Shown here: one piece after another, positions 1 through 64,000 of the stretch
How positions within the stretch are numbered: the stretch's first letter is position 1
Layout of the letters: every line of letters begins with the position of its first letter
Assembly: GCA_944391445.1 (NCBI GenBank)
Contig: CALXTL010000003.1
Span: 1 to 64,000, forward strand
Source: an uncultured Alphaproteobacteria bacterium
GTDB taxonomy: Bacteria > Pseudomonadota > Alphaproteobacteria > RF32 > CAG-239
Length of the DNA: 64,000 bases
Direction: 5' to 3'
The notes under the pieces: generated by a model
The model's input: the letters and a program-made list of their open reading frames with translations, nothing else
Database searches by the model: none
Told to the model about the DNA's origin: nothing
Translations under genes and position numbers: made by a program

Positions 1-24
1 GACGTTTGAGCGGATTCATCCGAC

Positions 25-56
25 AAAAAACGCCCAGAACAATCCGGGCGTTTTTA
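25..56 (-). terminator. Terminator downstream of tRNA-Ser
   Basis: A stem of AACGCCC and GGGCGTT encloses a short loop, with A and T runs on both sides. It lies just beyond the 3' end of the minus-strand tRNA-Ser and could also work for a plus-strand gene entering from the left. Confidence 0.75.
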
Positions 57-63
57 ATTAAAA

Positions 64-155
64 TGGCGGATGAGGAGGGATTTGAACCCCCGATACGAGT
101 CACCCCGTATACACGATTTCGAGTCGCGCGCATTCAGCCTCTCTGCCACTCATCC
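64..155 (-). tRNA. tRNA-Ser (CGA)
   Basis: On the minus strand the acceptor arm GGATGAG pairs with CTCATCC and an encoded CCA follows at 66-64. The anticodon loop reads CTCGAAA, so the anticodon is CGA and it reads UCG. A long variable arm marks a class II tRNA, as expected for serine. The T-arm is GGGGGTTCAAATCCCCC. Confidence 0.95.
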
Positions 156-247
156 GTAATACATAAAGAACGACATATTTGCGCCGACGCTTTGACACAT
201 CTGTCGAAACGCGCCTCGCCAAGCACTGTTCTTTCGCGGTTAGTATT

Positions 248-277
248 AAAGGCTTTCTTTTTATTTTGCAAGCCTTT
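248..277 (-). terminator. Possible terminator of the methyltransferase gene
   Basis: AAAGGCTT and AAGCCTTT form an 8-bp stem that overlaps the stop codon of the minus-strand methyltransferase gene. The T-run on the minus-strand side is short, so this is a weak call. Confidence 0.35.
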
Positions 278-848
278 TTTTAGTTGTCTGATAAATATAT
301 ACTTTCAGCGGCATTCCGTATGACGGCGTCTCGATTTCAGCCAAAGGCTTCAGCTGCGGCAACGGAAAAACTTCGGAAATAATTTGCGTCCCGGGTCGTA
401 AAGAAGCAATAAAATTTTCACCCCACTCGGCAAACAGCTTTTTCCCGCCAAAAATCAAAATTAAATCAGCCTTAACAAAATCGGTTTTAGTAAAATCTTT
501 ACAAAACAGTCTGATATTTTTCAAATGTCTGGCACGAAAAGAAGCTATTGCAAAAGGCACAACATCCCAGTCATAACCATAAAATTCATGATTCGGAAAT
601 TTTTTTGCCAACGGGATCAAAAGGCTGCCGCTGCCGCAGCCAAGGTCAGCAATTTTAAGCCGGCCTTCTGCTGCCCGCAAATATTTTTCAGCTTCCAGCA
701 AACAAACTTTTTTCATCTTCCCAAAAGAAGGAAAAAACGGCGGATATTTGCCAAATCCTGAATGGACATAAGCGGCAACAAAGTAAAATTCCGCCACGCA
801 AGCCGAAATTCCCACCAACAGCAGCAAACAAACAATCAGATCAAACAT
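261..848 (-). CDS. Membrane-anchored class I SAM-dependent methyltransferase
   Basis: A 195-residue protein. Residues 1-25 form one hydrophobic segment, probably an inner-membrane anchor. A Rossmann methyltransferase core follows, with motif I (IADLGCGSGSLLIPLA, about residue 66) and an acidic motif II at FYGYDWD. The substrate cannot be read from the sequence. The end of the protein lacks obvious RNA- or protein-binding additions. The start is 5 nt from the stop of the ROK kinase gene, so the two are probably co-transcribed. The methyltransferase fold is clear; the target is unknown. Confidence 0.75.
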   Translation of the reverse strand: MFDLIVCLLLLVGISACVAEFYFVAAYVHSGFGKYPPFFPSFGKMKKVCLLEAEKYLRAAEGRLKIADLGCGSGSLLIPLAKKFPNHEFYGYDWDVVPFAIASFRARHLKNIRLFCKDFTKTDFVKADLILIFGGKKLFAEWGENFIASLRPGTQIISEVFPLPQLKPLAEIETPSYGMPLKVYIYQTTKKRLAK

Positions 849-853
849 TTACC

Positions 854-1726
854 TTACTTCAGAGTATCGGACAACAACAAGGCAGCGCCGAGCATACCCG
901 CATTATTTTCAAAATGTGCCGGTTTTAGTTCAAAAGGCTGCGTCAGAATATCCCTATTAGCCTGCCGGTTTAATTTCTCATATTCAACAAATTGCGCCAT
1001 TGAACCGGACAAAACAATCACTTCGGGGTCAAACAAATTTCCCATCATCACCAACGCATTTTCCAAAGCAGACTGCCAATGGTCAAATGCTTGTCTTGCC
1101 TGTGGAAGAGCGTCCTTCAAACCACGAATGACATCATAGCTTGTCATCCCCTTTTTCATATAGATTCCGGCATCAGTCGTCAGAGCATTTCCGGAAACAT
1201 ATGTTTCCAGACAATCCCATAAACCGCAGGTGCATTTACGATTCTCCCCGAAGCCGAAACGCATATGCATCTCACCGGCAGCACCGGATTTTCCTTTAAA
1301 AAGTCTGCCGTCAACAATAATTCCCGCTCCGACGCCTGTTCCGAGCGTCAGAACGACAGCATGCTTTGTTCCTTTGGCCGCACCAAGACGATATTCCGCC
1401 CATGCCGCGGAATTGGCATCATTTTCTAAAAAAACAGGCTTATTGCTGAGCTTAGCAAAATCAAGCGCGCTGTACCCTTCCGGCAAATTGCCGACATAAC
1501 TGATGATTTTATTGTTGTCATTATTAACGGCGCCGGCCGTTGCGATTGAAACACCGTCAATTTCTTCTTCCAGACCTTTGGCAACGGTTTTAAACAGTTC
1601 ATAAATTCCCTCAGCGGTTTTGGGTGTGGTAACTTTAACAATCTCATTGGTGAAATTTCCTTTTTCATCAATAATAGCGTAAGCGATTTTGGTTCCGCCG
1701 ATATCAAAAGCCAAAAATTTTTTCAT
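854..1726 (-). CDS. ROK-family sugar kinase
   Basis: A 290-residue ROK protein, probably phosphorylating glucose, fructose or an N-acetyl-hexosamine with ATP. It has the N-terminal phosphate-binding motif DIGGTKIAYAI, the catalytic motif LENDANSAAWAE, the TLGTGVGAGII loop and the ROK zinc signature CTCGLWDCLE. There is no DNA-binding helix-turn-helix, so it is an enzyme and not a NagC/XylR-type repressor. The start is set at the ATG at 1726 because AGGAGG lies about 9 nt upstream; an in-frame start 18 nt further up has no ribosome site. Exact sugar specificity is not visible. Confidence 0.85.
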   Translation of the reverse strand: MKKFLAFDIGGTKIAYAIIDEKGNFTNEIVKVTTPKTAEGIYELFKTVAKGLEEEIDGVSIATAGAVNNDNNKIISYVGNLPEGYSALDFAKLSNKPVFLENDANSAAWAEYRLGAAKGTKHAVVLTLGTGVGAGIIVDGRLFKGKSGAAGEMHMRFGFGENRKCTCGLWDCLETYVSGNALTTDAGIYMKKGMTSYDVIRGLKDALPQARQAFDHWQSALENALVMMGNLFDPEVIVLSGSMAQFVEYEKLNRQANRDILTQPFELKPAHFENNAGMLGAALLLSDTLK

Positions 1727-1860
1727 AAACCGATTCCTCCTCAACAGACCGTATTTTATAAATAATATGCCGTAAAATTACTTAAAAAAGGTTAGGATTA
1801 TTAATTTATTAATCAAACTCAGCTAATTTATAAAGCAAACAACTGCTAAAGGAACAAATC

Positions 1861-2523
1861 ATGTTTTATGCCCTATCCGGATTCTGTTTTGGGTTGCTCA
1901 TTCCCTACATCAGCCGCCGTTTTGCCAAATTCATGCCGGCTTCTCCGGCCTGGGCCTTTTGGCAAATCGTCAAACGGCCCAAAAACACCCGGGCAATTCT
2001 TAAATCACCGTTGTTTCGCACTTATTTATGGCGATCTCTGCTTTGCGGTCTGCTAACCGGAATCTTAAGCTTTATCTTTCACCATAAATTTGCCGCTTAC
2101 GCACCGGAGGTAAAAATTATTTTTCTGTGGACTTTGTTGCTGCTGGCCGAAATTGACTGGCGTATGTTTCTGCTACCCGATATTTTGACCGTACCGTTAT
2201 TGATTTTGGGCTTTTTTGCCAGTGTTTGGAATTTTGGCTTTGCTATTCCGAGCGACAGTGCTTTGGGCGCGCTGACAGGCTATTTTTTACCGACAATTGC
2301 CGCGTTATTTTTGGTCTGGAAAAACCGTGATGCTTTTGGCGGCGGCGATATTAAGCTTCTGGCGGCGCTTGGGGCCTGGCTCGGCGTGGAAAAACTCATT
2401 TATACAATAGCCTTAGCCTCAATCTGCCAGATGTTTTTAGCGTTGCTGCAACGACGCCGGGCTGTGGCATTTGGACCGGCTCTGGCCTTTTCGTCAATTA
2501 TTATTGCAATCTGCTTTTTTTGA
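1861..2523 (+). CDS. Prepilin peptidase (A24 aspartic protease)
   Basis: A 220-residue polytopic membrane protein. The two A24 catalytic aspartates are visible: one in EIDWRMFLLPD (about residue 100) and one in the GGGDIK motif (about residue 163). The N-terminal methylase part with its cysteine zinc motif, present in classical PilD, is absent, so this looks like a compact or divergent form. Family members cut the leader of type IV pilins at the cytoplasmic face. A pilin-like gene at 36497-37081 is a plausible substrate. It stands alone, with no pilus assembly genes beside it. Confidence 0.75.
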   Translation: MFYALSGFCFGLLIPYISRRFAKFMPASPAWAFWQIVKRPKNTRAILKSPLFRTYLWRSLLCGLLTGILSFIFHHKFAAYAPEVKIIFLWTLLLLAEIDWRMFLLPDILTVPLLILGFFASVWNFGFAIPSDSALGALTGYFLPTIAALFLVWKNRDAFGGGDIKLLAALGAWLGVEKLIYTIALASICQMFLALLQRRRAVAFGPALAFSSIIIAICFF

Positions 2524-2564
2524 GTTACAATAAGTTGACATTTTAAATTTTAAGGATAAACAAA

Positions 2565-3332
2565 ATGGTTGCTCAATCCAAGTCGAAAACCCAACCCAAA
2601 ACATCCAAAATCAACCGTCTGGCCGGTAAAATGCGCGGCAGTTTGTTTTATCGCGATGACCGGCGTCGTCTGGCCAAACTGGTCACAGGATTTAATTTTG
2701 ACATTTTCATCATGAGCATCATTTTGCTGGATGCCGTGGTAATCGGCTTTCTGACTTCAGGAAACATCGGCCTTTATTTTTCCAACGGTCTGTTTTTGCT
2801 CGACCGGTTGTTTATGGGTATATTCATTGTTGAAATGTTCCTTAAAATCTATGCCTTAAAAAAGAATTTCTTTACATCCGGCTGGAATATTTTTGACCTG
2901 ATCATTGTCGTTGTTTCTTCTGTCCCGGCCAACAGTGCTTTCATTGTTTTACGAACATTCCGTTTGTTCCGGTTGCTTAAATATATTCATCATTTTTCCA
3001 AGATGCATAATATTGTGGATGTTTTTATTGCCCTGCTGCCGACTTTTGCCTCATTTTTAGGAATTTTCACGGTATTTTTCTATGTTTTTGCAATTATCGC
3101 GATGAGCTTATACGGCGATGTTTTCGGTAGTTTTGCCAATCTTGGTTCATCAATGTTCACTTTGCTGCAGGTCTTCACGCTGGACGGTTGGGCTTCAGCC
3201 ATCGCCCGTCCGGTAATGCTTATTTTCCCGCATGCATGGCTGTTTTTTGGCACGGTCGTTGTTTTTTCTTTCCTGCTGGTTGTCAGCTTTGTTACCAGCG
3301 CCATATTACAAATCATGGACATGAGAAAATAA
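2565..3332 (+). CDS. One-domain voltage-gated cation channel (NaChBac-like)
   Basis: A 255-residue six-transmembrane channel subunit that should form a tetramer in the inner membrane. S2 carries an acidic residue (E90) and S3 carries D111. S4 has the repeated charge pattern of a voltage sensor (R130, R133, R136, K139). The pore loop ends in the selectivity filter TLDGWAS (residues 205-211). NaChBac has TLESWAS here, so the charged ring is Asp and the next position is Gly. The C terminus stops right after S6, with no long coiled coil. Ion selectivity cannot be assigned safely (see findings). Confidence 0.85.
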   Translation: MVAQSKSKTQPKTSKINRLAGKMRGSLFYRDDRRRLAKLVTGFNFDIFIMSIILLDAVVIGFLTSGNIGLYFSNGLFLLDRLFMGIFIVEMFLKIYALKKNFFTSGWNIFDLIIVVVSSVPANSAFIVLRTFRLFRLLKYIHHFSKMHNIVDVFIALLPTFASFLGIFTVFFYVFAIIAMSLYGDVFGSFANLGSSMFTLLQVFTLDGWASAIARPVMLIFPHAWLFFGTVVVFSFLLVVSFVTSAILQIMDMRK

Positions 3333-3432
3333 CGTTTCATCAAATTGCCCCCGCTTAGCCTGATCAAAATGTGCAAACAGTGCTTTTCGGGGGCTCTTTT
3401 TTATAAATAATCATAAAAATTTTTGCATTATC

Positions 3433-3461
3433 TTGACATCCCGATTTTGAATAACTAACTA
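3433..3461 (+). promoter_or_regulatory. Promoter of groES-groL
   Basis: TTGACA, a 17-bp spacer and TAACTA stand 43 bp before the groES start. No CIRCE inverted repeat (TTAGCACTC) is present. The -35 reads CTTGACA, which also resembles the upstream half of RpoH promoters, so heat-shock control by the RpoH at 23317 is possible but not shown. Confidence 0.5.
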
Positions 3462-3503
3462 AGCAGATAGATAAAAATACTATAACCGAACGGAGTTAAA
3501 AAA

Positions 3504-3794
3504 ATGAAAGTAACACCATTACATGATCGCGTTTTGGTAAAACGGCTGGAAGAAACCACAAAAACGGCCGGCGGTATCATTATTCCCGACACCGCCAAAG
3601 AAAAGCCGAGCGAAGGTATTGTTGAAGCTGTTGGTAACGGATTTCGCGCCGAAGACGGCAAAATCGTACCGATGAGCGTCAAAGTCGGCGATAAAGTATT
3701 GTTTGGCAAATGGTCGGGCACCGAAATCAAAATCAACGGCGAAGAACGCTTGATCGTTAAAGAAGCCGACATCTTAGCAATTGTAGAAGAATAG
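3504..3794 (+). CDS. groES: Co-chaperonin GroES
   Basis: A 96-residue GroES with the usual start [13 protein letters not shown], the mobile-loop region around [11 protein letters not shown] and the C-terminal [10 protein letters not shown]. It forms the seven-membered lid on GroEL in the cytoplasm. The ribosome site is GGAG, 10 nt before the ATG. groL follows after 15 nt, so the two form the standard operon. Confidence 0.97.
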
Positions 3795-3806
3795 AAAGGA
3801 AAATAA

Positions 3807-5453
<1,647 letters not shown>

Positions 5454-5489
5454 ATAGCTTTTGAGCTAAAATCAAAGACCATACAGCTA

Positions 5490-5530
5490 AAATCCCGAAA
5501 ATTGCGTTTGCATTTTTCGGGATTTCTTTT
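5490..5530 (+). terminator. groL terminator
   Basis: AAATCCCGAAAA pairs with TTTTCGGGATTT around a loop and is followed by CTTTT. It is the first strong hairpin after the groL stop. Confidence 0.8.
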
Positions 5531-5571
5531 GTTATCAAACACGAAGGACGAAACTGCCACTATAACTCAAC

Positions 5572-5602
5572 ATAAACAAAAGCCACCCGCTAAAGGAGTG
5601 GC
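5572..5602 (-). terminator. Terminator of tRNA-Arg
   Basis: On the minus strand GCCAC and GTGGC form a stem followed by TTTTGTTT, right after the 3' end of tRNA-Arg. Confidence 0.55.
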
Positions 5603-5611
5603 AAAGGTTCA

Positions 5612-5688
5612 TGGCGTACCCGGAGGGATTCGAACCCACGACCCTCAGCGTCGGAGGCTGATACTCTATCCAACTGAGCTACGGGTAC
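5612..5688 (-). tRNA. tRNA-Arg (CCG)
   Basis: The minus-strand acceptor GTACCCG pairs with CGGGTAC and CCA is encoded. The anticodon loop CTCCGAC gives anticodon CCG, reading CGG. The D-arm (TAGCTCAGTTGGATAGAG) and the T-arm (GTGGGTTCGAATCCCTC) are normal. Confidence 0.95.
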
Positions 5689-5774
5689 TTTAACATTTCT
5701 TGTTCTTCATATAACAAATAAAATAAAAATTCCAGCAAAAACTTTAGTAATCCGCATTTTAATCCATTTTTCCC

Positions 5775-5803
5775 TTGACTATTGCGGAAATAATATGTAT
5801 TAA
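5775..5803 (+). promoter_or_regulatory. Promoter of rpmB
   Basis: TTGACT, a 17-bp spacer and TATTAA lie about 32 bp before the rpmB start. Confidence 0.6.
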
Positions 5804-5834
5804 GAGGCAACTGGTTTTTATGAGGATATGAAAA

Positions 5835-6122
5835 ATGGCTAAAAAATGTGATATTTCCGGCACCGGTGTGCAGAGTGGCAACAACGTCAGCCACGCGAAC
5901 AACAAAACGCGCCGCCGTTTTCTGCCGAATCTGCAGGTTGTTTCGCTTTTGAGCGACACCCTCGGCAAAATTTTCAAACTGAAAGTTTGTGCCAAAACAC
6001 TGCGTTCAATTGAACATAACGGCGGCTTGGATGCTTACCTCGAGTCGACATCAAACAACAAATTGACTGAGGAAGCTAAAAAAATCAAAAAATCGATTGC
6101 CAAGAAAAAAGCTGCCAAATAA
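5835..6122 (+). CDS. rpmB: 50S ribosomal protein L28
   Basis: A 95-residue basic L28 with the family start AKKCDISG, the N/S-H-A-N-N-K-T-RR-F-PN block and a lysine-rich tail. It binds 23S rRNA in the large subunit. It has its own promoter (5775) and terminator (6146). GAGG lies 9-10 nt before the ATG. Confidence 0.96.
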   Translation: MAKKCDISGTGVQSGNNVSHANNKTRRRFLPNLQVVSLLSDTLGKIFKLKVCAKTLRSIEHNGGLDAYLESTSNNKLTEEAKKIKKSIAKKKAAK

Positions 6123-6145
6123 AGGAATGTCAAAACATCCCGAAG

Positions 6146-6172
6146 CCCGCGTTTTCTAACGCGGGTTTTTTT
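6146..6172 (+). terminator. rpmB terminator
   Basis: CCCGCGTT pairs with AACGCGGG over a short loop and is followed by seven T residues. Confidence 0.9.
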
Positions 6173-6219
6173 ATCCCCGTTATCCCCGCTATCCACAGAC
6201 CTGAAAAAGATTATCCGAC
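6171..6219 (+). promoter_or_regulatory. Tandem DnaA-box-like 9-mers upstream of dnaB
   Basis: Three 9-mers follow one another without gaps: TTATCCCCG (6171), TTATCCCCG (6180) and CTATCCACA (6189). A fourth partial copy, TTATCCGAC, is at 6211. The DnaA consensus is TTATCCACA; the third copy has one mismatch and the first two have two. They sit 77-125 bp before dnaB, so DnaA may control this gene. This is inference. Confidence 0.45.
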
Positions 6220-6295
6220 ATTCTGTTTGTCTTTTGTTTTTTATTCGCTATAAAAGATTAAAGATAATTTTTGGATTCTGCAGGATAAGATTAAA

Positions 6296-7771
6296 ATGGA
6301 TACCCCCGAAACCAGTGATATTCCTCAAAATATTGAAGCCGAACAAGCTCTCCTTGGCGCAATTTTAGCCAACAACCGCGCTTTTGAAAAAATCTCGGAA
6401 TTCTTAAAACCGCAGCATTTTGCCGATCAGGTTCATGCTAAAATTTTTGAGACCATTTCCAAACTCATCACCCGCGGCCATTCGGCAGACGTCATTACTC
6501 TAAAGAACTATCTTGAGCAGGACGGCGCTTTGGACGAAGTCGGCGGCGCCAAATATCTTGTCAAATTAGCCGACAGCGCCACGCCGCTGACCAACACCGA
6601 ATACTATGCCCAGTTTATTTATGACAAATATCTGCGCCGTGAGCTGATAGCCACCGGTTTTGACATGGTTGCCAGCGCCCGCCGGGAAGATATTGATTCC
6701 GATGCGTCAGAACAAATTGAAGCTGCAGAAAAACGCCTTTTTGATCTGGCCAACGAAAACGAAACCACTGGCGGATTCAAAGATTTTTCCGAAGCACTAA
6801 ACTCTTCGCTGACGCATATTGAACAGGCCTATCAAAAAGATGGAAAAATCTCCGGCCTGCCGACCGGGCTCGATGCGCTGGACAACAAGACTGGCGGCCT
6901 CAACAATTCCGACCTCATTATCATTGCCGGCCGCCCGGCCATGGGAAAAACAGCTTTAGCCACCAACATTGCTTATAATGTGGCCGAATATATGTCTCAT
7001 GCAAAAGATATTGAAGACAAATGCCGCGGTGTAGCTTTCTTTTCGCTGGAAATGTCGGCCGACCAGCTGGCGACCCGCATTCTTTCTACCGTTACGCAAA
7101 CCAACGGCCATAAAATGCGCACAGGCGAACTTGATAATGCCGAATTTACCCGTATTGCCGCGGCTGTCCGCGAGCTTGAATCAATACCTCTTTATATTGA
7201 CGACACGCCGGGACTCAGCATCAACACCATTCGCACCCGCGCCCGCCGCCTCAAACGCAACAAAGGTCTCGGCGCCATTATCATCGACTATATTCAGCTC
7301 ATTGGCGGCAGCGGCTCAAAAAGATCGGAAGGAAACCGTGTGCAAGAACTTTCTGAAATATCCCGCGGTCTGAAAATTCTCGCCAAAGAACTGAATCTTC
7401 CCGTCATTGCTCTTTCGCAGTTAAACCGCGGCGTTGAACAACGCGATGACAAGCGCCCGCTCATGTCGGACTTGCGTGAATCCGGATCCATAGAACAAGA
7501 TGCCGACATTGTGATGTTCGTTTACCGTGAAAATTATTATCTTCAGAACGAAGAACCCAAACAAAAACCTTCCGAAACACCAGAACATTTGGAAAAACGA
7601 ATGGAAGAATGGGAGGCCCGCAAACGTGCAACCCAGAATATTGCCGAAGTCATTATCGGCAAACAGCGCCATGGTCCGACCGGAACTGTTCAGCTGTTCT
7701 GGAACGGCGACTTTGCTCAATTTGGCAACCTTGCCAAAGAAGAATACCTGCCTGAACGCATCGGAGATTAG
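6296..7771 (+). CDS. dnaB: Replicative DNA helicase DnaB
   Basis: A 491-residue hexameric helicase that unwinds DNA at the fork and binds DnaG primase. The N-terminal domain starts with PQNIEAEQALLGAIL. The RecA-like domain carries Walker A GRPAMGKTALA (about residue 218) and the Walker B-type IIIDYIQL. The segment HMEKRMEEWEARKRA-like insertion near residue 435 is longer than in E. coli but is common in alphaproteobacteria. No intein is present. The start has AGGATAAGA upstream. Confidence 0.97.
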   Translation: MDTPETSDIPQNIEAEQALLGAILANNRAFEKISEFLKPQHFADQVHAKIFETISKLITRGHSADVITLKNYLEQDGALDEVGGAKYLVKLADSATPLTNTEYYAQFIYDKYLRRELIATGFDMVASARREDIDSDASEQIEAAEKRLFDLANENETTGGFKDFSEALNSSLTHIEQAYQKDGKISGLPTGLDALDNKTGGLNNSDLIIIAGRPAMGKTALATNIAYNVAEYMSHAKDIEDKCRGVAFFSLEMSADQLATRILSTVTQTNGHKMRTGELDNAEFTRIAAAVRELESIPLYIDDTPGLSINTIRTRARRLKRNKGLGAIIIDYIQLIGGSGSKRSEGNRVQELSEISRGLKILAKELNLPVIALSQLNRGVEQRDDKRPLMSDLRESGSIEQDADIVMFVYRENYYLQNEEPKQKPSETPEHLEKRMEEWEARKRATQNIAEVIIGKQRHGPTGTVQLFWNGDFAQFGNLAKEEYLPERIGD

Positions 7772-7773
7772 AT

Positions 7774-7989
7774 ATGCCTGCAAATTTTATAACTCTTTTG
7801 TTTTACATTCTGGCCGCTGCTGTTGGTCTTGCGGCCATGGTAACAATCATTGCCCTTGGCGCAACGATTTTTGCCCTTGCGTTTGTTTATATCTTTATCC
7901 CGCTTTTTATCATTGCCGGCCTTCGCTGGCTGTGGTTTAAATATAAATATTCTCAAAAAGGACGCATTACTTTCCGTGACAATGACTAA
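7774..7989 (+). CDS. Small membrane protein of unknown function
   Basis: A 71-residue protein with two hydrophobic segments (about residues 5-30 and 31-52) and a basic tail (KYKYSQKGR). It starts 2 nt after the dnaB stop and overlaps the next gene by 8 nt, so it is translated from the same message. I do not recognise a family. Confidence 0.6.
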   Translation: MPANFITLLFYILAAAVGLAAMVTIIALGATIFALAFVYIFIPLFIIAGLRWLWFKYKYSQKGRITFRDND

Positions 7990-8440
7990 AATGACTGCAA
8001 AACCTTTTTGGAAAACCAAGAAACTGTCTGAATTTACCCCAAAAGAATGGGAATCTGTCTGCGCGCACTGTGGTCAATGTTGTTTGCTCAAGCTCCAGGA
8101 TGAAGATAGCGGTGACATATGCTATACCAATGTCATCTGCCGTTATCACGATTGCAAAACGCATTTATGCACCCGCTACGCCGATCGTTGCACACTCGTA
8201 CCGACGTGCCTGAAACTGACGCCGCAAAATCTTAACGATATTTTCTGGATTCCCGAAACCTGCGCCTACAATATTCTTAACCGCAGCGGAGATCTGCCGG
8301 ACTGGCACCCGTTGGTTTCCGGGAAGCCGCTTCCCCAAGACCGCCAAATTGACGCAAACGTCGTTTCCGAGCTTGATGTGCCGGAAGATGAGCTCGAAGA
8401 TCATATCATTGAGGATGAAGACGATGCCGGACTGGATTGA
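7982..8440 (+). CDS. YcgN/YkgJ-type cysteine-cluster protein (UPF0260), copy 1
   Basis: A 152-residue UPF0260 protein. The cysteine pattern CAHCGQCC is followed by CRYHDCKTHLC, CTLVPTC and ETCAY, the arrangement thought to bind a metal or an iron-sulfur cluster. Its biochemical role is not established. The conserved DLPDWHPLVSG motif is present (about residues 102-112). The acidic tail after residue 125 is unusual. The start at 7982 overlaps the previous stop; an in-frame ATG at 7991 is possible. The last 17 nt overlap its own paralogue. Confidence 0.8.
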   Translation: MTKMTAKPFWKTKKLSEFTPKEWESVCAHCGQCCLLKLQDEDSGDICYTNVICRYHDCKTHLCTRYADRCTLVPTCLKLTPQNLNDIFWIPETCAYNILNRSGDLPDWHPLVSGKPLPQDRQIDANVVSELDVPEDELEDHIIEDEDDAGLD

Positions 8441-8921
8441 TGAAGAAATAACCCCGCAAAGCCGCTTTACCGACCTTCAAGGCATCGAGCCGGAATTTTG
8501 GAAAAAGAAAAAGCTTTCTGAGATGAGCAAACGCGAATGGGAACTTCTTTGCGACGGCTGCGGCAAATGCTGTCTCAATAAACTCGATATCCGCGGCAAG
8601 ATCAAATTCACCCGTACATATTGCCGTTTTTTAGATCCGCAGACTTGTCTGTGTAAAATTTATGAACACCGTTTTGAAAAAGTGAATGACTGCCGCGATA
8701 TAGACCTCTGCGCCGTTCGTGAAAAACCGCGTTGGCTGCCAAAAACATGTGCTTACTGGTTGTTGGATAATGGCTACGATCTGCCAAACTGGCACCCGTT
8801 GGTTTCCGGCCGCGCCGCTTCTGTTCATGAAGCAGGCATGTCTGTTCAAAACCGCCAAATAGTTTCTGAATCCGGAGTATCAGATTTTGAAAATTACATT
8901 ATTGACTGGAAAGACTTGTGA
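8424..8921 (+). CDS. YcgN/YkgJ-type cysteine-cluster protein (UPF0260), copy 2
   Basis: A 165-residue paralogue of the preceding gene. It repeats the layout: FWKKKKLSEMSKREWELLC, then CDGCGKCC, CRFLDPQTCLC and the shared DLPNWHPLVSG. The two copies overlap by 17 nt, so they are translationally coupled. The family is usually single-copy, which suggests a local tandem duplication followed by divergence. The start is the ATG at 8424. Function beyond metal or cluster binding is unknown. Confidence 0.8.
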   Translation: MPDWIDEEITPQSRFTDLQGIEPEFWKKKKLSEMSKREWELLCDGCGKCCLNKLDIRGKIKFTRTYCRFLDPQTCLCKIYEHRFEKVNDCRDIDLCAVREKPRWLPKTCAYWLLDNGYDLPNWHPLVSGRAASVHEAGMSVQNRQIVSESGVSDFENYIIDWKDL

Positions 8922-9594
8922 TTTTGCAAAAGAGCTCGGATTTGCGATAAATATCGTCAAATCCCCGATAGCCCGCAGGCTCAGTCTGCGAATTGACGAA
9001 CAGGCGCATTTGCCGGTTTTAACAATTCCGCGGTATTGTTCTCAAAAAAAGGCTCTGGCATTTGTCCGGCAACATCGTGACTGGATCTGCAACATGTTGG
9101 CACGATTACCGCAAAGAGAATATTTTACCGAAGGTGCTGAAATCAGCATTGCCGGCCGCCCCTGCACTATCATTCGCCAACCGGGACACCGCGGCGCAGA
9201 ACTGACTGCAGGCAAACTGATCATTGGCGGTGATGCAGAATTTCTGCATCGCCGGGTATGTGATTTTCTGAAAAAATATGCCGCCGCCTACCTTGAAGAA
9301 CGTTCACGCGCGGCGGCCGCCAAAATTGGCCGAACTGTCCGCAAAGTAACCGTTAAAGAAATCAAGTCGCGCTGGGGCAGTTGCTCAACAAAAAACAACA
9401 TTAATTACAATTGGCGGATCATTATGGCACCTGATTTTGTCATTGATTATCTTATCTGCCATGAGGTATCGCATCTGTGCCATCCGGATCACTCTGCGGC
9501 TTTCTGGAATTGTGTGGCGTCTCTTTGCCCGAATTGGCAGGACGGCCGCCGCTGGCTCAAAGTCAGAGGAAAAATGCTCTACCGCTGGATATAA
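8887..9594 (+). CDS. YgjP-like zinc metallopeptidase (DUF45/M48-like)
   Basis: A 235-residue YgjP-type protein. The signature is IKSRWGSCS, then the zinc motif CHEVSHLCHPDHSAAFW (about residues 193-209), in which two histidines and a Glu act as ligands and base. The start is a TTG at 8887, supported by GGAG 9 nt upstream and by the lack of in-frame ATG or GTG codons; it overlaps the previous gene by 35 nt. In other bacteria the family is linked to proteolysis, but the substrate is unknown. Confidence 0.85.
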   Translation: MKITLLTGKTCDFAKELGFAINIVKSPIARRLSLRIDEQAHLPVLTIPRYCSQKKALAFVRQHRDWICNMLARLPQREYFTEGAEISIAGRPCTIIRQPGHRGAELTAGKLIIGGDAEFLHRRVCDFLKKYAAAYLEERSRAAAAKIGRTVRKVTVKEIKSRWGSCSTKNNINYNWRIIMAPDFVIDYLICHEVSHLCHPDHSAAFWNCVASLCPNWQDGRRWLKVRGKMLYRWI

Positions 9595-9627
9595 AGCATC
9601 AGCTTTTCCAAACGGGGACATCTTTGG

Positions 9628-9656
9628 TTGATTTTTTCAAAATCTCACCCTATATT
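9628..9656 (+). promoter_or_regulatory. Promoter of the Bax-inhibitor-like gene
   Basis: TTGATT, a 17-bp spacer and TATATT lie 32 bp before the ATG at 9688. Confidence 0.6.
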
Positions 9657-9687
9657 AAATTTGTTACAACTTTAATAGGGATTTGCA

Positions 9688-10416
9688 ATGGAAAACAAAA
9701 TTTTCTCCAAAACCGAAGAATTATCTGCTGTTGACGCCGGCTTGCGTCAATATATGATAAAAGTATACAATTTTATGGCTGCCGGCTTATGCCTGACAGC
9801 TCTGACAGCTTATCTCATTGCCAACACGTCTTTGCTTGGCTTGTTTTTTAACCTCAATCCGGCAGGGCAGGTAACCGGCATGTCCGGCTTTGGCTGGCTG
9901 ATGTTTATTGCGCCGTTAATAATGGTTTTTGCTTTTGGATGGGTTGTCACCCGCGGTACGGCCAATCAGGTACAAACACTGTTTTGGTGTTACTCTGCAG
10001 TCATGGGAGCATCTCTGACCCCGATTTTTCTGGCATATACGGGTACCAGTGTTGCCCGCGTTTTCCTGATCACAGCAGGAATGTTCGGCGGCATGAGCAT
10101 TTATGGCTATACCACCAAACGTGATCTGTCGGGAATGGGCTCTTTCCTCTTCATGGGGCTGATTGGCATTATCATTGCCTCAATTGTCAATATCTTTATG
10201 AAAAGCCCGGGGCTGTACTATGCCATTTCGTTCATCGCCATTCTCGTCTTCACAGGCCTGACCGCGTTTGACACGCAGCGCATTCGCCAGATCTACTCCG
10301 AATATGACAATGCCGACACCATGACCAAAAAAGCTGTTGCCGGTGCTTTATCGCTTTATCTGGATTTCATCAACATGTTTATCTACATGTTGCAGTTCTT
10401 TGGCGATCGCCGTTAA
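9688..10416 (+). CDS. Bax inhibitor-1/YccA family membrane protein
   Basis: A 242-residue protein with seven hydrophobic segments. The C-terminal signature FTGLTAFDTQRIRQIY is typical of the BI-1/YbhL/YccA family (UPF0005). Bacterial members are inner-membrane proteins; some regulate FtsH or leak calcium. It has its own promoter (9628) and terminator (10433), so it is a single-gene unit. A specific role cannot be read from the sequence. Confidence 0.9.
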   Translation: MENKIFSKTEELSAVDAGLRQYMIKVYNFMAAGLCLTALTAYLIANTSLLGLFFNLNPAGQVTGMSGFGWLMFIAPLIMVFAFGWVVTRGTANQVQTLFWCYSAVMGASLTPIFLAYTGTSVARVFLITAGMFGGMSIYGYTTKRDLSGMGSFLFMGLIGIIIASIVNIFMKSPGLYYAISFIAILVFTGLTAFDTQRIRQIYSEYDNADTMTKKAVAGALSLYLDFINMFIYMLQFFGDRR

Positions 10417-10432
10417 TAAGCTCTGAAAAAAC

Positions 10433-10467
10433 AAAAAGTCCCGTCTTTCTTAAAGGCGGGGCTTTTT
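10433..10467 (+). terminator. Terminator of the Bax-inhibitor-like gene
   Basis: AAAAGTCCCGTCTTT pairs with AAAGGCGGGGCTTTT and ends in a T run. Confidence 0.85.
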
Positions 10468-10486
10468 ACAATATTTTCGAATTTTC

Positions 10487-10705
10487 CTAATGAACACTGT
10501 GCGGTTCAAGATCATTTTGCTTAGCCACAATAAAAGCAAATTCACGATTATCTGTTGCGGCGATTCTCTCTCCGTCCGCACTGCAGATCAACCACATCAA
10601 CCGGCCGTTATATTCACCGTGTTTAATAAAGGCGGAATGTTCATCATTCCATTCATCCTCGGCAAGGAGGCCTTCTACCTCTGTTAACAGATTCTTCTCG
10701 GACAT
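10487..10705 (-). CDS. Small acidic protein of unknown function
   Basis: A 72-residue acidic soluble protein rich in Glu and Asp. GAGAGGA lies just before the ATG at 10705, which supports translation. It runs against the histidine kinase gene, starting 80 bp from it. The pattern NGRLMWLICSADGERIAATDN looks like a short beta-sheet domain. I do not recognise a family. Confidence 0.55.
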   Translation of the reverse strand: MSEKNLLTEVEGLLAEDEWNDEHSAFIKHGEYNGRLMWLICSADGERIAATDNREFAFIVAKQNDLEPHSVH

Positions 10706-10784
10706 TTTTCCTCTCTTTAATATTTAGAAATATTTTAACCTTATATTGTTAAATATTACCTAACAAATCAGCGGGAGAGCGATT

Positions 10785-12482
10785 ATGTTTGTCAGCATCA
10801 ACAAAAAAATTATTTACAGTATTCTCTTCCTGTTCCTGTTTACATCGGTTATTTTTGTTGCAACATTTTATATTGTATACGGCAACAAAATCCAGGAAGA
10901 ACAGCTATACAGCATCCAGCGCAATCAGCAATACATTGATCTTTTGCTGCGCAATATTAACATGATCAAAGATCTGCGCACCATTATTGCCGACAATCCT
11001 AAACTTCGGATTGACGAAACATTGAAAAAAACGATTTTCGCCTCTGAAGAAAGTCAGTTAAACGAGCTCTCGGCCCGCAAACAGCAAATCACCCAGCTAA
11101 ATCAGAGTTTTGATGAGCGCTACCGAGCCATCCAGGTCAGTTTGCAAATATTTGGCATCAGTTCGGTCTTATTGTTTATCACCATCATTCTGGTCGGCTA
11201 TCTGATCAGCCGCTGGGTTCTGAGTCCGATTAACCGGATTTCAGCTGTTTCCGAAGCCGTCGCCAGCGGCAATCTGAAAATCCGCATTCAAAATCCCCGC
11301 CAAACTTTTTTCCGCGATGAATTGGACAATCTGACAGCAACATTTAATCAAATGTTAGACAATCTGGAAACGGTCATTCATGAAGTTAAAGATAAAGAAT
11401 CCTTTCTCCAGGCTTTAATTGACAGTATTCCCGACGGCATCCGCGTGATTGACAAAAATTATAATATTATTATTGCCAACCAGGCTTATTACAATCAAAT
11501 CGGCCGAAAAACCAAAACGCTCAAATGCTATGAAGCATCGCAAAATATCAACGAACCGTGTCGTGAACAGGCCTTTCATTGTCCGCTGCGGGCAATTTTG
11601 CGCGATAAAGAAAAAAATGTTCGTGTTGTCCAGCAATTTGCTCGTCATCCTGAGCGGCATTTATCCATCAATGCCGCACCGCTCACGCATTACAGCAAAA
11701 AAGGCTATATTGTTGAATCTATCCGTGATCTTAGTGACGACATCAACTTTTCGCATCAGCAAAAACTTTCTTCCATGGGCTTTTTGTCAACTTCCATTGC
11801 GCATGAAATGAAAAATCAGCTTGGCGCGCTGCGCATGATTATTGAACACCTCAGCGATAAATTTTACCGCAAAAAATCTGACAATGCCGAAGATAAAAAA
11901 TTACTTAATCTCATTCATTCCGAGCTGCTCAATTGCATAGAAGTCCCTGAAAGATTGCTCAAACTGACACGTGCAGCCTCTTCGGAAACTTCGGATATTG
12001 ATTGCGCGGCTGGCATTCGCGATGTCATCAGCTTGTTGGACTTTGAAGCCAAGAGCAAAGGCATTACCATCGCTCTCAACGCACCGGAAAACAAAGTCTT
12101 GATTCGCTGCAGCGAAGCTGATTTCAAAATGGTTGTCATCAATCTGATTCTTAACGCGCTTAAAGCCATAGAGGATTGTGGCCGGCTTGAAATCGGCAGA
12201 GATGCCAAAAATGTATCCATCAGTATCCGTAAAGAAGCGCAAACCGTCTGCATCGATTTTCAAGATGACGGTATCGGCATTCCGGAACAAAATCTTAATC
12301 GCATTTTTGATCCGTTCTTCTCCAACGGCACCGACAGCCACAATCGAGGCAATGGTCTTGGCCTTTCGATTTCCAAATCCATTGTCGAAAAAGCCGGCGG
12401 CACAATCAGCGTTCGTAGTTCTGTCGGTCAAGGAAGCACGTTTACCTTATGTTTTCCTAGAATAAAAAATCTTGCCAAATAA
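10785..12482 (+). CDS. Orphan membrane sensor histidine kinase (HAMP-PAS-HisKA-HATPase)
   Basis: A 565-residue sensor. One transmembrane helix (about 8-30), a short periplasmic part, a second helix (about 120-145), a HAMP domain starting LSPINRISAVSEAV, then a PAS domain from about residue 205. The PAS domain holds a cysteine set CYEASQNINEPC...HCPL that could bind metal or sense redox. The H-box is SIAHEMKNQLG (about residue 342) and the ATPase G-boxes include NGLGLSISKSIV. No response regulator is adjacent, so the partner is elsewhere. GGGAGA gives the ribosome site. Confidence 0.9.
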   Translation: MFVSINKKIIYSILFLFLFTSVIFVATFYIVYGNKIQEEQLYSIQRNQQYIDLLLRNINMIKDLRTIIADNPKLRIDETLKKTIFASEESQLNELSARKQQITQLNQSFDERYRAIQVSLQIFGISSVLLFITIILVGYLISRWVLSPINRISAVSEAVASGNLKIRIQNPRQTFFRDELDNLTATFNQMLDNLETVIHEVKDKESFLQALIDSIPDGIRVIDKNYNIIIANQAYYNQIGRKTKTLKCYEASQNINEPCREQAFHCPLRAILRDKEKNVRVVQQFARHPERHLSINAAPLTHYSKKGYIVESIRDLSDDINFSHQQKLSSMGFLSTSIAHEMKNQLGALRMIIEHLSDKFYRKKSDNAEDKKLLNLIHSELLNCIEVPERLLKLTRAASSETSDIDCAAGIRDVISLLDFEAKSKGITIALNAPENKVLIRCSEADFKMVVINLILNALKAIEDCGRLEIGRDAKNVSISIRKEAQTVCIDFQDDGIGIPEQNLNRIFDPFFSNGTDSHNRGNGLGLSISKSIVEKAGGTISVRSSVGQGSTFTLCFPRIKNLAK

Positions 12483-12532
12483 ATTTTCTGGGTTTATTAA
12501 TATGCACAAAATAACAAACAAAGGATTTTTTT

Positions 12533-12754
12533 ATGAGTAAAGAAGAGTTACTGGAGCTGACCGGCGAAGTTGTCGAGAAATTACCCAACGCCATGTTTCG
12601 CGTCAAACTCGAAAATGGTGTTGAAATTTTGGCTCACACGGCCGGAAAAATGCGTAAATTCCGCATCAGAGTCATGGTGGGCGACAAAGTGGATATTGAA
12701 ATGACACCTTATGACCTGACCAAAGGCCGCATTACTTTCCGCCACAAAGAATAA
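12533..12754 (+). CDS. infA: Translation initiation factor IF-1
   Basis: A 73-residue OB-fold IF-1 with the family blocks [19 protein letters not shown] and [15 protein letters not shown]. It binds the A site of the 30S subunit during initiation. In many alphaproteobacteria infA is next to maf-rng-yacG; here those lie at 33.5-35.5 kb, so that order is broken. A hairpin terminator follows at 12788. Confidence 0.97.
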
Positions 12755-12787
12755 ATTTTTCTTGCAGAATCAAATAGAGAGCTTCAA

Positions 12788-12823
12788 CAAATGACACCGA
12801 CATTCTTACGGTGTCATTTGTTT
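12788..12823 (+). terminator. infA terminator
   Basis: CAAATGACACCG and CGGTGTCATTTG form a perfect 12-bp stem, followed by TTT. Confidence 0.8.
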
Positions 12824-12839
12824 AAAACCTTTATCATGC

Positions 12840-12868
12840 TTGGAAAAAAATAAATCCGGAGCTATATT
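12840..12868 (+). promoter_or_regulatory. Promoter of the TM2-domain gene
   Basis: TTGGAA, a 17-bp spacer and TATATT lie 24 bp before the ATG at 12892. Confidence 0.55.
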
Positions 12869-12891
12869 AATATTCTGAAAGGAAAACCATC

Positions 12892-13377
12892 ATGCTGGAT
12901 GCGGAAAAACTAAAAAAACTCAAAGACAACGGCCATATCAGCGAAGAAGAATATATTGATGAAAAAAAACGTCTGGCCGCCCAAATTATAAAGCGCGAAG
13001 ACCCCGCGCATGCTAAAAACGGAATTTTTTATATTCTGCTTGGTTGGTTTTTAGGCACACTCGGTTTGCACAATTTTTATGCCGGCTACTGGGGACGGGC
13101 TTTGGTCCAGTTGACCCTGACCATCGTTTCGCCGTGGTTTTTATACATTCCGCTGCTGATTGTCGGCATCTGGGTCTTTGTGGAAATCTTATTTGTCAAT
13201 AAAGCGCCGCACCATATTCCTTTTAAAGGAAACCGTGGCGCCATCTTGGCTCTCCGCGGGTTTGCCATTGTCGCTTTCGCTTTGGCGGCTGTTTACAATG
13301 ATATGATTTTTGAACAAACAGAAACAGGGCTGGAGGAAACATTATCCGGATTAACAACAGAAATGCCGGTTGAATAG
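12892..13377 (+). CDS. TM2-domain membrane protein
   Basis: A 161-residue protein. The N terminus (LKKLKDNGHISEEEYIDEKK) is a SHOCT-like short helical motif. A TM2 domain follows: a glycine-rich hairpin of two helices with LGTLGLHNFYAGYWGRALVQL (about residues 53-72). A third hydrophobic segment lies at about 120-137, and the tail is acidic. TM2 proteins are inner-membrane proteins of largely unknown function. It has its own promoter at 12840. Confidence 0.8.
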   Translation: MLDAEKLKKLKDNGHISEEEYIDEKKRLAAQIIKREDPAHAKNGIFYILLGWFLGTLGLHNFYAGYWGRALVQLTLTIVSPWFLYIPLLIVGIWVFVEILFVNKAPHHIPFKGNRGAILALRGFAIVAFALAAVYNDMIFEQTETGLEETLSGLTTEMPVE

Positions 13378-13450
13378 AAAAAAATAAAAAAGCTAAAAAA
13401 GTTCTTGCAATTTTTTCTGACTATGCTATTAAGTTAGTCGTTCTGCCGAT

Positions 13451-13525
13451 GCGGGCGTAGCTCAGGGGTAGAGCGCAACCTTGCCAAGGTTGATGTCGAG
13501 GGTCCGAATCCCTTCGCCCGCTCCA
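13451..13525 (+). tRNA. tRNA-Gly (GCC)
   Basis: The acceptor GCGGGCG pairs with CGCCCGC and CCA is encoded at 13523-13525. The anticodon loop TTGCCAA gives GCC, reading GGC and GGU. Confidence 0.96.
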
Positions 13526-13528
13526 TTT

Positions 13529-13552
13529 AAAACTCCGTCAGGAGTTTTTTTT
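13529..13552 (+). terminator. tRNA-Gly terminator
   Basis: AAACTCC pairs with GGAGTTT over a 4-nt loop, followed by a T run. Confidence 0.85.
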
Positions 13553-13661
13553 ATATCTGGATAAATACCGCTCCATAAAAAAGCAACAATAAGCCGATAT
13601 CACGGTAGACATTTCAGCTTTTTACGGTATGCTGTAAAGAGCAAATCAAAGGAATCTCTTT

Positions 13662-14039
13662 ATGAAATACGCCATCACCGTCCATGAATTTTCTTTTAAT
13701 AAAATCAAAAACGGCAGCCGCAAAATTGGCGCGCATCTGCTAGATAAAAAAACACAACAGGTTAAGCTGCATGATATGCTTGAATTACATAACGCTGCAA
13801 CCGGAGAACAATTAAATTGTGAGGTAACTGGTATTGCTGTTTTTGATAATTTCAGCGATTTAATTGATGCGTTAACACCTCAGGCACTCGGCTATGACAA
13901 TAAAAAAGAAATCATGCTGCGGCTGGCCCGCCTTTATCCGGCCGAAGCACAAGAAGCTCTTAACGCCGTTGCCTTTTTTCTCAAACCTTTGTTTGAACCG
14001 CAAAAAAACAAACAGCGCCCGTCCATAGAAAGAGAATAA
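13662..14039 (+). CDS. ASCH/PUA-like domain protein
   Basis: A 125-residue protein. Its start (HEFSFNKIKNGSRKIGAHLLDKKTQQVKLHDMLEL, in part) follows the ASCH pattern: a histidine, then F..IK.G.K and a charged strand. It continues with the LNCEVTGIAVFDNFSDLI strand-helix. ASCH domains have a PUA-like beta-barrel and bind RNA or act on modified nucleosides. Length fits a stand-alone domain. I cannot name the substrate. Confidence 0.6.
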   Translation: MKYAITVHEFSFNKIKNGSRKIGAHLLDKKTQQVKLHDMLELHNAATGEQLNCEVTGIAVFDNFSDLIDALTPQALGYDNKKEIMLRLARLYPAEAQEALNAVAFFLKPLFEPQKNKQRPSIERE

Positions 14040-14040
14040 A

Positions 14041-14071
14041 AAACCCGGAAAATCATTCCGGGCTTTTTTTT
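14041..14071. terminator. Bidirectional terminator between convergent genes
   Basis: CCCGGAA pairs with TTCCGGG, with A residues before and T residues after, between the ASCH gene and htpG. It can serve both strands. Confidence 0.85.
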
Positions 14072-15906
14072 CAAATAGCTTTTAAGATAAAAGCACTAAG
14101 CTTTTCATTGAAGCGTGACGGGTTTGAAACCGCTTCACCTTCGGCAATTTTTGCCTCATCCAGCAGCAGCCAGGCTATATCCTCTGCTTCGGCTCTTCGA
14201 CCCTCATCCATAACCATATCTGCCAATTTAATAATCAGCGGATGATAAGGATTAAGCTCCAAAATTCTTGTGCTGGCAAATGCCGTTTGCTGCTGATGGC
14301 TACGCATCAAACGTTCCAAATGCAGGCTCATTTGCCCGTCTTCCACCTTCAGGCTGACCGGTGATTTAGTCAGTTTTTCGGTTGTCACCACTTTGCCGAC
14401 TTCATCCTTAAACCAACCGCTCATCAATTCTGTCAGTTTACTCAGGCTGCCGGCATCAGCTTTGGGTTCTTTGCGCTCAAAACTCATATCTTCTGCTTGC
14501 GCAATATGTTTGATGGCAAACCCTTTGTAATTAGGCAAAACCTGCGGCCAAAATTCATCAATCGGCTCATTCATCAGCAAAACTTCGATTCCTTTTTCGG
14601 CAAACGCTTCAAGTTGCGGATTATTGCGTAAAACATCAATATTATCGCCGGTGATATAATAAATTGTTTTCTGATCATTTTTAGCGCGGGAAATATACGC
14701 ATCCAAACTGGTCATTTTTTCTTTATCTGCAGTTGAATAAAAATAGCTCAGACCGGCAATTTCCTCTCGGTTGTTAAAATCTTCATAAATACCTTCCTTC
14801 AAAACAATCCCGAAGTTTTTCCAGAACTTCATATAATCCTCAAAATTTTCGGTCCGTTTTTTGAGCTCTTTTAACAGACGCGAAACCGTCCCGTGTTTAA
14901 TCTTTTCAATCAGCGGACTATGTTGCAGCATCTCGCGGGAAATATTAAGCTGCAAATCGGCTGAATCAATAACACCGCGGACAAATCGCAAATAATTCGG
15001 CAGCAATTCCTCAATTTTGTCGCTGATAAAAACTTTATTGACATACAATTTTAAACCGTTCTTTTTGTCCGGCTGAAACAGATCATACGGTGCGGTTGAA
15101 GGAATATACAACAACCCCGTATATTCAATATTTCCTTCTGCCTTAAAATGCAGCGTCAGCCACGGATCATCAAAATTTTTCGAAACATGATGATAAAATT
15201 CTTTATACTGATCTTCGCTGATCTCCGATTTGTGTCTTGTCCACAGTGCTGAGGCGGTATTAACCGTTTCTTCCCCGGCCTTACCAAGCTCCAACACAAT
15301 AGGATAAGCTACATGGTCGGAATATGTACGGATGATATGCCGCAAATAAATTGTATCGGTATAATTGGCATCGTCTTTTTTCAAAAACAGTTTAATATCC
15401 GTTCCGTTGCAATCGCGTTGCGCCTGATCTATTTCAAAGCCGTCACGTCCGTTGGATGTCCATTTCCAAGCTTGCTTTTCGCCGGCACGGCGGGTAATGA
15501 TTTCCACCTTGTCAGCCACCATAAACGCCGAATAAAAACCCACGCCGAACTGACCGATCAAATCACAAACCGAACCATTATCTGCGGCATTTTTGACAAA
15601 CTCGGCCGTACCGGACTTGGCAATTGTTCCCAAATGTGCAATCAGATCTTCTTTATTCATGCCGATACCATTGTCGGAAACAGTCAAAGTTTTATTTTCG
15701 GCATCCGGAATAATTTTAATTTTGAATTGCCCGGATTCTTTGGCAATTCCGGGCGAAGTCAGCGCCAGATATTTGAGTTTGTCACAAGCGTCCGAAGCGT
15801 TTGAAATCAACTCACGCAGAAAAATCTGCTTGTCGGAATAAAGAGAATTGACCACAATGTCGAGCATTTTGCTGACATCGGCCTGAAAAGACATTTTGTC
15901 GGACAT
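14071..15906 (-). CDS. htpG: Chaperone HtpG (Hsp90)
   Basis: A 611-residue Hsp90. The N-terminal ATPase domain has ELISNASDACDKL, the lid motif DNGIGMNKEDLI and GQFGVGFYSAFMVAD (about residues 118-132). Middle and C-terminal dimer domains are complete. It acts in the cytoplasm with DnaK clients. The start is the ATG at 15906, with GGAGAA 8 nt before it; a second in-frame Met is at residue 5. A possible RpoH promoter lies upstream. Confidence 0.97.
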   Translation of the reverse strand: MSDKMSFQADVSKMLDIVVNSLYSDKQIFLRELISNASDACDKLKYLALTSPGIAKESGQFKIKIIPDAENKTLTVSDNGIGMNKEDLIAHLGTIAKSGTAEFVKNAADNGSVCDLIGQFGVGFYSAFMVADKVEIITRRAGEKQAWKWTSNGRDGFEIDQAQRDCNGTDIKLFLKKDDANYTDTIYLRHIIRTYSDHVAYPIVLELGKAGEETVNTASALWTRHKSEISEDQYKEFYHHVSKNFDDPWLTLHFKAEGNIEYTGLLYIPSTAPYDLFQPDKKNGLKLYVNKVFISDKIEELLPNYLRFVRGVIDSADLQLNISREMLQHSPLIEKIKHGTVSRLLKELKKRTENFEDYMKFWKNFGIVLKEGIYEDFNNREEIAGLSYFYSTADKEKMTSLDAYISRAKNDQKTIYYITGDNIDVLRNNPQLEAFAEKGIEVLLMNEPIDEFWPQVLPNYKGFAIKHIAQAEDMSFERKEPKADAGSLSKLTELMSGWFKDEVGKVVTTEKLTKSPVSLKVEDGQMSLHLERLMRSHQQQTAFASTRILELNPYHPLIIKLADMVMDEGRRAEAEDIAWLLLDEAKIAEGEAVSNPSRFNEKLSAFILKAI

Positions 15907-15946
15907 AAGTGTTTCTCCATATAAAAACTCGTTTACTTTACTGCAT

Positions 15947-15975
15947 ATTTAGAGATTCTTTTCTCCTTTTGCAAG
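15947..15975 (-). promoter_or_regulatory. Possible heat-shock (RpoH) promoter of htpG
   Basis: On the minus strand CTTGCAA, a 14-bp spacer and CTCTAAAT resemble the RpoH pattern CTTGAAA-N13/14-CCCATNT. It lies 41 bp before the htpG start. The fit to the -10 part is partial. Confidence 0.35.
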
Positions 15976-15982
15976 ATTGTGC

Positions 15983-16010
15983 TTGATTTATTTAATAATA
16001 CGGCTAAATT
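15983..16010 (+). promoter_or_regulatory. Possible promoter of the ferredoxin gene
   Basis: TTGATT, a 16-bp spacer and TAAATT lie 40 bp before the ATG at 16050. Confidence 0.4.
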
Positions 16011-16049
16011 AAGAGAGATTTTTTGACAAACAACTACGGAGTGACAAAC

Positions 16050-16289
16050 ATGGTATCTGTTGTAAGCGACGCTTGCGTCAAATGTAAATCCTGCGTCGAT
16101 GTATGCCCGGTTGATGCTTTCCATGAAGGTGAAACTCAGCTGGTTATTGATCCCGACACCTGCATTGCCTGCGGCGTCTGCATTTCCGAATGCCCTCAGG
16201 AAGCAATTTCTTCGGAAGACGAAGCTGATGAAAAATGGATTAAATTCAACGCTGAAAATGCCAAAAATTGGCCAAATGCTAACGAATAA
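16050..16289 (+). CDS. Ferredoxin with two [4Fe-4S] clusters (FdxA-like)
   Basis: A 79-residue ferredoxin. The first motif is [12 protein letters not shown] and the second is [12 protein letters not shown], each a normal four-cysteine set. The rest (VIDPDTC, then a tail [15 protein letters not shown]) resembles the alphaproteobacterial FdxA, which normally has an insertion in the first motif and holds one [3Fe-4S] cluster. Here that insertion is missing, so two [4Fe-4S] clusters are expected. The start is the ATG at 16050 with CGGAG upstream; the longer TTG-start form has no ribosome site. Confidence 0.9.
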
Positions 16290-16304
16290 ATCCGATTATA
16301 CGTC

Positions 16305-16336
16305 TAAAAAGGCCTCTGTTTCGGAGGCCTTTTTTC
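16305..16336 (+). terminator. Ferredoxin terminator
   Basis: AAAAAGGCCTC pairs with GAGGCCTTTTT over a short loop. Confidence 0.9.
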
Positions 16337-16354
16337 ATGCCGGAAGCAAATTTG

Positions 16355-16383
16355 TTGACGTAGCAGACAAATTGAGGTACACG
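16355..16383 (+). promoter_or_regulatory. Possible promoter of the PfkB-kinase gene
   Basis: TTGACG, a 17-bp spacer and TACACG lie 35 bp before the ATG at 16418. The -10 is weak. Confidence 0.35.
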
Positions 16384-16417
16384 AAGAAAATAAACATAAA
16401 AAATTTTTGAGGAAAGC

Positions 16418-17446
16418 ATGATAAACAAACAGGAAACCACCTATTACGACGTTGTTGGCATTGGTAACGCGATTGTTGACGTTTTGGCCAAAGTCGGCGA
16501 AGGCTTTTTGAAGGAAAGAAACCTTCAGAAAGGCTGCATGACATTACTTGATGCCGCTGATGCCGGCAAAATTTATGCCGACCTGGTGCCCGAACGCGAA
16601 GTCCCCGGCGGATCTGCCGCCAACACTGTTGCCGGTCTGGCATCGCTCGGCGGTGCCCCGGCTTTTATTGGCAAAGTCCACGATGATGAACTCGGACAGG
16701 AATTCATGCGCGATATTGGCGCCGCCGGCGTTGATTTTTTCACCAAGCCGTTAAATGAAGGGCCTCTCACCGGCCGCAGCATAGTCTTGGTCACGCCGGA
16801 TGCCCAACGTTCAATGTTCACCTACCTGGGGGCTGCCGTTCATCTAAGTGAAGAAGATATTGACGAAAATGTCATTAAAGCCGGAAAAATTACTTATATT
16901 GAAGGCTACTTATGGGATACGGAATGTTGCCGCAATGCCTTGGTCAAAGCTTGCAATATTGCGCATAAATACGGGCGCAAAATCGCTTTTACGCTTTCAG
17001 ACACGACCTGCATTGAACGCAACCGCGAAAATATTTTGGAATTTGTCAAAGAAGATGTTGATATCTTATTTGCCAATGAGGATGAGATCAAAGCTCTTTT
17101 TTCGGAAGAAGATTTCTACAAAAGCCTGGACAAAGTCAAACCTTTGGTTGAAATTGCGGCCATTACCCGCGGACAAAAAGGATCCGTCGTTGTCAACGGC
17201 CGAACCAAAACTTTTGTTGAAGCAGAAAATGTACCACAGGAAAATGTTGTCGACACCACCGGCGCCGGTGATTTGTACGCAGCCGGCTTTTTATACGGCA
17301 TAACCCAGGAACGCAGTCTCGGCACCTGCGCAATGATTGGCTCTATTGCCGCGGCGGAAATTATTTCTCATTATGGCGCCAGACCGGAAATATCCTTGCG
17401 CGGATTCGTTCGCAATAAATTACTTTCTTACGGAAAAAAAGCTTAA
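16418..17446 (+). CDS. PfkB-family carbohydrate/nucleoside kinase
   Basis: A 342-residue ribokinase-fold enzyme. The first PfkB signature is GGSAANTVAGLASLGG (about residues 65-80) and the second is DTTGAGDLYAAGFLYG (about 281-296), containing the catalytic Asp and the anion hole. The length and the FIGKVHDDELGQEF block match the alphaproteobacterial adenosine-kinase-like group. It probably phosphorylates adenosine or a sugar with ATP; I cannot separate these from the sequence. It is a single-gene unit. Confidence 0.85.
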   Translation: MINKQETTYYDVVGIGNAIVDVLAKVGEGFLKERNLQKGCMTLLDAADAGKIYADLVPEREVPGGSAANTVAGLASLGGAPAFIGKVHDDELGQEFMRDIGAAGVDFFTKPLNEGPLTGRSIVLVTPDAQRSMFTYLGAAVHLSEEDIDENVIKAGKITYIEGYLWDTECCRNALVKACNIAHKYGRKIAFTLSDTTCIERNRENILEFVKEDVDILFANEDEIKALFSEEDFYKSLDKVKPLVEIAAITRGQKGSVVVNGRTKTFVEAENVPQENVVDTTGAGDLYAAGFLYGITQERSLGTCAMIGSIAAAEIISHYGARPEISLRGFVRNKLLSYGKKA

Positions 17447-17449
17447 AAA

Positions 17450-17484
17450 ACAAAGAGGATGTGAAAAATCATCCTCTTTTTGTT
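17450..17484 (+). terminator. PfkB-kinase terminator
   Basis: AAAGAGGATG pairs with CATCCTCTTT and is followed by TTTG. Confidence 0.85.
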
Positions 17485-17487
17485 TCC

Positions 17488-17705
17488 TGGTCATAACCAT
17501 GCTTTGTATCAGACAACACTTTTTTTCACTAAATGATTGAAATTTACTTTTAAAAGTGTATGGTAAAGCGAATTTAAGCAATCTGTCTTCCGATATTTTC
17601 GGACAAATACTGTTATGACCATACCAAAAGCAATTTTTCAAAACGCGCCCCGCAAAAATGCAAAACATTTGCTTTTGATATGATGATTTTTTAGGAAATA
17701 AATAA
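17488..17705 (+). promoter_or_regulatory. Promoter and structured leader of typA
   Basis: The promoter is TTGAAA (17537), a 16-bp spacer and TATGGT (17559). Transcription from there gives a leader of about 135 nt. The leader contains a 5-bp hairpin TCCGA/TCGGA (17589-17603) and a 9-bp stem CAAAAGCAA (17625-17633) with TTGCTTTTG (17669-17677). A perfect 10-bp inverted repeat, TGGTCATAAC (17488) and GTTATGACCA (17612), brackets the promoter. Confidence 0.45.
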
Positions 17706-19523
17706 ATGAATATGCGTAACATTGCCATTATAGCTCACGTCGATCACGGCAAAACAACTTTGGTTGACGGTCTTTTAAAACAAAGCGGTACTTTCAGAGA
17801 CAACCAAAAAGTTGAAACCTGCGTCATGGACAGTAACGATCTGGAAAGAGAACGCGGCATCACGATTCTTTCCAAATGCACATCCGTCAACTGGCACGGC
17901 ACTCATATCAACATTGTCGACACGCCGGGTCACGCGGATTTTGGCGGCGAGGTCGAACGTATCCTTTCAATGGTTGACGGCGTAGTGTTGCTGGTTGATT
18001 CTTCCGAAGGTCCGATGCCGCAAACCAAATTTGTTCTCGGTAAAGCGCTCAAACTCGGCCTTTGCCCGATTGTTGTCATCAACAAAGCCGACAAAGCCGA
18101 TGCGCGCTGTGACGAAGTCTTAAACGAAATCTTCGACCTGTTTGTCAGTCTGAATGCAAACGACAAACAGCTTGATTTCCCGGTTTTATACGCTTCCGGA
18201 CGCAATGGCTGGGCTGTTAAAGAACTGGAAGATGAGAAAAAAGACCTGACCCCGTTGTTTGAATTGATTTGTTCCTATTTTCCTGAGCCGGCCTGCGAAC
18301 CGGACAAACCTTTTTCAATGCTGGCCACCACTTTGGAATCTGATAAATTCATTGGTCGTCTGTTAACCGGAAAAATTCAGTCCGGCACATTGCATGTTAA
18401 CGACACAATCAAAGTCTTAAATGGTGAAAACAAAGAAATCGAACGTGTCCGTATCAGCAAGATATTAGCTTATCGCGGGCTCAATCGTGAAGCGCTGACG
18501 GAAGCACATGCCGGTGATATTGTTGCGGTTGCCGGTGTCGTTAAAGGAACCGTGGCCGATACACTTTGCGCTTTTGAAGTAACACAAGCCATCCACGCCC
18601 AGCCGATAGATCCGCCGACTTTAGCGATGACTTTTTCAATCAACGATTCGCCGCTGGCCGGACGCGAAGGAGACAAAGTCACCTCGCGGATGATTTGGGA
18701 TCGTCTTTGCAAAGAAGCTGAGGGCAACATTGCACTTAAAATCTCACGCACTGACAGTTCCGATTCCTTTGAGGTTGCCGGACGCGGCGAATTGCAGCTC
18801 GGCGTTTTAATTGAAACCATGCGCCGTGAAGGATTCGAACTTTCCATTTCACGCCCCCGTGTTTTGATGAAACGGGATGAAAACGGGCAGTTGCTTGAAC
18901 CAATTGAAGAAGTTGTTGTTGATGTGGATGAAGAATATTCCGGCACCGTCGTAGAAAAAATGGGTCAGCGCCGAGCCGAAATGACAGAAATGATTCCTTC
19001 ACAGGTAGGCAACAAAGTCCGCCTGATTTTCAACGCACCCTCGCGCGGATTAATCGGTTATCATTCCGAATTTCTGACCGATACCCGCGGCACCGGCGTC
19101 ATGAACCGCATTTTCAAATGCTATGAACCCTATAAAGGCGAGATTGACAGCCGCCGCAACGGTGTTCTGATTTCATCGGAAAATGGCACGGCCATTGCCT
19201 ATTCATTGTGGAAATTACAAGACCGCGGCCCGATGTTTATCGACCCCGGCGTTCCGGTTTATGTTGGAATGATCATCGGCGAACACACCAAACCCAACGA
19301 TCTGGAAGTTAACCCTTGCAAAGCCAAGCAATTAACCAATATCCGCGCCGCCGGCAAAGATGAAGCGATTGATCTTGTGCCCCCGCGCAAGTTAACATTG
19401 GAACAAGGGCTTTCTTACATTCAGGAAGATGAACTTTTGGAAGTCACGCCCAAAACGCTGCGTCTGCGCAAACGTGTTCTGGATCCGATTGCCCGCCGCC
19501 GGCAAAAACCGGAGGAAAGATAA
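17706..19523 (+). CDS. typA: Ribosome-associated GTPase TypA/BipA
   Basis: A 605-residue translational GTPase. G1 is AHVDHGKTTLVD, G3 is DTPGHADFGGEV and G4 is NKADKADAR. EF-G-like domains and the BipA C-terminal domain (LTDTRGTGVMNRIF, then LRLRKRVLD near the end) follow. It binds the 70S ribosome and helps large-subunit assembly at low temperature. The AGGAAATAAATA region upstream gives a weak ribosome site; ATG at 17706 and at 17712 are both possible. Confidence 0.97.
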   Translation: MNMRNIAIIAHVDHGKTTLVDGLLKQSGTFRDNQKVETCVMDSNDLERERGITILSKCTSVNWHGTHINIVDTPGHADFGGEVERILSMVDGVVLLVDSSEGPMPQTKFVLGKALKLGLCPIVVINKADKADARCDEVLNEIFDLFVSLNANDKQLDFPVLYASGRNGWAVKELEDEKKDLTPLFELICSYFPEPACEPDKPFSMLATTLESDKFIGRLLTGKIQSGTLHVNDTIKVLNGENKEIERVRISKILAYRGLNREALTEAHAGDIVAVAGVVKGTVADTLCAFEVTQAIHAQPIDPPTLAMTFSINDSPLAGREGDKVTSRMIWDRLCKEAEGNIALKISRTDSSDSFEVAGRGELQLGVLIETMRREGFELSISRPRVLMKRDENGQLLEPIEEVVVDVDEEYSGTVVEKMGQRRAEMTEMIPSQVGNKVRLIFNAPSRGLIGYHSEFLTDTRGTGVMNRIFKCYEPYKGEIDSRRNGVLISSENGTAIAYSLWKLQDRGPMFIDPGVPVYVGMIIGEHTKPNDLEVNPCKAKQLTNIRAAGKDEAIDLVPPRKLTLEQGLSYIQEDELLEVTPKTLRLRKRVLDPIARRRQKPEER

Positions 19524-19530
19524 AGTCTGA

Positions 19531-19567
19531 AACAAAATCCCGGAGCAAAAATTCCGGGATTTTGTTT
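19531..19567. terminator. Terminator between typA and the PAS/GGDEF-like gene
   Basis: AAAATCCCGGA pairs with TCCGGGATTTT. The A and T flanks allow use from both sides; the two genes converge here. Confidence 0.85.
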
Positions 19568-19579
19568 GCCAAAATATTT

Positions 19580-20641
19580 TCACCGCCCAAAAAGCTCTGT
19601 AACGCTTCCTTCTTGTTCCTGAGCTTTCTTCAAGGCAAAAATAGCCTGTTCAATCAGTTTTTTTGAAGACCGGGCCGGATTCGGAAAAACACTGACACCG
19701 AGTTTGACAACCAGTTCATGCGTGGTGAAATTATCGCTGACGCCTTCATTAAAAATACTGCGCAGTTTTTTAAGTTCAAGATCAAGCTCATAACCATTGG
19801 CCAAATCCGGCATCAAAATCCACAACGAATATTTAAGACCGCGAGCCACAGTGTAGTTTTTTTTCAAGCTCAAAACCAGCGTTCCGGCCATTTTTTTCAG
19901 AACAAACTCTTCCAAATGCAATTTGCGGAAATTTTCCATATTTTCAATATTAACCGCCAAAACCGCAATCAGATCTTTAGGCAAACGGGCATCTTTGTAA
20001 TTTTCGTTGTTCACCGCTGTCTGAACCCTGTCCTCAAATAAAAAGAAATTTGGCAACCCTGTCAGATCATCGTACAGATTATTAAAAAACGGCCGGCTCG
20101 CTTTCGACAAATGCGTAGACACCAAAATAAATGAAAAATGCGACGAATCCGGCAGATAAATTGCCTGAAACTCAAGCGGCACAATTTTTCCTTTAGCTGT
20201 CCGCATACGAATCCGCATTTTTTTGGAAGAAGTCAACATTTCGCCGATATTTGTTGTCAAAACCATCCAGTCTTCTTTATCGACAAAAGCCAAAAAAGGC
20301 TCGCCGACGGCAAGCTTGGAATTTTTAATATCCAAAGCCTGCATAATAGCCTGATTACAATACGCAATCCGGTCATCGCTAACCAACACCATCGGCCGTT
20401 CGGAATCATTAATCAGCGGATTAATCAGATCACCGAGCTTAACGTCAAGATTATACCAAAAAGGTTTGTCTTTATTGTCAAAACTGATATTTTCCTCGCG
20501 TACCAGTGAAACACCGTTCGGATTTTCAAGTGCATCAAGATCAACGCCGTAGCGCGATGCCTGCGCCAACAGCCCGACAGCGTCTTCAACATTCGCCGGA
20601 CGATCATCCGTTATTTTTTCCAAATCAATTTCTGTTTTCAC
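19580..20641 (-). CDS. PAS protein with a degenerate GGDEF domain
   Basis: A 353-residue soluble protein. A PAS-like domain spans about residues 75-180 (VLVSDDRIAYCNQAIMQALD). A diguanylate-cyclase fold follows from YDDLTGLPNFFLFEDRV (about residue 192). Where the active-site GGDEF should be, the sequence reads RGLKYSLWIL (about residue 270), so catalysis is very unlikely. The GTG start at 20641 is chosen because a TATAAT box sits at 20682-20677, which would put the longer TTG start upstream of the transcript. It may be a signalling receptor or scaffold. Confidence 0.7.
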   Translation of the reverse strand: MKTEIDLEKITDDRPANVEDAVGLLAQASRYGVDLDALENPNGVSLVREENISFDNKDKPFWYNLDVKLGDLINPLINDSERPMVLVSDDRIAYCNQAIMQALDIKNSKLAVGEPFLAFVDKEDWMVLTTNIGEMLTSSKKMRIRMRTAKGKIVPLEFQAIYLPDSSHFSFILVSTHLSKASRPFFNNLYDDLTGLPNFFLFEDRVQTAVNNENYKDARLPKDLIAVLAVNIENMENFRKLHLEEFVLKKMAGTLVLSLKKNYTVARGLKYSLWILMPDLANGYELDLELKKLRSIFNEGVSDNFTTHELVVKLGVSVFPNPARSSKKLIEQAIFALKKAQEQEGSVTELFGR

Positions 20642-20676
20642 ATCTTGCCGCTTTGCTGTTGCCTGCCAACAGCGCA

Positions 20677-20705
20677 ATTATACAGCCAAAAAAACACAAA
20701 GCCAA
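20677..20705 (-). promoter_or_regulatory. Promoter of the PAS/GGDEF-like gene
   Basis: On the minus strand TTGGCT, a 17-bp spacer and an extended TGTATAAT. It lies 36 bp before the GTG start at 20641. Confidence 0.55.
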
Positions 20706-20735
20706 AATCTTTGTATTTTATTAACAAAATCTGTT

Positions 20736-20741
20736 TATAAT
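20736..20741 (+). promoter_or_regulatory. -10 element upstream of the pseudokinase gene
   Basis: A consensus TATAAT stands 36 bp before the ATG at 20777. No good -35 is seen at the normal distance. Confidence 0.4.
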
Positions 20742-20776
20742 ACACTGTATCTATGTAAAAAGAGAAAGAATTCAAG

Positions 20777-22801
20777 ATGGTTACAGAAGAAGAAGCGGAG
20801 GAGCCGCAAACCCCGCAGGAAAACTCTCCTCAAACTTCCGCCGACATGACATACCTGGTCAAAGAACGTTTTGAAATATACTATGACCAGCCTTTGCCGC
20901 ACCTGAACACCAACGGAGCGACAGCTTATGAGGTTAAAGATAAAATAAATCCTCAACGGCAGCTTTTTGCGCTGATTTGCGATAACGCATATCCGCCGCG
21001 TCTTTCCATGCTGCCTTATCTGAAAGCGCTCGACCACCCTGGTCTCTTAAAGCTTGTAGAGTACAGCACGGTTCTTTATCTGCCGCAAAAAACGCATAAT
21101 ATGGCACTGATTTATGTAAAGCCAAATGGCCCGAAAGTCTCGGAAACACTCTCAAAAAGTGAAGAAAAACTGACTTTGCCCAAGTTTAAATCTCTCATCT
21201 TTTCGCTTGGCAGCGCTTGCGAAGCTCTTAAAGGCTATAACCTGACCCACCGCGCTATCCGTCTCGATAACCTTTTCTATAAAGACAACTCTTGTGAAGA
21301 ACTTGTTTTAGGCGACTGTGCAGCCTCTTTTCCCGGTCTGTACCAGCCTTCGATATACGAAACAATCAATAATATGTTGGCTCTGCCGCAAGCCCGCGGC
21401 AACGGCGTACCCGGAGATGATCTGTATGCTGTCGGCGCGGTCATGCTGGCGCTGACGCTTGGTCATGAAATTGCCTCGCCGCTGACCAATGCAGAATTAA
21501 TCTCCCAAAAACTGAAAAAAGGCTCTTTCGCCGTTTTATGCAACAATGAAAAAATAAGTGCGTTTGCAGCCACCGTTGTCAAAGCGCTGCTTGAAGACAA
21601 TGAAGAAATCCGTTGGAATTATTTGCAAATTTACAACTTCCTTGAAGGCAAAACCACCGGCTTCACCATTGGCGAAACAAACGACCGCTCGCTTAAGGCT
21701 CTGGTTGTCAACAGTGAAAAATACTATACTGTCAAATCAGCCGCTTTGGCCATGCTGGATTATCCGGACGAAGCGCTTGGCATCATCAACGGAGGAAAAC
21801 TCCTGGAATGGATAAAAAACGGCCTTGAAAACGAAAAGCTCTATTCCAAAATTGAAAAAATCATTATTCAAAACAAAGAAAAAGAAAGCAGCAAATTTCT
21901 GGTTCAACAAATTTGTATCATGCTGGATCCCGGACTTCCGATTAAAACCGGTGATATTTTCGTCTTCCCCGGCGGACTCTCCAAAGCTATTTTTTATTAT
22001 CTTAAAAACAATAAAAATCTTGATGACTTTTATGGCCTGCTCAACAGCGATCTGGTCAAACTGTGGTACCAGCAGCAGCCTTCGCTGCATTCTCCGGCCA
22101 ACAGCAACGAACTGCGTGTCTACATCGCACGCAATGATCATGGCTACGGAATTGACCGCATTATGTACGATTTTGACGAAGATCTGCCTTGCACCAGCCC
22201 GCTGATTGGCGAAGAATTTGTCAACACGCCGGCCAGATTGCTGCGCGCCTTAGATGCAAATTACACCAAATTCAAAGAAACCCTACCGTTTGATAAAAAT
22301 ATCATTGCCTATCTGCGCTGCAAAATGGGCAAAAAAATTGACGGTTTGCTCACAGATATCAATGCCCATCAGGATGCGTTGCAGATGAGCGCTGTTTTAC
22401 GCCTTTATGCAGCCATCCAAAACAAAAACGGCCCTGTCCAGGTGCCTAACCTTACCCAATGGTTGGTTAACTTCTCTAAACCCGTTGTTCAAAGCTACCA
22501 CAACCTTAAATATCAAAAATATCTTGAACACGAACTGGTCAAAATTGCCAAAAGCGGTAAAATTATTGAACTTTGCAATATTCTTGAAAACGATGAAGCG
22601 CGCCAGAAAGACCGCAGCGATTACAGCGATGCCCTGAAAAAAATAAATCTCCTGATGTCCGAACGCAATCGTCTCCTCACTGGTGATGCCAAACTTGATG
22701 ATGAAGCTCGTGAACTGGCTCTGCGCTTTGCCGTAATTCTTTCCGTATTAACCATGCTGAGCACCTTTGTTCTCAGTCTTTTGTATTGGGCTCTCAAATG
22801 A
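20777..22801 (+). CDS. Tail-anchored protein-kinase-like protein (likely pseudokinase)
   Basis: A 674-residue protein. A kinase-like fold spans about residues 30-280. The HRD motif reads HRAIRLDNLF (Asp replaced by Ala, later Asn kept), DFG reads GDC, and the VAIK lysine region reads FALICDN with no Lys. The F-helix motif DDLYAVGAVMLALTLG is kept. All three catalytic residues are therefore lost. A long helical region follows, and one transmembrane helix (about 648-671) ends the protein. The next gene overlaps its stop (ATGA). It was probably a binding scaffold; function unknown. Confidence 0.65.
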   Translation: MVTEEEAEEPQTPQENSPQTSADMTYLVKERFEIYYDQPLPHLNTNGATAYEVKDKINPQRQLFALICDNAYPPRLSMLPYLKALDHPGLLKLVEYSTVLYLPQKTHNMALIYVKPNGPKVSETLSKSEEKLTLPKFKSLIFSLGSACEALKGYNLTHRAIRLDNLFYKDNSCEELVLGDCAASFPGLYQPSIYETINNMLALPQARGNGVPGDDLYAVGAVMLALTLGHEIASPLTNAELISQKLKKGSFAVLCNNEKISAFAATVVKALLEDNEEIRWNYLQIYNFLEGKTTGFTIGETNDRSLKALVVNSEKYYTVKSAALAMLDYPDEALGIINGGKLLEWIKNGLENEKLYSKIEKIIIQNKEKESSKFLVQQICIMLDPGLPIKTGDIFVFPGGLSKAIFYYLKNNKNLDDFYGLLNSDLVKLWYQQQPSLHSPANSNELRVYIARNDHGYGIDRIMYDFDEDLPCTSPLIGEEFVNTPARLLRALDANYTKFKETLPFDKNIIAYLRCKMGKKIDGLLTDINAHQDALQMSAVLRLYAAIQNKNGPVQVPNLTQWLVNFSKPVVQSYHNLKYQKYLEHELVKIAKSGKIIELCNILENDEARQKDRSDYSDALKKINLLMSERNRLLTGDAKLDDEARELALRFAVILSVLTMLSTFVLSLLYWALK

Positions 22802-23274
22802 TCAAACCAATTCAGCGCAACCCTTCTCAGAAAAAAAAGTTTCGCCTTAACCTCATGCAAAAACTGTTGTTGGCTTTCGGCATCATCATACTTGCTTTTT
22901 CATCTTTGCCGATGATGGTTATTTTGTTGCTCGGCTTGCTGCCGACCATCACGGTTATTTTGACTGACCCGCGCAATTCAAACAAACTAACAATTATCGG
23001 CTGTTTGAATTTTTCAGGCGTATTTATCAGTATGGTGCAGATTTTCAATCAACACGCAGCCGGTATTTCGGTTTCCGTCATGGGCAATATTTTCAACATC
23101 GTCATCATGCTTGGCTGTGCCGCTCTTGGTATGATTTTATACTTTGAGCTGCCAAACTTGTTCATTGTTGTATCAAAAGCATCGGTTCAGCGGCGTTTGC
23201 GCCGTATAGACAGCAAGCTTGAAAAATTATCCCAGGAATGGGGCAACGACATTATATCCGACATTGCCAAATAG
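22798..23274 (+). CDS. Membrane protein coupled to the pseudokinase gene
   Basis: A 158-residue protein with a basic N terminus (QRNPSQKKKFR) and four hydrophobic segments between about residues 22 and 125. A charged tail (RRLRRIDSKLEKLSQEWG) follows. The ATG at 22798 overlaps the upstream stop as ATGA, so the two proteins are made together and may form a membrane complex. I do not recognise a family. Confidence 0.6.
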   Translation: MIKPIQRNPSQKKKFRLNLMQKLLLAFGIIILAFSSLPMMVILLLGLLPTITVILTDPRNSNKLTIIGCLNFSGVFISMVQIFNQHAAGISVSVMGNIFNIVIMLGCAALGMILYFELPNLFIVVSKASVQRRLRRIDSKLEKLSQEWGNDIISDIAK

Positions 23275-23280
23275 CTTTTA

Positions 23281-23310
23281 TGGCTTCCGTAAAAATTTTT
23301 ACGGAAGCCA
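23281..23310. terminator. Perfect 30-bp palindrome between convergent genes
   Basis: TGGCTTCCGTAAAAA and its exact complement TTTTTACGGAAGCCA form one continuous inverted repeat between the membrane-protein gene and rpoH. It is probably a bidirectional terminator, although T runs beyond the stem are short. Confidence 0.65.
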
Positions 23311-23316
23311 TTGTTA

Positions 23317-24192
23317 TCAAATATATTTTTCAATCTGTTTACTTATTTTCCGAATAGAATTAAGCTCAATTTGCCGCACGCGTTCTTTAGAAATGGCATA
23401 AACTCGGCTGAGTTCGTCCAGGGTCACGGCTTTTTCGCTGAGTCGACGTTTAAATAAAATATCTTTTTCCCGCTTATTCAGACAAACCAAAGCTTTATTA
23501 AACAAATTGCGCCGGTATTTCATTGTTTCGGAATACGCCAGCATCTCCTCCTGCGACGGCTTATTATCCGCAATAAAATCCATCCACTCTGCACCGCTGT
23601 CTGATGAATTGTCTATAACCGAATTCAAAGAACCATCATGCGCCTTCATCCGGGTATTCATATCCTTGACATCTTGCACAGTAACATCCAGAGAAGAAGC
23701 AATCCTCTGCAACACATCGTTTGACATCTCGCGGTCATCGGTCAGTTTAAGTTTATTTTTAATTTTGCGTAAATTAAAAAACAATTTTTTTTGCGCCGAT
23801 GTTGTCCCGATTTTAACCAGAGACCAGGAATTCAGAATATATTTCTGCACAGCAGCTTTAATCCACCACAAAGCATACGTGGAAAAGCGAAAACCCTTTT
23901 CAGGCTCAAATTTTTCAACAGCGTAAAGCAGCCCGATATTTCCTTCGGAAATCATTTCTGCCGTCGACAAACCATATCCGCGATACTTGGAAACAACTTT
24001 GACCACCAGCCGCAAATGCGACGTCACCAAAATTTTAGCAATTTCCCGATTTTTGGTTTGCTGATATTTAACAGCCAGCTCATATTCTTCATCCTGTGAC
24101 AAGATCGGATATTTCCTGATCTTTTGCATATAGCGGACCATATTCAGCTCAGGTGAAAAATCAATACCGTTCAGACCCAGAATATTATCCAT
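23317..24192 (-). CDS. rpoH: RNA polymerase sigma-32 factor RpoH
   Basis: A 291-residue sigma-70-family factor. Region 2 has the RFSTYALWWIKAAVQKY block. The RpoH box QKKLFFNLRKIK (about residues 133-144) separates heat-shock sigma factors from other sigma-70 proteins. Region 4 ends with YAISKERVRQIE. It directs heat-shock transcription; groES-groL and htpG in this window are likely targets. GGGAGG lies 8-9 nt before the ATG and is partly inside a hairpin (24204-24231). Confidence 0.95.
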   Translation of the reverse strand: MDNILGLNGIDFSPELNMVRYMQKIRKYPILSQDEEYELAVKYQQTKNREIAKILVTSHLRLVVKVVSKYRGYGLSTAEMISEGNIGLLYAVEKFEPEKGFRFSTYALWWIKAAVQKYILNSWSLVKIGTTSAQKKLFFNLRKIKNKLKLTDDREMSNDVLQRIASSLDVTVQDVKDMNTRMKAHDGSLNSVIDNSSDSGAEWMDFIADNKPSQEEMLAYSETMKYRRNLFNKALVCLNKREKDILFKRRLSEKAVTLDELSRVYAISKERVRQIELNSIRKISKQIEKYI

Positions 24193-24203
24193 AAAACTAT
24201 CCT

Positions 24204-24231
24204 CCCTTTGGTTTCACAAAAGTCCAAAGAG
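24204..24231 (-). promoter_or_regulatory. Hairpin touching the rpoH ribosome-binding site
   Basis: In the rpoH leader CUCUUUGG pairs with CCAAAGGG (8 bp with one G-U pair, 12-nt loop). The 3' arm covers the first three G residues of GGGAGG, the likely ribosome site. A temperature-sensitive switch is possible but not shown. Confidence 0.4.
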
Positions 24232-24310
24232 TCCAAGTCCATCCAGCGAGTCAAAACTAGAGAAAAAAAACTTAAAACGCAACCTATACTTTGGTTGTAT
24301 AAGCAAAGTC

Positions 24311-25282
24311 TTATATATGCCGCAACGTCGTCAAAAGATTTTCAAAATCTGCGGGAAAATTAGAGCAAAAAAGCTTAAATTGCTGACTTTCCGGATGCAC
24401 AAAACCCAAACTTGCAGCATGCAGAGCCTGCCTTGGAAAATGATTAATATAAGCTCTTTTATCTTCCGCAATTGTCTTATCGGTAATCTTTTTTGATTTA
24501 ACATAAAGCTGATCGCCAATCAGATTACATCCGAGTCTGGACATATGCACCCGGATTTGGTGTGTTCGGCCGGTTTCAAGATTACATCTGACCAAACTGG
24601 CAACATTTTTAAAAACTTCAAGCGTTTCATAATGCGTAACCGCATGCTTACCGTTTTTTTGCACCACCGCCATTTTTTTGCGATCATACGGGCTGCGTCC
24701 GATATCGGCATCAATCGTCCCTTTCAAAGGAGCGGGAACACCGAAAACAATCGCATAATAAGTCCGTTCAATAGAGTGCTCGGCAAATTGCGCGCACAAA
24801 AACTTATGTGCATTATCATTTTTTGCAACCACCAGCAATCCTGATGTATCCTTATCAATCCTATGCACAATTCCCGGCCTTTTTACTCCGCCGATTCCGG
24901 ACAAATCGCGGCAATGATACAGCAATGCGTTAACCAAAGTATGATTTGGCGATCCGGGAGCCGGATGCACTGTCATTCCTGCCGGCTTATTAACCACAAT
25001 CAAATCACTGTCTTCATACACCACATCCAGCGGAATATCTTCCGGTTCGGGTTCGGCATCCGTTGCTTCCGGCACCAATAGTTGGTAAATCTCCCCTTCC
25101 CGGACTTTATGAGCATTATCGCCGATAATAACATCGTCGCAGGTCACATTCCCCTCGTTGACCAGTCTCTGAATCCGCGAACGGGACATTCCGGCAAAAC
25201 AATCAGCCAAAAACTTATCGATTCGCTGACCTTTATAATCTTTATTAACCATTGGTGTGGTATAAGTATCAATATCCGACAT
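24311..25282 (-). CDS. rluD: RluA-family rRNA pseudouridine synthase (RluD-like)
   Basis: A 323-residue enzyme. An N-terminal S4 RNA-binding domain (GQRIDKFLADCF) precedes the catalytic domain. The active-site motif is HRIDKDTSGLLVVAKN (about residue 140), with the essential Asp. The later GRTHQIRVHM motif is present. The family converts uridine to pseudouridine in 23S rRNA. RluD is the best guess from length and the S4 domain; RluC is an alternative. Confidence 0.85.
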   Translation of the reverse strand: MSDIDTYTTPMVNKDYKGQRIDKFLADCFAGMSRSRIQRLVNEGNVTCDDVIIGDNAHKVREGEIYQLLVPEATDAEPEPEDIPLDVVYEDSDLIVVNKPAGMTVHPAPGSPNHTLVNALLYHCRDLSGIGGVKRPGIVHRIDKDTSGLLVVAKNDNAHKFLCAQFAEHSIERTYYAIVFGVPAPLKGTIDADIGRSPYDRKKMAVVQKNGKHAVTHYETLEVFKNVASLVRCNLETGRTHQIRVHMSRLGCNLIGDQLYVKSKKITDKTIAEDKRAYINHFPRQALHAASLGFVHPESQQFKLFCSNFPADFENLLTTLRHI

Positions 25283-25356
25283 AAATCAACGCCTTGATGT
25301 AATGGTATATTTGCTTATAATAGAATGTAAAATCCAACTTGCAAGAAAGATCGGCT

Positions 25357-25638
25357 ATGGATAAACTGAAATTGATAAAAATTCTGGTTGCAATACTGAC
25401 ATTTCTGATTGTTTTCGGCATGCTGAGCGCCGTCGGCATTATTTATAAAAAAACCCGCGCACCGCAAATAACCTCTGCTGCTCTAAGCCTGTCGCAACCG
25501 CAGGGCAGCACCGTCGAAAATATCCAAATTGCCGAGCAAACTTTATATATCCTGGTTAAAAACGGCGGCCGCTCCGACCGGATTATTATCATAAACCCGG
25601 ATTATCCGCAAAAACAAACCGTCATTAATATCAACTAA
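25357..25638 (+). CDS. Small single-pass membrane protein (DUF6476-like)
   Basis: A 93-residue protein with a transmembrane helix at about 7-30 and a periplasmic beta-rich domain ending in TVININ. Small proteins of this type often lie beside rluD/rpoH in alphaproteobacteria; I base the family suggestion on layout and position. The ATG at 25357 is preferred to the TTG at 25339, with AAGAAAGA upstream. Confidence 0.5.
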   Translation: MDKLKLIKILVAILTFLIVFGMLSAVGIIYKKTRAPQITSAALSLSQPQGSTVENIQIAEQTLYILVKNGGRSDRIIIINPDYPQKQTVININ

Positions 25639-25650
25639 AGGAAAAACGAA

Positions 25651-26547
25651 ATGTCTGATACAATGAACGTTCATGATGAAGTCGCCGGATTCTTAAACAA
25701 TAACCCGCCGGCAAATGAAGAAGACGATTTCGACCTCCTTCTGGACAATTTCATTGCCAAACAAATGGAAGATGCCCAAGATTCAATCAACGAAACCGAC
25801 GAGCTCAAACAACAAAACCAGGAAGAGCTTTTTTCCGACAATGATGATGAATACGCAGCCTGCCTGCCGCCGGAAGAAAAGCAGCTTTTCAATGCATACC
25901 GCTCTTTTGCCGGCGCGGTTATTGCCTGCGCGGCCGCCGCTGGTTTAGAAATTCCCGAACTGAAATTTGAAGCCCAAAACATTTATCCGCGGTTTCGTCC
26001 GAACAAAATCGGCAACTTAAACGAAGACATCTTCACCGGCTGGCATATTTTGCTGGCGGCCCAGCCCGTGCGTTTGAGCGGTCTGCCGGCCAATCCTTCT
26101 GATGAGCAAATTCTTAACTTTGCCGAAAAAACAACCGATGAAAACCTGCAGGCAGCTTTAATTTCTTACGTTGAAACTCTGATTGAACTTGACGGCTGCG
26201 AAATTGCCTATAATATGCGCAAAGCCAAAGCCAAAAAGCGTAAAATCGAACGTCAGATTATTGAAGAACACAACCGCCGCAAAGAACGCATACAAAAATA
26301 CATTGCCGCTGTTCAAGCCAAAAAATTTCCGATAGACGCCGAACGTCTGGTCAACAACTATTTCAAAACCGCCCGCAAAGACCCGGACGGCGCACAAAAA
26401 ATTCTCGAAACAAACCCGGCCACCTATGCACCGATAGAAGTAGACAAAATTCCGCCGCGTTTTTTCGGTATGATCAAGCCCAAACCGGAAGACGGCATCC
26501 GTGTAAACAAACAAATCGGAGAGTTTTTCAAAAAATTAAAAGAATAA
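25651..26547 (+). CDS. Acidic cytoplasmic protein of unknown function
   Basis: A 298-residue protein. Residues 1-75 are very acidic. A helical region follows, then a Lys/Arg-rich coiled-coil-like stretch (about 190-215, with KAKAKKRKIERQI), then an ordered end with PPRFFGMIKPKPEDG. No signal peptide or membrane helix. It starts 12 nt after the previous gene with AAAGGA as ribosome site, so it belongs to the same unit. It precedes the coupling-ATPase genes but has its own upstream context. I do not recognise a family. Confidence 0.6.
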   Translation: MSDTMNVHDEVAGFLNNNPPANEEDDFDLLLDNFIAKQMEDAQDSINETDELKQQNQEELFSDNDDEYAACLPPEEKQLFNAYRSFAGAVIACAAAAGLEIPELKFEAQNIYPRFRPNKIGNLNEDIFTGWHILLAAQPVRLSGLPANPSDEQILNFAEKTTDENLQAALISYVETLIELDGCEIAYNMRKAKAKKRKIERQIIEEHNRRKERIQKYIAAVQAKKFPIDAERLVNNYFKTARKDPDGAQKILETNPATYAPIEVDKIPPRFFGMIKPKPEDGIRVNKQIGEFFKKLKE

Positions 26548-26567
26548 AGGTTTTTAGTACAAAAATA

Positions 26568-26596
26568 TAGACAAAAAAAGAAATAATTGCTATTAT
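26568..26596 (+). promoter_or_regulatory. Promoter of the coupling-ATPase operon
   Basis: TAGACA, a 17-bp spacer and TATTAT lie 38 bp before the ATG at 26635. The following genes up to 33546 are spaced by small gaps or overlaps and could share this promoter. Confidence 0.5.
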
Positions 26597-26634
26597 AAAT
26601 TTAAACGACCCTTTTTACCGAAAGGACTAAAATC

Positions 26635-28506
26635 ATGGCAGTAAAAGCTTCAGACACTATCAGATCCGGCGTTGAAGAAGTCAAAAGAAATCCGGTTATT
26701 GTCACTCAGGGAAGAGCACCGGTTCAGCCTGTCCGCACCAATGTCAATACCAATACCGCTCAAGCCTCCGTTGCTCCGTCCGGCAGCGGCACGCCGCCGA
26801 CCGGCAGTGCAAGCGGCGACACCACGGGCAGCGCTTCCGACAGTGATTCTGGCACCAACAATGTTGCCTCGCCTGCAGACCAAACACAAACGCAGACCCA
26901 GGCGCCGCAACCTGCTCAAGCAGAAATCAATGATGAAGACATCAAAAACATCCTCAATGTTGAAGATGCCGGCAAACAGGAAGAAGCCATTGAAGACTAC
27001 GCCAAAAAAAACGGCCTCGAAGTTAGCGAAGTCCGTCGTCAGGTTGACAAAGCCAAAGTAACTTCCGACACCTCCAGACCCTCCAGCACCGACGGCCGCG
27101 AAAATGCCGGTAACTTCAAGGGACTCATGGATAATCCAGACTGGGGCAGACCGCTGGATGATAAATTTGATATTCAACAGGGTGACTTTATTGAATTCCT
27201 GATGAAAGACGTTGTCCTTGCTTCTGCCGCCTGGACAGGCAACAAAGTCTTTGGTGTGACCGGTTATGTCATTTATAAAGTAGGCTCCGAAACATATAAG
27301 AAAGTCAATGAAAAGAGAAAAAAATGGCTGGAAAAATACAAAGAAGATTGTGAAAAATCAAGAAAAAAACGGGAAGCAAGCCAAAGAAAAATTAATAATG
27401 AAAATCTTTATTCCGACGCCCTGACTCAGAATGACGACACCAACGCTTTTGCCAAAAAAGTTTTGGATATCCGCAAAAGCTTCCTTGATAATATTGAAAA
27501 AAGCGACGAGATCAAAAATGCACAAGCTTTATGCACCTATGTTCGCAGCGTAATTCGTGGAGAAATAGATTTTAACAGCGCTGAAAGGAAGAAAAACGGC
27601 AAATGGATCGTCACGCGCAACTATAAAGATGATCAAAACAAGGAATGCTCACAAAAAATCACTTTTGACGAGAATGTATATAAAATTCTGGACCAAGTTA
27701 ACCAAAACGTTCAAAAAACCATCAATAACAACGGTGACAGTCAGGAAATCCGCCAAGACATGGAGGCAGATATATCCGCTCGGTTTGAAAAAAGAGCTGC
27801 TCTGTTAGAAAAAGAAAAGATTTTTGCTGCCGATTACGCTGCCTCCGTCTTGATTGAGAAAGCAGCACGGCTGGATTCGGATGAAATAAAAAAACTTAAA
27901 ACCGAAAAAGAATTTCAAAATCTGGTCAACGGTGAAGGAAAACTGACTTTTTATCATCACCTCTATGATATTGAACACCGCAAGCCGGAAGCTTTTAAAA
28001 GTGAAATCCAAAAGACTTCCGACGGCGAAGTTAAAAAGAGCGCTCTGGAAGTTCTGTCCGATGCCGGTCATGCCGCTTTGGAAGAATCCGTCAAAAAACT
28101 GAACAATTCGCAATATCAGGAAGCCTATATGAAGCAGGGCCTCCCTGAAGGAACCCAAAAAGAACCGCCGCTTAATGACAAACTGAATAGAATTTTCATT
28201 AAAGGGGAAAGCGAATATGCTCCTGAATTAAACAAAATGACGGAACCTCAGCGCGAAGAAAGTCTCAAATTCATGCAACAAGACGCAGCCAACGGTTATA
28301 TCCGCCTGGAACAGCTAACCAAGCAACAACAAAATATTGACGCTGAAATCAGCGCCGTTGCCGCAGATGACAAAAACCATGAGCAAAAGAAACAAAATCT
28401 TGAGGCTAAAAAGAAAACCAACATCAATGATTATGACAGCAAAACACAGCAACGCGATCAGATGCGATCGGCTGCTTTTGCTCAGATCAGAGGAAACACA
28501 AAATAA
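26635..28506 (+). CDS. Large coiled-coil-like protein of unknown function
   Basis: A 623-residue protein. Residues 25-100 are low-complexity (Ser, Gly, Thr, Pro, Gln). Then comes an acidic helical part (DIKNILNVEDAGKQEE) and a long Lys/Glu/Gln-rich helical region with strong coiled-coil character. A weakly hydrophobic stretch lies at about 197-225. There is no signal peptide and no enzyme motif I recognise. The next gene overlaps its stop by one base. Its position at the head of a VirD4-type operon suggests a scaffold, adaptor or secreted substrate; this is inference. Confidence 0.6.
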   Translation: MAVKASDTIRSGVEEVKRNPVIVTQGRAPVQPVRTNVNTNTAQASVAPSGSGTPPTGSASGDTTGSASDSDSGTNNVASPADQTQTQTQAPQPAQAEINDEDIKNILNVEDAGKQEEAIEDYAKKNGLEVSEVRRQVDKAKVTSDTSRPSSTDGRENAGNFKGLMDNPDWGRPLDDKFDIQQGDFIEFLMKDVVLASAAWTGNKVFGVTGYVIYKVGSETYKKVNEKRKKWLEKYKEDCEKSRKKREASQRKINNENLYSDALTQNDDTNAFAKKVLDIRKSFLDNIEKSDEIKNAQALCTYVRSVIRGEIDFNSAERKKNGKWIVTRNYKDDQNKECSQKITFDENVYKILDQVNQNVQKTINNNGDSQEIRQDMEADISARFEKRAALLEKEKIFAADYAASVLIEKAARLDSDEIKKLKTEKEFQNLVNGEGKLTFYHHLYDIEHRKPEAFKSEIQKTSDGEVKKSALEVLSDAGHAALEESVKKLNNSQYQEAYMKQGLPEGTQKEPPLNDKLNRIFIKGESEYAPELNKMTEPQREESLKFMQQDAANGYIRLEQLTKQQQNIDAEISAVAADDKNHEQKKQNLEAKKKTNINDYDSKTQQRDQMRSAAFAQIRGNTK

Positions 28507-28994
28507 TGATAAAAAAACTGTTTTCTCTTATCCGTTTTGCGCTCATCGGCCTTGTTTGGAGCTGGCTGTTCATCGTTTGCGCCAATTTTTTGATGTTTGC
28601 TTTATGGAATTTCAATCTTCTTTCTGCCCGTTCCTGGCTGACCATAGATGTTTTTTGGGAATCCGGCGGCATCATTAAAGGCGGAAAAGATTATCTTTTT
28701 CTTTCCATGCTTGCTCTTCTGCCTGTTTTGTGGATTCTTGGCTGGCGTTATTTCAACCGTGTTTCTTACAAAGACATTCTGTTATATCCGCTTAACGCCT
28801 ACAATCGCTATATCATAAAAAAATATGGTCACGATTCTTCACGGATTGTTTTAAAAAACATAAAATCAAGCCAAAAAATTATTGAAGACATCAAAAACGA
28901 ACTGGCGGCAATCAAGCCCGAAAAATCGGTTGAAGTGCAAAACATCCGCCAACAAATAAATCAGGTTATTTCCGAAGAAATAAAAAAAGACTAA
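28506..28994 (+). CDS. Two-helix membrane protein, paralogue of the next gene's N terminus
   Basis: A 162-residue protein with membrane helices at about 5-33 and 60-80, then a cytoplasmic helical tail. The first 100 residues match the start of the following protein in both pattern and residues (IRFALIGLVWSWLF against TRIILVGIFWSVIF, and ILLYPLN against ILFLPLT). The ATG overlaps the previous stop (TAATG). Probably a small membrane partner of the coupling ATPase; function unknown. Confidence 0.65.
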   Translation: MIKKLFSLIRFALIGLVWSWLFIVCANFLMFALWNFNLLSARSWLTIDVFWESGGIIKGGKDYLFLSMLALLPVLWILGWRYFNRVSYKDILLYPLNAYNRYIIKKYGHDSSRIVLKNIKSSQKIIEDIKNELAAIKPEKSVEVQNIRQQINQVISEEIKKD

Positions 28995-29063
28995 TAAACA
29001 GTTATTAACCAATTTTGTGTTAACATGGCTGCAGCCATAAGGGATTTTGGAGCTTTAAACAGG

Positions 29064-30284
29064 TTGAAACCGTTATTGATACTGACACGAATCATTCTTG
29101 TAGGTATCTTCTGGAGCGTTATTTTTCTGGAAGGTATTCGTGTTATTATGCTCACAAACTGGCGTTTTGACATTCTGCGGCCGTCACACTGGAACTACGC
29201 GTGGAATCTATGGCTGAACGGCTGGGTAATCGACGAAGTCAAAGAATGGGCTTTTATCCTCATTATTCTGACATTTATCCCTGTCTGGCTCACCGGCTGG
29301 GCCGCACTGGGTATGATCAAATGGGGTCGTATCATTGAAAAGATTTTATTTTTGCCGCTTACTTTGTTCAAAAAGATTTTTGCCAAACAAATCAAAAAAA
29401 TTTCCGACACCGCCAGCGTCAAAGTCGTTAAAAAGAAAAAATCTTACAAAGAAATCCGCCCGCAAAGCATTCGTCCGCCGCTGGAAGACAGCAGTTATGC
29501 TCTGCCGGCAAACAAACGCGCCGCACTTTCGGGAACGACGCCGCGCTCAACCCTGAAGCCGATGCCGACAAAAACCCCGCCGGCGGAGTTTAATCATTCC
29601 TTATTCCAGTTGGATGACAACGACGACACCGACATTGACTTTGACTTGTTTGATGAAAAAACACCGGAACCCGAGAAAAAAACAGAACCCCGGAAAAGCG
29701 AACCGACAACGGCCAAAGCGGATCATACACCGCGCACCAGAAAAGATCCTCCGGCTAAACAAAACTCTCAGCCGCAGCGTTCCAGCTCCAACTCGACTCT
29801 TGAGATTCTCAAACAAAAAGGTTATGAAGTTATCACCGGCGTCACCATCAAAAACACTCTCATCGATTTTATCGGCGTTTCAAAATCCCAGCTTTGTATT
29901 TGTCTTAATGATAAAGAACCTGGCGACTGGTTGGCTGACGAAGAACGTTTCAACGATGAAGAACCTTTATGGTTTTCTGAAAGTTCGCACCGTGTTTCTC
30001 CGGTTCGCAAAGTTGATCTTGCCCGGCTGATTCTCAAAGAAAAGCTGGCCGAAGCTGATTTAAATTTTGAAATAACCGCCTATGTTATCGAACAAATCGG
30101 CAACATTATCAATGCTGAAGATATGTTTGAAGTCTGGAATGAAATGAACATTCATGTCACCCGGATCGACCGCGGCACGCCCAAAGAAATCAGACTTTTT
30201 GCCAAAGATCTTGAAGAAGCCGACGCCAAGGTGGAAAAAGATGTCTTTGACAAACTCAAAAAACTTATTCGTAATATTGCTTAA
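29064..30284 (+). CDS. Membrane protein with a nuclease-like C-terminal domain
   Basis: A 406-residue protein. Two membrane helices (about 5-33 and 65-90) are followed by a long Pro/Lys/Ser-rich linker (about 125-245) and a folded domain (from STLEILKQKGYEVITGV to the end). That domain starts with helix, strand, IDFIGVSKSQLCICL, which recalls NERD/restriction-like folds, but no complete active site is visible. The TTG start at 29064 has GGAG 11 nt upstream and aligns with the start of the paralogue at 28506; an ATG at 29025 lacks a ribosome site. Confidence 0.6.
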   Translation: MKPLLILTRIILVGIFWSVIFLEGIRVIMLTNWRFDILRPSHWNYAWNLWLNGWVIDEVKEWAFILIILTFIPVWLTGWAALGMIKWGRIIEKILFLPLTLFKKIFAKQIKKISDTASVKVVKKKKSYKEIRPQSIRPPLEDSSYALPANKRAALSGTTPRSTLKPMPTKTPPAEFNHSLFQLDDNDDTDIDFDLFDEKTPEPEKKTEPRKSEPTTAKADHTPRTRKDPPAKQNSQPQRSSSNSTLEILKQKGYEVITGVTIKNTLIDFIGVSKSQLCICLNDKEPGDWLADEERFNDEEPLWFSESSHRVSPVRKVDLARLILKEKLAEADLNFEITAYVIEQIGNIINAEDMFEVWNEMNIHVTRIDRGTPKEIRLFAKDLEEADAKVEKDVFDKLKKLIRNIA

Positions 30285-30299
30285 ACAAAAGAGGCTTGA

Positions 30300-32528
30300 A
30301 TGGCAATAGAAAAAAAAGGTGAAGAATGGGAAGAATATAACAGTGCTGTCCGCTGGATGGTGATAACCGTTATCCTCTCGGTCACCATCACCGTCATTTT
30401 TGCGCTGATCTCCATGCCGCTGGGATACCTTATCGGCAACGGCATTTCCAAAGATTCGCTCGCCGACGTTTCTAAATTTTTTGATCTTGTTCTTAACAAA
30501 CCCGGTTATCTCTATTCGCGCTACTGGGTTTGGTTCAAACAGTTGTTTAACTATCATGGTCCTTTTTCTGTCAGCCTTTGGATACCGATTCTGCCATTCA
30601 TCAGTTTCCCGACAGGACTGATTGTCGGCCTTATCACCAACCCCTACCGCTTTCAATCCAACATCCACGGTTCTGCCCGCCTGGCGGAACTTAGCGATGT
30701 TAAAAAGATGGGATTATTGGACGGTTTCTGCATTGTTGTCGGCAAATTCAAGGGTTATTTGCTCAAGATGAACGAAACGTTGTCGGTCCTCTGCTGCGCG
30801 CCTCCGGGCACTGGTAAAACTGCCGGTGTGGTTATCCCGACCATTTTCAACTCGCCGACCATGAGCATCGTTGTTAACGACCCCAAACCGGAGTTGTGTT
30901 ATTCCACCTCCGGCGCTCGCGCCAAAGTCGGTCCTGTTTTCATCATCAACTGGGGTATGGAAGACAATCCCGCTGAAGGTATTTATTACCCAAGCTGGAA
31001 TCCTCTTTCACCGGGCGCCGTACCTGCTCCGGGACCGGCTCGTGACATGTATATCGATTCCATGTGCAATGTTCTGGTAGAAGACCCCAAAGGCGGCGCA
31101 GATCCGCACTGGTCAAAAACCGGCCGCGCCGCGCTCACCGGATTTATTCACTTCATTGTTTCCAAATGTGAAAAAGCTCGCGCCAATGATTACTTCATCG
31201 GCCGTGTTTATGAAGGAAAGCTTGACGATGAAGACCGCCGGGTTTTGGAAGGTTATTATCTTGAAATGAATGATCCCATGGCGGCACGTGCTTTGCAAAA
31301 TCTGCGTGGCGGCACCCTAAATATTGACAATTATCTGCCAATTGGCTCTTGGGCATTGCTGCCGGAAAAATGGATCGGGCGTGAAGCCTGCATTGCCATG
31401 ATTCTCGAATGGGTAACCGAAGCTCAAATCAAACAATCGCAAGAAATCAAACGCCGTCTGGATGAAGGCGACCAAATGGCAGCCATGGCAGACCCCATGC
31501 GCGACTTGCTTGAAGAAGCCATTGAAGAAGCACGCAAATTTGGTTATTCGGCCCGTTGTGTCGTCGAGTTAAGTCAGCTCAGCTCAATGCCTGACAAAGA
31601 GCGTGGTTCGGTCTTGTCCACCGCTTTTTCCGGAATCGGCATTTTCAAAAACTCGGCCGTTGTTGCCCGCACCAGTTTCAGCGATCTGAGTTTCAAAGAC
31701 TTACGCGGCTTAAAAGATCCCATCACCGGGGAATTCAAACCTATTTCGGTTTACCTTTCGGTCAACCAGGTAGACGCCCGCGCCCTGAGCGTCATTTCCG
31801 GCACGTTTATTGATCTGATGTCTTCTTATCTAATTGCCAACCCGCCTAAGTTCAAAAACCCGACTGACGGTGTTATGGGGCCTTTTTCCTGCCTGTTTGC
31901 CATGGATGAGTTCCCCACCATGCCAAAGCTCAAAGCCGTCATCGACGGCCCGGCGGTCGGCCGTGGCCAAAAAGTATCATACTTGCTGATCGGACAAGAT
32001 CTGGGACAAATTTCCGGAAAATACGGTAAAGATGATCTGGAAACCGTTATCTCCACCACCGCCTGCAAAATTATCCTGTCGCAAAACAACGAGCAAACAG
32101 CTCAGCGTTTTTCCAAAATGATTGGTAACAAAACCGTCCAAACCACTTCTTTTTCCAAAAATGAAGGAGCTCTTGGCAAAGGCAACAATCCTTTTTCCAA
32201 AAATGTCAGCTATCAGTTACAGGGCGTTTCCGTTATTTCCACCACTCAATTGCTGAGTTTGCCGACTTCCAAACAAGTTGTCCTGATGCAAAGTCATATT
32301 GACCGACCAATCATGGCCGATTCGCCTCGCTGGTATCTGGACAAGAAAATGAAGGCGCTTGCCGCATTGCCGCCGGCGCCAAACGTACCGGACTGGATTG
32401 TTGCTCAACGGGAAGACATTAATGATGACATGCTCGCCAAACTCGGCATAGATTACGACCCGAACGAGCCTTTTGATGACGAAGAATTTGAAGACGATGA
32501 AACCACCGATGACAATATCGACCGTTAA
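30300..32528 (+). CDS. VirD4/TraG-type type IV coupling ATPase
   Basis: A 742-residue protein with membrane helices at about 18-45 and 92-112, then a RecA-like motor domain. Walker A is PPGTGKTAGVVIP (about residues 168-180), followed by NDPKPEL. Walker B is LFAMDEFPTMPKL (about 532-544), and QDLGQISGKYG is the usual coupling-protein motif. The C-terminal 30 residues are strongly acidic, a place where partner proteins often dock. Such ATPases pass proteins or DNA to a type IV secretion channel. No VirB genes are in the window. AGAGG precedes the ATG. Confidence 0.85.
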   Translation: MAIEKKGEEWEEYNSAVRWMVITVILSVTITVIFALISMPLGYLIGNGISKDSLADVSKFFDLVLNKPGYLYSRYWVWFKQLFNYHGPFSVSLWIPILPFISFPTGLIVGLITNPYRFQSNIHGSARLAELSDVKKMGLLDGFCIVVGKFKGYLLKMNETLSVLCCAPPGTGKTAGVVIPTIFNSPTMSIVVNDPKPELCYSTSGARAKVGPVFIINWGMEDNPAEGIYYPSWNPLSPGAVPAPGPARDMYIDSMCNVLVEDPKGGADPHWSKTGRAALTGFIHFIVSKCEKARANDYFIGRVYEGKLDDEDRRVLEGYYLEMNDPMAARALQNLRGGTLNIDNYLPIGSWALLPEKWIGREACIAMILEWVTEAQIKQSQEIKRRLDEGDQMAAMADPMRDLLEEAIEEARKFGYSARCVVELSQLSSMPDKERGSVLSTAFSGIGIFKNSAVVARTSFSDLSFKDLRGLKDPITGEFKPISVYLSVNQVDARALSVISGTFIDLMSSYLIANPPKFKNPTDGVMGPFSCLFAMDEFPTMPKLKAVIDGPAVGRGQKVSYLLIGQDLGQISGKYGKDDLETVISTTACKIILSQNNEQTAQRFSKMIGNKTVQTTSFSKNEGALGKGNNPFSKNVSYQLQGVSVISTTQLLSLPTSKQVVLMQSHIDRPIMADSPRWYLDKKMKALAALPPAPNVPDWIVAQREDINDDMLAKLGIDYDPNEPFDDEEFEDDETTDDNIDR

Positions 32529-32540
32529 GCGGAGGAAAAG

Positions 32541-33107
32541 ATGTGGGAATGGTCTCTCAGCCAAAAAAAATCTTCTTCCGGCAGCAAAAATTCGTTGTTA
32601 AAGGCCTATGAAGCCTATTTGCCGAAAAAAACTCTGGCAGGACAAGAAAAAGCTGAAGAAACTCCCGCTCCGCAGCAAATGGAGAAAATTCTCCGTCAAC
32701 AAATCACAGCCTACGGCCTAAAAGATATTTCCCTGAAGCTGACTGATTTTCAGCCGCTGTCCTGGGAAAAAAAACACCGTTATTCCGAAGAACAAGTCCG
32801 CGGCCGCAAAATATTTTTGAAGATTCTCGGCTATTCTCACCGCGAACTTTGTCTGGAAGCCGGATTGAGCGAGGCCGATATTGAGCTTCTCCGCCAAAGT
32901 ATATCGCCGGAAAACTATAATGTTCATGTCAAAATTCCTTTTGATTTCGGCGGTCGCCCGACAATGGACAATATGTGCCTGGTTCGCACACATCCGATGC
33001 ATGACAATTTGCACGCTTTACTGGAATACCAGCTTGAGAAAAATTTTTTGAAACAATATAAAAAGCTCTATATTCCGATAATTGAAGGACTCGTCAAAAA
33101 TGCCTGA
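32541..33107 (+). CDS. HNH-like (treble-clef) putative nuclease
   Basis: A 188-residue protein. The first 80 residues are basic and poorly ordered. The C-terminal part reads NVHVKIPFDFGGRP (H129, P133, GG at 137-138), then MDNMCLVR (N144), then HPMHDNLH (H151, H154, H158). This order of H-P-GG-N-H matches compact HNH/LHH-type toxin nucleases. GGAGGA gives a strong ribosome site. The next gene, SUKH-like, overlaps by 8 nt, as with toxin and immunity pairs. The nuclease activity is inferred from motif only. Confidence 0.5.
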   Translation: MWEWSLSQKKSSSGSKNSLLKAYEAYLPKKTLAGQEKAEETPAPQQMEKILRQQITAYGLKDISLKLTDFQPLSWEKKHRYSEEQVRGRKIFLKILGYSHRELCLEAGLSEADIELLRQSISPENYNVHVKIPFDFGGRPTMDNMCLVRTHPMHDNLHALLEYQLEKNFLKQYKKLYIPIIEGLVKNA

Positions 33108-33546
33108 GCTTCTGCTTGAAAAAATTTGCCGTCAGCCTGATTGTGTTGCTTTCAGCGGCTGCAGCAGTGAAGAAATCAAAAAGCTTGAAGACGATCTTGC
33201 TGCCGGCGGGTTCTGCACTCTGCCGGAAGAATATGCCGTCTTGCTGCAAAAATATAACGGCATAATCTATGACGGGCTGGAGCTCCTCGGCACAATTCCG
33301 CATAAACGCCTGCAAAAAAATTACACTCTTGGAAGCATTCTTGATATCAACCGCCGCTATGCAAAAATCGGCTTTTTTACACAAAAACTCATTCTTGGCG
33401 AATTGCCCGAAAGTTTTCTGATATACGACGGAGAAACCGGAAATTATGAAATTGTTGACCGGCTCAATCTGGATTCAAGAAGAATTTTCAACACGTTAAA
33501 AGAATTTTTCAGAATAATCTCAGCTTTTCTGACGCTGAAAGATTAA
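33100..33546 (+). CDS. SUKH/SMI1-KNR4-like protein (possible immunity protein)
   Basis: A 148-residue protein. The SUKH core is visible: IKKLEDDL, then TLPEEYAVLLQKYNG (about residues 40-54), then LELLGTIP, and an aspartate-containing strand ending FLIYDGETGNYEIVDR. SUKH proteins often neutralise nuclease toxins encoded beside them. The ATG at 33100 overlaps the stop of the HNH-like gene, and AAGGA stands 9 nt before it. The convergent yacG stop overlaps its stop by 4 nt. Confidence 0.65.
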   Translation: MPELLLEKICRQPDCVAFSGCSSEEIKKLEDDLAAGGFCTLPEEYAVLLQKYNGIIYDGLELLGTIPHKRLQKNYTLGSILDINRRYAKIGFFTQKLILGELPESFLIYDGETGNYEIVDRLNLDSRRIFNTLKEFFRIISAFLTLKD

Positions 33547-33728
33547 TCTTGTACTGTTTTTTGCGAGCTTTTTTCAAGTTCTTCAAGATCTTTCTCATCA
33601 ATCTCCGCCGCTTCAAAACGATAAGCTTCATTAAACCAATTGCCAAGATCAATATCGGCGCAGCGCTTAGAGCAAAAAGGACGATATTTCATATCGCTAA
33701 ACTCTTTTTTGCAAATCGGACATTTCAT
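33543..33728 (-). CDS. yacG: DNA gyrase inhibitor YacG-like zinc protein
   Basis: A 61-residue zinc protein. The ligand set is CPICKKEF, then FCSKRCADID, followed by the conserved LGNWFNEAYRF. YacG binds GyrB and blocks DNA binding. The start is the ATG at 33728, which overlaps the rng stop as ATGA; the longer form has no support. It is the last gene of maf-rng-yacG. Confidence 0.9.
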   Translation of the reverse strand: MKCPICKKEFSDMKYRPFCSKRCADIDLGNWFNEAYRFEAAEIDEKDLEELEKSSQKTVQD

Positions 33729-34879
33729 CTTTCGACTCTCCCGGTCCCCTGACAGCTTGAACATTCTTCGGTCAAAACATCGCTAAGCGGCGGCCGGCGG
33801 CGGGCTCTGATAATTTCAACATTTCCGCCGCGGCTCAAACCGTAAACCGTGCTTTTGATATAATCTTTGCGTAATTCCTGTTCCAAAATTTCAATAGCTG
33901 TTTTTAAATACTTATAATCCGAAACACCTGCAAAATCGATGACAATTTTGCCTGAAAGGTTGCGCAGCCTGATTTGTTTGGCAATTTCAAACGCGGCCTC
34001 AATATTCAACCGGCCCAAACTGCCTCTGCCGTTATCTTCGCCGCTGTCTACATCTATGGCAACACAAGCCCGCGTTTCTTCAATATTGATGCGACCACCG
34101 TTTTTCAAACGGACTTCTTTCTGCAAAGCATTTTCCAAAACTTCGTCAACACCATATTCCTTAAAAGGATACGTGCAATACTCAACTTCTGTTTTGCCTT
34201 TATATTTTTCTTCCAGATTATGATTGTTCAAAACAATTTTTTGCAGACTTTTGCGATAACGCAGAAAAGCCTCTTCCAAACAAGAATTGCGCGCTTTAAG
34301 CAACGCCGGTGACTTAACTTGCCTGACTTCCTCAAGAACAGCGTCAAACTGATCCCGCAAAGCATGCATTTCGTCGACAATCTGTTTATTTTCGGCTTCA
34401 GCGGCTGAAGTCCGCACAATCCATCCTTCCTGACCGGTTGTATTTTCTTCAACCAAAACAGCTAAATTTTCGGCGCGCAGCCTGTCGCTGATTTTGGCAG
34501 AAACTTCCACATCCATCCGATACGGACAATAAACCAGATTTTCACCGACAAATTGTAAAGCACGAGTCAACCGGGCACCCTTTTCGGCTCTTTGTTCTTG
34601 GCTCACCTGCACCACCACGCTTTGTCCTTCTGTGGCAACCAAATCTTCCAGCTCCGGTTCCTCTGCATTAATAAAAGCATCTCTTGTATCGCCTATATCC
34701 AGAAAATAGCCTGATTTTCCGTTAACCAACTCAATTTTTTTCAAAATTCGGCCCAAATAAATATTTCCTTCATGCGCGCGTCTTTGGTCAAAAAACTCGA
34801 CTTCAATCACCTCGTCATTATCCATAACTGCCAAACGGCCATTTTGCTGACTTTGTTCATAAATCAATTTAATGCTCAT
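33725..34879 (-). CDS. rng: Ribonuclease E/G family protein (RNase G-like)
   Basis: A 384-residue endoribonuclease without the long C-terminal scaffold of RNase E. An S1-like domain (about 35-105) has GNIYLGRILKKIELVNGKSGYFLDIG. The catalytic aspartates lie in CVAIDVDSG and KIVIDFAGVSD. The zinc-link CSSCQGTGR is at the C terminus. It is shorter than E. coli RNase G (about 489 residues), as in many alphaproteobacteria. The ATGA overlaps on both sides show translational coupling with maf and yacG. Confidence 0.88.
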   Translation of the reverse strand: MSIKLIYEQSQQNGRLAVMDNDEVIEVEFFDQRRAHEGNIYLGRILKKIELVNGKSGYFLDIGDTRDAFINAEEPELEDLVATEGQSVVVQVSQEQRAEKGARLTRALQFVGENLVYCPYRMDVEVSAKISDRLRAENLAVLVEENTTGQEGWIVRTSAAEAENKQIVDEMHALRDQFDAVLEEVRQVKSPALLKARNSCLEEAFLRYRKSLQKIVLNNHNLEEKYKGKTEVEYCTYPFKEYGVDEVLENALQKEVRLKNGGRINIEETRACVAIDVDSGEDNGRGSLGRLNIEAAFEIAKQIRLRNLSGKIVIDFAGVSDYKYLKTAIEILEQELRKDYIKSTVYGLSRGGNVEIIRARRRPPLSDVLTEECSSCQGTGRVER

Positions 34880-35457
34880 TTTTCAAACTCCTGTCTGATT
34901 CCGACACTTTCCAGCAAATTTTTTGTTTCAAACAAAGGCAACCCGACCACACCTGAATAAGACCCGGTCATTTTTCGCACTAAACCGCCCAAGATGCCTT
35001 CAATCTTATACCCTGCGCAACCGACCCATTCGCGGCTTGCAACATAATCGCGAATTTCTCTCTCGGAAAGTTTTTTCATTTGGATTTTAGTGGAATTAAG
35101 TCGAACTCTGGACTTCCCTGCCGCATCGATCACACAAACCGCCGTCAAAACCCGATGACTTTTACCCGACAACGCCCGCATTACCTTTGTTTGTTCTTCA
35201 TCATCATGCGCTTTTTGAATGATTTTTGCCGCACACACCACCACCGTATCACTGCCCAAAACCACCTTTCCAGGATGTTTGGCAGCCACCCAGGCCGCTT
35301 TTTCACAAGCCATCCGCTTAACATAGGCGCTTGGTTTCTCACCCTGACGGGGCGTTTCATCAATTGCAGCCGGTTCAATCAAGGCCGGTTCCATGGCAAT
35401 CTGTTGCAACAAAAGCTTTCTTTGTGGAGATCCCGATGCCAGGATAAAGTCTTTCAT
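34876..35457 (-). CDS. maf: Maf-family nucleotide pyrophosphatase
   Basis: A 193-residue Maf/YhdE protein. It has the start FILASGSPQRKLLLQ and the catalytic region VVLGSDTVVV, then GGL and YSGVVGLPLFET. These enzymes hydrolyse dTTP, UTP or modified nucleotides. The ATG at 35457 has AAAGG 7 nt upstream; a GTG two codons earlier is possible. It leads the maf-rng-yacG operon. Confidence 0.92.
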   Translation of the reverse strand: MKDFILASGSPQRKLLLQQIAMEPALIEPAAIDETPRQGEKPSAYVKRMACEKAAWVAAKHPGKVVLGSDTVVVCAAKIIQKAHDDEEQTKVMRALSGKSHRVLTAVCVIDAAGKSRVRLNSTKIQMKKLSEREIRDYVASREWVGCAGYKIEGILGGLVRKMTGSYSGVVGLPLFETKNLLESVGIRQEFEK

Positions 35458-35534
35458 GCGCACACCTTTCTTACAAAATTAGCGCAGTCAAGCCACGCTA
35501 ATTTTAATCATCCGATTATTACTGCTTTCAACAC

Positions 35535-35960
35535 CTATGCTTCATCATCATAGGTTTTTTCCATTCTTTCGTGCCTTTCCTGCGCTTCAATCGACAACGT
35601 AGCCACCGGACGCACCTCCAACCGTTCAATACCGATCGGATCGCCGGTTTCTTCACAATAGCCGTAAACGCCGTCTTCAATTCTTTTCAAAGCTTCATCA
35701 ATTTTAGAAATCAATTTACGGGCACGATCACGGGTCCGTAATTCAAGCGCTTTATCGGATTCCAGAGAAGCACGATCAATTTCGTCCGGTTGGTTCAACC
35801 CGCCCTGACGCAGATCTTCCAACGTATCCTTAGACTGACCGAGCAATGACTTTTTCCATTCCAAAAGCTTTTGACGGAAATATTCCAACTGCATGTCGTT
35901 CATATATTCTTCATCAGCCGAAGGCTTATAGTCCGGAGGGAGAATAACCGAGCTTTCCAT
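35535..35960 (-). CDS. dksA: DksA-type RNA polymerase regulator
   Basis: A 141-residue DksA/TraR protein. The coiled-coil part has YFRQKLLEWKKSLL and the tip region EIDRASLESDKALELR (DxxDxA-type). The zinc-finger part, YGYCEETGDPIG, keeps only one of four cysteines; the others are Thr, Val and Ser. The factor enters the RNA polymerase secondary channel and works with ppGpp. The loss of zinc ligands resembles other alphaproteobacterial copies but is more complete here. Confidence 0.9.
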   Translation of the reverse strand: MESSVILPPDYKPSADEEYMNDMQLEYFRQKLLEWKKSLLGQSKDTLEDLRQGGLNQPDEIDRASLESDKALELRTRDRARKLISKIDEALKRIEDGVYGYCEETGDPIGIERLEVRPVATLSIEAQERHERMEKTYDDEA

Positions 35961-36064
35961 TTTTTAACTCCTAAAGATATCCTAAAACAAATTTTTCATA
36001 TATTAAAAATAAAGATATAAAATTCAGTTAAACAAAGCAACTTTTTTCCGTCTGTTATCACCTT

Positions 36065-36487
36065 TTATTTAGTCAGTTTGGCCAGTTCAACTTCAACTCT
36101 GAGTTCGATTTCTGCCATAAGTTCCTGTAACCGCTCGTCGGTAGAGGAAAGTTGATTATCTTTCACCATGCGTGAAATATTGATCAACTCATCCTTAGAA
36201 ATATAACCAATCAGCAATCCATCCCGGATTTCTTCGAGTTTTTCCAACAGCGTCTGTCCGCGTTTTACCAGTTTTTTCCTGATTTCGCGTTCTTCTTCGC
36301 CATTGACCATCTGCGTTGCAAAAATAGCGTCTGTCACTGAAATACCCGAAGCAGACCCGACCGGTCGCGGCGAATTTTTCATTGTTTCGTTCAAATAAGC
36401 CGAAAAACTTTCGCCGCCGCTGGTTTTCTTTGCCGCTTTGCTCTGATTGAGCTCATTGGCTTTGTTAACGTCATTTACCTTAAACAA
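36065..36487 (-). CDS. fliX: FliX-like flagellar assembly regulator
   Basis: A 140-residue protein. The C-terminal half matches FliX: RGQTLLEKLEEIRDGLLIG, then ISKDELINISRMVKD, and the end ELMAEIELRVEVELAKL. FliX couples flagellar basal-body assembly to FlbD in Caulobacter. The N-terminal half is poorly conserved, as usual. No other flagellar gene is in the window; it precedes a pilin-like gene on the same strand in reverse order, so its present job is uncertain. Confidence 0.65.
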   Translation of the reverse strand: MFKVNDVNKANELNQSKAAKKTSGGESFSAYLNETMKNSPRPVGSASGISVTDAIFATQMVNGEEEREIRKKLVKRGQTLLEKLEEIRDGLLIGYISKDELINISRMVKDNQLSSTDERLQELMAEIELRVEVELAKLTK

Positions 36488-36496
36488 AATCTTCCC

Positions 36497-37081
36497 CTAT
36501 CTGAATGTCCAGATCATTGTATTGTTACCGCTTTTGCAGGCATTCATCAGTACATTTGTTTTAACTGGCAGAGCCTTGTCATCGCCTTTTTCGACGCCGC
36601 TGGTCCGCGTCGGCAAAACAAACGGCTCGTCGGCATTAATCTGCAGCTCGACCAAATCCGAACTTTGCGACATCGTCCAGTTAATCTGCCCGATGACAAA
36701 ACAGGTTTTCTGCGGCACATCGTCAAACTGCACCGTAAAATAAGCAGCATGTTCGTCATTCTCGTTTTTATATTTTGGCAAAATAGTCACTTTTCCGCCC
36801 AGGCGATGATGAATTTCATCATTGGCAATCATCTGATTCGGCAAAAGCTTTTCTCTTTTCCAATCTTCAATATCCGTCGGAATATCATCATAAAAACCAA
36901 AAACCCGAAACCGTGCCGCAATATTTTTCTGAATTTCAATCAGTTCGTTTGACACCATGTTTTGCTTAAACATCGTAAACAAGCTGTTCATCAGATTAAT
37001 GCCGGAAACCGCCAAAATAGCAATAATTGAAAGCACCATCAGCGCTTCCATCATTGTTCCGCCTGTCTGAGCAGATCTCAT
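36497..37081 (-). CDS. Type IV pilin-like protein
   Basis: A 194-residue protein. The N terminus SAQTGGTMMEALMVLSIIA is a prepilin signal: a Gly at -1, then a glutamate at about +5, and a hydrophobic helix (about 10-30). The globular part contains two cysteines far apart (about residues 142 and 182) that could form the disulfide of a pilin D-region. The prepilin peptidase at 1861 is a candidate processing enzyme. It lies 9 nt from fliX on the same strand. Confidence 0.7.
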   Translation of the reverse strand: MRSAQTGGTMMEALMVLSIIAILAVSGINLMNSLFTMFKQNMVSNELIEIQKNIAARFRVFGFYDDIPTDIEDWKREKLLPNQMIANDEIHHRLGGKVTILPKYKNENDEHAAYFTVQFDDVPQKTCFVIGQINWTMSQSSDLVELQINADEPFVLPTRTSGVEKGDDKALPVKTNVLMNACKSGNNTMIWTFR

Positions 37082-37159
37082 TTTTCTTAAAATCCCCTGT
37101 TTTTAATCAGGATAACATTAAAAAAAACACTAAACAACAATTTTGTAATATATTTTTAC

Positions 37160-37187
37160 TTCACTTTTTTTTAAGATGTTGTATAGT
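37160..37187 (+). promoter_or_regulatory. Promoter of the outer-membrane barrel gene
   Basis: TTCACT, a 16-bp spacer and TATAGT. The expected start point is about 37194, six bases before a perfect hairpin. Confidence 0.5.
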
Positions 37188-37199
37188 ACATTTCGTTAT

Positions 37200-37219
37200 A
37201 GACAGATGGTTATCTGTCT
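37200..37219 (+). promoter_or_regulatory. 5'-terminal hairpin of the barrel mRNA
   Basis: AGACAGAT and ATCTGTCT form a perfect 8-bp stem with a 4-nt loop, next to the predicted transcript start. Such hairpins stabilise mRNAs of abundant outer-membrane proteins, as with ompA. Confidence 0.45.
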
Positions 37220-37253
37220 AGGTGACTTTTTTAACTTTATAAAGGATATTCTC

Positions 37254-37787
37254 ATGAATAAAACTTTAGCTCTTATGGCTGCGGCTTCCGTTGTAGCTTT
37301 TGCTGCATCTGCCAATGCTGCCGAATTCACCCCTTATGTTGCTGCTGATTATACCTATACCGATGGACACTTCGCCGAAGTCCATGGCGGTAAAATCGCT
37401 CTTGGTACCGAATATAACAAATATTTCGGTACTGAAGTTTTCTATCAGCGCACTGCTTCTGATCGTGTTCACGATGAAGGTAAAACCGACGAATATTCTC
37501 TCCAGTCCTATGGTTTGGATGCTTATGGCTACCTGCCCCTTGGCTGCGATCAAAAAGTTTCCCTGATTGGTACAGCTGGTATTGCTGACATTGATGTCAA
37601 ATACACCAATGCTGGTGAATCCCGCAAAACCGAAAACGGCCTTGGCTATCGTCTGGGTGCCGGTGTTGAATACGATGTCAGCGAGAACGTTGCTGTAAGA
37701 GCACTGTATCGTTACACCTTTGCCGACAAGCTCGGCGGTATTGACCACCTGGATGAATACTCCCTTGGTGTAAAATACAGCTTCTAA
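37254..37787 (+). CDS. Outer-membrane beta-barrel protein (OmpA/OmpW-like, small)
   Basis: A 177-residue secreted protein. The signal peptide is residues 1-22, cleaved after ASANA. Alternating hydrophobic strands follow (about eight), ending with the aromatic LGVKYSF, the typical outer-membrane C terminus ending in Phe. The start is the ATG at 37254 with AAGGATA upstream. It resembles small porin-like proteins of the OMP_b-brl family. Single gene with its own promoter and terminator. Function is structural or transport; unknown. Confidence 0.8.
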   Translation: MNKTLALMAAASVVAFAASANAAEFTPYVAADYTYTDGHFAEVHGGKIALGTEYNKYFGTEVFYQRTASDRVHDEGKTDEYSLQSYGLDAYGYLPLGCDQKVSLIGTAGIADIDVKYTNAGESRKTENGLGYRLGAGVEYDVSENVAVRALYRYTFADKLGGIDHLDEYSLGVKYSF

Positions 37788-37808
37788 TCTGTAAAATACG
37801 GATTTTTC

Positions 37809-37841
37809 AAAAGGAAGAGTTAAGTAACTCTTCCTTTTTTT
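37809..37841 (+). terminator. Terminator of the barrel gene
   Basis: AAAAGGAAGAGTT pairs with AACTCTTCCTTTT and ends in a T run. Confidence 0.9.
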
Positions 37842-37899
37842 ATCGCAATCTGATACAAAAAGGCTATATTATAACCAAACATACGCAAAGGATTTTTCA

Positions 37900-38388
37900 A
37901 TGAAAAGCTTTATATTTTTGTTTTTGGCTGGATTCGTTTTAAGCAGCTGCTCTGATCAAAACGCGCCTCAAAAAACAACCGGTCAACAAACCGAAACCCC
38001 GGCACCAACCGCAAATATTGATAAAGAAACCATCTTTGCCTTTGAGCTCAATACGCTCAAACCGGGCTGCGACAGCCAAAGCGGCATTGTCTGTGCCATA
38101 AATGACGCCGTTAAATGCACGATAAATCCTCATTTTTCCGACTGCGCCGCTAACAAAGACTATATGCCTTCTTTTATTTTTATGGAAGATGAGAGCCTCA
38201 AACGCCCGACTAAACAATCTTATCAGATAAGCAAATTAAAACCTCTGCCAGACGGCACCATCGAAGTTTATACACAAAGTCATTGTAATGGCAATTGGTT
38301 TGGCCTTTGCAACGGCAATATTATCTTTGTAATGGAAAATAAAAACGGCCGCTGGGGTGTCAAAGATCTCTACGCTTTGGCAAATTAA
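37900..38388 (+). CDS. Putative lipoprotein
   Basis: A 162-residue protein with a lipoprotein signal (hydrophobic 3-14 and lipobox VLSSC, Cys at residue 17). A Gln/Thr/Pro-rich linker follows, then a domain with several cysteines (CDSQSGIVC, CTINPHFSDC, HCNG, LCNG), which suggests disulfides in the periplasm. The AAAGGA ribosome site is present. Family not recognised. Its stop overlaps the convergent stop by 4 nt (TTAA). Confidence 0.6.
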   Translation: MKSFIFLFLAGFVLSSCSDQNAPQKTTGQQTETPAPTANIDKETIFAFELNTLKPGCDSQSGIVCAINDAVKCTINPHFSDCAANKDYMPSFIFMEDESLKRPTKQSYQISKLKPLPDGTIEVYTQSHCNGNWFGLCNGNIIFVMENKNGRWGVKDLYALAN

Positions 38389-38900
38389 CCGTTTTCTTCA
38401 AGTGTTTTCTCAACCGCCTTCTCAAACCGGATTTTAACTTCTGAGTCTGCAGAAGGCGCTTTTTTTACTTTGAAAACATCCTCTGAGTTCATCTCGCGCA
38501 AGGCAGCGTCAAGCGCCGAATTAGCCGGAATATCGCCATCGTCCGTTATATTTTCCAAATCCTGATGATACGCGTCATATTTCTGCCGATAAGCCGGCTC
38601 GATGTTTGTTTCTGCATGAACCCCATGTTTCACAGACAACTCATTATCGTTTTTTCCCTCTTGATTTGCTTCTCTGCCAGCAACAGACTCTTTTTCGGAA
38701 GATTTTCTGGTTGTCGGATCAGTGATATTTTTGCCGTTCAAATAAACCGGCGGCAATTTTTCTTGTTGAAAAAATTTATCTTCTTCCGGAATAAAAAAAT
38801 CCGGCTCAAGCATTTTACGCACATATCGGCCCTCCTCAGCTCGAACACCTGCTGAAACAAAGACTAAAGCACCAAAAACCAAAACAAAAAACCTGTTCAT
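38385..38900 (-). CDS. Secreted protein of unknown function
   Basis: A 171-residue protein with a signal peptide (residues 1-21, cut after GVRA). The rest is hydrophilic, rich in Glu, Lys and Asp, with no cysteine and no recognised domain. The ATG at 38900 is preferred because GGAAAG lies upstream; an extension to a TTG 18 nt earlier is unlikely. It converges on the lipoprotein gene and is divergent from the metallopeptidase-like gene. Confidence 0.55.
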   Translation of the reverse strand: MNRFFVLVFGALVFVSAGVRAEEGRYVRKMLEPDFFIPEEDKFFQQEKLPPVYLNGKNITDPTTRKSSEKESVAGREANQEGKNDNELSVKHGVHAETNIEPAYRQKYDAYHQDLENITDDGDIPANSALDAALREMNSEDVFKVKKAPSADSEVKIRFEKAVEKTLEENG

Positions 38901-38952
38901 CTCTTTTCTTTCCGTCAACCATAATTTAACATTTTTCTGCGATTATTTTATC

Positions 38953-39615
38953 ATGAAAAAACTTTTTTTTATATTAATATTGTCGTTGTTTTATGTTCCG
39001 GAAAAGATTTTGGCCGCAGATTGTACCGATAACTATGTTCCGCCGCATATCGAAATTTTTTCCTCTTATGGAAAACTTCAATACGACACATCCAAAAACA
39101 TTGTGCAATTAACTGAAATTGCAAAAAAATATGGTTTATCTGAACAAGGGCTGTTTGCATCGGGTCTGTCTACAGTAGACATCTCAACCGATATATCCGT
39201 CAACACTCTGGGCAAACCCACCGATGATAAAAAAATTTGCGTCTACCCAACATCAATCCGTTTATTTATAGGCTTTGCCAATCCTCTGATTTATATTTCA
39301 GATACCATCAAACCGCACAGCTGCGAATATAAAGTTGTTTTGCGTCACGAACAAACACACCAATACATCAACAAAGAAATGCTGGATTATTTTTTACCAT
39401 TGTTCAGCGAAGCTTTCATACGCATTGTTCGCTCAACACCGCCCGTACTGATAAATAATATTAATGAAGTCAACGCTGCTTCTCAGATTTTGACAGAGGA
39501 ATATAATCGCAAACTTCAGCCTTTGATTGAATTTTTCAAAAAAGAAATGATTGCTGAACAACAGCGTCTTGATAACGCTGATAATTATTCATATGAAAAA
39601 AAACTTTGTCCTTAA
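38953..39615 (+). CDS. Secreted protein with an HEXXH zinc-peptidase motif
   Basis: A 220-residue protein with a signal peptide (about residues 1-21, cut before DCTDN). A zinc-peptidase motif RHEQTHQYIN (HEQTH, about residue 135) sits in a helix, followed by a downstream helix with a glutamate (FSEAFIR) that could be the third ligand. Four cysteines suggest disulfides. It may belong to the DUF922-like group of exported metallopeptidases; I am not sure. The stop overlaps the convergent stop of the HAD gene by 4 nt. Confidence 0.55.
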   Translation: MKKLFFILILSLFYVPEKILAADCTDNYVPPHIEIFSSYGKLQYDTSKNIVQLTEIAKKYGLSEQGLFASGLSTVDISTDISVNTLGKPTDDKKICVYPTSIRLFIGFANPLIYISDTIKPHSCEYKVVLRHEQTHQYINKEMLDYFLPLFSEAFIRIVRSTPPVLINNINEVNAASQILTEEYNRKLQPLIEFFKKEMIAEQQRLDNADNYSYEKKLCP

Positions 39616-40280
39616 GCCGCTTTGGAGGTAATTTCATCCAAAAAACTCAACAGACCTTTATAAGCATAATCAATATATGTTTTATCTTTGGCTGAGTTGT
39701 TTCGATAATATATTCGCACTGTTGTCATGCCGGCTTCTTTAGCATATTCAAGGTTTGAATAACTGTCATCGACAAATACGCAATCATGTGGATCAACCCC
39801 GATTTTAGCGCAATATTTCAGATAAACATCAGCACTCTCATTTTTTTTATACACGCCAAAATCTTCAACCGAGTAATAACGATTTTTAAAATATTCGTAT
39901 ATCCCCAAATGTTTCAAAATTTTCTCTGAAGCATAACGATCGCTGGCAGTAAAAATATACTGCTCAGCCGGAACCTTCATTAATTTTTCAAGCAAATTAT
40001 CATAAGGTATAATTTTTTCGACCGGCTTAATTTTATGATAAGCAATAAACAAATCCCGCGGATTAACACCATATTCGCGATAAAAAATCTCGCCGCCGTC
40101 ACGATAAATCCTAAAAGATTCCGTTACTTTGGCTTTAGCCGTTTCAAAATCAAGCGGCACCTTCAAATCTTCAACCAAGGCTTTGGCCATTGCCGCATCC
40201 AATAAATCGGCAAATTCCTCGGTTTTATTATACAATGTATCGTCTAAATCCCAAATAATGATATGCTTACCGAAAATCAC
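39612..40280 (-). CDS. HAD-family hydrolase (pyrimidine 5'-nucleotidase-like)
   Basis: A 222-residue HAD phosphatase. The nucleophile motif is IIIWDLDDTLYNK (D11), motif II is FTASD and motif IV is CVFVDDSYSNLEYAKEAG. The all-helical cap after motif I and the general layout match the SDT1/YjjG type of pyrimidine 5'-nucleotidase. It acts in the cytoplasm on a small phosphorylated substrate that cannot be named. Confidence 0.75.
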   Translation of the reverse strand: MIFGKHIIIWDLDDTLYNKTEEFADLLDAAMAKALVEDLKVPLDFETAKAKVTESFRIYRDGGEIFYREYGVNPRDLFIAYHKIKPVEKIIPYDNLLEKLMKVPAEQYIFTASDRYASEKILKHLGIYEYFKNRYYSVEDFGVYKKNESADVYLKYCAKIGVDPHDCVFVDDSYSNLEYAKEAGMTTVRIYYRNNSAKDKTYIDYAYKGLLSFLDEITSKAA

Positions 40281-40357
40281 TTTCGTTTATTCCTTTATCA
40301 TCAAAAAATTCCAAACTTAAATAGTATTAACCAAATAGATATTTTGTCAATCAAAAC

Positions 40358-40385
40358 TTGAAAAAGCCCCTTTCCGGCATAAATA
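40358..40385 (+). promoter_or_regulatory. Possible promoter of the small exported protein gene
   Basis: TTGAAA, a 16-bp spacer and TAAATA lie just before the AAAGGAG ribosome site of the gene at 40405. Confidence 0.35.
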
Positions 40386-40404
40386 GCCATAAAGGAGAAA
40401 ATAA

Positions 40405-40644
40405 ATGAAAATTTTGCTTTTTGTTCTTTTTCTGATGACCGTCACCACCGCTGCAGATGCCTATGAAGAAAAAAAAGTCATTGTCGGTAATCCCGGATCA
40501 AAAAACACTGTTCAGATAAATCGTTTTTATGTCATCGGCAATACTAACCCGCAAAACAAAAGCAAAATCATTATTCAGCCGCTGCCGCTGGAAAAAACTT
40601 TTCCCGAAGAACGCGGCGAATTCAAAGAATATGAAGAAGAATAA
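40405..40644 (+). CDS. Small exported protein of unknown function
   Basis: A 79-residue protein with a signal peptide (about residues 1-19, cut after ADA). The mature part is short, charged and ends in EYEEE. AAAGGAG lies 10 nt before the ATG. Convergent to dnaQ, with an 8-nt gap. No family recognised. Confidence 0.55.
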   Translation: MKILLFVLFLMTVTTAADAYEEKKVIVGNPGSKNTVQINRFYVIGNTNPQNKSKIIIQPLPLEKTFPEERGEFKEYEEE

Positions 40645-40652
40645 CCTTCTTT

Positions 40653-41336
40653 TCAAACATTCCATAACGCATCTTTAATTTTTGCCGCCAAAAATTCCTG
40701 ATGCTTTCTTTCTTCTTCATCACTGACAGCAAAAACTCTAGGTTCGCGATATTTCTTTTGCTCACTGCCATTTGTGGAAGTTTGTTTTTGCTCCTTTTTT
40801 GCTTCCTGCAGAAAACTGGGTTCTTTTCCGCCCAAAAGTTCCAAATAAACTTCCGATAACAATTGAGCATCAAGCAAAGCTCCGTGAAAAGTACGGCTGC
40901 TGTTGTCAATACCATATCTTTTGCATAAAGCATCCAAAGAACAGCGCGCACCGGGAAAAAGCATTCGGGCAATTTCCAGCGTATCAACAAATCTTTCTCG
41001 GGCAATTTCAGGTAACCCGATTTGTTTGAGCTCATAATTAACAAAATTCATATCAAAAGAAGCATTATGTGCAACCAGTGTTGCATCACCAACAAACTCA
41101 AGCCAATCTTTGGCAATCTTGTCAAAAGTCGGATAATCTTTCAAAAATTCATAAGTTAACCCGTGAACCCTCACAACTTCTTCAGGAACTTCTTTTTCCG
41201 GATTGATATATTGATGATAAGTCACCCCTGTCGGCACATGATTAATCAGCTCAACCGCCCCGATTTCGACCAGCCTTTCGCCTTTTTCATAGTCAAATCC
41301 TGTTGTTTCCGTATCAAAAACAATTTCTCTGGTCAT
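40653..41336 (-). CDS. dnaQ: DNA polymerase III epsilon subunit (3'-5' exonuclease)
   Basis: A 227-residue proofreading subunit. ExoI is VFDTETTGFD (D7, E9), ExoII is LVAHNASFDMNFV and ExoIII is HGALLDAQLLSEVY. The C-terminal tail is the polymerase-binding part. It overlaps coaE by 23 nt and is co-transcribed with it. coaE-dnaQ next to the origin is a common alphaproteobacterial layout. Confidence 0.95.
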   Translation of the reverse strand: MTREIVFDTETTGFDYEKGERLVEIGAVELINHVPTGVTYHQYINPEKEVPEEVVRVHGLTYEFLKDYPTFDKIAKDWLEFVGDATLVAHNASFDMNFVNYELKQIGLPEIARERFVDTLEIARMLFPGARCSLDALCKRYGIDNSSRTFHGALLDAQLLSEVYLELLGGKEPSFLQEAKKEQKQTSTNGSEQKKYREPRVFAVSDEEERKHQEFLAAKIKDALWNV

Positions 41337-41919
41337 AACTGTTTTCCAATCCTCTTATAATATCAATGAGCTCAGCCTTCAGCAAATTTAAAACCTTATC
41401 CGTATCAACAACCACATCGGCCAGCTTTATTTTATCACTGTTTTTCATTTGCACATTATTAATCTTATCAAAATCTTCTGCCGATACATTATCTCGTTTC
41501 ATTACCCTTTGTTTCTGAATTTCATAGTCAACATCGGCCACCAGAATAAAATCACAATATTTATCCCATCCCATTTCAAACAAAAGCGCTGCATCCACAA
41601 AGAGCAAACCGGAGCGGCGCGCATTATCGCGAATAACCTTTTTCAGCATTTCCTTCAAAAAAGGATGAATCAGACTTTCCAACTGCTTCAATTTGCTGTT
41701 ATCGGAAAACACAACTTGACGAAGCAGTCTTTTGTCAGCCTCGCCGTTTTTAACACTTCCCGGAAAAACACCGGCCAGCACTTGCAAAAATGATTTATTG
41801 TTATATATCTTTCTAACCCAACCATCTGCATCAAAAACAGCATATCCGAGTTTGTTGACAATTCTGGCAATTGTCGTTTTGCCGCAGCCGATTGACCCCG
41901 TAATCCCGATAAGTTTCAT
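41314..41919 (-). CDS. coaE: Dephospho-CoA kinase
   Basis: A 201-residue P-loop kinase that phosphorylates the 3'-OH of dephospho-CoA, the last step of CoA synthesis. The Walker A is GITGSIGCGKTTIARI, and the DxD-type motif FDADGWVRKIY follows. It is the first gene on the left of the candidate origin; the next gene to the right, rho, is divergent. Confidence 0.94.
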   Translation of the reverse strand: MKLIGITGSIGCGKTTIARIVNKLGYAVFDADGWVRKIYNNKSFLQVLAGVFPGSVKNGEADKRLLRQVVFSDNSKLKQLESLIHPFLKEMLKKVIRDNARRSGLLFVDAALLFEMGWDKYCDFILVADVDYEIQKQRVMKRDNVSAEDFDKINNVQMKNSDKIKLADVVVDTDKVLNLLKAELIDIIRGLENSYDQRNCF

Positions 41920-41939
41920 AAAACATTCCTTTTTTTCAA

Positions 41940-42316
41940 AAGGTTATGCCAGTTATCAACAGAACATTAACTTTCTGTGCATAAAAACAACCTTTTCTCA
42001 ATTTATATTATTTTATCACCGCAAAGTAAAATTTAATCTTTGTATTTACACACAGGCTAAAATTTAATCCCAAATATGTGCATAAAAAATCTTATACACA
42101 TAAACAAAAGATTCAACTTGTTCAGAGTCCCTGATTGAAAAAACAAAAGATTAATTTTTGGTAAAAAAAATATTCATCGCTTTATTAACAAGTTCTTAAC
42201 TTTTGGATAACAGATGCAAAAAAAAGATATCAACAACAATCACAGGGATATACAAACAACAAAAACATTTTTTAAATATTTAAGATGATCAGCAAGGCTG
42301 TTCATAAATTTACCCT
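41940..42316. other. Candidate chromosomal replication origin (oriC)
   Basis: An AT-rich gap of about 480 bp between divergent coaE and rho. DnaA-box-like 9-mers with one mismatch to TTATCCACA: TTATCAACA (41953-41961), TTATGCACA on the minus strand (41976-41984 and 42077-42085), TTATACACA (42092-42100) and TTATCCAAA on the minus strand (42202-42210). TTATTAACA (42182) has two. An exact TTAA-N7-TTAA CtrA-type site is at 42185-42199. A/T-only stretches at 42140-42180 and 42245-42285 could unwind. Position beside rho, parAB and coaE-dnaQ matches known alphaproteobacterial origins. Confidence 0.65.
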
Positions 42317-42326
42317 GTGAAAAAAG

Positions 42327-42355
42327 TTGACATTCAAGCGAAAACTTCCTATAAA
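42327..42355 (+). promoter_or_regulatory. Promoter of rho
   Basis: A consensus TTGACA, a 17-bp spacer and TATAAA, 46 bp before the rho ATG. Confidence 0.75.
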
Positions 42356-42400
42356 AGCATTGTTAATTCCTATAATAATTCCCCACACACAAAGGTTTCC

Positions 42401-43654
42401 ATGAATTTAAAAGATTTAAAACAAAAATCTCCGACTGAGTTGCTGACTCAGGCTGAAGAGCTTGGCATTGAAGATGCTTCTTCAATGCGTGTGCAAGATC
42501 TTATGTTTGCTATACTTAAAAAAGTAGCAGGTGATGACCAAACTATCAGCGGCGAAGGAACAATTGAAGTTCTTCAGGATGGTTTTGGATTTTTAAGATC
42601 TGCTCAATCAAATTATTTAGCCGGTCCTGATGACATTTATGTTTCTCCAGCACAAGTAAAAAAATACGGTCTGCGTACGGGTGACACAGTTGAAGGAGAA
42701 ATCCGCGCGCCCAAAGAAAATGAACGTTATTTTGCTTTGGTAAAGGTTAATAAAATTAATTTTGAAGATCCTGAAAAATCAAAGCTTCGAGTCAATTTTG
42801 ACAATCTGACCCCGCTCTATCCCACAAAAAAACTCAATTTTGACATTATTTGCGGCGAAAAAGACTACACCACCCGGGTGATTGATCTGATATCCCCGCA
42901 AGGCAAAGGTCAGCGTGGTCTGATTGTGGCGCCGCCGCGTACTGGAAAAACAGTGATGCTGCAAAATATTGCTCATGCGATTGCCGCCAATCATCCCGAA
43001 TGTTATCTGATGGTATTGCTGATTGATGAACGTCCTGAAGAAGTGACCGACATGACTCGTTCTGTCAAAGGAGAAGTTATTTCTTCCACTTTTGACGAAC
43101 CGGCAACCCGCCACGTCCAAGTGGCAGAAATGGTAATTGAAAAAGCCAAGCGTCTGGTTGAAACCAAAAAAGACGTGGTCATTTTGCTCGATTCCATCAC
43201 GCGTCTTGGTCGTGCTTACAATACTGTAATTCCTTCTTCCGGAAAGGTCTTGACTGGCGGTGTCGATGCCAATGCTCTCCAAAGGCCGAAACGCCTGCTT
43301 GGTGCCGCACGTAATGTTGAAGAAGGCGGATCTTTGACAATCATCGCCACAGCTTTAATTGATACCGGTTCGCGCATGGATGAAGTTATTTTTGAAGAAT
43401 TCAAAGGAACCGGAAATTCGGAAATCATCCTTGATCGTAAATTAACCGACAAACGTCTGTTTCCCACCATTGACATCACGCGCTCCGGTACACGAAAAGA
43501 AGAACTTTTGGTTGATCGTGACCGTCTGTCTAAGATGTGGGTTTTGCGTCGGGTCCTGATGCAGATGGGGATGACCGATGGTATGGAATTCTTGCTTGAT
43601 AAACTCAAAAATTCTAAAGATAATGATGACTTTTTCAATACAATGAATTCTTAA
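42401..43654 (+). CDS. rho: Transcription termination factor Rho
   Basis: A 417-residue hexameric RNA helicase. The N-terminal Rho_N part starts [15 protein letters not shown], the RNA-binding domain has GFGFLRS, and the ATPase has Walker A APPRTGKT (about residue 177) with [13 protein letters not shown] downstream. The ATG at 42401 (AAAGG upstream) gives the normal family length; an upstream GTG at 42317 overlaps the promoter and is rejected. Confidence 0.97.
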
Positions 43655-43663
43655 AAAAATATC

Positions 43664-43696
43664 AAAACCGATCTTTTGGATCGGTTTTTTTTTTTA
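43664..43696 (+). terminator. rho terminator
   Basis: ACCGATC pairs with GATCGGT over a short loop, followed by eleven T residues. Confidence 0.92.
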
Positions 43697-43713
43697 ACTT
43701 TTAAAATTTTTTA

Positions 43714-43743
43714 TTGACTTTGCCGCTTTAGTTTGAATATCAT
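43714..43743 (+). promoter_or_regulatory. Promoter of the leader/ATP-grasp module
   Basis: TTGACT, an 18-bp spacer and TATCAT, right after the rho terminator. Transcription would start near 43750, giving a leader of about 400 nt before the ATP-grasp gene. Confidence 0.5.
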
Positions 43744-43774
43744 AAACGGCAGTTGACTATGAAGAAAGACAATA

Positions 43775-43888
43775 ATGCAGACAAATTATAATAAATATTT
43801 GCGACTGTTGCATGCCGGGCATGGAGGTTTCGGCAGAGGTTTGTCTTTGTCTTTTTTATTCATTTTTATCCTCATTATCAACCTCTAG
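43775..43888 (+). CDS. Leader mini-ORF 1 (37 residues, hydrophobic end)
   Basis: A 37-residue ORF in the leader of the ATP-grasp gene. A GAAGAAAG stretch lies just upstream of its ATG. The first half is polar (YNKYLRLLHAGHGGFGRG); the last part is a hydrophobic run of Leu, Phe and Ile. Its stop TAG lies inside the 5' arm of a hairpin. The start MQTNYNKYLRLL resembles the start of the ATP-grasp protein (MQKINQNLNRLL). Possible regulatory leader peptide or small membrane peptide. Coding is not proven. Confidence 0.35.
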   Translation: MQTNYNKYLRLLHAGHGGFGRGLSLSFLFIFILIINL

Positions 43889-43925
43889 ATGCTTTTAAAG
43901 AATACCAAGTTTTAGCATTTAGAGG
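43882..43925 (+). repeat. Leader hairpin 1
   Basis: CCTCTAGATGCT pairs with AGCATTTAGAGG (12 bp with one G-U pair, 20-nt loop). No T run follows. It is a near copy of the hairpin at 44052. Its 3' arm AGAGGA is also the ribosome site of the 11-residue ORF at 43932. Confidence 0.7.
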
Positions 43926-43931
43926 ATATTG

Positions 43932-43967
43932 ATGACAAACTTTACGTCAACTTGTTTCAGAGGATAA
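43932..43967 (+). CDS. Leader mini-ORF of 11 residues
   Basis: A very short ORF (MTNFTSTCFRG) whose AGAGGA ribosome site lies 5 nt upstream, in the 3' arm of hairpin 1. Its last codons AGA-GGA form the ribosome site of mini-ORF 2. This interlocking suggests translational relay, but it is unproven. Confidence 0.25.
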   Translation: MTNFTSTCFRG

Positions 43968-43972
43968 ATCTT

Positions 43973-44059
43973 ATGCCGTTTTCATCGTTTTTTCATTTAT
44001 TTTCTTTTTTGCCGGGTTTTTTATTCCTGTTTGTTTTGTTGTGCTTGCGCAGCCTCTAA
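43973..44059 (+). CDS. Leader mini-ORF 2 (28 residues, Phe/Leu-rich)
   Basis: A 28-residue ORF with AGAGGA 9 nt before its ATG. Eight Phe and eight Leu codons make up most of the sequence (FFHLFSFLPGFLFLFVLL in part), reminiscent of amino-acid attenuator leaders or of a small membrane peptide. Its stop TAA lies in the 5' arm of hairpin 2, the same arrangement as mini-ORF 1. Coding is not proven. Confidence 0.4.
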   Translation: MPFSSFFHLFSFLPGFLFLFVLLCLRSL

Positions 44060-44094
44060 ATGTTTCCATTTCAGAAATTTAGGCATTTAGAGGC
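44052..44094 (+). repeat. Leader hairpin 2
   Basis: GCCTCTAAATG pairs perfectly with CATTTAGAGGC (11 bp, 21-nt loop). No T run follows, so it is not a plain terminator. Arm sequence and loop length match hairpin 1. It ends 58 nt before the ATP-grasp ATG. Confidence 0.75.
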
Positions 44095-44152
44095 AGATTC
44101 ACATAAATTTCAAAAAAAATAAAATCAAAAACTAATGAGAAAGAATAATAAT

Positions 44153-45973
44153 ATGCAGAAAATCAATCAGAATTTAAACCGGCTTTTAGAAAAAGTTGCC
44201 GGAGATTTTAAAAGACAAAATGTCAGTATTGTTATGCCGACTTATGTACCGCAGCGTGGTGAAATTTTGTGCGAATTTGCTTCTCGCGGAGTTGAAACAG
44301 CCATTTCCGGCGGCATCCGCGGCGCACGTTGCTTCAAAGAAATTTCACAATACGGTATGGAAGAAGATACTTTACCTTATACAGACGGTTTTCCCGATAA
44401 CATCACCGGTCGAATTGTTGACCTGCTTCCGGAATCCAGCCTGCGCAATCGTAAAGTAGCTGTCTTTTCTTATGTCAATAACCTTGGTTGGAGCCGGCAT
44501 ATTGAAAATCGTGGCCTTAATACGGAAATTATAGCCACGGCGGAACAAAATTTACGCGGTTATTTTGAAGAAAAAGGTAATTTGCTCAAAATTCTTGATA
44601 CCGCAGGTCTGTCTGTTTATAAAATTCCGACCCGTCACGTCAGTCATAACACAACAATAGATGAATTGATTGAAATTTATGAAAATATAAAAAATGAAGA
44701 TGGCCGTGTTGTGGTTCAGGATTGTTGTTCCGAAAAAGGAAATGCTGGTGGCAAAGGAACTTTGTTTATCAATTCTTGTGATGAATTTATTGAAAATATA
44801 AAAATGCATCAAGGTCGCCGTAAAGTTGCCCGTTTTATCAAAGGATTTGAAAGTAATTTGTCGTTTTTTGCCGGTAATATCAAAGCAGACGATAAAATGC
44901 TCGGCGCCAAGAAAATGAATTTAACACCGGAAATGGACGCTTTTGATCCGAACACTTTGGATCTTTTGCTGCGTCAGGCCAAATTAGCCGGAATTAATGA
45001 AAGTAATATCATAACTATTGTCGGCCGAGGCACATTAAAAGCCGTTGGCGACGAATATCTGACCAGCAATGAAAGCAACGGTGTCGGTAATGATGTCGGC
45101 TACGTTTATCCGGATCATATTCGTGCCCAAATTAAAGAAATCGGCACAAAATTATCCCGTTTAATGGCCTTAAGCGGCAAAGTAGGTATTGCCGGAGCAG
45201 ATTTAATTATTGATAAAAACGGCAAAGTCTGGATTAATGAGATTAATGATCGTCAACAAGGACCAACAGCTCAAATGTCCAAAGATGCTGAAGCCAACGG
45301 AGTTCCTTCTTTGCTTAAGATATCGCTTTTAAGCAGTTTTGCCGACTTTAAAGATCCGGAAGTCAAGCAAACATTCAAAGAACTCCGCCAAAATTCGGAT
45401 ACCATACATGAAGCCTATGCCACCGGTCTGGGAGAATTTTACCTTAAAGTTCATTCAACGCATCCCAAAGGGCAATACGAGGAAGTCAAACATAATCTGA
45501 AACCAGGCTTTTATACCATTTTTAAGCAGCCAGACGGAGACTGGAAGCTTGACTTTGCTTCGTATAAAAGTGAATCTGCCAAAATACCGTATCAAACAGA
45601 TCCGGCAACAGACAAAGTTGTTGTCAAATTGGTCGGCGGCGACTGGAAAATCGGAGACAAAGTGGATAATGCGTCACAATTATTTCGTCTGACAGGCATT
45701 ACGAACCCGAAAAATCCGCCTTTTGTCATTGAAAATGGTAAGACAAAACTGAATAAATCCTGGCAGCCTGTTGTTGAAGCCTGCTATACATATTTATTTG
45801 GCAAAGGTTATATCCGCAAAAATCAACTTTGGCAGCAAAGACATCCGGAAGACAGATTATCCGTGCGCTGGTCGCCTGTGGCTCATCGCAGCGGTTTTAT
45901 GCCGGCCAATCAAAACAAACTGACTTCCGATAAATTATTCAACATCAAGCTGGTTGCTTCAGGGAGAAATTGA
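44153..45973 (+). CDS. ATP-grasp carboxylate-amine ligase-like protein
   Basis: A 606-residue protein. The ATP-grasp core spans about residues 130-400: a VVVQDCCSEKGNAGGKGTLF glycine-rich loop, a KVARFIKGFESNLSFF region and the metal-binding end ADLIIDKNGKVWINEINDRQ (Asp, Glu and Asn ligands). Residues 400-606 form an extra C-terminal domain I do not recognise. ATP-grasp ligases join a carboxylate to an amine through an acyl-phosphate. The next gene, an M14 deacylase, starts 2 nt downstream. The ATG at 44153 has GAGAAAG 9 nt upstream; an ATG at 44135 has none. Confidence 0.75.
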   Translation: MQKINQNLNRLLEKVAGDFKRQNVSIVMPTYVPQRGEILCEFASRGVETAISGGIRGARCFKEISQYGMEEDTLPYTDGFPDNITGRIVDLLPESSLRNRKVAVFSYVNNLGWSRHIENRGLNTEIIATAEQNLRGYFEEKGNLLKILDTAGLSVYKIPTRHVSHNTTIDELIEIYENIKNEDGRVVVQDCCSEKGNAGGKGTLFINSCDEFIENIKMHQGRRKVARFIKGFESNLSFFAGNIKADDKMLGAKKMNLTPEMDAFDPNTLDLLLRQAKLAGINESNIITIVGRGTLKAVGDEYLTSNESNGVGNDVGYVYPDHIRAQIKEIGTKLSRLMALSGKVGIAGADLIIDKNGKVWINEINDRQQGPTAQMSKDAEANGVPSLLKISLLSSFADFKDPEVKQTFKELRQNSDTIHEAYATGLGEFYLKVHSTHPKGQYEEVKHNLKPGFYTIFKQPDGDWKLDFASYKSESAKIPYQTDPATDKVVVKLVGGDWKIGDKVDNASQLFRLTGITNPKNPPFVIENGKTKLNKSWQPVVEACYTYLFGKGYIRKNQLWQQRHPEDRLSVRWSPVAHRSGFMPANQNKLTSDKLFNIKLVASGRN

Positions 45974-45975
45974 AA

Positions 45976-46920
45976 ATGAAAATAAATAAACAAAGAGATT
46001 TTATCGGTACCACGCCGATGGGAACGGTCTTGGATATTCTGAGCTATGAGATGGATTCCGGTCAGGAAGGAAAAACCGTATATATCCAAAGCGGCATCCA
46101 CGGTGGCGAGATAACCCAGTGGATTATGCACGAACTTTTTTTGTTTTTGAAAAAAAATCTGCTTTGTGGAAAGGTTATCTTGCTTCCCTGTGCAAATCCG
46201 GTTTCTTGGACACAAAGAATCTATTATTCAACCAATGGTAAGTTTGATTTATATAACGGCAAGGATTGGAATCGCAATTTTCCGGGAAAATCAGACGGAT
46301 CCATGGGAGAAAGGATTGCCGCTGTTTTGTTTGCAAAAGCTTCTAAAGCTGATTTTGTTTTGGATTTACACACTTCCAGAGAATCAATACCTTTTGCAAT
46401 TTATGCCCGTGCAGAAGACAAAGAAATCATAAAAAAACTTGGCATCAGCTATAATCAGTATATTGATATGGGCAAAAGCTCTGCTTATGCCGGAACACTG
46501 AATGCAGCTTTAATATCGGCCGGTGTGCCCAATCTGTGTATTGAATGCGGTAGCCATGATTCTTATGAATCACAAAATATCCGTGAGGTTATCAATGGCA
46601 TCAAACGGCTGCTGGCTTCTTTACAAATGATAGATACAAAACTGGCGGAACCGGCACCATCAAAAATTAAAACTTTTGCAAAAACCGTTAAATATCTTGC
46701 GCCACGCGGCTGTTTAATCCGTTTGGCCAAGCCGCTCGGTGCATCAATACAAAAAGGAGATGATTTATTTTATTGTTTTGATAATGCGGATCTTGGTTCG
46801 GCAGTGGCCGTCCAGTCAGAACATAATGGCGTATTGTTCAAAGTATCGCCGACACATATTTATTGGAGCGGTGATGAAGTTGTACAATTGCTCTCCGATG
46901 AAGATTCTGAAATACTCTAA
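45976..46920 (+). CDS. M14 zinc deacylase (AstE/AspA family)
   Basis: A 314-residue succinylglutamate desuccinylase/aspartoacylase-type enzyme. Zinc ligands are in HGGEITQW (His and Glu) and DLHTSRES (His). The substrate-binding NRNFPG and the catalytic Glu in LCIECGSHD are present. The family splits N-acyl amino acids or C-terminal amide bonds. GGGAG is 9 nt before the ATG at 45976. With the ATP-grasp ligase it may make and then unmask an amide-linked product. The substrate is unknown. Confidence 0.8.
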   Translation: MKINKQRDFIGTTPMGTVLDILSYEMDSGQEGKTVYIQSGIHGGEITQWIMHELFLFLKKNLLCGKVILLPCANPVSWTQRIYYSTNGKFDLYNGKDWNRNFPGKSDGSMGERIAAVLFAKASKADFVLDLHTSRESIPFAIYARAEDKEIIKKLGISYNQYIDMGKSSAYAGTLNAALISAGVPNLCIECGSHDSYESQNIREVINGIKRLLASLQMIDTKLAEPAPSKIKTFAKTVKYLAPRGCLIRLAKPLGASIQKGDDLFYCFDNADLGSAVAVQSEHNGVLFKVSPTHIYWSGDEVVQLLSDEDSEIL

Positions 46921-46921
46921 A

Positions 46922-46955
46922 AAAAATTCCCTTGAACACTCAAGGGAATTTTTTA
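46922..46955 (+). terminator. Terminator of the ATP-grasp/M14 module
   Basis: AAAATTCCCTTGA pairs with TCAAGGGAATTTT and is followed by TT. Confidence 0.9.
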
Positions 46956-46961
46956 ATAGTT

Positions 46962-47441
46962 TCAAATGGCGAAATAACACATTCCAAAAAAGAAAAAAGC
47001 CAAACATACAACAAAAAGTGTACCAGATGCTCTATTTCTTGTATAATAACGCCATTCTCCGATAATTTCGCCTTCATCGGTAATTGTTCCGTTCCAATCC
47101 CGCGTTGGCGTGACTTCGTTAAAATGCAAAAGTGCGCCCATAGGCGGTGCGTAGCAATGGATCAAAACAACGGCTGCTGTGCCCAAAAGAACCCAAGGTT
47201 CACCTAAAAGCAAAGGTGTCAAAACAACATCTGTCGTTACCAAGCCCCACATCAAACGCAGTCTGCAGGAAGAAAGAGGAAACAAACCCCATTTCAGATT
47301 GAAGAAAATATATATTCCCCAACCGATGCTGTAAAGTTTCAAACCTGTTTTGATATCCCAAAACATACCCCAGACCATAATGGCCGCAAACACAACGATC
47401 AAACCGTTGAGCAGAAATAATTCCTTCTTTTTCATAACCAT
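46962..47441 (-). CDS. Membrane protein of unknown function
   Basis: A 159-residue protein with four hydrophobic segments (about 9-27, 35-52, 64-92 and 138-158) and a polar loop (NEVTPTRDWNGTITDEGE) between the last two. No signal or enzyme motif. No clear ribosome site; the ATG at 47435 is an alternative. It converges on the ATP-grasp/M14 module, with only the terminator between. Family not recognised. Confidence 0.55.
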   Translation of the reverse strand: MVMKKKELFLLNGLIVVFAAIMVWGMFWDIKTGLKLYSIGWGIYIFFNLKWGLFPLSSCRLRLMWGLVTTDVVLTPLLLGEPWVLLGTAAVVLIHCYAPPMGALLHFNEVTPTRDWNGTITDEGEIIGEWRYYTRNRASGTLFVVCLAFFFFGMCYFAI

Positions 47442-47522
47442 AACAATTAATTAATTATATAAAACATGCCTCTATTTAAGCGCAAAAATTTATTTTGGCA
47501 AGTTTTTAATAAAAAATAGGTT

Positions 47523-48182
47523 TTATTTTTCATTTAAAATAAATTTTTTTATTTCCGACATATCATCAAAAATATTTTTCACCCCGATTTTTTTTATTTC
47601 ATCAATATAAGATTCCGAATTATATAAAACAAAAGCCGCCGCCGGCATTTTGGCTTTTTGTGCCGCGAACAGTCCGGACAGAGAATCTTCAATAACAAGA
47701 CAATTTGCTGCTTCATAATTCATAACATCTGCCGCCAGCAAAAACAAATCAGGTTCAGGTTTGCCGGCTGCAACCATATCTGCGGTAAACACCCTTTCAG
47801 GCGGAAAATATTTTTCAATGCCGACGCATTTTATTTTTTGCTCGGTTTTTGCGGCCGTACCGCCGGTAGCAATGCACTGGTCAAAGTCTGTGAGTTTGAA
47901 AATATCTTCGATTCCTTTTGTTAGCGCAAAACCTTTGGCCATTTTTCGCATATCGCGTATCAATGCTTCATCCCAAAAATCTTTGTCCGTGTCAAAACCC
48001 AGATCATGCAAAACGGCTTGTTTGGTTTTATCACTCATGCCGGTCAAAAAATGGGCCGTCGTTTTAAAATCCCATCCGGCGTCAAATTTTTCATTAAGCA
48101 TTTCCATGCGTGTTTGCAACCATAATTTTTCAGTATCGGCGATAACACCGTCAAAATCCCATATGATTAGTTTTTTATTCAT
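47523..48182 (-). CDS. HAD-family phosphatase (beta-phosphoglucomutase-like)
   Basis: A 219-residue HAD hydrolase. Motif I is IIWDFDGVIADTEKLW (nucleophile D9), motif II is IATGGTAAKT and motif IV is KPEPDLFLLAAD with CLVIEDSLSGLFAA. The cap after motif I is helical, as in beta-phosphoglucomutase-like phosphatases. It acts on a sugar phosphate or nucleotide that cannot be named. Likely an independent gene. Confidence 0.75.
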   Translation of the reverse strand: MNKKLIIWDFDGVIADTEKLWLQTRMEMLNEKFDAGWDFKTTAHFLTGMSDKTKQAVLHDLGFDTDKDFWDEALIRDMRKMAKGFALTKGIEDIFKLTDFDQCIATGGTAAKTEQKIKCVGIEKYFPPERVFTADMVAAGKPEPDLFLLAADVMNYEAANCLVIEDSLSGLFAAQKAKMPAAAFVLYNSESYIDEIKKIGVKNIFDDMSEIKKFILNEK

Positions 48183-48359
48183 AAAAACAACTTTCGGTTT
48201 TAAAAAAAGATTCGTTGTAAAGCGTGTACAAAAGAATTTGACTAATTTTATGATATAGAAGTTAACAAAAGCTGAAACAGCTCTCCTGAGTCAAAAAAAC
48301 GGCCTTTTTGCGCTTGCAAGATTTTCTCAATCCTTTTATAAGAAAGAAAGAGGTGAAAA

Positions 48360-49703
48360 ATGGACAATCAGACAATTTACGCGCTTTCCACCGTTTACGG
48401 CAAGTCAGGTGTCGCTATCATTCGTGTTTCCGGATCAATGGCAACAAAAGTTGTAACAAGCATGACAAATTTGCAAATTTCCGAACTTAAACCTCGGTAT
48501 GCTCATTTTGTAAAATTGCGGGCAATACCGAGCGGAGAATTGTTGGATAAATGCCTGCTTTTATATTTTCACGCGCCCCAGTCTTTTACCGGAGAAGACG
48601 TAATAGAACTTCAGGTTCATGGATCGCGCGCGGTGATTTCGGCAACAATGGAAAGTTTGTCACAAATAAAAGATTTCCGTCTGGCTGAGCCCGGAGAATT
48701 TTCCAAAAGAGCTTTTTACAATGGTAAAATGGATTTAACACAAGCCGAAGGTCTCGCAGATTTAATAGATGCTGAAACTGTCGAACAGCAAAAATACGCT
48801 GTTCGTCAAATGGACGGCGCTTTAAAAAACATGTATGAATCTTGGCGTGAACAATTATTAAATATGTTGGCACATTTGGAAGCTTATATAGATTTTCCCG
48901 AAGAAGATATACCGCAAGATGTTGTTTTAAATATGAAAAACACTGTATTTAAACTTTGCGAGGAAATAAAAAAACATCTTACGGATGACAATATCGGCGA
49001 GCGTTTGCGCGAAGGTTTTCGCATCACCATTATTGGCGCGCCCAATGCCGGCAAATCCAGTTTATTAAATCAGATTGCCAAAAGAGAAGCTGTAATTGTA
49101 TCTGATATTGCCGGCACCACGCGAGATGCCGTAGATATTCATCTTGATTTGGGAGGTTATCCTGTTGTTTTTACCGATACGGCAGGTCTGCGGGAGACGG
49201 CTGAGGAAATTGAGAAAAAAGGCATTGCTTTGGCTTATAACCGGGCCAAAGAAGCTGATTTGGTTATTTATTTGTTTGATGCGTCAATAAACGCCGCTCA
49301 GGATATTGAAAAATATAAAAAAGATTTTGCGGGTAAATTGCTTGTTGTTGCCAACAAACGCGACAAATTATCGCCGGAAGACATTATGTCTTTGCAAAAA
49401 AGCGGCTGTTTGGTTATCTCTGCCAAACAAAATTTTGGTACAGATGAATTGCTAAAAGCAATAAAAGAAAAAATCGGTGAAAGGTTCACTTCCGGATCAT
49501 CACCGGTAGTCAGCCGCCGCCGCTATCGCGATGCATTGAACAAAACTCTTGAGTTTTTAAGTGCTTTTTCTTTTGACAAAGAGATAGAGCTGACAGCCGA
49601 AGATATTCGTCTGGCGGTGCGTGAAATCGGGAAAATTACAGGAAGAGTTGAGGTTGACGAAGTTTTAGATAAGATTTTTGGCTCGTTTTGTATCGGCAAA
49701 TAG
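48360..49703 (+). CDS. mnmE: tRNA modification GTPase MnmE
   Basis: A 447-residue protein. The N-terminal tetrahydrofolate-binding domain starts IYALSTVYGKSGVAIIRVSG. The G domain has G1 GAPNAGKSSLLN, G3 DTAGLRET and NKRD. The C terminus ends CIGK, containing the conserved Cys (FGSFCIGK). With MnmG it adds carboxymethylaminomethyl at U34 of some tRNAs. AAGAAAGAGG precedes the ATG. Confidence 0.97.
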   Translation: MDNQTIYALSTVYGKSGVAIIRVSGSMATKVVTSMTNLQISELKPRYAHFVKLRAIPSGELLDKCLLLYFHAPQSFTGEDVIELQVHGSRAVISATMESLSQIKDFRLAEPGEFSKRAFYNGKMDLTQAEGLADLIDAETVEQQKYAVRQMDGALKNMYESWREQLLNMLAHLEAYIDFPEEDIPQDVVLNMKNTVFKLCEEIKKHLTDDNIGERLREGFRITIIGAPNAGKSSLLNQIAKREAVIVSDIAGTTRDAVDIHLDLGGYPVVFTDTAGLRETAEEIEKKGIALAYNRAKEADLVIYLFDASINAAQDIEKYKKDFAGKLLVVANKRDKLSPEDIMSLQKSGCLVISAKQNFGTDELLKAIKEKIGERFTSGSSPVVSRRRYRDALNKTLEFLSAFSFDKEIELTAEDIRLAVREIGKITGRVEVDEVLDKIFGSFCIGK

Positions 49704-49713
49704 TGCAAAATTC

Positions 49714-49742
49714 TTGCAAAAATTTATAGACTATACTATAAC
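49714..49742 (+). promoter_or_regulatory. Promoter of mnmG
   Basis: TTGCAA, a 17-bp spacer and TATAAC between mnmE and mnmG. Confidence 0.5.
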
Positions 49743-49769
49743 CCGGATAAATAAATTTAGGCAAAAACA

Positions 49770-51620
49770 ATGAATAATACGGACTATGATGTAATAGTTG
49801 TCGGCGGCGGTCATGCGGGTTGCGAGGCTTGCGCAGCCTCGGCGCGGGTTGGCGCAAAAACAGCGTTGCTGACGCACAATTTGGCCACAATTGGCGAAAT
49901 GTCCTGCAATCCGGCAATTGGCGGACTGGGCAAAGGGCATCTTGTGCGGGAAATAGATGCGTTAGACGGACTGATGGGGCGCGTTATTGACAAAGCCGGC
50001 ATACAGTTTCGCATGTTGAACGCGTCCAAAGGGCCGGCAGTACGCGGCCCGCGCGCGCAAGCAGATCGAGAATTATATAAAAAATATATGTTGCAGGCCT
50101 TGCGCGAACAATCGGGTCTGGATTTGATTGAAGCTGCTGTTGAAGGTTTTGTGGAGACTCAAGGTGTTCTGAGCGGAGTTAAACTGGCTGATGGCAGAGT
50201 TATTTCTGCGAAAGCGGTTGTGCTGACTTCCGGAACTTTTTTGAACGGAGTTATGTTTATTGGTCATGAAACAACGATCGGAGGCCGGGTAAATGATGTT
50301 TCCTGCGCTGGTATAACACCGTATTTAAAATCATTTGGGCTCCGGGTCGGACGTCTCAAAACAGGCACCCCTGCCCGACTTGACGGAAAAACCATCAATT
50401 GGGATATTTTGCCTGTTCAGGAAGGTGACAAACAACCTGTTCCTTTTTCTTATCTGACCAAAAAAATAGATAATCCGCAAGTTTGTTGTCACATAACGCA
50501 CACCAACGAGCGCACACACAAAATCATCCGCGACAATTTTTCCAAATGTGCGCTGTTTTCAGGTTTAATTACCGGTATCGGCCCGCGGTATTGCCCAAGT
50601 ATCGAAGATAAACTGGTTAAATTTGCCGATCGAACCAGTCATCAGATATTTTTGGAGCCGGAAGGTCTGCATACGGATGTTATCTACCCCAACGGCATTT
50701 CCACTTCTTTGCCTGCCGATGTTCAGGAAGAATTTATTCATACCATGGAAGGTTTGGAAAATGTCCGGATTTTACGGCCGGCTTATGCCATTGAATATGA
50801 TTATGTCGATCCTCAAGAGCTCAACGATCGGCTTGAATGCAAAAAAGTTCCCGGATTATTCCTGGCCGGACAAATAAATGGTACCACCGGCTATGAAGAA
50901 GCGGCTGCTCAGGGGCTTTTGGCCGGTGTCAATGCCGCTCACCGGGCTTTGGAAGATGGTAAAGAGTTTATTATTGACCGCTCACAAGCTTATCTGGGTG
51001 TAATGATTGATGATCTGATTACCAAAGGTGTGGATGAACCATACCGGATGTTCACTTCTCGTTCGGAATATCGCTTATTTTTGCGCTCCGACAATGCCGA
51101 CATGCGTTTAACCGAAAAAGGCCGGCAAACGGGATGTGTCGGCGATACCAGATACAGTGTATTTAAAGCCAAAAAAGCTTTGTTGGAAAAGTATCGTGCT
51201 CTTTGTGAACAATTACAAACTTCACCGCGAGAACTTGAAGCTGCCGGTGCAAACATCAGGGCTGAAGGAGCCAAAAAAAGCGCTTTTAATGCGATGTCTT
51301 ATACCGGTGTTTCACGTGAAACAGTCAATCGCCTTTGGCCGGAACTGGCAAACATGCCCGATGAAATTTATGAGCAAATAGAAATAGAAGCTAAATATGC
51401 CGGTTATATCAAACGCCAAATGGCAGATATTGAAATATTCAAAAAAGATGAAAATCTGCGTTTACGTGAAGATATTGACTACTCTAAAATTGGTGGTTTA
51501 TCCAGAGAAATGGTTGCCAAACTGAGCAAGGTCAGACCGTCAACGATCGGTGAAGCCTCACGTATTCCGGGAGTAACGCCGGCAGCAGTAACGGCCGTAC
51601 TGGGCTTTGTTAAGAAATAG
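49770..51620 (+). CDS. mnmG: tRNA uridine-modification enzyme MnmG (GidA)
   Basis: A 616-residue FAD protein. The Rossmann motif [17 protein letters not shown] opens the protein and [19 protein letters not shown] is the family signature. The C-terminal helical domain binds MnmE. It contains a perfect parS site in the VSRET codons at 51308-51323. AAAAACA precedes the ATG; there is no strong ribosome site. Confidence 0.97.
51308..51323. promoter_or_regulatory. parS site in mnmG
   Basis: The perfect palindrome TGTTTCACGTGAAACA, identical to the bacterial parS consensus. It is read as Val-Ser-Arg-Glu-Thr within MnmG. It lies about 3.4 kb from parB. Confidence 0.92.
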
Positions 51621-51644
51621 CAAATTTTACATAAAGGAAAAACA

Positions 51645-52265
51645 ATGCGCGGATATCCAACACTTGAAGAAGCAAACCGAATCTGGCAGGAAGGAATCGA
51701 TTTTCGTTGCGCAACCTCCCCGTTTCGGGTCAAAGATGAATATGTTTTTCATTCTAGAGGCGTTGCATCTGCCGCACAAAAAATTGCCGCTGCCGCCGGA
51801 ATGGATCCGGAAAAAGCCTATATTATTGGTCTGTTGCATGACTACGGCAAAAAATATGATGAGCGAACCAGCGGCAAATTTCACGGCCGTGTCGGATTTG
51901 AAGAATTAAATGCCATGGGATACCCGGTCGCAGCGCGAATTTGCTTGACGCACACTTTTCCGCGCCGCGAATTCCGGGATGAAGACTATGCTTCATATCC
52001 GGATGAGTGGAAAATTTGGGCTCACCGTGAATTGTCAAGAATCACTTATAACGATGATGATCGCCTGATCCAGCTTTGTGATATGTTTTTTGAAGGGATG
52101 CGCATGGTTGATTTTGAAACTCGCTTTTCCGGCATCATTCGTCGTTATGGGCTTAATCCGGAATTAGTAAAAGTTTTTCGGGAAGATTCTGAGAGAAATA
52201 AACGTTATTTTGAAGCCAAGACCGGCTGTGACATTTACCAATTATTAAAGATAAAAGCCATATAA
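51645..52265 (+). CDS. HD-domain hydrolase
   Basis: A 206-residue HD-superfamily protein. The metal motif is FHSRGVA, then LLHDYGKKYD, with a later TH and D. HD phosphohydrolases act on nucleotides or nucleic-acid ends. Length and the absence of a partner domain suggest a YqeK-type or similar small phosphatase, but I cannot assign it. AAGGAA is the ribosome site. It starts 24 nt after mnmG, so it interrupts the usual mnmG-rsmG order. Confidence 0.7.
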   Translation: MRGYPTLEEANRIWQEGIDFRCATSPFRVKDEYVFHSRGVASAAQKIAAAAGMDPEKAYIIGLLHDYGKKYDERTSGKFHGRVGFEELNAMGYPVAARICLTHTFPRREFRDEDYASYPDEWKIWAHRELSRITYNDDDRLIQLCDMFFEGMRMVDFETRFSGIIRRYGLNPELVKVFREDSERNKRYFEAKTGCDIYQLLKIKAI

Positions 52266-52289
52266 TTTTCCTCTGTCAAGGAGTGAAAA

Positions 52290-52355
52290 ATGAAATACCC
52301 GCCCCAAAACATAAAAATCTGCCGCATTTCAATTACAGAGAAAAAGAATAATTGA
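52290..52355 (+). CDS. Small 21-residue leader ORF
   Basis: ATG at 52290 with a strong AAGGAG 6 nt upstream gives a 21-residue, Lys-rich peptide (MKYPPQNIKICRISITEKKN in part). It ends 1 nt before the ATG of the PHP gene (TGAAATG), and that gene has no ribosome site of its own. It may couple or gate translation of the PHP protein. Confidence 0.45.
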   Translation: MKYPPQNIKICRISITEKKNN

Positions 52356-52356
52356 A

Positions 52357-53178
52357 ATGCAAAACTTTACCTATCATAGTCATAACAATTCCCAAGGGAT
52401 TTTTGATGGTCGCAGCTCCGCCGAAGAAATGATTGCCAAAGCCGAAGAACTTGGTTTTGAAGCTATCGGTGTCAGCAACCATCTTTGTGTACATCCTTCT
52501 ATGCCAAATGGCGCCAGCAAAATGTTTTTTAATGACCCGCGCCAAGCCGTCGAGGTATACAAAAAAGTTTATGCTGAGCTGGATGAAGTTGCAGCGCGAC
52601 ATAAAATTAAAGTATTAAAAGGTTTTGAGGTTGATTTTTTTCCTTCAATTGCATGGCGAAAATGGTTTGAAGAAATTATCCGTTGCCTGGATTATGATTA
52701 TTTGATTGGAGCGTCGCATTTTATTTGCAACGCTGATGAATCATATATGTGCAATATCTATCATCTGGAGCGTTTGCCGGAGCAGATAACACCGGAAGAT
52801 AAAAACGAGTTGCTGTGCGGTTATTGGAAAAACGTGACGGGTGCCGCCGCCAGCGGGTATTTTGATTTTATAGCGCATTTGGATTATTGCACACAATTTG
52901 GTTTATGCACTGATCCAAAATGGCAGGAAACCAAACAAAAGCTGATTGACACAATAAGCCGCCGTAAACAAGCCTTTGAGATCAATACCGGCGGCATAGA
53001 AAGAATCGGCCGCCCCTACCCGGACTGGTGGATTTGCCAAGAACTAATAAAAAACAACGTCCCTGTTGTCATTAGCTGCGACTCTCATCATACTTCACAA
53101 ATAGGTCGTCATTTTGCCGAAGCAGAAGATTTTTTGCACTGCTGCAAGTGCAAACATCGTTTTAAAATCATGAAATAG
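52357..53178 (+). CDS. PHP-domain phosphatase (histidinol-phosphatase-like)
   Basis: A 273-residue PHP-fold metallophosphatase. Metal ligands are in YHSHNN, then IGVSNHLCVHP, GASHFI, AHLDYC and a final CDSHH. This layout matches the HisK-type histidinol phosphatase, but no other his gene is in the window. It may serve another phosphoester. Its start follows a 21-residue ORF by 1 nt. Probably co-transcribed with the HD gene. Confidence 0.75.
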   Translation: MQNFTYHSHNNSQGIFDGRSSAEEMIAKAEELGFEAIGVSNHLCVHPSMPNGASKMFFNDPRQAVEVYKKVYAELDEVAARHKIKVLKGFEVDFFPSIAWRKWFEEIIRCLDYDYLIGASHFICNADESYMCNIYHLERLPEQITPEDKNELLCGYWKNVTGAAASGYFDFIAHLDYCTQFGLCTDPKWQETKQKLIDTISRRKQAFEINTGGIERIGRPYPDWWICQELIKNNVPVVISCDSHHTSQIGRHFAEAEDFLHCCKCKHRFKIMK

Positions 53179-53308
53179 TTAATAAATAGAGTCAATAAAC
53201 GCTGGTTAACTGGTTGATTTAAAAGTTTATTTAAAAGATGCAAATTAATGTGTTCATAACTCGTTTTTTTGTGTTTTAAAAATTTTTCAAAAAATATAAA
53301 AATAAATT

Positions 53309-53932
53309 ATGAAAAATTTTATGGAAAAATATAATGTTTCACGTGAAACATTTGAGAAGTTAAGTGAATACCATTCACTTCTGGAAGAATGGCAAAAGAA
53401 GCTGAATTTGGTTAGCAAGAACTCGTTTGAGGATGCTTGGAATCGCCATTTTGCCGATTCCGCTCAGCTCTTTAAGTTTTTGCCGGAACAGGCGCAAACT
53501 TTGCTTGATTTTGGCTCTGGGGCTGGGTTTCCGGGGATGGTTATCGCTATCATGGCTCAGGAAAAAACACCGTATTTAAAAGTGACCTTGGTCGAATCGA
53601 TAAAAAAGAAAACACTGTATTTAAACGAGGTGGCGCAGCGGCTGTCTGTTCAGGTGACAATCATTAATGATAGAATCGAAAATTTGCCGCCGCAGAAAGT
53701 AGATGTTATCACCTCACGAGCCATGGCTCCTTTGGAAAAATTGCTCGATTACGCAACACCTTTTTGCAAAAAAGAATCGGTCTGCATTTTTCCCAAAGGC
53801 AAAAAATACGCGGAGGAACTCGCCGTAGCTCACCGCCGGCAAAAGTTCAAATGTCGGATAGAAGCTTCGGAAACGGACGCTGAAAGCCGTATTTTAATTG
53901 TTTCAAACATTCAACAGAAAAGAAGGAGATAA
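53309..53932 (+). CDS. rsmG: 16S rRNA (guanine-N7) methyltransferase RsmG (GidB)
   Basis: A 207-residue methyltransferase that modifies G527 of 16S rRNA. The motif I is LLDFGSGAGFPGMVIAI and the later ITSRAMAPL is conserved. The parS site at 53335-53350 falls in its VSRET codons. An alternative start is the ATG at 53321. No ribosome site is clear. parA follows after 2 nt. Confidence 0.95.
   Translation: MKNFMEKYNVSRETFEKLSEYHSLLEEWQKKLNLVSKNSFEDAWNRHFADSAQLFKFLPEQAQTLLDFGSGAGFPGMVIAIMAQEKTPYLKVTLVESIKKKTLYLNEVAQRLSVQVTIINDRIENLPPQKVDVITSRAMAPLEKLLDYATPFCKKESVCIFPKGKKYAEELAVAHRRQKFKCRIEASETDAESRILIVSNIQQKRRR
53335..53350. promoter_or_regulatory. parS site in rsmG
   Basis: A second perfect TGTTTCACGTGAAACA, read as Val-Ser-Arg-Glu-Thr near the start of RsmG. 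It lies 0.6 kb before parA. Confidence 0.95.
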
Positions 53933-53934
53933 AA

Positions 53935-54714
53935 ATGCCCAGGATTTTGGCAATTGCAAACCGGAAAGGCGGGGTTGGCAAAACCACAACCACCGTCAAC
54001 GTGGCAACAGCCATGGCGGCAACCGGCAAAAAAGTTTTGGTTGTTGATCTCGACCCACAGGGGAATGCGTCAACCTCAATGGGCATTGATAAAAAGGGAT
54101 CTATGCCGTCGACATATGACGTGTTAATTGGCAACGCCAAACTATCTCAGGCCGTTGTCTGGACAGAAATTCCTAACTTCTCGTTGATTCCGTCTTCACC
54201 GGATTTGGCCGGCGCAGAAATTGAGCTTGTCGATGTTGAAAATCGCGAGTTTCGATTAAAAGAGGCTTTGCATAAAGAAGCGGTTAATTATGATTATATT
54301 CTGATAGATTGTCCGCCGTCATTGAGTTTGGTTACCATCAACGCGTTGGTTGCTGCAGACGCTGTCATTGTTCCGCTTCAGTGTGAATTTTTGGCTCTTG
54401 AAGGTGTTACGGATCTAATTCGCAACATCAATCAGATTAAAAAAAGATTTAATCCGGGGTTGGCGTTGCATGGTGTTGTTCTGACCATGTATGATAAAAG
54501 AAACAATCTTTCGCAAATGGTGGAAGAAGATGTTCGCAGCTTTTTTGGCAAAAAAGTTTACAACACGGTTATTCCCAGAAATGTGCGTATTTCTGAAGCG
54601 CCCTCGCACGGAAAGCCGGTTTTGCTGTACGATTTTAAATGTCCGGGATCACAGGCCTACATCAGCCTGACCGGTGAAGTCTTAAAAAGAGAAAAGGAAT
54701 TAATCGCATGTTAG
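53935..54714 (+). CDS. parA: Chromosome-partition ATPase ParA
   Basis: A 259-residue ParA/Soj. The deviant Walker A is KGGVGKTTTTVN and the Walker B is LIDCPPSLSL. It drives origin segregation together with ParB and parS. AGAAGGAGA is the ribosome site. It overlaps parB by 7 nt. Confidence 0.97.
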   Translation: MPRILAIANRKGGVGKTTTTVNVATAMAATGKKVLVVDLDPQGNASTSMGIDKKGSMPSTYDVLIGNAKLSQAVVWTEIPNFSLIPSSPDLAGAEIELVDVENREFRLKEALHKEAVNYDYILIDCPPSLSLVTINALVAADAVIVPLQCEFLALEGVTDLIRNINQIKKRFNPGLALHGVVLTMYDKRNNLSQMVEEDVRSFFGKKVYNTVIPRNVRISEAPSHGKPVLLYDFKCPGSQAYISLTGEVLKREKELIAC

Positions 54715-55724
54715 ATGATGACTTGGATGAACTGCTCAAAGACACACCCGCACAGGCGCATGCCGAAGACCATCATAAAAGAAAAAGTCTCGGTCGCGGA
54801 CTTGAGGCACTGCTCGGCGGCGATGACCCGGAAATCAATCTTGACACCGTTGAAAATAAAAATGTCGATTCTGTCAGCATCAACACAATAATACCGGGAA
54901 AATATCAGCCCCGCACGGAGTTTGACCGGGAAGCATTGCAGGCGCTTGCTGATTCTGTCAAAGAAAAAGGTATATTACAACCGTTGTTGGTTCGCCGGAA
55001 AAATGATAAATACGAACTCATTGCCGGCGAGCGCCGCTGGCGTGCTGCAAAAATGGCGGGATTAAATGATGTCCCGGTTATTGTCAAAGAGCTATCCGAT
55101 CAAGAAGTTCTTGAGGCGGCTTTGGTCGAAAATATTTTGCGAGAAAATCTCTCTGCCGTTGAAGAAGCCGAAGGCTACAAACGATTGATCGACGAGTTTT
55201 CGCATACGCAGGAGGCTTTGTCGCAAATTGTTGGCAAATCGCGCAGCCACATTGCCAACATGCTCCGGTTGCTAACCCTGCCGGAATCTGTGCAAAATCT
55301 GATTAAAGAAGACAAACTTTCTGCCGGACATGCCCGTGCGTTGGTCGGTCTGGATAATGCCGAAACTTTAGCAGAGGAAATTGTCAAAAAAGGTTTAAGC
55401 GTGCGTGAAGCCGAAGAGCTTGCCGCAAAACAAAAAGAAAAAACAGAAACGCCGGCAAAACCCAAAAATTCTGTTGAAAAAAACGACGATATCCGCGACA
55501 TTGAGCGTGAATTGGTCAAAACCTTGGGACTGCGCATCAAAATTACGCCCAACAAACAAGGCGGAGGAAAGGTTGTATTGCAGTACGCTTCCGTTGCAGA
55601 ACTTGACATGATTGTAGAAACCCTTGAGCAAAAGCGTCAGGCGCGTGGAGAAGAAAAAAACACTGTATTTAAAGCTGCTGATGCAGAAGCAAACGATAAG
55701 TTTTCAATTAAAATTATAGATTAA
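54708..55724 (+). CDS. parB: Chromosome-partition protein ParB
   Basis: A 338-residue ParB CTPase. It has the N-terminal RKSLGRGLEALLGG, the CTP-binding GERRWRAA region (about residues 102-109) and the helix-turn-helix with VGKSRSHIANMLRLL. It binds parS and spreads. The C-terminal leucine-zipper part follows a linker of Lys/Glu residues. The motif copy at 55661 is near its end. Confidence 0.97.
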   Translation: MLDDDLDELLKDTPAQAHAEDHHKRKSLGRGLEALLGGDDPEINLDTVENKNVDSVSINTIIPGKYQPRTEFDREALQALADSVKEKGILQPLLVRRKNDKYELIAGERRWRAAKMAGLNDVPVIVKELSDQEVLEAALVENILRENLSAVEEAEGYKRLIDEFSHTQEALSQIVGKSRSHIANMLRLLTLPESVQNLIKEDKLSAGHARALVGLDNAETLAEEIVKKGLSVREAEELAAKQKEKTETPAKPKNSVEKNDDIRDIERELVKTLGLRIKITPNKQGGGKVVLQYASVAELDMIVETLEQKRQARGEEKNTVFKAADAEANDKFSIKIID

Positions 55725-55734
55725 GGAAAAAAAC

Positions 55735-55974
55735 ATGACTATTCTTGAAAAAATGCTTGAAAATTGCGCCAAAGCAGGATACACGGCAACTAAAAATGTA
55801 GAAAAAATTGCCAATGCCAAAAAAATGATGTTTGGCGAAGCCGAATGGCAGAGATGTCCGTGCGACGGCAATAATCCGGCACGCTATTGCATCTCGGAAA
55901 CCTGCCGTCAAGACATTGAACGTGACGGCGAATGTCATTGCCATTGCTACCGCAAAAAAGCTGCCGGAGAATAA
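55735..55974 (+). CDS. Small FTR-like iron-sulfur/thiol protein
   Basis: A 79-residue protein. The cysteine pattern CPCDG, then CISETC, then CHCHC near the end recalls the catalytic chain of ferredoxin-thioredoxin reductase (CPC, CPC, CHC), though the middle pair is C-x4-C and the protein is short. It starts 10 nt after parB with AAGGAA as ribosome site. It could be a redox protein with a [4Fe-4S] cluster; substrate unknown. Confidence 0.5.
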   Translation: MTILEKMLENCAKAGYTATKNVEKIANAKKMMFGEAEWQRCPCDGNNPARYCISETCRQDIERDGECHCHCYRKKAAGE

Positions 55975-55983
55975 AACGGAATT

Positions 55984-56015
55984 AAAGACTTCCTCAAAAG
56001 GAAGTCTTTTTTTTA
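55984..56015 (+). terminator. Terminator after the parAB unit
   Basis: AAAGACTTCCT pairs with AGGAAGTCTTT over a 4-nt loop, followed by a T run. Confidence 0.92.
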
Positions 56016-56097
56016 CCTAAAATTTACTAAAAATGATTATGTTATAAATCAGAAAAGACGGATTTTGTGCAAAACGTAAACAAAAGAGGGCATATCA

Positions 56098-57045
56098 ATG
56101 TTTTTCTTGAAAAAATTTTTGTTAGGGTTGGGTGCATTGCTGCTGATTCTGATTGGCGGTGCCGGAACTCAGAGTGAAAGCATGCTGCTGCAAGGCAGCG
56201 GATTCTTAGGGCTGATTATTGGCCTTGTCGTCCTCTATATTTTTGCCAAAATGGCTTGGCGCGCAATGGGTTGCTTGCCCTCCTTGCTGTTGATTTTGAT
56301 TATTGTGGTTTTCATCTTGTATGCCATAGGGGCATTCAGCGGCGGCATTCGGAATGTCGGCTCAAATTTGCGTGATTTTTTAGGGCAGGGACAATCTTCG
56401 TCATATAACATGATTGCGGCGCCGTCTCAGGGAAATGTTGTTCTCGCCGGTAGCGAGAAAGCAGAAATATCAATTGGTGAAAATTTCTCCAGTCCGGGCG
56501 GGGCGGTTTATCCATCCGGGCCGCAAGGGCAAAAACAGGGTTTCAACCCGCAGAATTATCCGGCAATTTATTCCTCTGCCAAAGTTGTCAGTGCCGATAC
56601 GTTGCTAATCGGCGGGCGGTATCTGCGCCTTTTTGGGATAGATGCGCCCGAAAACAATCAAACCTGTGCTGACCGAACCGGGCGATCTTATGCTTGCGGA
56701 AGACAAGCGGCTTCTTGGCTTAAAGGCTGGATCGCCGATAATGAACTGGAATGCCGGATTCTCCAGCAAGACCAAAACGGCAATATGATCGGCATCTGTT
56801 CGTTAGGAGCATATGACTTGGGAGCGGCATTGGTAAATGCTGGCTGGGCTGTTGTCTACAACGAGCATTCTGATATTTACGCTCCATATCAGAAGCAGGC
56901 TCAGCAAAATATCCGGGGTTTATGGCAGGGAGAATTTTACATGCCCTGGGATTGGCGGAAGATTCAAGCGCGCAAACCAAAAATCAAAGTGATTAACAAA
57001 CCGAAAAGTCGTAAAAGAACTTTTCTGAATCCGATGGGTGATTAA
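56098..57045 (+). CDS. Membrane-anchored SNase/thermonuclease-fold protein
   Basis: A 315-residue protein. Hydrophobic segments at about 7-20, 35-55 and 58-80 anchor it in the membrane, and a linker leads to a nuclease-fold domain (about 160-295). The SNase start AKVVSADTLLIGG and LRLFGIDAPENNQTC are kept, including an Arg. The second catalytic Arg of SNase (in a DRNGR-type loop) is replaced: the loop reads DQNGNMIGIC. Catalysis is doubtful. It starts a short unit with tsaE. Confidence 0.7.
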   Translation: MFFLKKFLLGLGALLLILIGGAGTQSESMLLQGSGFLGLIIGLVVLYIFAKMAWRAMGCLPSLLLILIIVVFILYAIGAFSGGIRNVGSNLRDFLGQGQSSSYNMIAAPSQGNVVLAGSEKAEISIGENFSSPGGAVYPSGPQGQKQGFNPQNYPAIYSSAKVVSADTLLIGGRYLRLFGIDAPENNQTCADRTGRSYACGRQAASWLKGWIADNELECRILQQDQNGNMIGICSLGAYDLGAALVNAGWAVVYNEHSDIYAPYQKQAQQNIRGLWQGEFYMPWDWRKIQARKPKIKVINKPKSRKRTFLNPMGD

Positions 57046-57048
57046 GAA

Positions 57049-57495
57049 ATGCGAAAATTTCTCTTGTCAACGGAAGCCGATACAAAAGCCTTTGGGCAAA
57101 GACTTGCGCAATGGGCGCGCAAAGGAGATGTCTTTGCATTGTCAGGCACGCTGGGGATGGGAAAAAGCGTGTTGGCACGAGCGTTTATTAAAGAGTTAAC
57201 CGGCGCAAAAGAAGTGCCAAGTCCCACTTTTACTTTGGTTCAAAGCTATAATGCGCCGCAATTCAAGATCTACCATTTTGATCTTTACCGCCTCAAATCA
57301 GCTGAAGAGATTTTTGAAATTGGGGTTGAGGAAGCGCTTTACGATGGAGTTTCTTTAATCGAGTGGCCTGAAAAAATGGGCTCTTATTTACCGCGGAATG
57401 TTTTTCATGTCCGTTTTTCCGCACAAAAAGACGGCCGCTTGCTGACGATTGAAACATCGTCTTCTGAGGGAAAGCAAAGGCTTGAAGACTTATAG
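57049..57495 (+). CDS. tsaE: tRNA t6A synthesis ATPase TsaE
   Basis: A 148-residue P-loop ATPase that helps TsaB/TsaD make threonylcarbamoyladenosine at A37 of tRNA. Walker A is GTLGMGKSVLARAF, followed by the conserved VPSPTFTLVQSY and FDLYRL. It starts 3 nt after the previous gene. Confidence 0.93.
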   Translation: MRKFLLSTEADTKAFGQRLAQWARKGDVFALSGTLGMGKSVLARAFIKELTGAKEVPSPTFTLVQSYNAPQFKIYHFDLYRLKSAEEIFEIGVEEALYDGVSLIEWPEKMGSYLPRNVFHVRFSAQKDGRLLTIETSSSEGKQRLEDL

Positions 57496-57504
57496 GAGGA
57501 ATTT

Positions 57505-57924
57505 TTGAGCGCGAATATTCATGCATCATGTGTCTGTTTTAAAAATAAAGGAATTTTGATTCTTGGAGATTCCGGACAGGGAAAGTCGGATCTGAGCCTG
57601 CGTTTGATCATGGAACGCGGTGCCGAATTAGTGGCAGATGATCGTGTTGATCTTAAAAATGAATCAGGCAGCATTGTTGCCTCTGCGCCGGCATCTTTGG
57701 CCGGCCTTTTAGAAGTGAGAGGGCTTGGGCTTGTCAAATTACCTTTTAAAAAGGAGGCAAAAATACAACTTATTGTGAAATTAGTGAGTAATTACAAGGA
57801 TGTAGATAGGCTGCCGGATCCTGTTTTTTATGAATTGGAAGGAGCCAGAATAAATCAGATTAGCCTTTATCCGTTTGAGCCTTCGGCTGTACTCAAAGTC
57901 GTAGCAGCATTGACTTTGCTGTGA
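57505..57924 (+). CDS. hprK: HPr kinase/phosphorylase, short form
   Basis: A 139-residue protein with Walker A GDSGQGKSDLSLRLI (about residue 20), ADDRV as the metal site and EVRGLGLVKLP as the HprK signature. Alphaproteobacterial HprK lacks the long N-terminal domain of the firmicute form, so this is the normal length. It phosphorylates HPr on Ser. The start is a TTG at 57505 with AGGAGGAA upstream. Confidence 0.88.
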   Translation: MSANIHASCVCFKNKGILILGDSGQGKSDLSLRLIMERGAELVADDRVDLKNESGSIVASAPASLAGLLEVRGLGLVKLPFKKEAKIQLIVKLVSNYKDVDRLPDPVFYELEGARINQISLYPFEPSAVLKVVAALTLL

Positions 57925-57959
57925 GAATTTGCGCTATAAAAGTTGATTAATTTTATCTG

Positions 57960-57979
57960 CCGGCCTAAAATAAGGCCGG
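57960..57979 (+). terminator. Possible terminator after hprK
   Basis: CCGGCCT pairs with AGGCCGG over a 6-nt loop. The T run is weak. Confidence 0.4.
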
Positions 57980-58008
57980 TTACATTTCCAAAAAAGAGAG
58001 AAAAGACA

Positions 58009-58800
58009 ATGATAAGCACCTCTATAATAAATTTTCTGCGCAATCAGGGGCGTCCGCTGGTAAAGTTTTTTTCCAGTTTGGGCGAGTTTTCGCTGTTTGT
58101 TGCGCAATCGGTATACAACAGTCTGACCCCGCCTTTTTACGGCCGCAATCTGCTGCGCCAGATAATTGACATGGGCTTTTATTCTCTGCCGGTTGTCGGG
58201 CTGACAACCATTTTTGCCGGTATGGTTATTGCGCTGCAGAGTTATTCGGGCTTTATGCGTTATGGTGCTGAGGGCGCTGTTGCCGAAGTGGTGTTGATTT
58301 CCGTCACGCGCGAGCTTGCGCCTGTATTGTCGGCTCTTATGGTTGCCGGGCGTATAGGTGCGGCCATGGCTGCTGAAATCGGAACCATGCGGGTGACCGA
58401 GCAGATTGATGCGTTGACGACCCTTTCGACCAATCCTTTCAAATATCTGGTAGCACCGCGGGTATGGGCTGGTTTAATTGTTATGCCTCTTTTGGTAATG
58501 CTGGGCGACATTATCGGCATTTTTGGCGGCTACGTTGTCGGTGTTTACAAACTTGGTTTTAACCCGGCCAACTATGTTAATTCAACTTTGCAAAATCTGC
58601 AAACTATAGATATCACCACCGGTTTGGCCAAAGCCTTTGTCTTCGGTTTCATTATCTCAATTATGGGGTGTTATAATGGCTATAAATCCAAAGGCGGAGC
58701 TCAGGGTGTCGGCGCGGCAACAACCAATGCGGTTGTTTCGGCGTCAATTCTGATTTTGATTTTCAATTACATCATTACCGAACTTTTCTTTTCAAAATAA
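58009..58800 (+). CDS. mlaE: MlaE-family ABC permease
   Basis: A 263-residue inner-membrane permease of the MlaE/YrbE type. It has FFKFFSSLGEF-like N-terminal helix, then LTTIFAGMVIALQSY, RELAPVLSALMVAGRIGAAMAAEIGTM (in part) and GDIIGIFGGYVVG. It moves phospholipids between the two membranes. The ATG at 58009 has GAGAGAAAAG upstream; a 22-residue longer start is rejected. mlaF follows. mlaD is not adjacent. Confidence 0.9.
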   Translation: MISTSIINFLRNQGRPLVKFFSSLGEFSLFVAQSVYNSLTPPFYGRNLLRQIIDMGFYSLPVVGLTTIFAGMVIALQSYSGFMRYGAEGAVAEVVLISVTRELAPVLSALMVAGRIGAAMAAEIGTMRVTEQIDALTTLSTNPFKYLVAPRVWAGLIVMPLLVMLGDIIGIFGGYVVGVYKLGFNPANYVNSTLQNLQTIDITTGLAKAFVFGFIISIMGCYNGYKSKGGAQGVGAATTNAVVSASILILIFNYIITELFFSK

Positions 58801-58821
58801 GCGTCGGCGGAGACAAAAGAC

Positions 58822-59586
58822 ATGAACGAAGCAAAGATCGAAATTAAAAATCTGCATAAAGCATTTGGCCGAAAAATTGTTTTGGACGGTATTGATCTTA
58901 ACATCAATAAAGGGGAATCTTTGGTTGTCATCGGCGGCTCCGGCACAGGCAAATCTGTTTTGATTAAATGTATTCAGGGACTACTGGTACCGGATGAAGG
59001 TTCAATTTTGGTTGATGGCGAAGAGGTTGTCGGTATTGACGAAAAAGAAAAGGAGCGCCTTCATTCCAAAATGGGTATGCTGTTCCAAGGGGGCGCATTG
59101 TTTGACAGTTTAAGCGTTTGGGAAAATGTTGCCTTTGATCTTTTGGAAAACCGGGGTATGAACAAAAAAGACGCCAAAAGCGAAGCTGTCCGCGTACTGC
59201 GCTCGGTCGGTTTGGCGCCGGACGTGGCAGATCTTTCGCCTTCGGAGTTATCCGGCGGCATGCAAAAACGCGTTGGTCTGGCCCGGGCGATTGCCTCAAG
59301 GCCGGAAATAATCTTTTTTGATGAACCGACAACCGGTCTTGATCCGATTATGGCCGATGTCATCAATGATTTGATTATTGAATCGGTAAAAGGACTGGGT
59401 GCTTCGGCGCTGACCATCACGCATGACATGGCATCAGCTCGCAAAATAGCGGATCGCATCGCCATGCTTTACAAAGGTAAAATCATCTGGCAAGGCACGG
59501 TCAAGGAAATGGACAAGACGGATAACCCTTATGTCTGCCAGTTCATCAAAGGCAGCGCACAAGGGCCGATAAAAGTGGAGGTTTAG
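58822..59586 (+). CDS. mlaF: MlaF-family ABC ATPase
   Basis: A 254-residue ABC ATPase. Walker A is GGSGTGKSVLIK, the signature is LSGGMQKRVG and Walker B is IIFFDEPTTGLDPI. It powers the MlaE permease. GGAGACAAAAGAC precedes the ATG. It ends 2 nt before radA. Confidence 0.93.
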   Translation: MNEAKIEIKNLHKAFGRKIVLDGIDLNINKGESLVVIGGSGTGKSVLIKCIQGLLVPDEGSILVDGEEVVGIDEKEKERLHSKMGMLFQGGALFDSLSVWENVAFDLLENRGMNKKDAKSEAVRVLRSVGLAPDVADLSPSELSGGMQKRVGLARAIASRPEIIFFDEPTTGLDPIMADVINDLIIESVKGLGASALTITHDMASARKIADRIAMLYKGKIIWQGTVKEMDKTDNPYVCQFIKGSAQGPIKVEV

Positions 59587-59588
59587 CT

Positions 59589-60962
59589 TTGGCAAAAAAA
59601 GATGCCAGACAATACGTCTGCCGGAGTTGCGGTGCGGTTTATCCTAAATGGCAGGGCAAATGCGACGCTTGCGATGAATGGAATACCATTGAAGAAGAAA
59701 TCATTGGCGGCGGCGGCTTTTCAAATTTTAATCCGCGGCGCTCCAAAGGACATATCATAGATTTTGTGCCGCTTAGCGGTGCTCAGGAACAACTAAGCCG
59801 TTTATCCACCGGCATCCGCGAGCTGGACCGAGTTTCCGGTGGTGGTTTGGTTCCCGGGTCGGTCATTTTGGTCGGCGGCGATCCCGGCATTGGCAAATCA
59901 ACACTGCTTTTGCAGGCCTGCGCCAAAATTGCCGATCATCCCGACAAGCCGGAAGTTTACTATATTTCGGGTGAGGAGGCAATTGATCAGGTGCGTATTC
60001 GGGCCAAACGCTTAGGTCTGGAAAAATCTCCGGTCAGCCTGGCCAGCAGCACCGATATCAAAGATATTCTGGCAACATTAGAAAAATCGGCCGCTGCGGT
60101 GGTGATTATCGATTCCATTCAAACTATGTATTTGGACGAGGTTGAATCAACGCCGGGCAGCGTTGGTCAGGTGCGAGCCTGCAGTTATGAACTTATAAAG
60201 CTTGCCAAACGCAAAGGGTTTGTTTTGTTTCTGGTTGGACATGTCACCAAACAAGGGGAATTAGCCGGTCCTCGGGTTTTGGAACATATGGTTGATACCG
60301 TTCTCTACTTTGAAGGCGAGCGCGGACATCATTTTCGCATTTTGCGCGCAGTCAAGAATCGTTATGGCGCCACAGATGAAATCGGTGTTTTTGAAATGCA
60401 GGATCAGGGACTGGTTGAGATTGAAAACCCGTCGGCATTGTTTCTGGCCGAACGCCAGGGGAATATATCCGGATCTTGTGTATTTGCCGGAATTGAGGGC
60501 TCCAGACCGGTTTTGGTTGAAATTCAGGCATTGGTCAGTCCCACCAGCTATGCCAGCCCGAAACGTGCTGTTGTCGGTTGGGATTCTAACCGTCTGGCCA
60601 TGGTTTTGGCTGTTCTTGAAGCGCGTTGCGGCATGAACCTGAGTTCGCAGGATGTTTATCTCAATATTGCCGGCGGTTTGCGTATTTCAGAGCCGGCTGC
60701 TGATTTGGCTGTGGCCATGGCGGTCATTTCCTCGCTCAGAGGCAAAGCGTTGCCGGCGGATATGGTTATTTTCGGGGAAATCGGTCTTTCCGGAGAAATC
60801 AGGGGAGTCAGTCAGCCAAATTTGCGGTTGAAAGAGGCGGGAAAACTTGGTTTTTCAAGTGCCATTATTCCGCCGACCCACAGTAAAGAAAAGAAAATAA
60901 AAACCGATATCCAGATACATGAAATCGGCAACGTTCAACGGATTATTAACTGGTTTGACTAG
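59589..60962 (+). CDS. radA: DNA repair protein RadA (Sms)
   Basis: A 457-residue RecA-like helicase. An N-terminal zinc finger (YVCRSCGAVYPKWQGKCDACDEW), Walker A GGDPGIGKSTLLLQ (about residue 93), the RadA motif KNRYG and a C-terminal Lon-like domain are all present. It promotes branch migration in recombination. The start is a TTG at 59589 with GGAGG upstream. Confidence 0.96.
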   Translation: MAKKDARQYVCRSCGAVYPKWQGKCDACDEWNTIEEEIIGGGGFSNFNPRRSKGHIIDFVPLSGAQEQLSRLSTGIRELDRVSGGGLVPGSVILVGGDPGIGKSTLLLQACAKIADHPDKPEVYYISGEEAIDQVRIRAKRLGLEKSPVSLASSTDIKDILATLEKSAAAVVIIDSIQTMYLDEVESTPGSVGQVRACSYELIKLAKRKGFVLFLVGHVTKQGELAGPRVLEHMVDTVLYFEGERGHHFRILRAVKNRYGATDEIGVFEMQDQGLVEIENPSALFLAERQGNISGSCVFAGIEGSRPVLVEIQALVSPTSYASPKRAVVGWDSNRLAMVLAVLEARCGMNLSSQDVYLNIAGGLRISEPAADLAVAMAVISSLRGKALPADMVIFGEIGLSGEIRGVSQPNLRLKEAGKLGFSSAIIPPTHSKEKKIKTDIQIHEIGNVQRIINWFD

Positions 60963-60977
60963 AAAAGGGTTTAACAC

Positions 60978-61715
60978 ATGAGTGGTCTTAACAATCTCGA
61001 CGTCATTATTCTAATTGTCATCGGTATTTCCGCGCTGATTGCGCTGAGCCGCGGATTGGTAAAAGAAGTGCTTTCAATTGTCGGGTGGGTCTTGGCCACG
61101 ATGTCAATCATTTATCTGCTGCCGGTGTTAATGCCTTTCGCCAAGGTGCATATTTCCAGTGGTATTTTGGCCGGTATCGTGACGGCTTTGCTGATTCTGA
61201 TATTATTTTTCATTGTCTGGATTCTTTTAACAGAGAAACTTATTGGCAAAATCCGCACCAGCAAGCTTAACGGCCTGGATCGGATGCTGGGGCTTTTTTT
61301 CGGCGTTTTGCGAGCATGTTTGCTGGTTGTTTTATTTTATATTTTGGTCAGTTGGATGATCCCGGTCGACAAACAGTCCGAAGTTTTAACTGAATCAAAA
61401 TATTTCCAGATTGCCGGCTCATTTGCCAAACCTCTGGAAGATCTGATTCCGCAGGAAACGCTTGATATGATTAAAGAAAAAGCCGGTTATGCCGAAGAAA
61501 AAACTGAGACAGAAGATTCTTCCGCGGCAAAAGAAGAAAAACCGAAAGCTCAAACCGCGCCCAAAGATCCTGTTGACGATTTGTTTGAGCGTTTGGCGCA
61601 GCCGCAAATAAAAAAAGCCTCGGAAAAAGCCAAAGAAAAGATTAAAGAAAATTTCAGCGGCTATAAAGAATCCGAACGCGACAATCTGGATCGGTTGATT
61701 GAAACGGTAGAATAG
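60978..61715 (+). CDS. cvpA: CvpA-family membrane protein
   Basis: A 245-residue protein with four hydrophobic helices (about 6-26, 33-53, 66-88 and 107-128). The family start LDVIILIVIGISALIALSRG is clear. The C-terminal part is a Lys/Glu-rich cytoplasmic tail, longer than in E. coli CvpA (162 residues). CvpA is needed for colicin V export and for envelope tolerance; its exact role is unsettled. Confidence 0.85.
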   Translation: MSGLNNLDVIILIVIGISALIALSRGLVKEVLSIVGWVLATMSIIYLLPVLMPFAKVHISSGILAGIVTALLILILFFIVWILLTEKLIGKIRTSKLNGLDRMLGLFFGVLRACLLVVLFYILVSWMIPVDKQSEVLTESKYFQIAGSFAKPLEDLIPQETLDMIKEKAGYAEEKTETEDSSAAKEEKPKAQTAPKDPVDDLFERLAQPQIKKASEKAKEKIKENFSGYKESERDNLDRLIETVE

Positions 61716-61716
61716 C

Positions 61717-62181
61717 TTAATTGCTGTACATCGCGCTGATTATTGCCCGTTCCAAAATTTTATCATACATCAGATCATGCAGTTCAGACGCCGTAAAACC
61801 GTCTTTCAGGCCCAGTTTCTGGTCCAAAGCATAAACATACAGATCATATTGATGAGGAGCGTTATGCGGCGCCATTCCGCCGTAATAGTTAAATCCCCAG
61901 CTGTTTTGCCCCTGAACAAAAACATGATCAGAACGGCTTTCGTTTTCAGCCACATTTTCATATTCCAAATCTGAAACCAGCCAGTGAATCCAAGAGTGTC
62001 CCATAGTGCGGATAGCATCATTGTCAATCAGCATAATGGCATAGGCCTGAGTGTCCTGAGGAGGGTTATGAATGGCAAAAGGAACGGAAAGCGACGGTAT
62101 GGCGTCAATAAAATCTTTTCCGAATTTTCCGTATTTGCGTTTCCAAAAATTACCTTGAATACCGGTGCTGGTGACTTTCAT
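61717..62181 (-). CDS. PEBP/YbhB-family (Raf kinase inhibitor-like) protein
   Basis: A 154-residue PEBP protein. The ligand-binding motif DTQAYAIMLIDNDA and the HWLVSDLE block are present, and the later GGMAPHNAPHQYDLYVYAL is typical of YbhB/YbcL. Function in bacteria is unclear; no signal peptide. Convergent to cvpA with a 1-nt gap. Confidence 0.85.
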   Translation of the reverse strand: MKVTSTGIQGNFWKRKYGKFGKDFIDAIPSLSVPFAIHNPPQDTQAYAIMLIDNDAIRTMGHSWIHWLVSDLEYENVAENESRSDHVFVQGQNSWGFNYYGGMAPHNAPHQYDLYVYALDQKLGLKDGFTASELHDLMYDKILERAIISAMYSN

Positions 62182-62237
62182 GGCATATCCTCCCTGGTTG
62201 ACGGAAGATATAAGCCTTCTTTATCAAATTTTAAGAG

Positions 62238-62831
62238 TCAAAGCAATTTACGGGAGTTAAGCGCCAGTTGAATGGTGCCTTCGTCCATATAGTCCAGTTC
62301 CGCACCCATCGGGATACCCTGCGCCAGAGTCGATATTTTGACCTCTGAGCCCTTAAGTTTTGAAGACAGGTAGTGGGCAGTGATTTGTCCGTCAATTGTT
62401 GCTGGCAGGGCTAAAATAACCTCTTTAACGGCATCGGCTTCGATTCGCTTAAGTAGTGGCTCAATATTCAGATCTTCGGGGCCAATGCCTTCCATAGCGG
62501 ATAAAACACCGCCCAGCACATGATATTTGCCTTTAAACAAAGATACGCGTTCCATCGCCCATAAATCGGCCACATCTTGCACCACACAAAGAATCCCGGC
62601 GTCACGATTTTCAGATTGACAAATAGAGCAGGGAGAAACCGTGTCAAAATTTCCGCAAATTTCACAAGTCTGAATATTGGTGGCCACATCATTTAAAGAA
62701 TCAATCAATGGCAACAACAGATTTTCTTTTTTCTTAATCAGTTGCAAAACAATCCGGCGCGCGGATCGGGAACCGAGCGACGGCAGTTTTGCCACTTGTT
62801 TTATCAGTTTTTCAATTTCCAAACTGGCCAT
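62238..62831 (-). CDS. recR: Recombination protein RecR
   Basis: A 197-residue RecR. A helix-hairpin-helix (LPSLGSRSARRIV) is followed by a zinc finger (CEICGNFDTVSPCSIC) and a Toprim domain (LCVVQDVADLWAME, then YHVLGG). It works with RecF and RecO in gap repair. It follows ybaB on the minus strand. Confidence 0.96.
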   Translation of the reverse strand: MASLEIEKLIKQVAKLPSLGSRSARRIVLQLIKKKENLLLPLIDSLNDVATNIQTCEICGNFDTVSPCSICQSENRDAGILCVVQDVADLWAMERVSLFKGKYHVLGGVLSAMEGIGPEDLNIEPLLKRIEADAVKEVILALPATIDGQITAHYLSSKLKGSEVKISTLAQGIPMGAELDYMDEGTIQLALNSRKLL

Positions 62832-62861
62832 GATTATTATAAACCGTGTTAAAAGGTTGTG

Positions 62862-63182
62862 TTAAAAGGGAAGCTTCAGCCCGCCGAGATTGAGTCCGCC
62901 GGTCATGGCGCTGACGCTTTCCTGCATTTTGGCGTCAACTTTGTTCTTGGCATCATTATAAGCGGCAATAATCAAATCTTCCAATACTTCGCCTTCTTCT
63001 TTATCAAGAAGGGAAGGGTCAATCTGCAGCCGTTTCATTTCAAATTTTCCGTTCAGCACAATTTTAACCATTCCGCCGCCGGACGAACCTTCTGATTCTT
63101 CTTCTGCCAGCTTCGCCTGAGTTTCTTCCATTTTCTTTTGCATGGCTTGAGCCTGCTTCATAATTCCCTGAATGTTCATCAT
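62862..63182 (-). CDS. ybaB: YbaB/EbfC nucleoid-associated protein
   Basis: A 106-residue DNA-binding protein. It has QAQAMQKKMEETQAKLAEEE and LEDLIIAAYNDAKNKVD, which match the family. The ATG at 63182 is used because GAGGA lies 9-10 nt upstream and the dnaX stop is at 63184; a longer version would overlap dnaX. Standard dnaX-ybaB-recR order. Confidence 0.93.
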   Translation of the reverse strand: MMNIQGIMKQAQAMQKKMEETQAKLAEEESEGSSGGGMVKIVLNGKFEMKRLQIDPSLLDKEEGEVLEDLIIAAYNDAKNKVDAKMQESVSAMTGGLNLGGLKLPF

Positions 63183-63183
63183 G

Positions 63184-64000
63184 TTAAATATCCTCATCAA
63201 AATAGGGGTTATTGTCTTCAAAAGAAACAGCGTCGTCTTCAGAGTTTTCAACCAAGGTTTTACGGGTCAGAGTTTCAATTTTTGCACCGTTAAATTCATC
63301 TAAAATGGCGCGAACCAAGGGTAAATCCGAAACGCTTTTTTTGTTGGCGCTGTCTTGTGCCCGTTCACGATCGGCAAACGTTTCGCCAAGCTGTCCGCGC
63401 CGAACGTTAATTTCCCATTTTTTTCCGGTTGCCTCAATCAAAAAATTTTGCAGAGTCAGCAGAAAATCGTTGTTTATTTTTTCCGAAACGGCAATTGACA
63501 TAGTCCCGTCGGAAAAATTGTCGAAAGAAACATCATTTTTAAGACTGTAACAAAGCAAAACCTTTTTATGCGCTTCCAAATAAGTCAAAAGTTTCTCCGG
63601 AGAATCAAAAACCGCTCCGGTTGTTTCCGCAGCGCCGGCAGGGGAATCTTCCGTCCGCGGCAGAACAACTTCGGCTTTCTTTTCGGAAAATATTGCTGGT
63701 GTGACCGCGCTTACCCTTAAATTAGAGTTTTTTTTTATGTCGTTCAAAATTTCCGCGGGGGTTGGCAAAGAGGCTGAGTAAGCAATCCGGATTAAAATCA
63801 TTTCCAAGGCGTCAATTTGCACCGGCGCCAGACTGAGCTCGCTCAAACCTTTGATCATCATTTGCCAGATCTTCGATAAAACGGCAACAGAAACGATGCC
63901 GGCAGTTTTTTCGCACAAAGATCTTTCCGTCTCCGACAAACTTTCATCTTGGATAAATGAAGGCACAATCTTAACTTTGGCAACCAAATGAGTAATATTA
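63184..64000 (-). CDS. dnaX: DNA polymerase III gamma/tau subunit (partial, 3' part)
   Basis: Only the last 272 residues are in the window; the reading frame is open to base 64000. The visible part holds the end of domain III (helical clamp-loader collar, residues around LSLAPVQIDALEMILIR) and the variable tau domain, ending FDEDI. Position before ybaB-recR fixes the identity. The ATPase part lies beyond the right edge. Confidence 0.85.
   Translation of the reverse strand, partial: NITHLVAKVKIVPSFIQDESLSETERSLCEKTAGIVSVAVLSKIWQMMIKGLSELSLAPVQIDALEMILIRIAYSASLPTPAEILNDIKKNSNLRVSAVTPAIFSEKKAEVVLPRTEDSPAGAAETTGAVFDSPEKLLTYLEAHKKVLLCYSLKNDVSFDNFSDGTMSIAVSEKINNDFLLTLQNFLIEATGKKWEINVRRGQLGETFADRERAQDSANKKSVSDLPLVRAILDEFNGAKIETLTRKTLVENSEDDAVSFEDNNPYFDEDI

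What the first reader, a model, noticed from the sequence alone, without database searches (positions are those of the whole stretch)
43714..46955. Accessory ATP-grasp plus M14 deacylase module beside the candidate origin
Between rho and mnmE, which are near neighbours around many alphaproteobacterial origins, sits a self-contained unit: promoter, 400-nt leader with two peptide-and-hairpin modules, a 606-residue ATP-grasp ligase with an unrecognised 200-residue C-terminal domain, an M14 AstE/AspA deacylase 2 nt later, and a terminator. Ligase plus deacylase suggests building and then trimming an amide-linked compound, or modifying a peptide or protein end. Gene content, order and leader are not something I recognise as a described system.
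Basis: partly seen in the sequence, partly recalled or inferred. Interest (0 to 1): 0.8.

Follow-up and report, generated by a model that had tools for sequence, protein, structure and literature searches.

The report
Starvation-sensing leader controlling a ligase-hydrolase pair
In small-genome gut alphaproteobacteria, a two-gene unit that probably attaches something to an amino acid and takes it off again sits behind an RNA leader that appears to sense shortage of particular amino acids, and the same leader also sits in front of unrelated enzyme pairs of the same make-up, which points to an undescribed amino-acid-starvation response.

Summary
In detail: promoter, two leader ORFs with hairpins, a 606-residue ATP-grasp protein, an M14 AstE/AspA hydrolase 2 nt later, and a terminator. 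The pair is conserved: 19 of 153 genomes of the order have the ATP-grasp and the same 19 have the M14 gene. Each leader ORF ends in codons for one amino-acid class: Ile/Leu here; Phe/Tyr, Met, Trp, Cys or Arg before other copies. In most loci these codons are complementary to the ribosome-binding site of the next ORF (permutation z=-10), and a covarying hairpin with a pseudoknot follows. I read this as translational attenuation by amino-acid starvation; the genus lacks ilvC. An RNA search found the same leader before unrelated pairs: amidoligase + N-formylglutamate amidohydrolase-like, an unknown 611-aa protein + S66 peptidase, and GNAT + M20 deacylase, several in the same slot after rho. Best reading: a starvation-induced module for reversible conjugation of the scarce amino acid. 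Regulation is well supported by sequence; the reaction is inferred. Main rival: detoxification of aminoacyl-tRNA-synthetase inhibitors or analogues. No Rfam family or paper I found describes the leader or this combination.

The parts
43714..43743 (+). sigma-70-like promoter TTGACT-18-TATCAT
   Evidence: the same kind of site precedes the leaders of relatives
43775..43888 (+). leader ORF 1, 37 aa, ends ..FLFIFILIINL* (Ile-rich control region)
   Evidence: in-frame ILV excess over other frames across 45 leaders
43865..43873 (+). TTTATCCTC in the control codons of leader 1, complementary to the ribosome-binding site of leader 2
43882..43925 (+). hairpin P1 of leader 1 (CCTCTAGATGC / GCATTTAGAGG), 5' arm overlapping the stop codon; loop AAGTTT 43907-43912 can pair with AAACTT 43937-43942 (pseudoknot)
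   Evidence: pseudoknot pairing by inspection, supported in relatives
43960..43968 (+). GAGGATAAA, ribosome-binding site of leader 2, sequestered by 43865-43873
43973..44059 (+). leader ORF 2, 28 aa, ends ..FVLLCLRSL* (Leu-rich control region)
44053..44093 (+). hairpin P1 of leader 2 (CCTCTAAATG / CATTTAGAGG); GAAATTTA 44074-44081 can pair with TAAATTTC 44104-44111 (pseudoknot)
44153..45973 (+). ATP-grasp protein, 606 aa (P0001); putative amino-acid ligase, LdmS-like in its core
45976..46920 (+). M14 AstE/AspA-type metallohydrolase, 314 aa (P0002); zinc/catalytic residues H42, E45, H132, E190 and N99-R100 invariant
46921..46954 (+). intrinsic terminator

Best explanation
The locus is an amino-acid-starvation-induced operon. 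The leader works by translational attenuation. A ribosome translating the leader ORF stalls at control codons when the matching aminoacyl-tRNA runs short. Those codons lie in the strand that base-pairs with the ribosome-binding site of the next ORF, so a stalled ribosome frees that site and the next ORF is translated. The hairpin + pseudoknot directly 3' of the control codons would pause the ribosome there or reset the switch. In the window two leaders act in series (Ile-rich, then Leu-rich), so the enzymes would be made when branched-chain amino acids are scarce in a bacterium that lacks ilvC. The ATP-grasp enzyme then ligates an amino acid, probably the one named by its leader codons, to a small carboxylate such as aspartate, and the M14 enzyme cleaves the amide, so a scarce amino acid can be trapped, stored or released. 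Shown: gene pairing, leader architecture and covariation, complementarity of control codons to the ribosome-binding site, in-frame control residues, catalytic residues, occurrence of the leader before four kinds of enzyme pair. Inferred: induction by starvation, the substrates, the physiological purpose.
For: Pairing: the ATP-grasp and the module-type M14 occur in the same 19 of 153 genomes, adjacent where contigs allow. Extra ATP-grasp copies beside one M14 gene carry leaders with different residues: YFSYYFFIGF (Phe/Tyr), IMMGMMSCLL and LMMSCLL (Met), SWQASWISLLW (Trp); elsewhere IYCCCMNLL and MMMCCCCSTH (Cys), RRSFRRS and RRRTERR (Arg). The Arg-leader clade includes one locus (L057) with an arginine repressor gene divergently upstream instead of the leader. 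Control-region/ribosome-binding-site complementarity: 34 units z -8.6, 49 units z -10.0, 16 further units z -4.8. P1 hairpin: 10 of 12 pairs with two-sided changes, 96.9% paired versus 30-53% when slid. Pseudoknot z -5.2. ILV fraction 0.59 in frame versus 0.32 and 0.14 in the other frames, p 5e-9, so the residues are not only a by-product of anti-SD base composition. No ilvC over cut-off in the genus, with 14/14 positive controls. In G026 the two paralogues share a 598-nt identical run over residues 275-475 while the N-terminal half stays diverged, as expected if specificity differs. All 24 members match NCBIfam LdmS weakly (best 7.6e-7). The M14 model matches DoeB and the beta-Asp-Arg hydrolase CphZ among others. 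The same leader precedes Amidoligase_2 + FGase, an unknown protein + S66, and GNAT + M20.
Against: No expression or enzyme data. Several second leaders, including the window's own leader 2, show no strong local complementarity of control codons to the ribosome-binding site (win_2 rank 30/34), although the whole leader folds so that the ATP-grasp start region is paired. Leader units are related by descent, so the z-scores overstate independence. In many leaders single-residue counts are only modestly significant, and the class labels were partly assigned after looking. Making an amide of a scarce amino acid is not an obvious remedy for its shortage. The ATP-grasp is far below the LdmS cut-off (24 versus 475 bits).
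Confidence: 0.5

Rival explanations
1. Inducible detoxification: the leader senses blocked aminoacyl-tRNA synthetases (inhibitors such as aminoacyl-adenylate mimics, or toxic amino-acid analogues). The ligase/acyltransferase and hydrolase inactivate the compound, or conjugate free amino acids of the wrong kind and spare the right one.
For: Enzyme kinds change at one locus behind one leader and presence is patchy within a genus, as in resistance islands. GNAT and S66 are the enzyme types of microcin C immunity (MccE, MccF; own knowledge). A free-standing B3/4 (PheRS editing-type) protein sits beside the Cys-type copies in two genomes. Ile/Leu dominate the leaders, and IleRS/LeuRS are common inhibitor targets (own knowledge).
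Against: Every kind pairs an amide-forming or acylating enzyme (the 611-aa one is unknown) with an amide hydrolase, which is odd for a detoxifier. No toxin genes recognised nearby. The S66 protein's only NCBIfam match is to a muramoyltetrapeptide carboxypeptidase model.
Confidence: 0.25
2. Modification of a protein or peptide end (RimK-like): the ATP-grasp adds residues to a protein and the M14 enzyme trims them under starvation.
For: Operon links between ATP-grasp and other amide ligases are discussed in the amidoligase literature (Iyer et al. 2009, cited in PMC4431377). RimK modifies a ribosomal protein in response to environmental cues (PMC11957791 abstract).
Against: No RimK family match. 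Exchange by GNAT + M20 ArgE-like and amidoligase + FGase suggests small-molecule substrates. Different copies have different leader residues.
Confidence: 0.1
3. The leader ORFs are ribosomal precursor peptides (RiPP) that the ATP-grasp modifies.
For: Short ORFs lie directly upstream of an ATP-grasp; graspetides work this way (PMC8939145 abstract).
Against: The same leaders precede enzymes with no ATP-grasp. Their 3' ends are constrained as RNA: covarying hairpin and pairing to the ribosome-binding site. Sequences range from Arg-rich to Cys-rich to Ile/Leu-rich with no common core.
Confidence: 0.05
4. Classical transcription attenuation (trp/his type), not translational.
For: Leader peptide with control codons followed by hairpins; the L056 leader has a terminator-like hairpin with a T run before the gene (seen by eye).
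Against: No hairpin with a T run lies between P1 and the ATP-grasp gene in the window. Pairing to the ribosome-binding site is the recurrent feature.
Confidence: 0.1

Closest known systems
LdmS, L-aspartate--L-methionine ligase of Staphylococcus aureus (PDB 7r8p/7r8q) and other L-amino-acid ligases
   Same: ATP-grasp core; all 24 members match NCBIfam NF047900 weakly over the catalytic segment and 7r8q is among the structural matches. LdmS is also tied to amino-acid control (sulfur amino acids; own knowledge, paper not held).
   Different: Score 24 bits against a cut-off of 475, longer C-terminal part, different lineage, partnered with an M14 gene; substrates unknown.
CphZ cyanophycin dipeptide hydrolase and DoeB, M14 AstE/AspA-type
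   Same: Same fold with TMq 0.76-0.80. M14 'succinylglutamate desuccinylase/aspartoacylase family' enzymes are reported as isoaspartyl dipeptidases for beta-Asp-Arg/Lys (PMC10206079).
   Different: 15-19% identity; nearest structures are uncharacterised 3fmc/3lwu; partner is an ATP-grasp without the cyanophycin synthetase architecture.
Amidoligase operons with ATP-grasp, GS-like and GNAT enzymes (Iyer et al. 2009, cited in PMC4431377)
   Same: The same three unrelated kinds of amide-forming enzyme, linked in operons.
   Different: Here they alternate behind one conserved amino-acid-sensing leader, several of them in one chromosomal slot after rho.
Polycysteine-leader attenuators of mycobacteria (Canestrari et al. 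2020, title seen in PMC9094748) and erm/cat translational attenuation
   Same: Short ORF with codons for the sensed amino acid; ribosome stalling controls the downstream gene.
   Different: Control codons themselves pair with the downstream ribosome-binding site, a conserved hairpin + pseudoknot follows, leaders may be in series, and the sensed residue varies among paralogues.

Membership tests
LdmS (NF047900) / L-amino-acid ligases | score above the curated equivalog cut-off | tested here: not met
   24.3 versus 475 bits
LdmS (NF047900) / L-amino-acid ligases | ATP-grasp fold with Mg/ATP-binding residues (GGKGT loop, NEIN motif) | tested here: met
   K141, G200-T203, D350, N362-E363, N365, R367 invariant in 24 members; model pLDDT 90 matches ATP-grasps
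LdmS (NF047900) / L-amino-acid ligases | ATP-dependent dipeptide formation | not testable with these tools
   needs enzyme assay
M14 AstE/AspA catalytic family (PF24827) | score above the Pfam gathering cut-off | tested here: met
   74.8 versus 25 bits
M14 AstE/AspA catalytic family (PF24827) | zinc ligands HxxE..H, catalytic Glu, Asn-Arg pair | tested here: met
   H42, E45, H132, E190, N99, R100 invariant in 19 members
CphZ (cyanophycin dipeptide hydrolase) | encoded beside cyanophycin synthetase/cyanophycinase | tested here: not met
   neighbours are the ATP-grasp and housekeeping genes; no cyanophycin gene recognised among those examined
CphZ (cyanophycin dipeptide hydrolase) | hydrolysis of beta-Asp-Arg/Lys | not testable with these tools
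   needs assay
Leader-peptide attenuator | short ORF with codons for one amino-acid class near its 3' end | tested here: met
   (62 leaders)
Leader-peptide attenuator | RNA structure coupling leader translation to the downstream gene | tested here: met
   pairing to ribosome-binding site z -10.0; covarying P1
Leader-peptide attenuator | response to limitation of that amino acid in vivo | not testable with these tools
   needs reporter assay
Transcription attenuator (trp/his type) | intrinsic terminator between leader and gene | tested here: not met
   none 3' of the P1 hairpins in the window
Any Rfam riboswitch or leader family | match above gathering score | tested here: not met
   no credible match in the window or 12 related loci; only tRNAs reach gathering

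The most novel reading that the evidence does not exclude
A previously undescribed starvation response in gut alphaproteobacteria: one modular RNA leader, whose control codons name the scarce amino acid, drives interchangeable, non-homologous conjugating enzyme + hydrolase pairs that reversibly mask that amino acid (or its toxic look-alikes). Paralogous ATP-grasp ligases in one operon have different specificities that can be read directly from their leaders.
Probability: 0.35. Interest if true: 0.9.

Novelty: new variant of a known kind. Interest (0 to 1): 0.75.

Why it matters
If right, the leader codons give a direct, testable prediction of enzyme substrate (Ile/Leu, Phe/Tyr, Met, Trp, Cys, Arg) for families whose reactions are unknown, and show a regulatory RNA reused for unrelated enzyme pairs: module kinds A, B and C together occur in 51 of 153 sampled genomes of an uncultured gut lineage. 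It would reveal how amino-acid auxotrophs of the gut cope with shortage, or resist synthetase inhibitors, and add a translational attenuator type in which the sensing codons themselves mask the next ribosome-binding site.

Tried and rejected
Rfam search of the leader: only sub-threshold chance matches. PDB sequence search of the ATP-grasp: LdmS only, weak. Class and phylum searches found no further real relatives outside the order except G220/UR.bin47; the two other hits are short core matches. Viral contigs, phages and plasmids: none. The leader hairpin as a genome-wide repeat: rejected, in the own genome the pattern and the RNA model match only here. Other M14 hits in the order are weak and belong to other M14 genes. 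Mutual exclusion of the module kinds: not significant (A and B together in 2 genomes against about 3 expected, A and C in 1). The L136 hit of the RNA model is false (no leader; a large, apparently unrelated ORF lies downstream). LdmS paper not held. RiPP and transcription-attenuation readings were considered and ranked low.
Full report
WHAT IS THERE. Between rho (ends 43654) and mnmE (starts 48360) lie a promoter-like site, two leader ORFs each ending in a hairpin, an ATP-grasp ORF of 606 codons, an M14 ORF starting 2 nt after the ATP-grasp stop codon, and a terminator. Two further ORFs on the other strand (47441-46962 and 48182-47523, the latter HAD-like by its sequence) separate the unit from mnmE. 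Cumulative GC skew is lowest at 40-48 kb, in agreement with an origin nearby.

CONSERVATION. The ATP-grasp was found in 19 of 153 genomes of the order and in one member of another family of the class (L022/G220), but not in the other roughly 780 genomes sampled across class and phylum (apart from two short core matches), nor in phages, plasmids or viral contigs. The module-type M14 was found in exactly the same 19 genomes; where contigs are long enough the two genes are adjacent. The unit is therefore real, variable in position (after rho in six loci, elsewhere in others) and patchy (7 of 34 sampled genomes of the genus). In some genomes two or three ATP-grasp genes share one M14 gene (G033, G026, G019, G116, L022).

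THE PROTEINS. The ATP-grasp model (pLDDT 90) matches biotin carboxylase, PurK, GAR synthetase and LdmS structures. By sequence the only consistent characterised relative is LdmS, and only over the catalytic segment (24 of 24 members), far below the family cut-off. Residues expected for ATP and Mg binding are invariant. The C-terminal part from about residue 428 is modelled with confidence, mostly beta, up to about residue 555; I could not assign it. The M14 model (pLDDT 90) is an AstE/AspA-type hydrolase with complete active site. Nearest solved structures are unassigned 3fmc and 3lwu, with DoeB and CphZ also close. CphZ-type M14 enzymes hydrolyse beta-Asp-Arg/Lys (PMC10206079), and LdmS makes Asp-Met (name of NF047900; own knowledge), so 'aspartyl-amino-acid made by one enzyme and cleaved by the other' is an economical guess, no more.

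THE LEADER. Upstream of nearly every ATP-grasp copy there is a short ORF; outside the Arg clade its last codons precede a hairpin P1 (consensus roughly CCTYYTARRYGY and its complement). P1 covaries: 10 of 12 pairs show changes on both sides, 96.9% of cells pair, against 30-53% when partners are slid. The P1 loop pairs with sequence just downstream (pseudoknot) better than in permuted combinations (z -5.2). The 3' part of the leader ORF is complementary to the ribosome-binding site of the next ORF: z -8.6 for 34 units, z -10.0 for 49, z -4.8 for 16 others. Clear examples: L038 copy 2 CTTCTTTATCG with CGATAAAGAAG; L046 CATATATTGTT with AACAATATATG; L052 TTTCTCTCC with GGAGAGAAA and its relative L053 with GGAGGGAAA. 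In the window the codons for Phe-Ile-Leu (43865-43873) pair with the site of leader 2 (43960-43968), and the global fold closes the ATP-grasp start region as well, although the local pairing of leader 2 with it is weak.

CONTROL CODONS. The residues at the critical place differ by copy: Ile/Leu(/Val) in most, Phe/Tyr in the second copies of G019/G026/G033, Met and Trp in the second and third copies of L022, Cys in the clade of L046-L049 and L047b, Arg in the clade of L051-L056. The Arg clade contains L057, which lacks such a leader but has an arginine repressor gene divergently upstream. The Arg-type leaders keep the complementarity to the ribosome-binding site but not the P1 hairpin. A caution: a strand complementary to a purine-rich ribosome-binding site is pyrimidine-rich and tends to encode Leu, Phe and Ser. 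But ILV residues are far more frequent in the reading frame (0.59) than in the other two frames of the same DNA (0.32, 0.14; p 5e-9), and Met, Cys, Trp and Arg cannot be explained that way. In G026 gene conversion has homogenised residues 275-475 of the two paralogues (598 identical nt) while the N-terminal halves remain 38-76% identical, as expected if the N-terminal half holds different substrate specificities.

THE SAME LEADER BEFORE OTHER ENZYMES. A covariance model of P1 (R1) found, apart from the module loci, hits in genomes without the ATP-grasp. There the leader, again ending in Ile/Leu codons, precedes (B) a PF12224 Amidoligase_2 protein + PF05013 FGase, (C) an unknown 611-aa protein + S66 peptidase, or (D) GNAT + M20 ArgE-like deacylase. 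Ortholog searches put B in 24 and C in 11 genomes, and all 16 additional B and C loci inspected with a complete leader have it. Kinds A, B and C together occupy 51 of 153 genomes. Rho lies directly upstream in examples of all four kinds. Four unrelated enzyme pairs, three with a recognisable amide-forming or acylating member and all with an amide hydrolase, behind one leader suggest one physiological job.

FUNCTION. None of the sampled genomes of the genus has ilvC over the cut-off while all 14 control genomes do, so they are very likely unable to make branched-chain amino acids. The best reading is a starvation response that conjugates and deconjugates the scarce amino acid; trapping a leaky, scarce hydrophobic amino acid in charged form is one rationale. 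The main rival is inducible detoxification of aminoacyl-tRNA-synthetase inhibitors or analogues, which would equally stall ribosomes at these codons and would explain the turnover of enzyme kinds. I give 0.8 to attenuation by amino-acid limitation, about 0.6 to a conjugase/hydrolase acting on small amino-acid compounds, and about 0.5 to the whole statement including matched specificity.

NOVELTY. Leader-peptide attenuators, ATP-grasp ligases and amidoligase operons are known kinds. I found no description of this leader, nor of its reuse before non-homologous ligase-hydrolase pairs, in Rfam or in the papers searched, with the limit that subscription papers are not held.

Noticed in passing
L121, L122, L123, L128, L129, L130, L131 and L137-L148, L153: Type B module: Amidoligase_2 (about 570 aa) + N-formylglutamate amidohydrolase-like (about 245 aa) behind the same starvation leader; 24 of 153 genomes of the order have the amidoligase.
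   Followed up: partly
L124-L127, L132-L134, L149-L152: Type C module: a 608-612-aa protein with no credible Pfam/NCBIfam/PDB match, usually followed by an S66 LD-carboxypeptidase-like gene, behind the same leader.
   Followed up: partly
L135:1736-3615 (G116:C11): Type D: GNAT acetyltransferase + M20 ArgE-like deacetylase directly after rho behind a Leu-rich leader of the same kind.
   Followed up: partly
L047:6613-6730 (G116:C4): A tRNA-Met (CAU) gene ends 40 nt before an ATP-grasp copy that lacks the usual leader.
   Followed up: no
L039:6116-10886 (G026): Gene conversion between tandem ATP-grasp paralogues: 598 identical nt covering residues 275-475.
   Followed up: yes
L048:5343-6005 and L046:2680-3357: A free-standing B3/4 (PheRS editing-type) domain protein lies directly upstream of the Cys-leader ATP-grasp (Pfam tested on L048; L046 by sequence cluster).
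   Followed up: no
G069:C116:1263-2192: A decayed copy of the M14 gene with two internal stop codons beside an intact ATP-grasp.
   Followed up: no
L057:5769-6185 (G102): Arginine repressor gene divergent from an Arg-clade ATP-grasp, with a palindromic ARG-box-like stretch TGTATAAATATACA between them.
   Followed up: partly
L022:5200-11593: Outside the order: three ATP-grasp copies with Ile/Val/Leu, Met and Trp leaders around one M14 gene; an aminotransferase and a SUKH-like gene lie upstream.
   Followed up: partly
window 40001-48000: Cumulative GC skew minimum, consistent with a replication origin near this locus.
   Followed up: no
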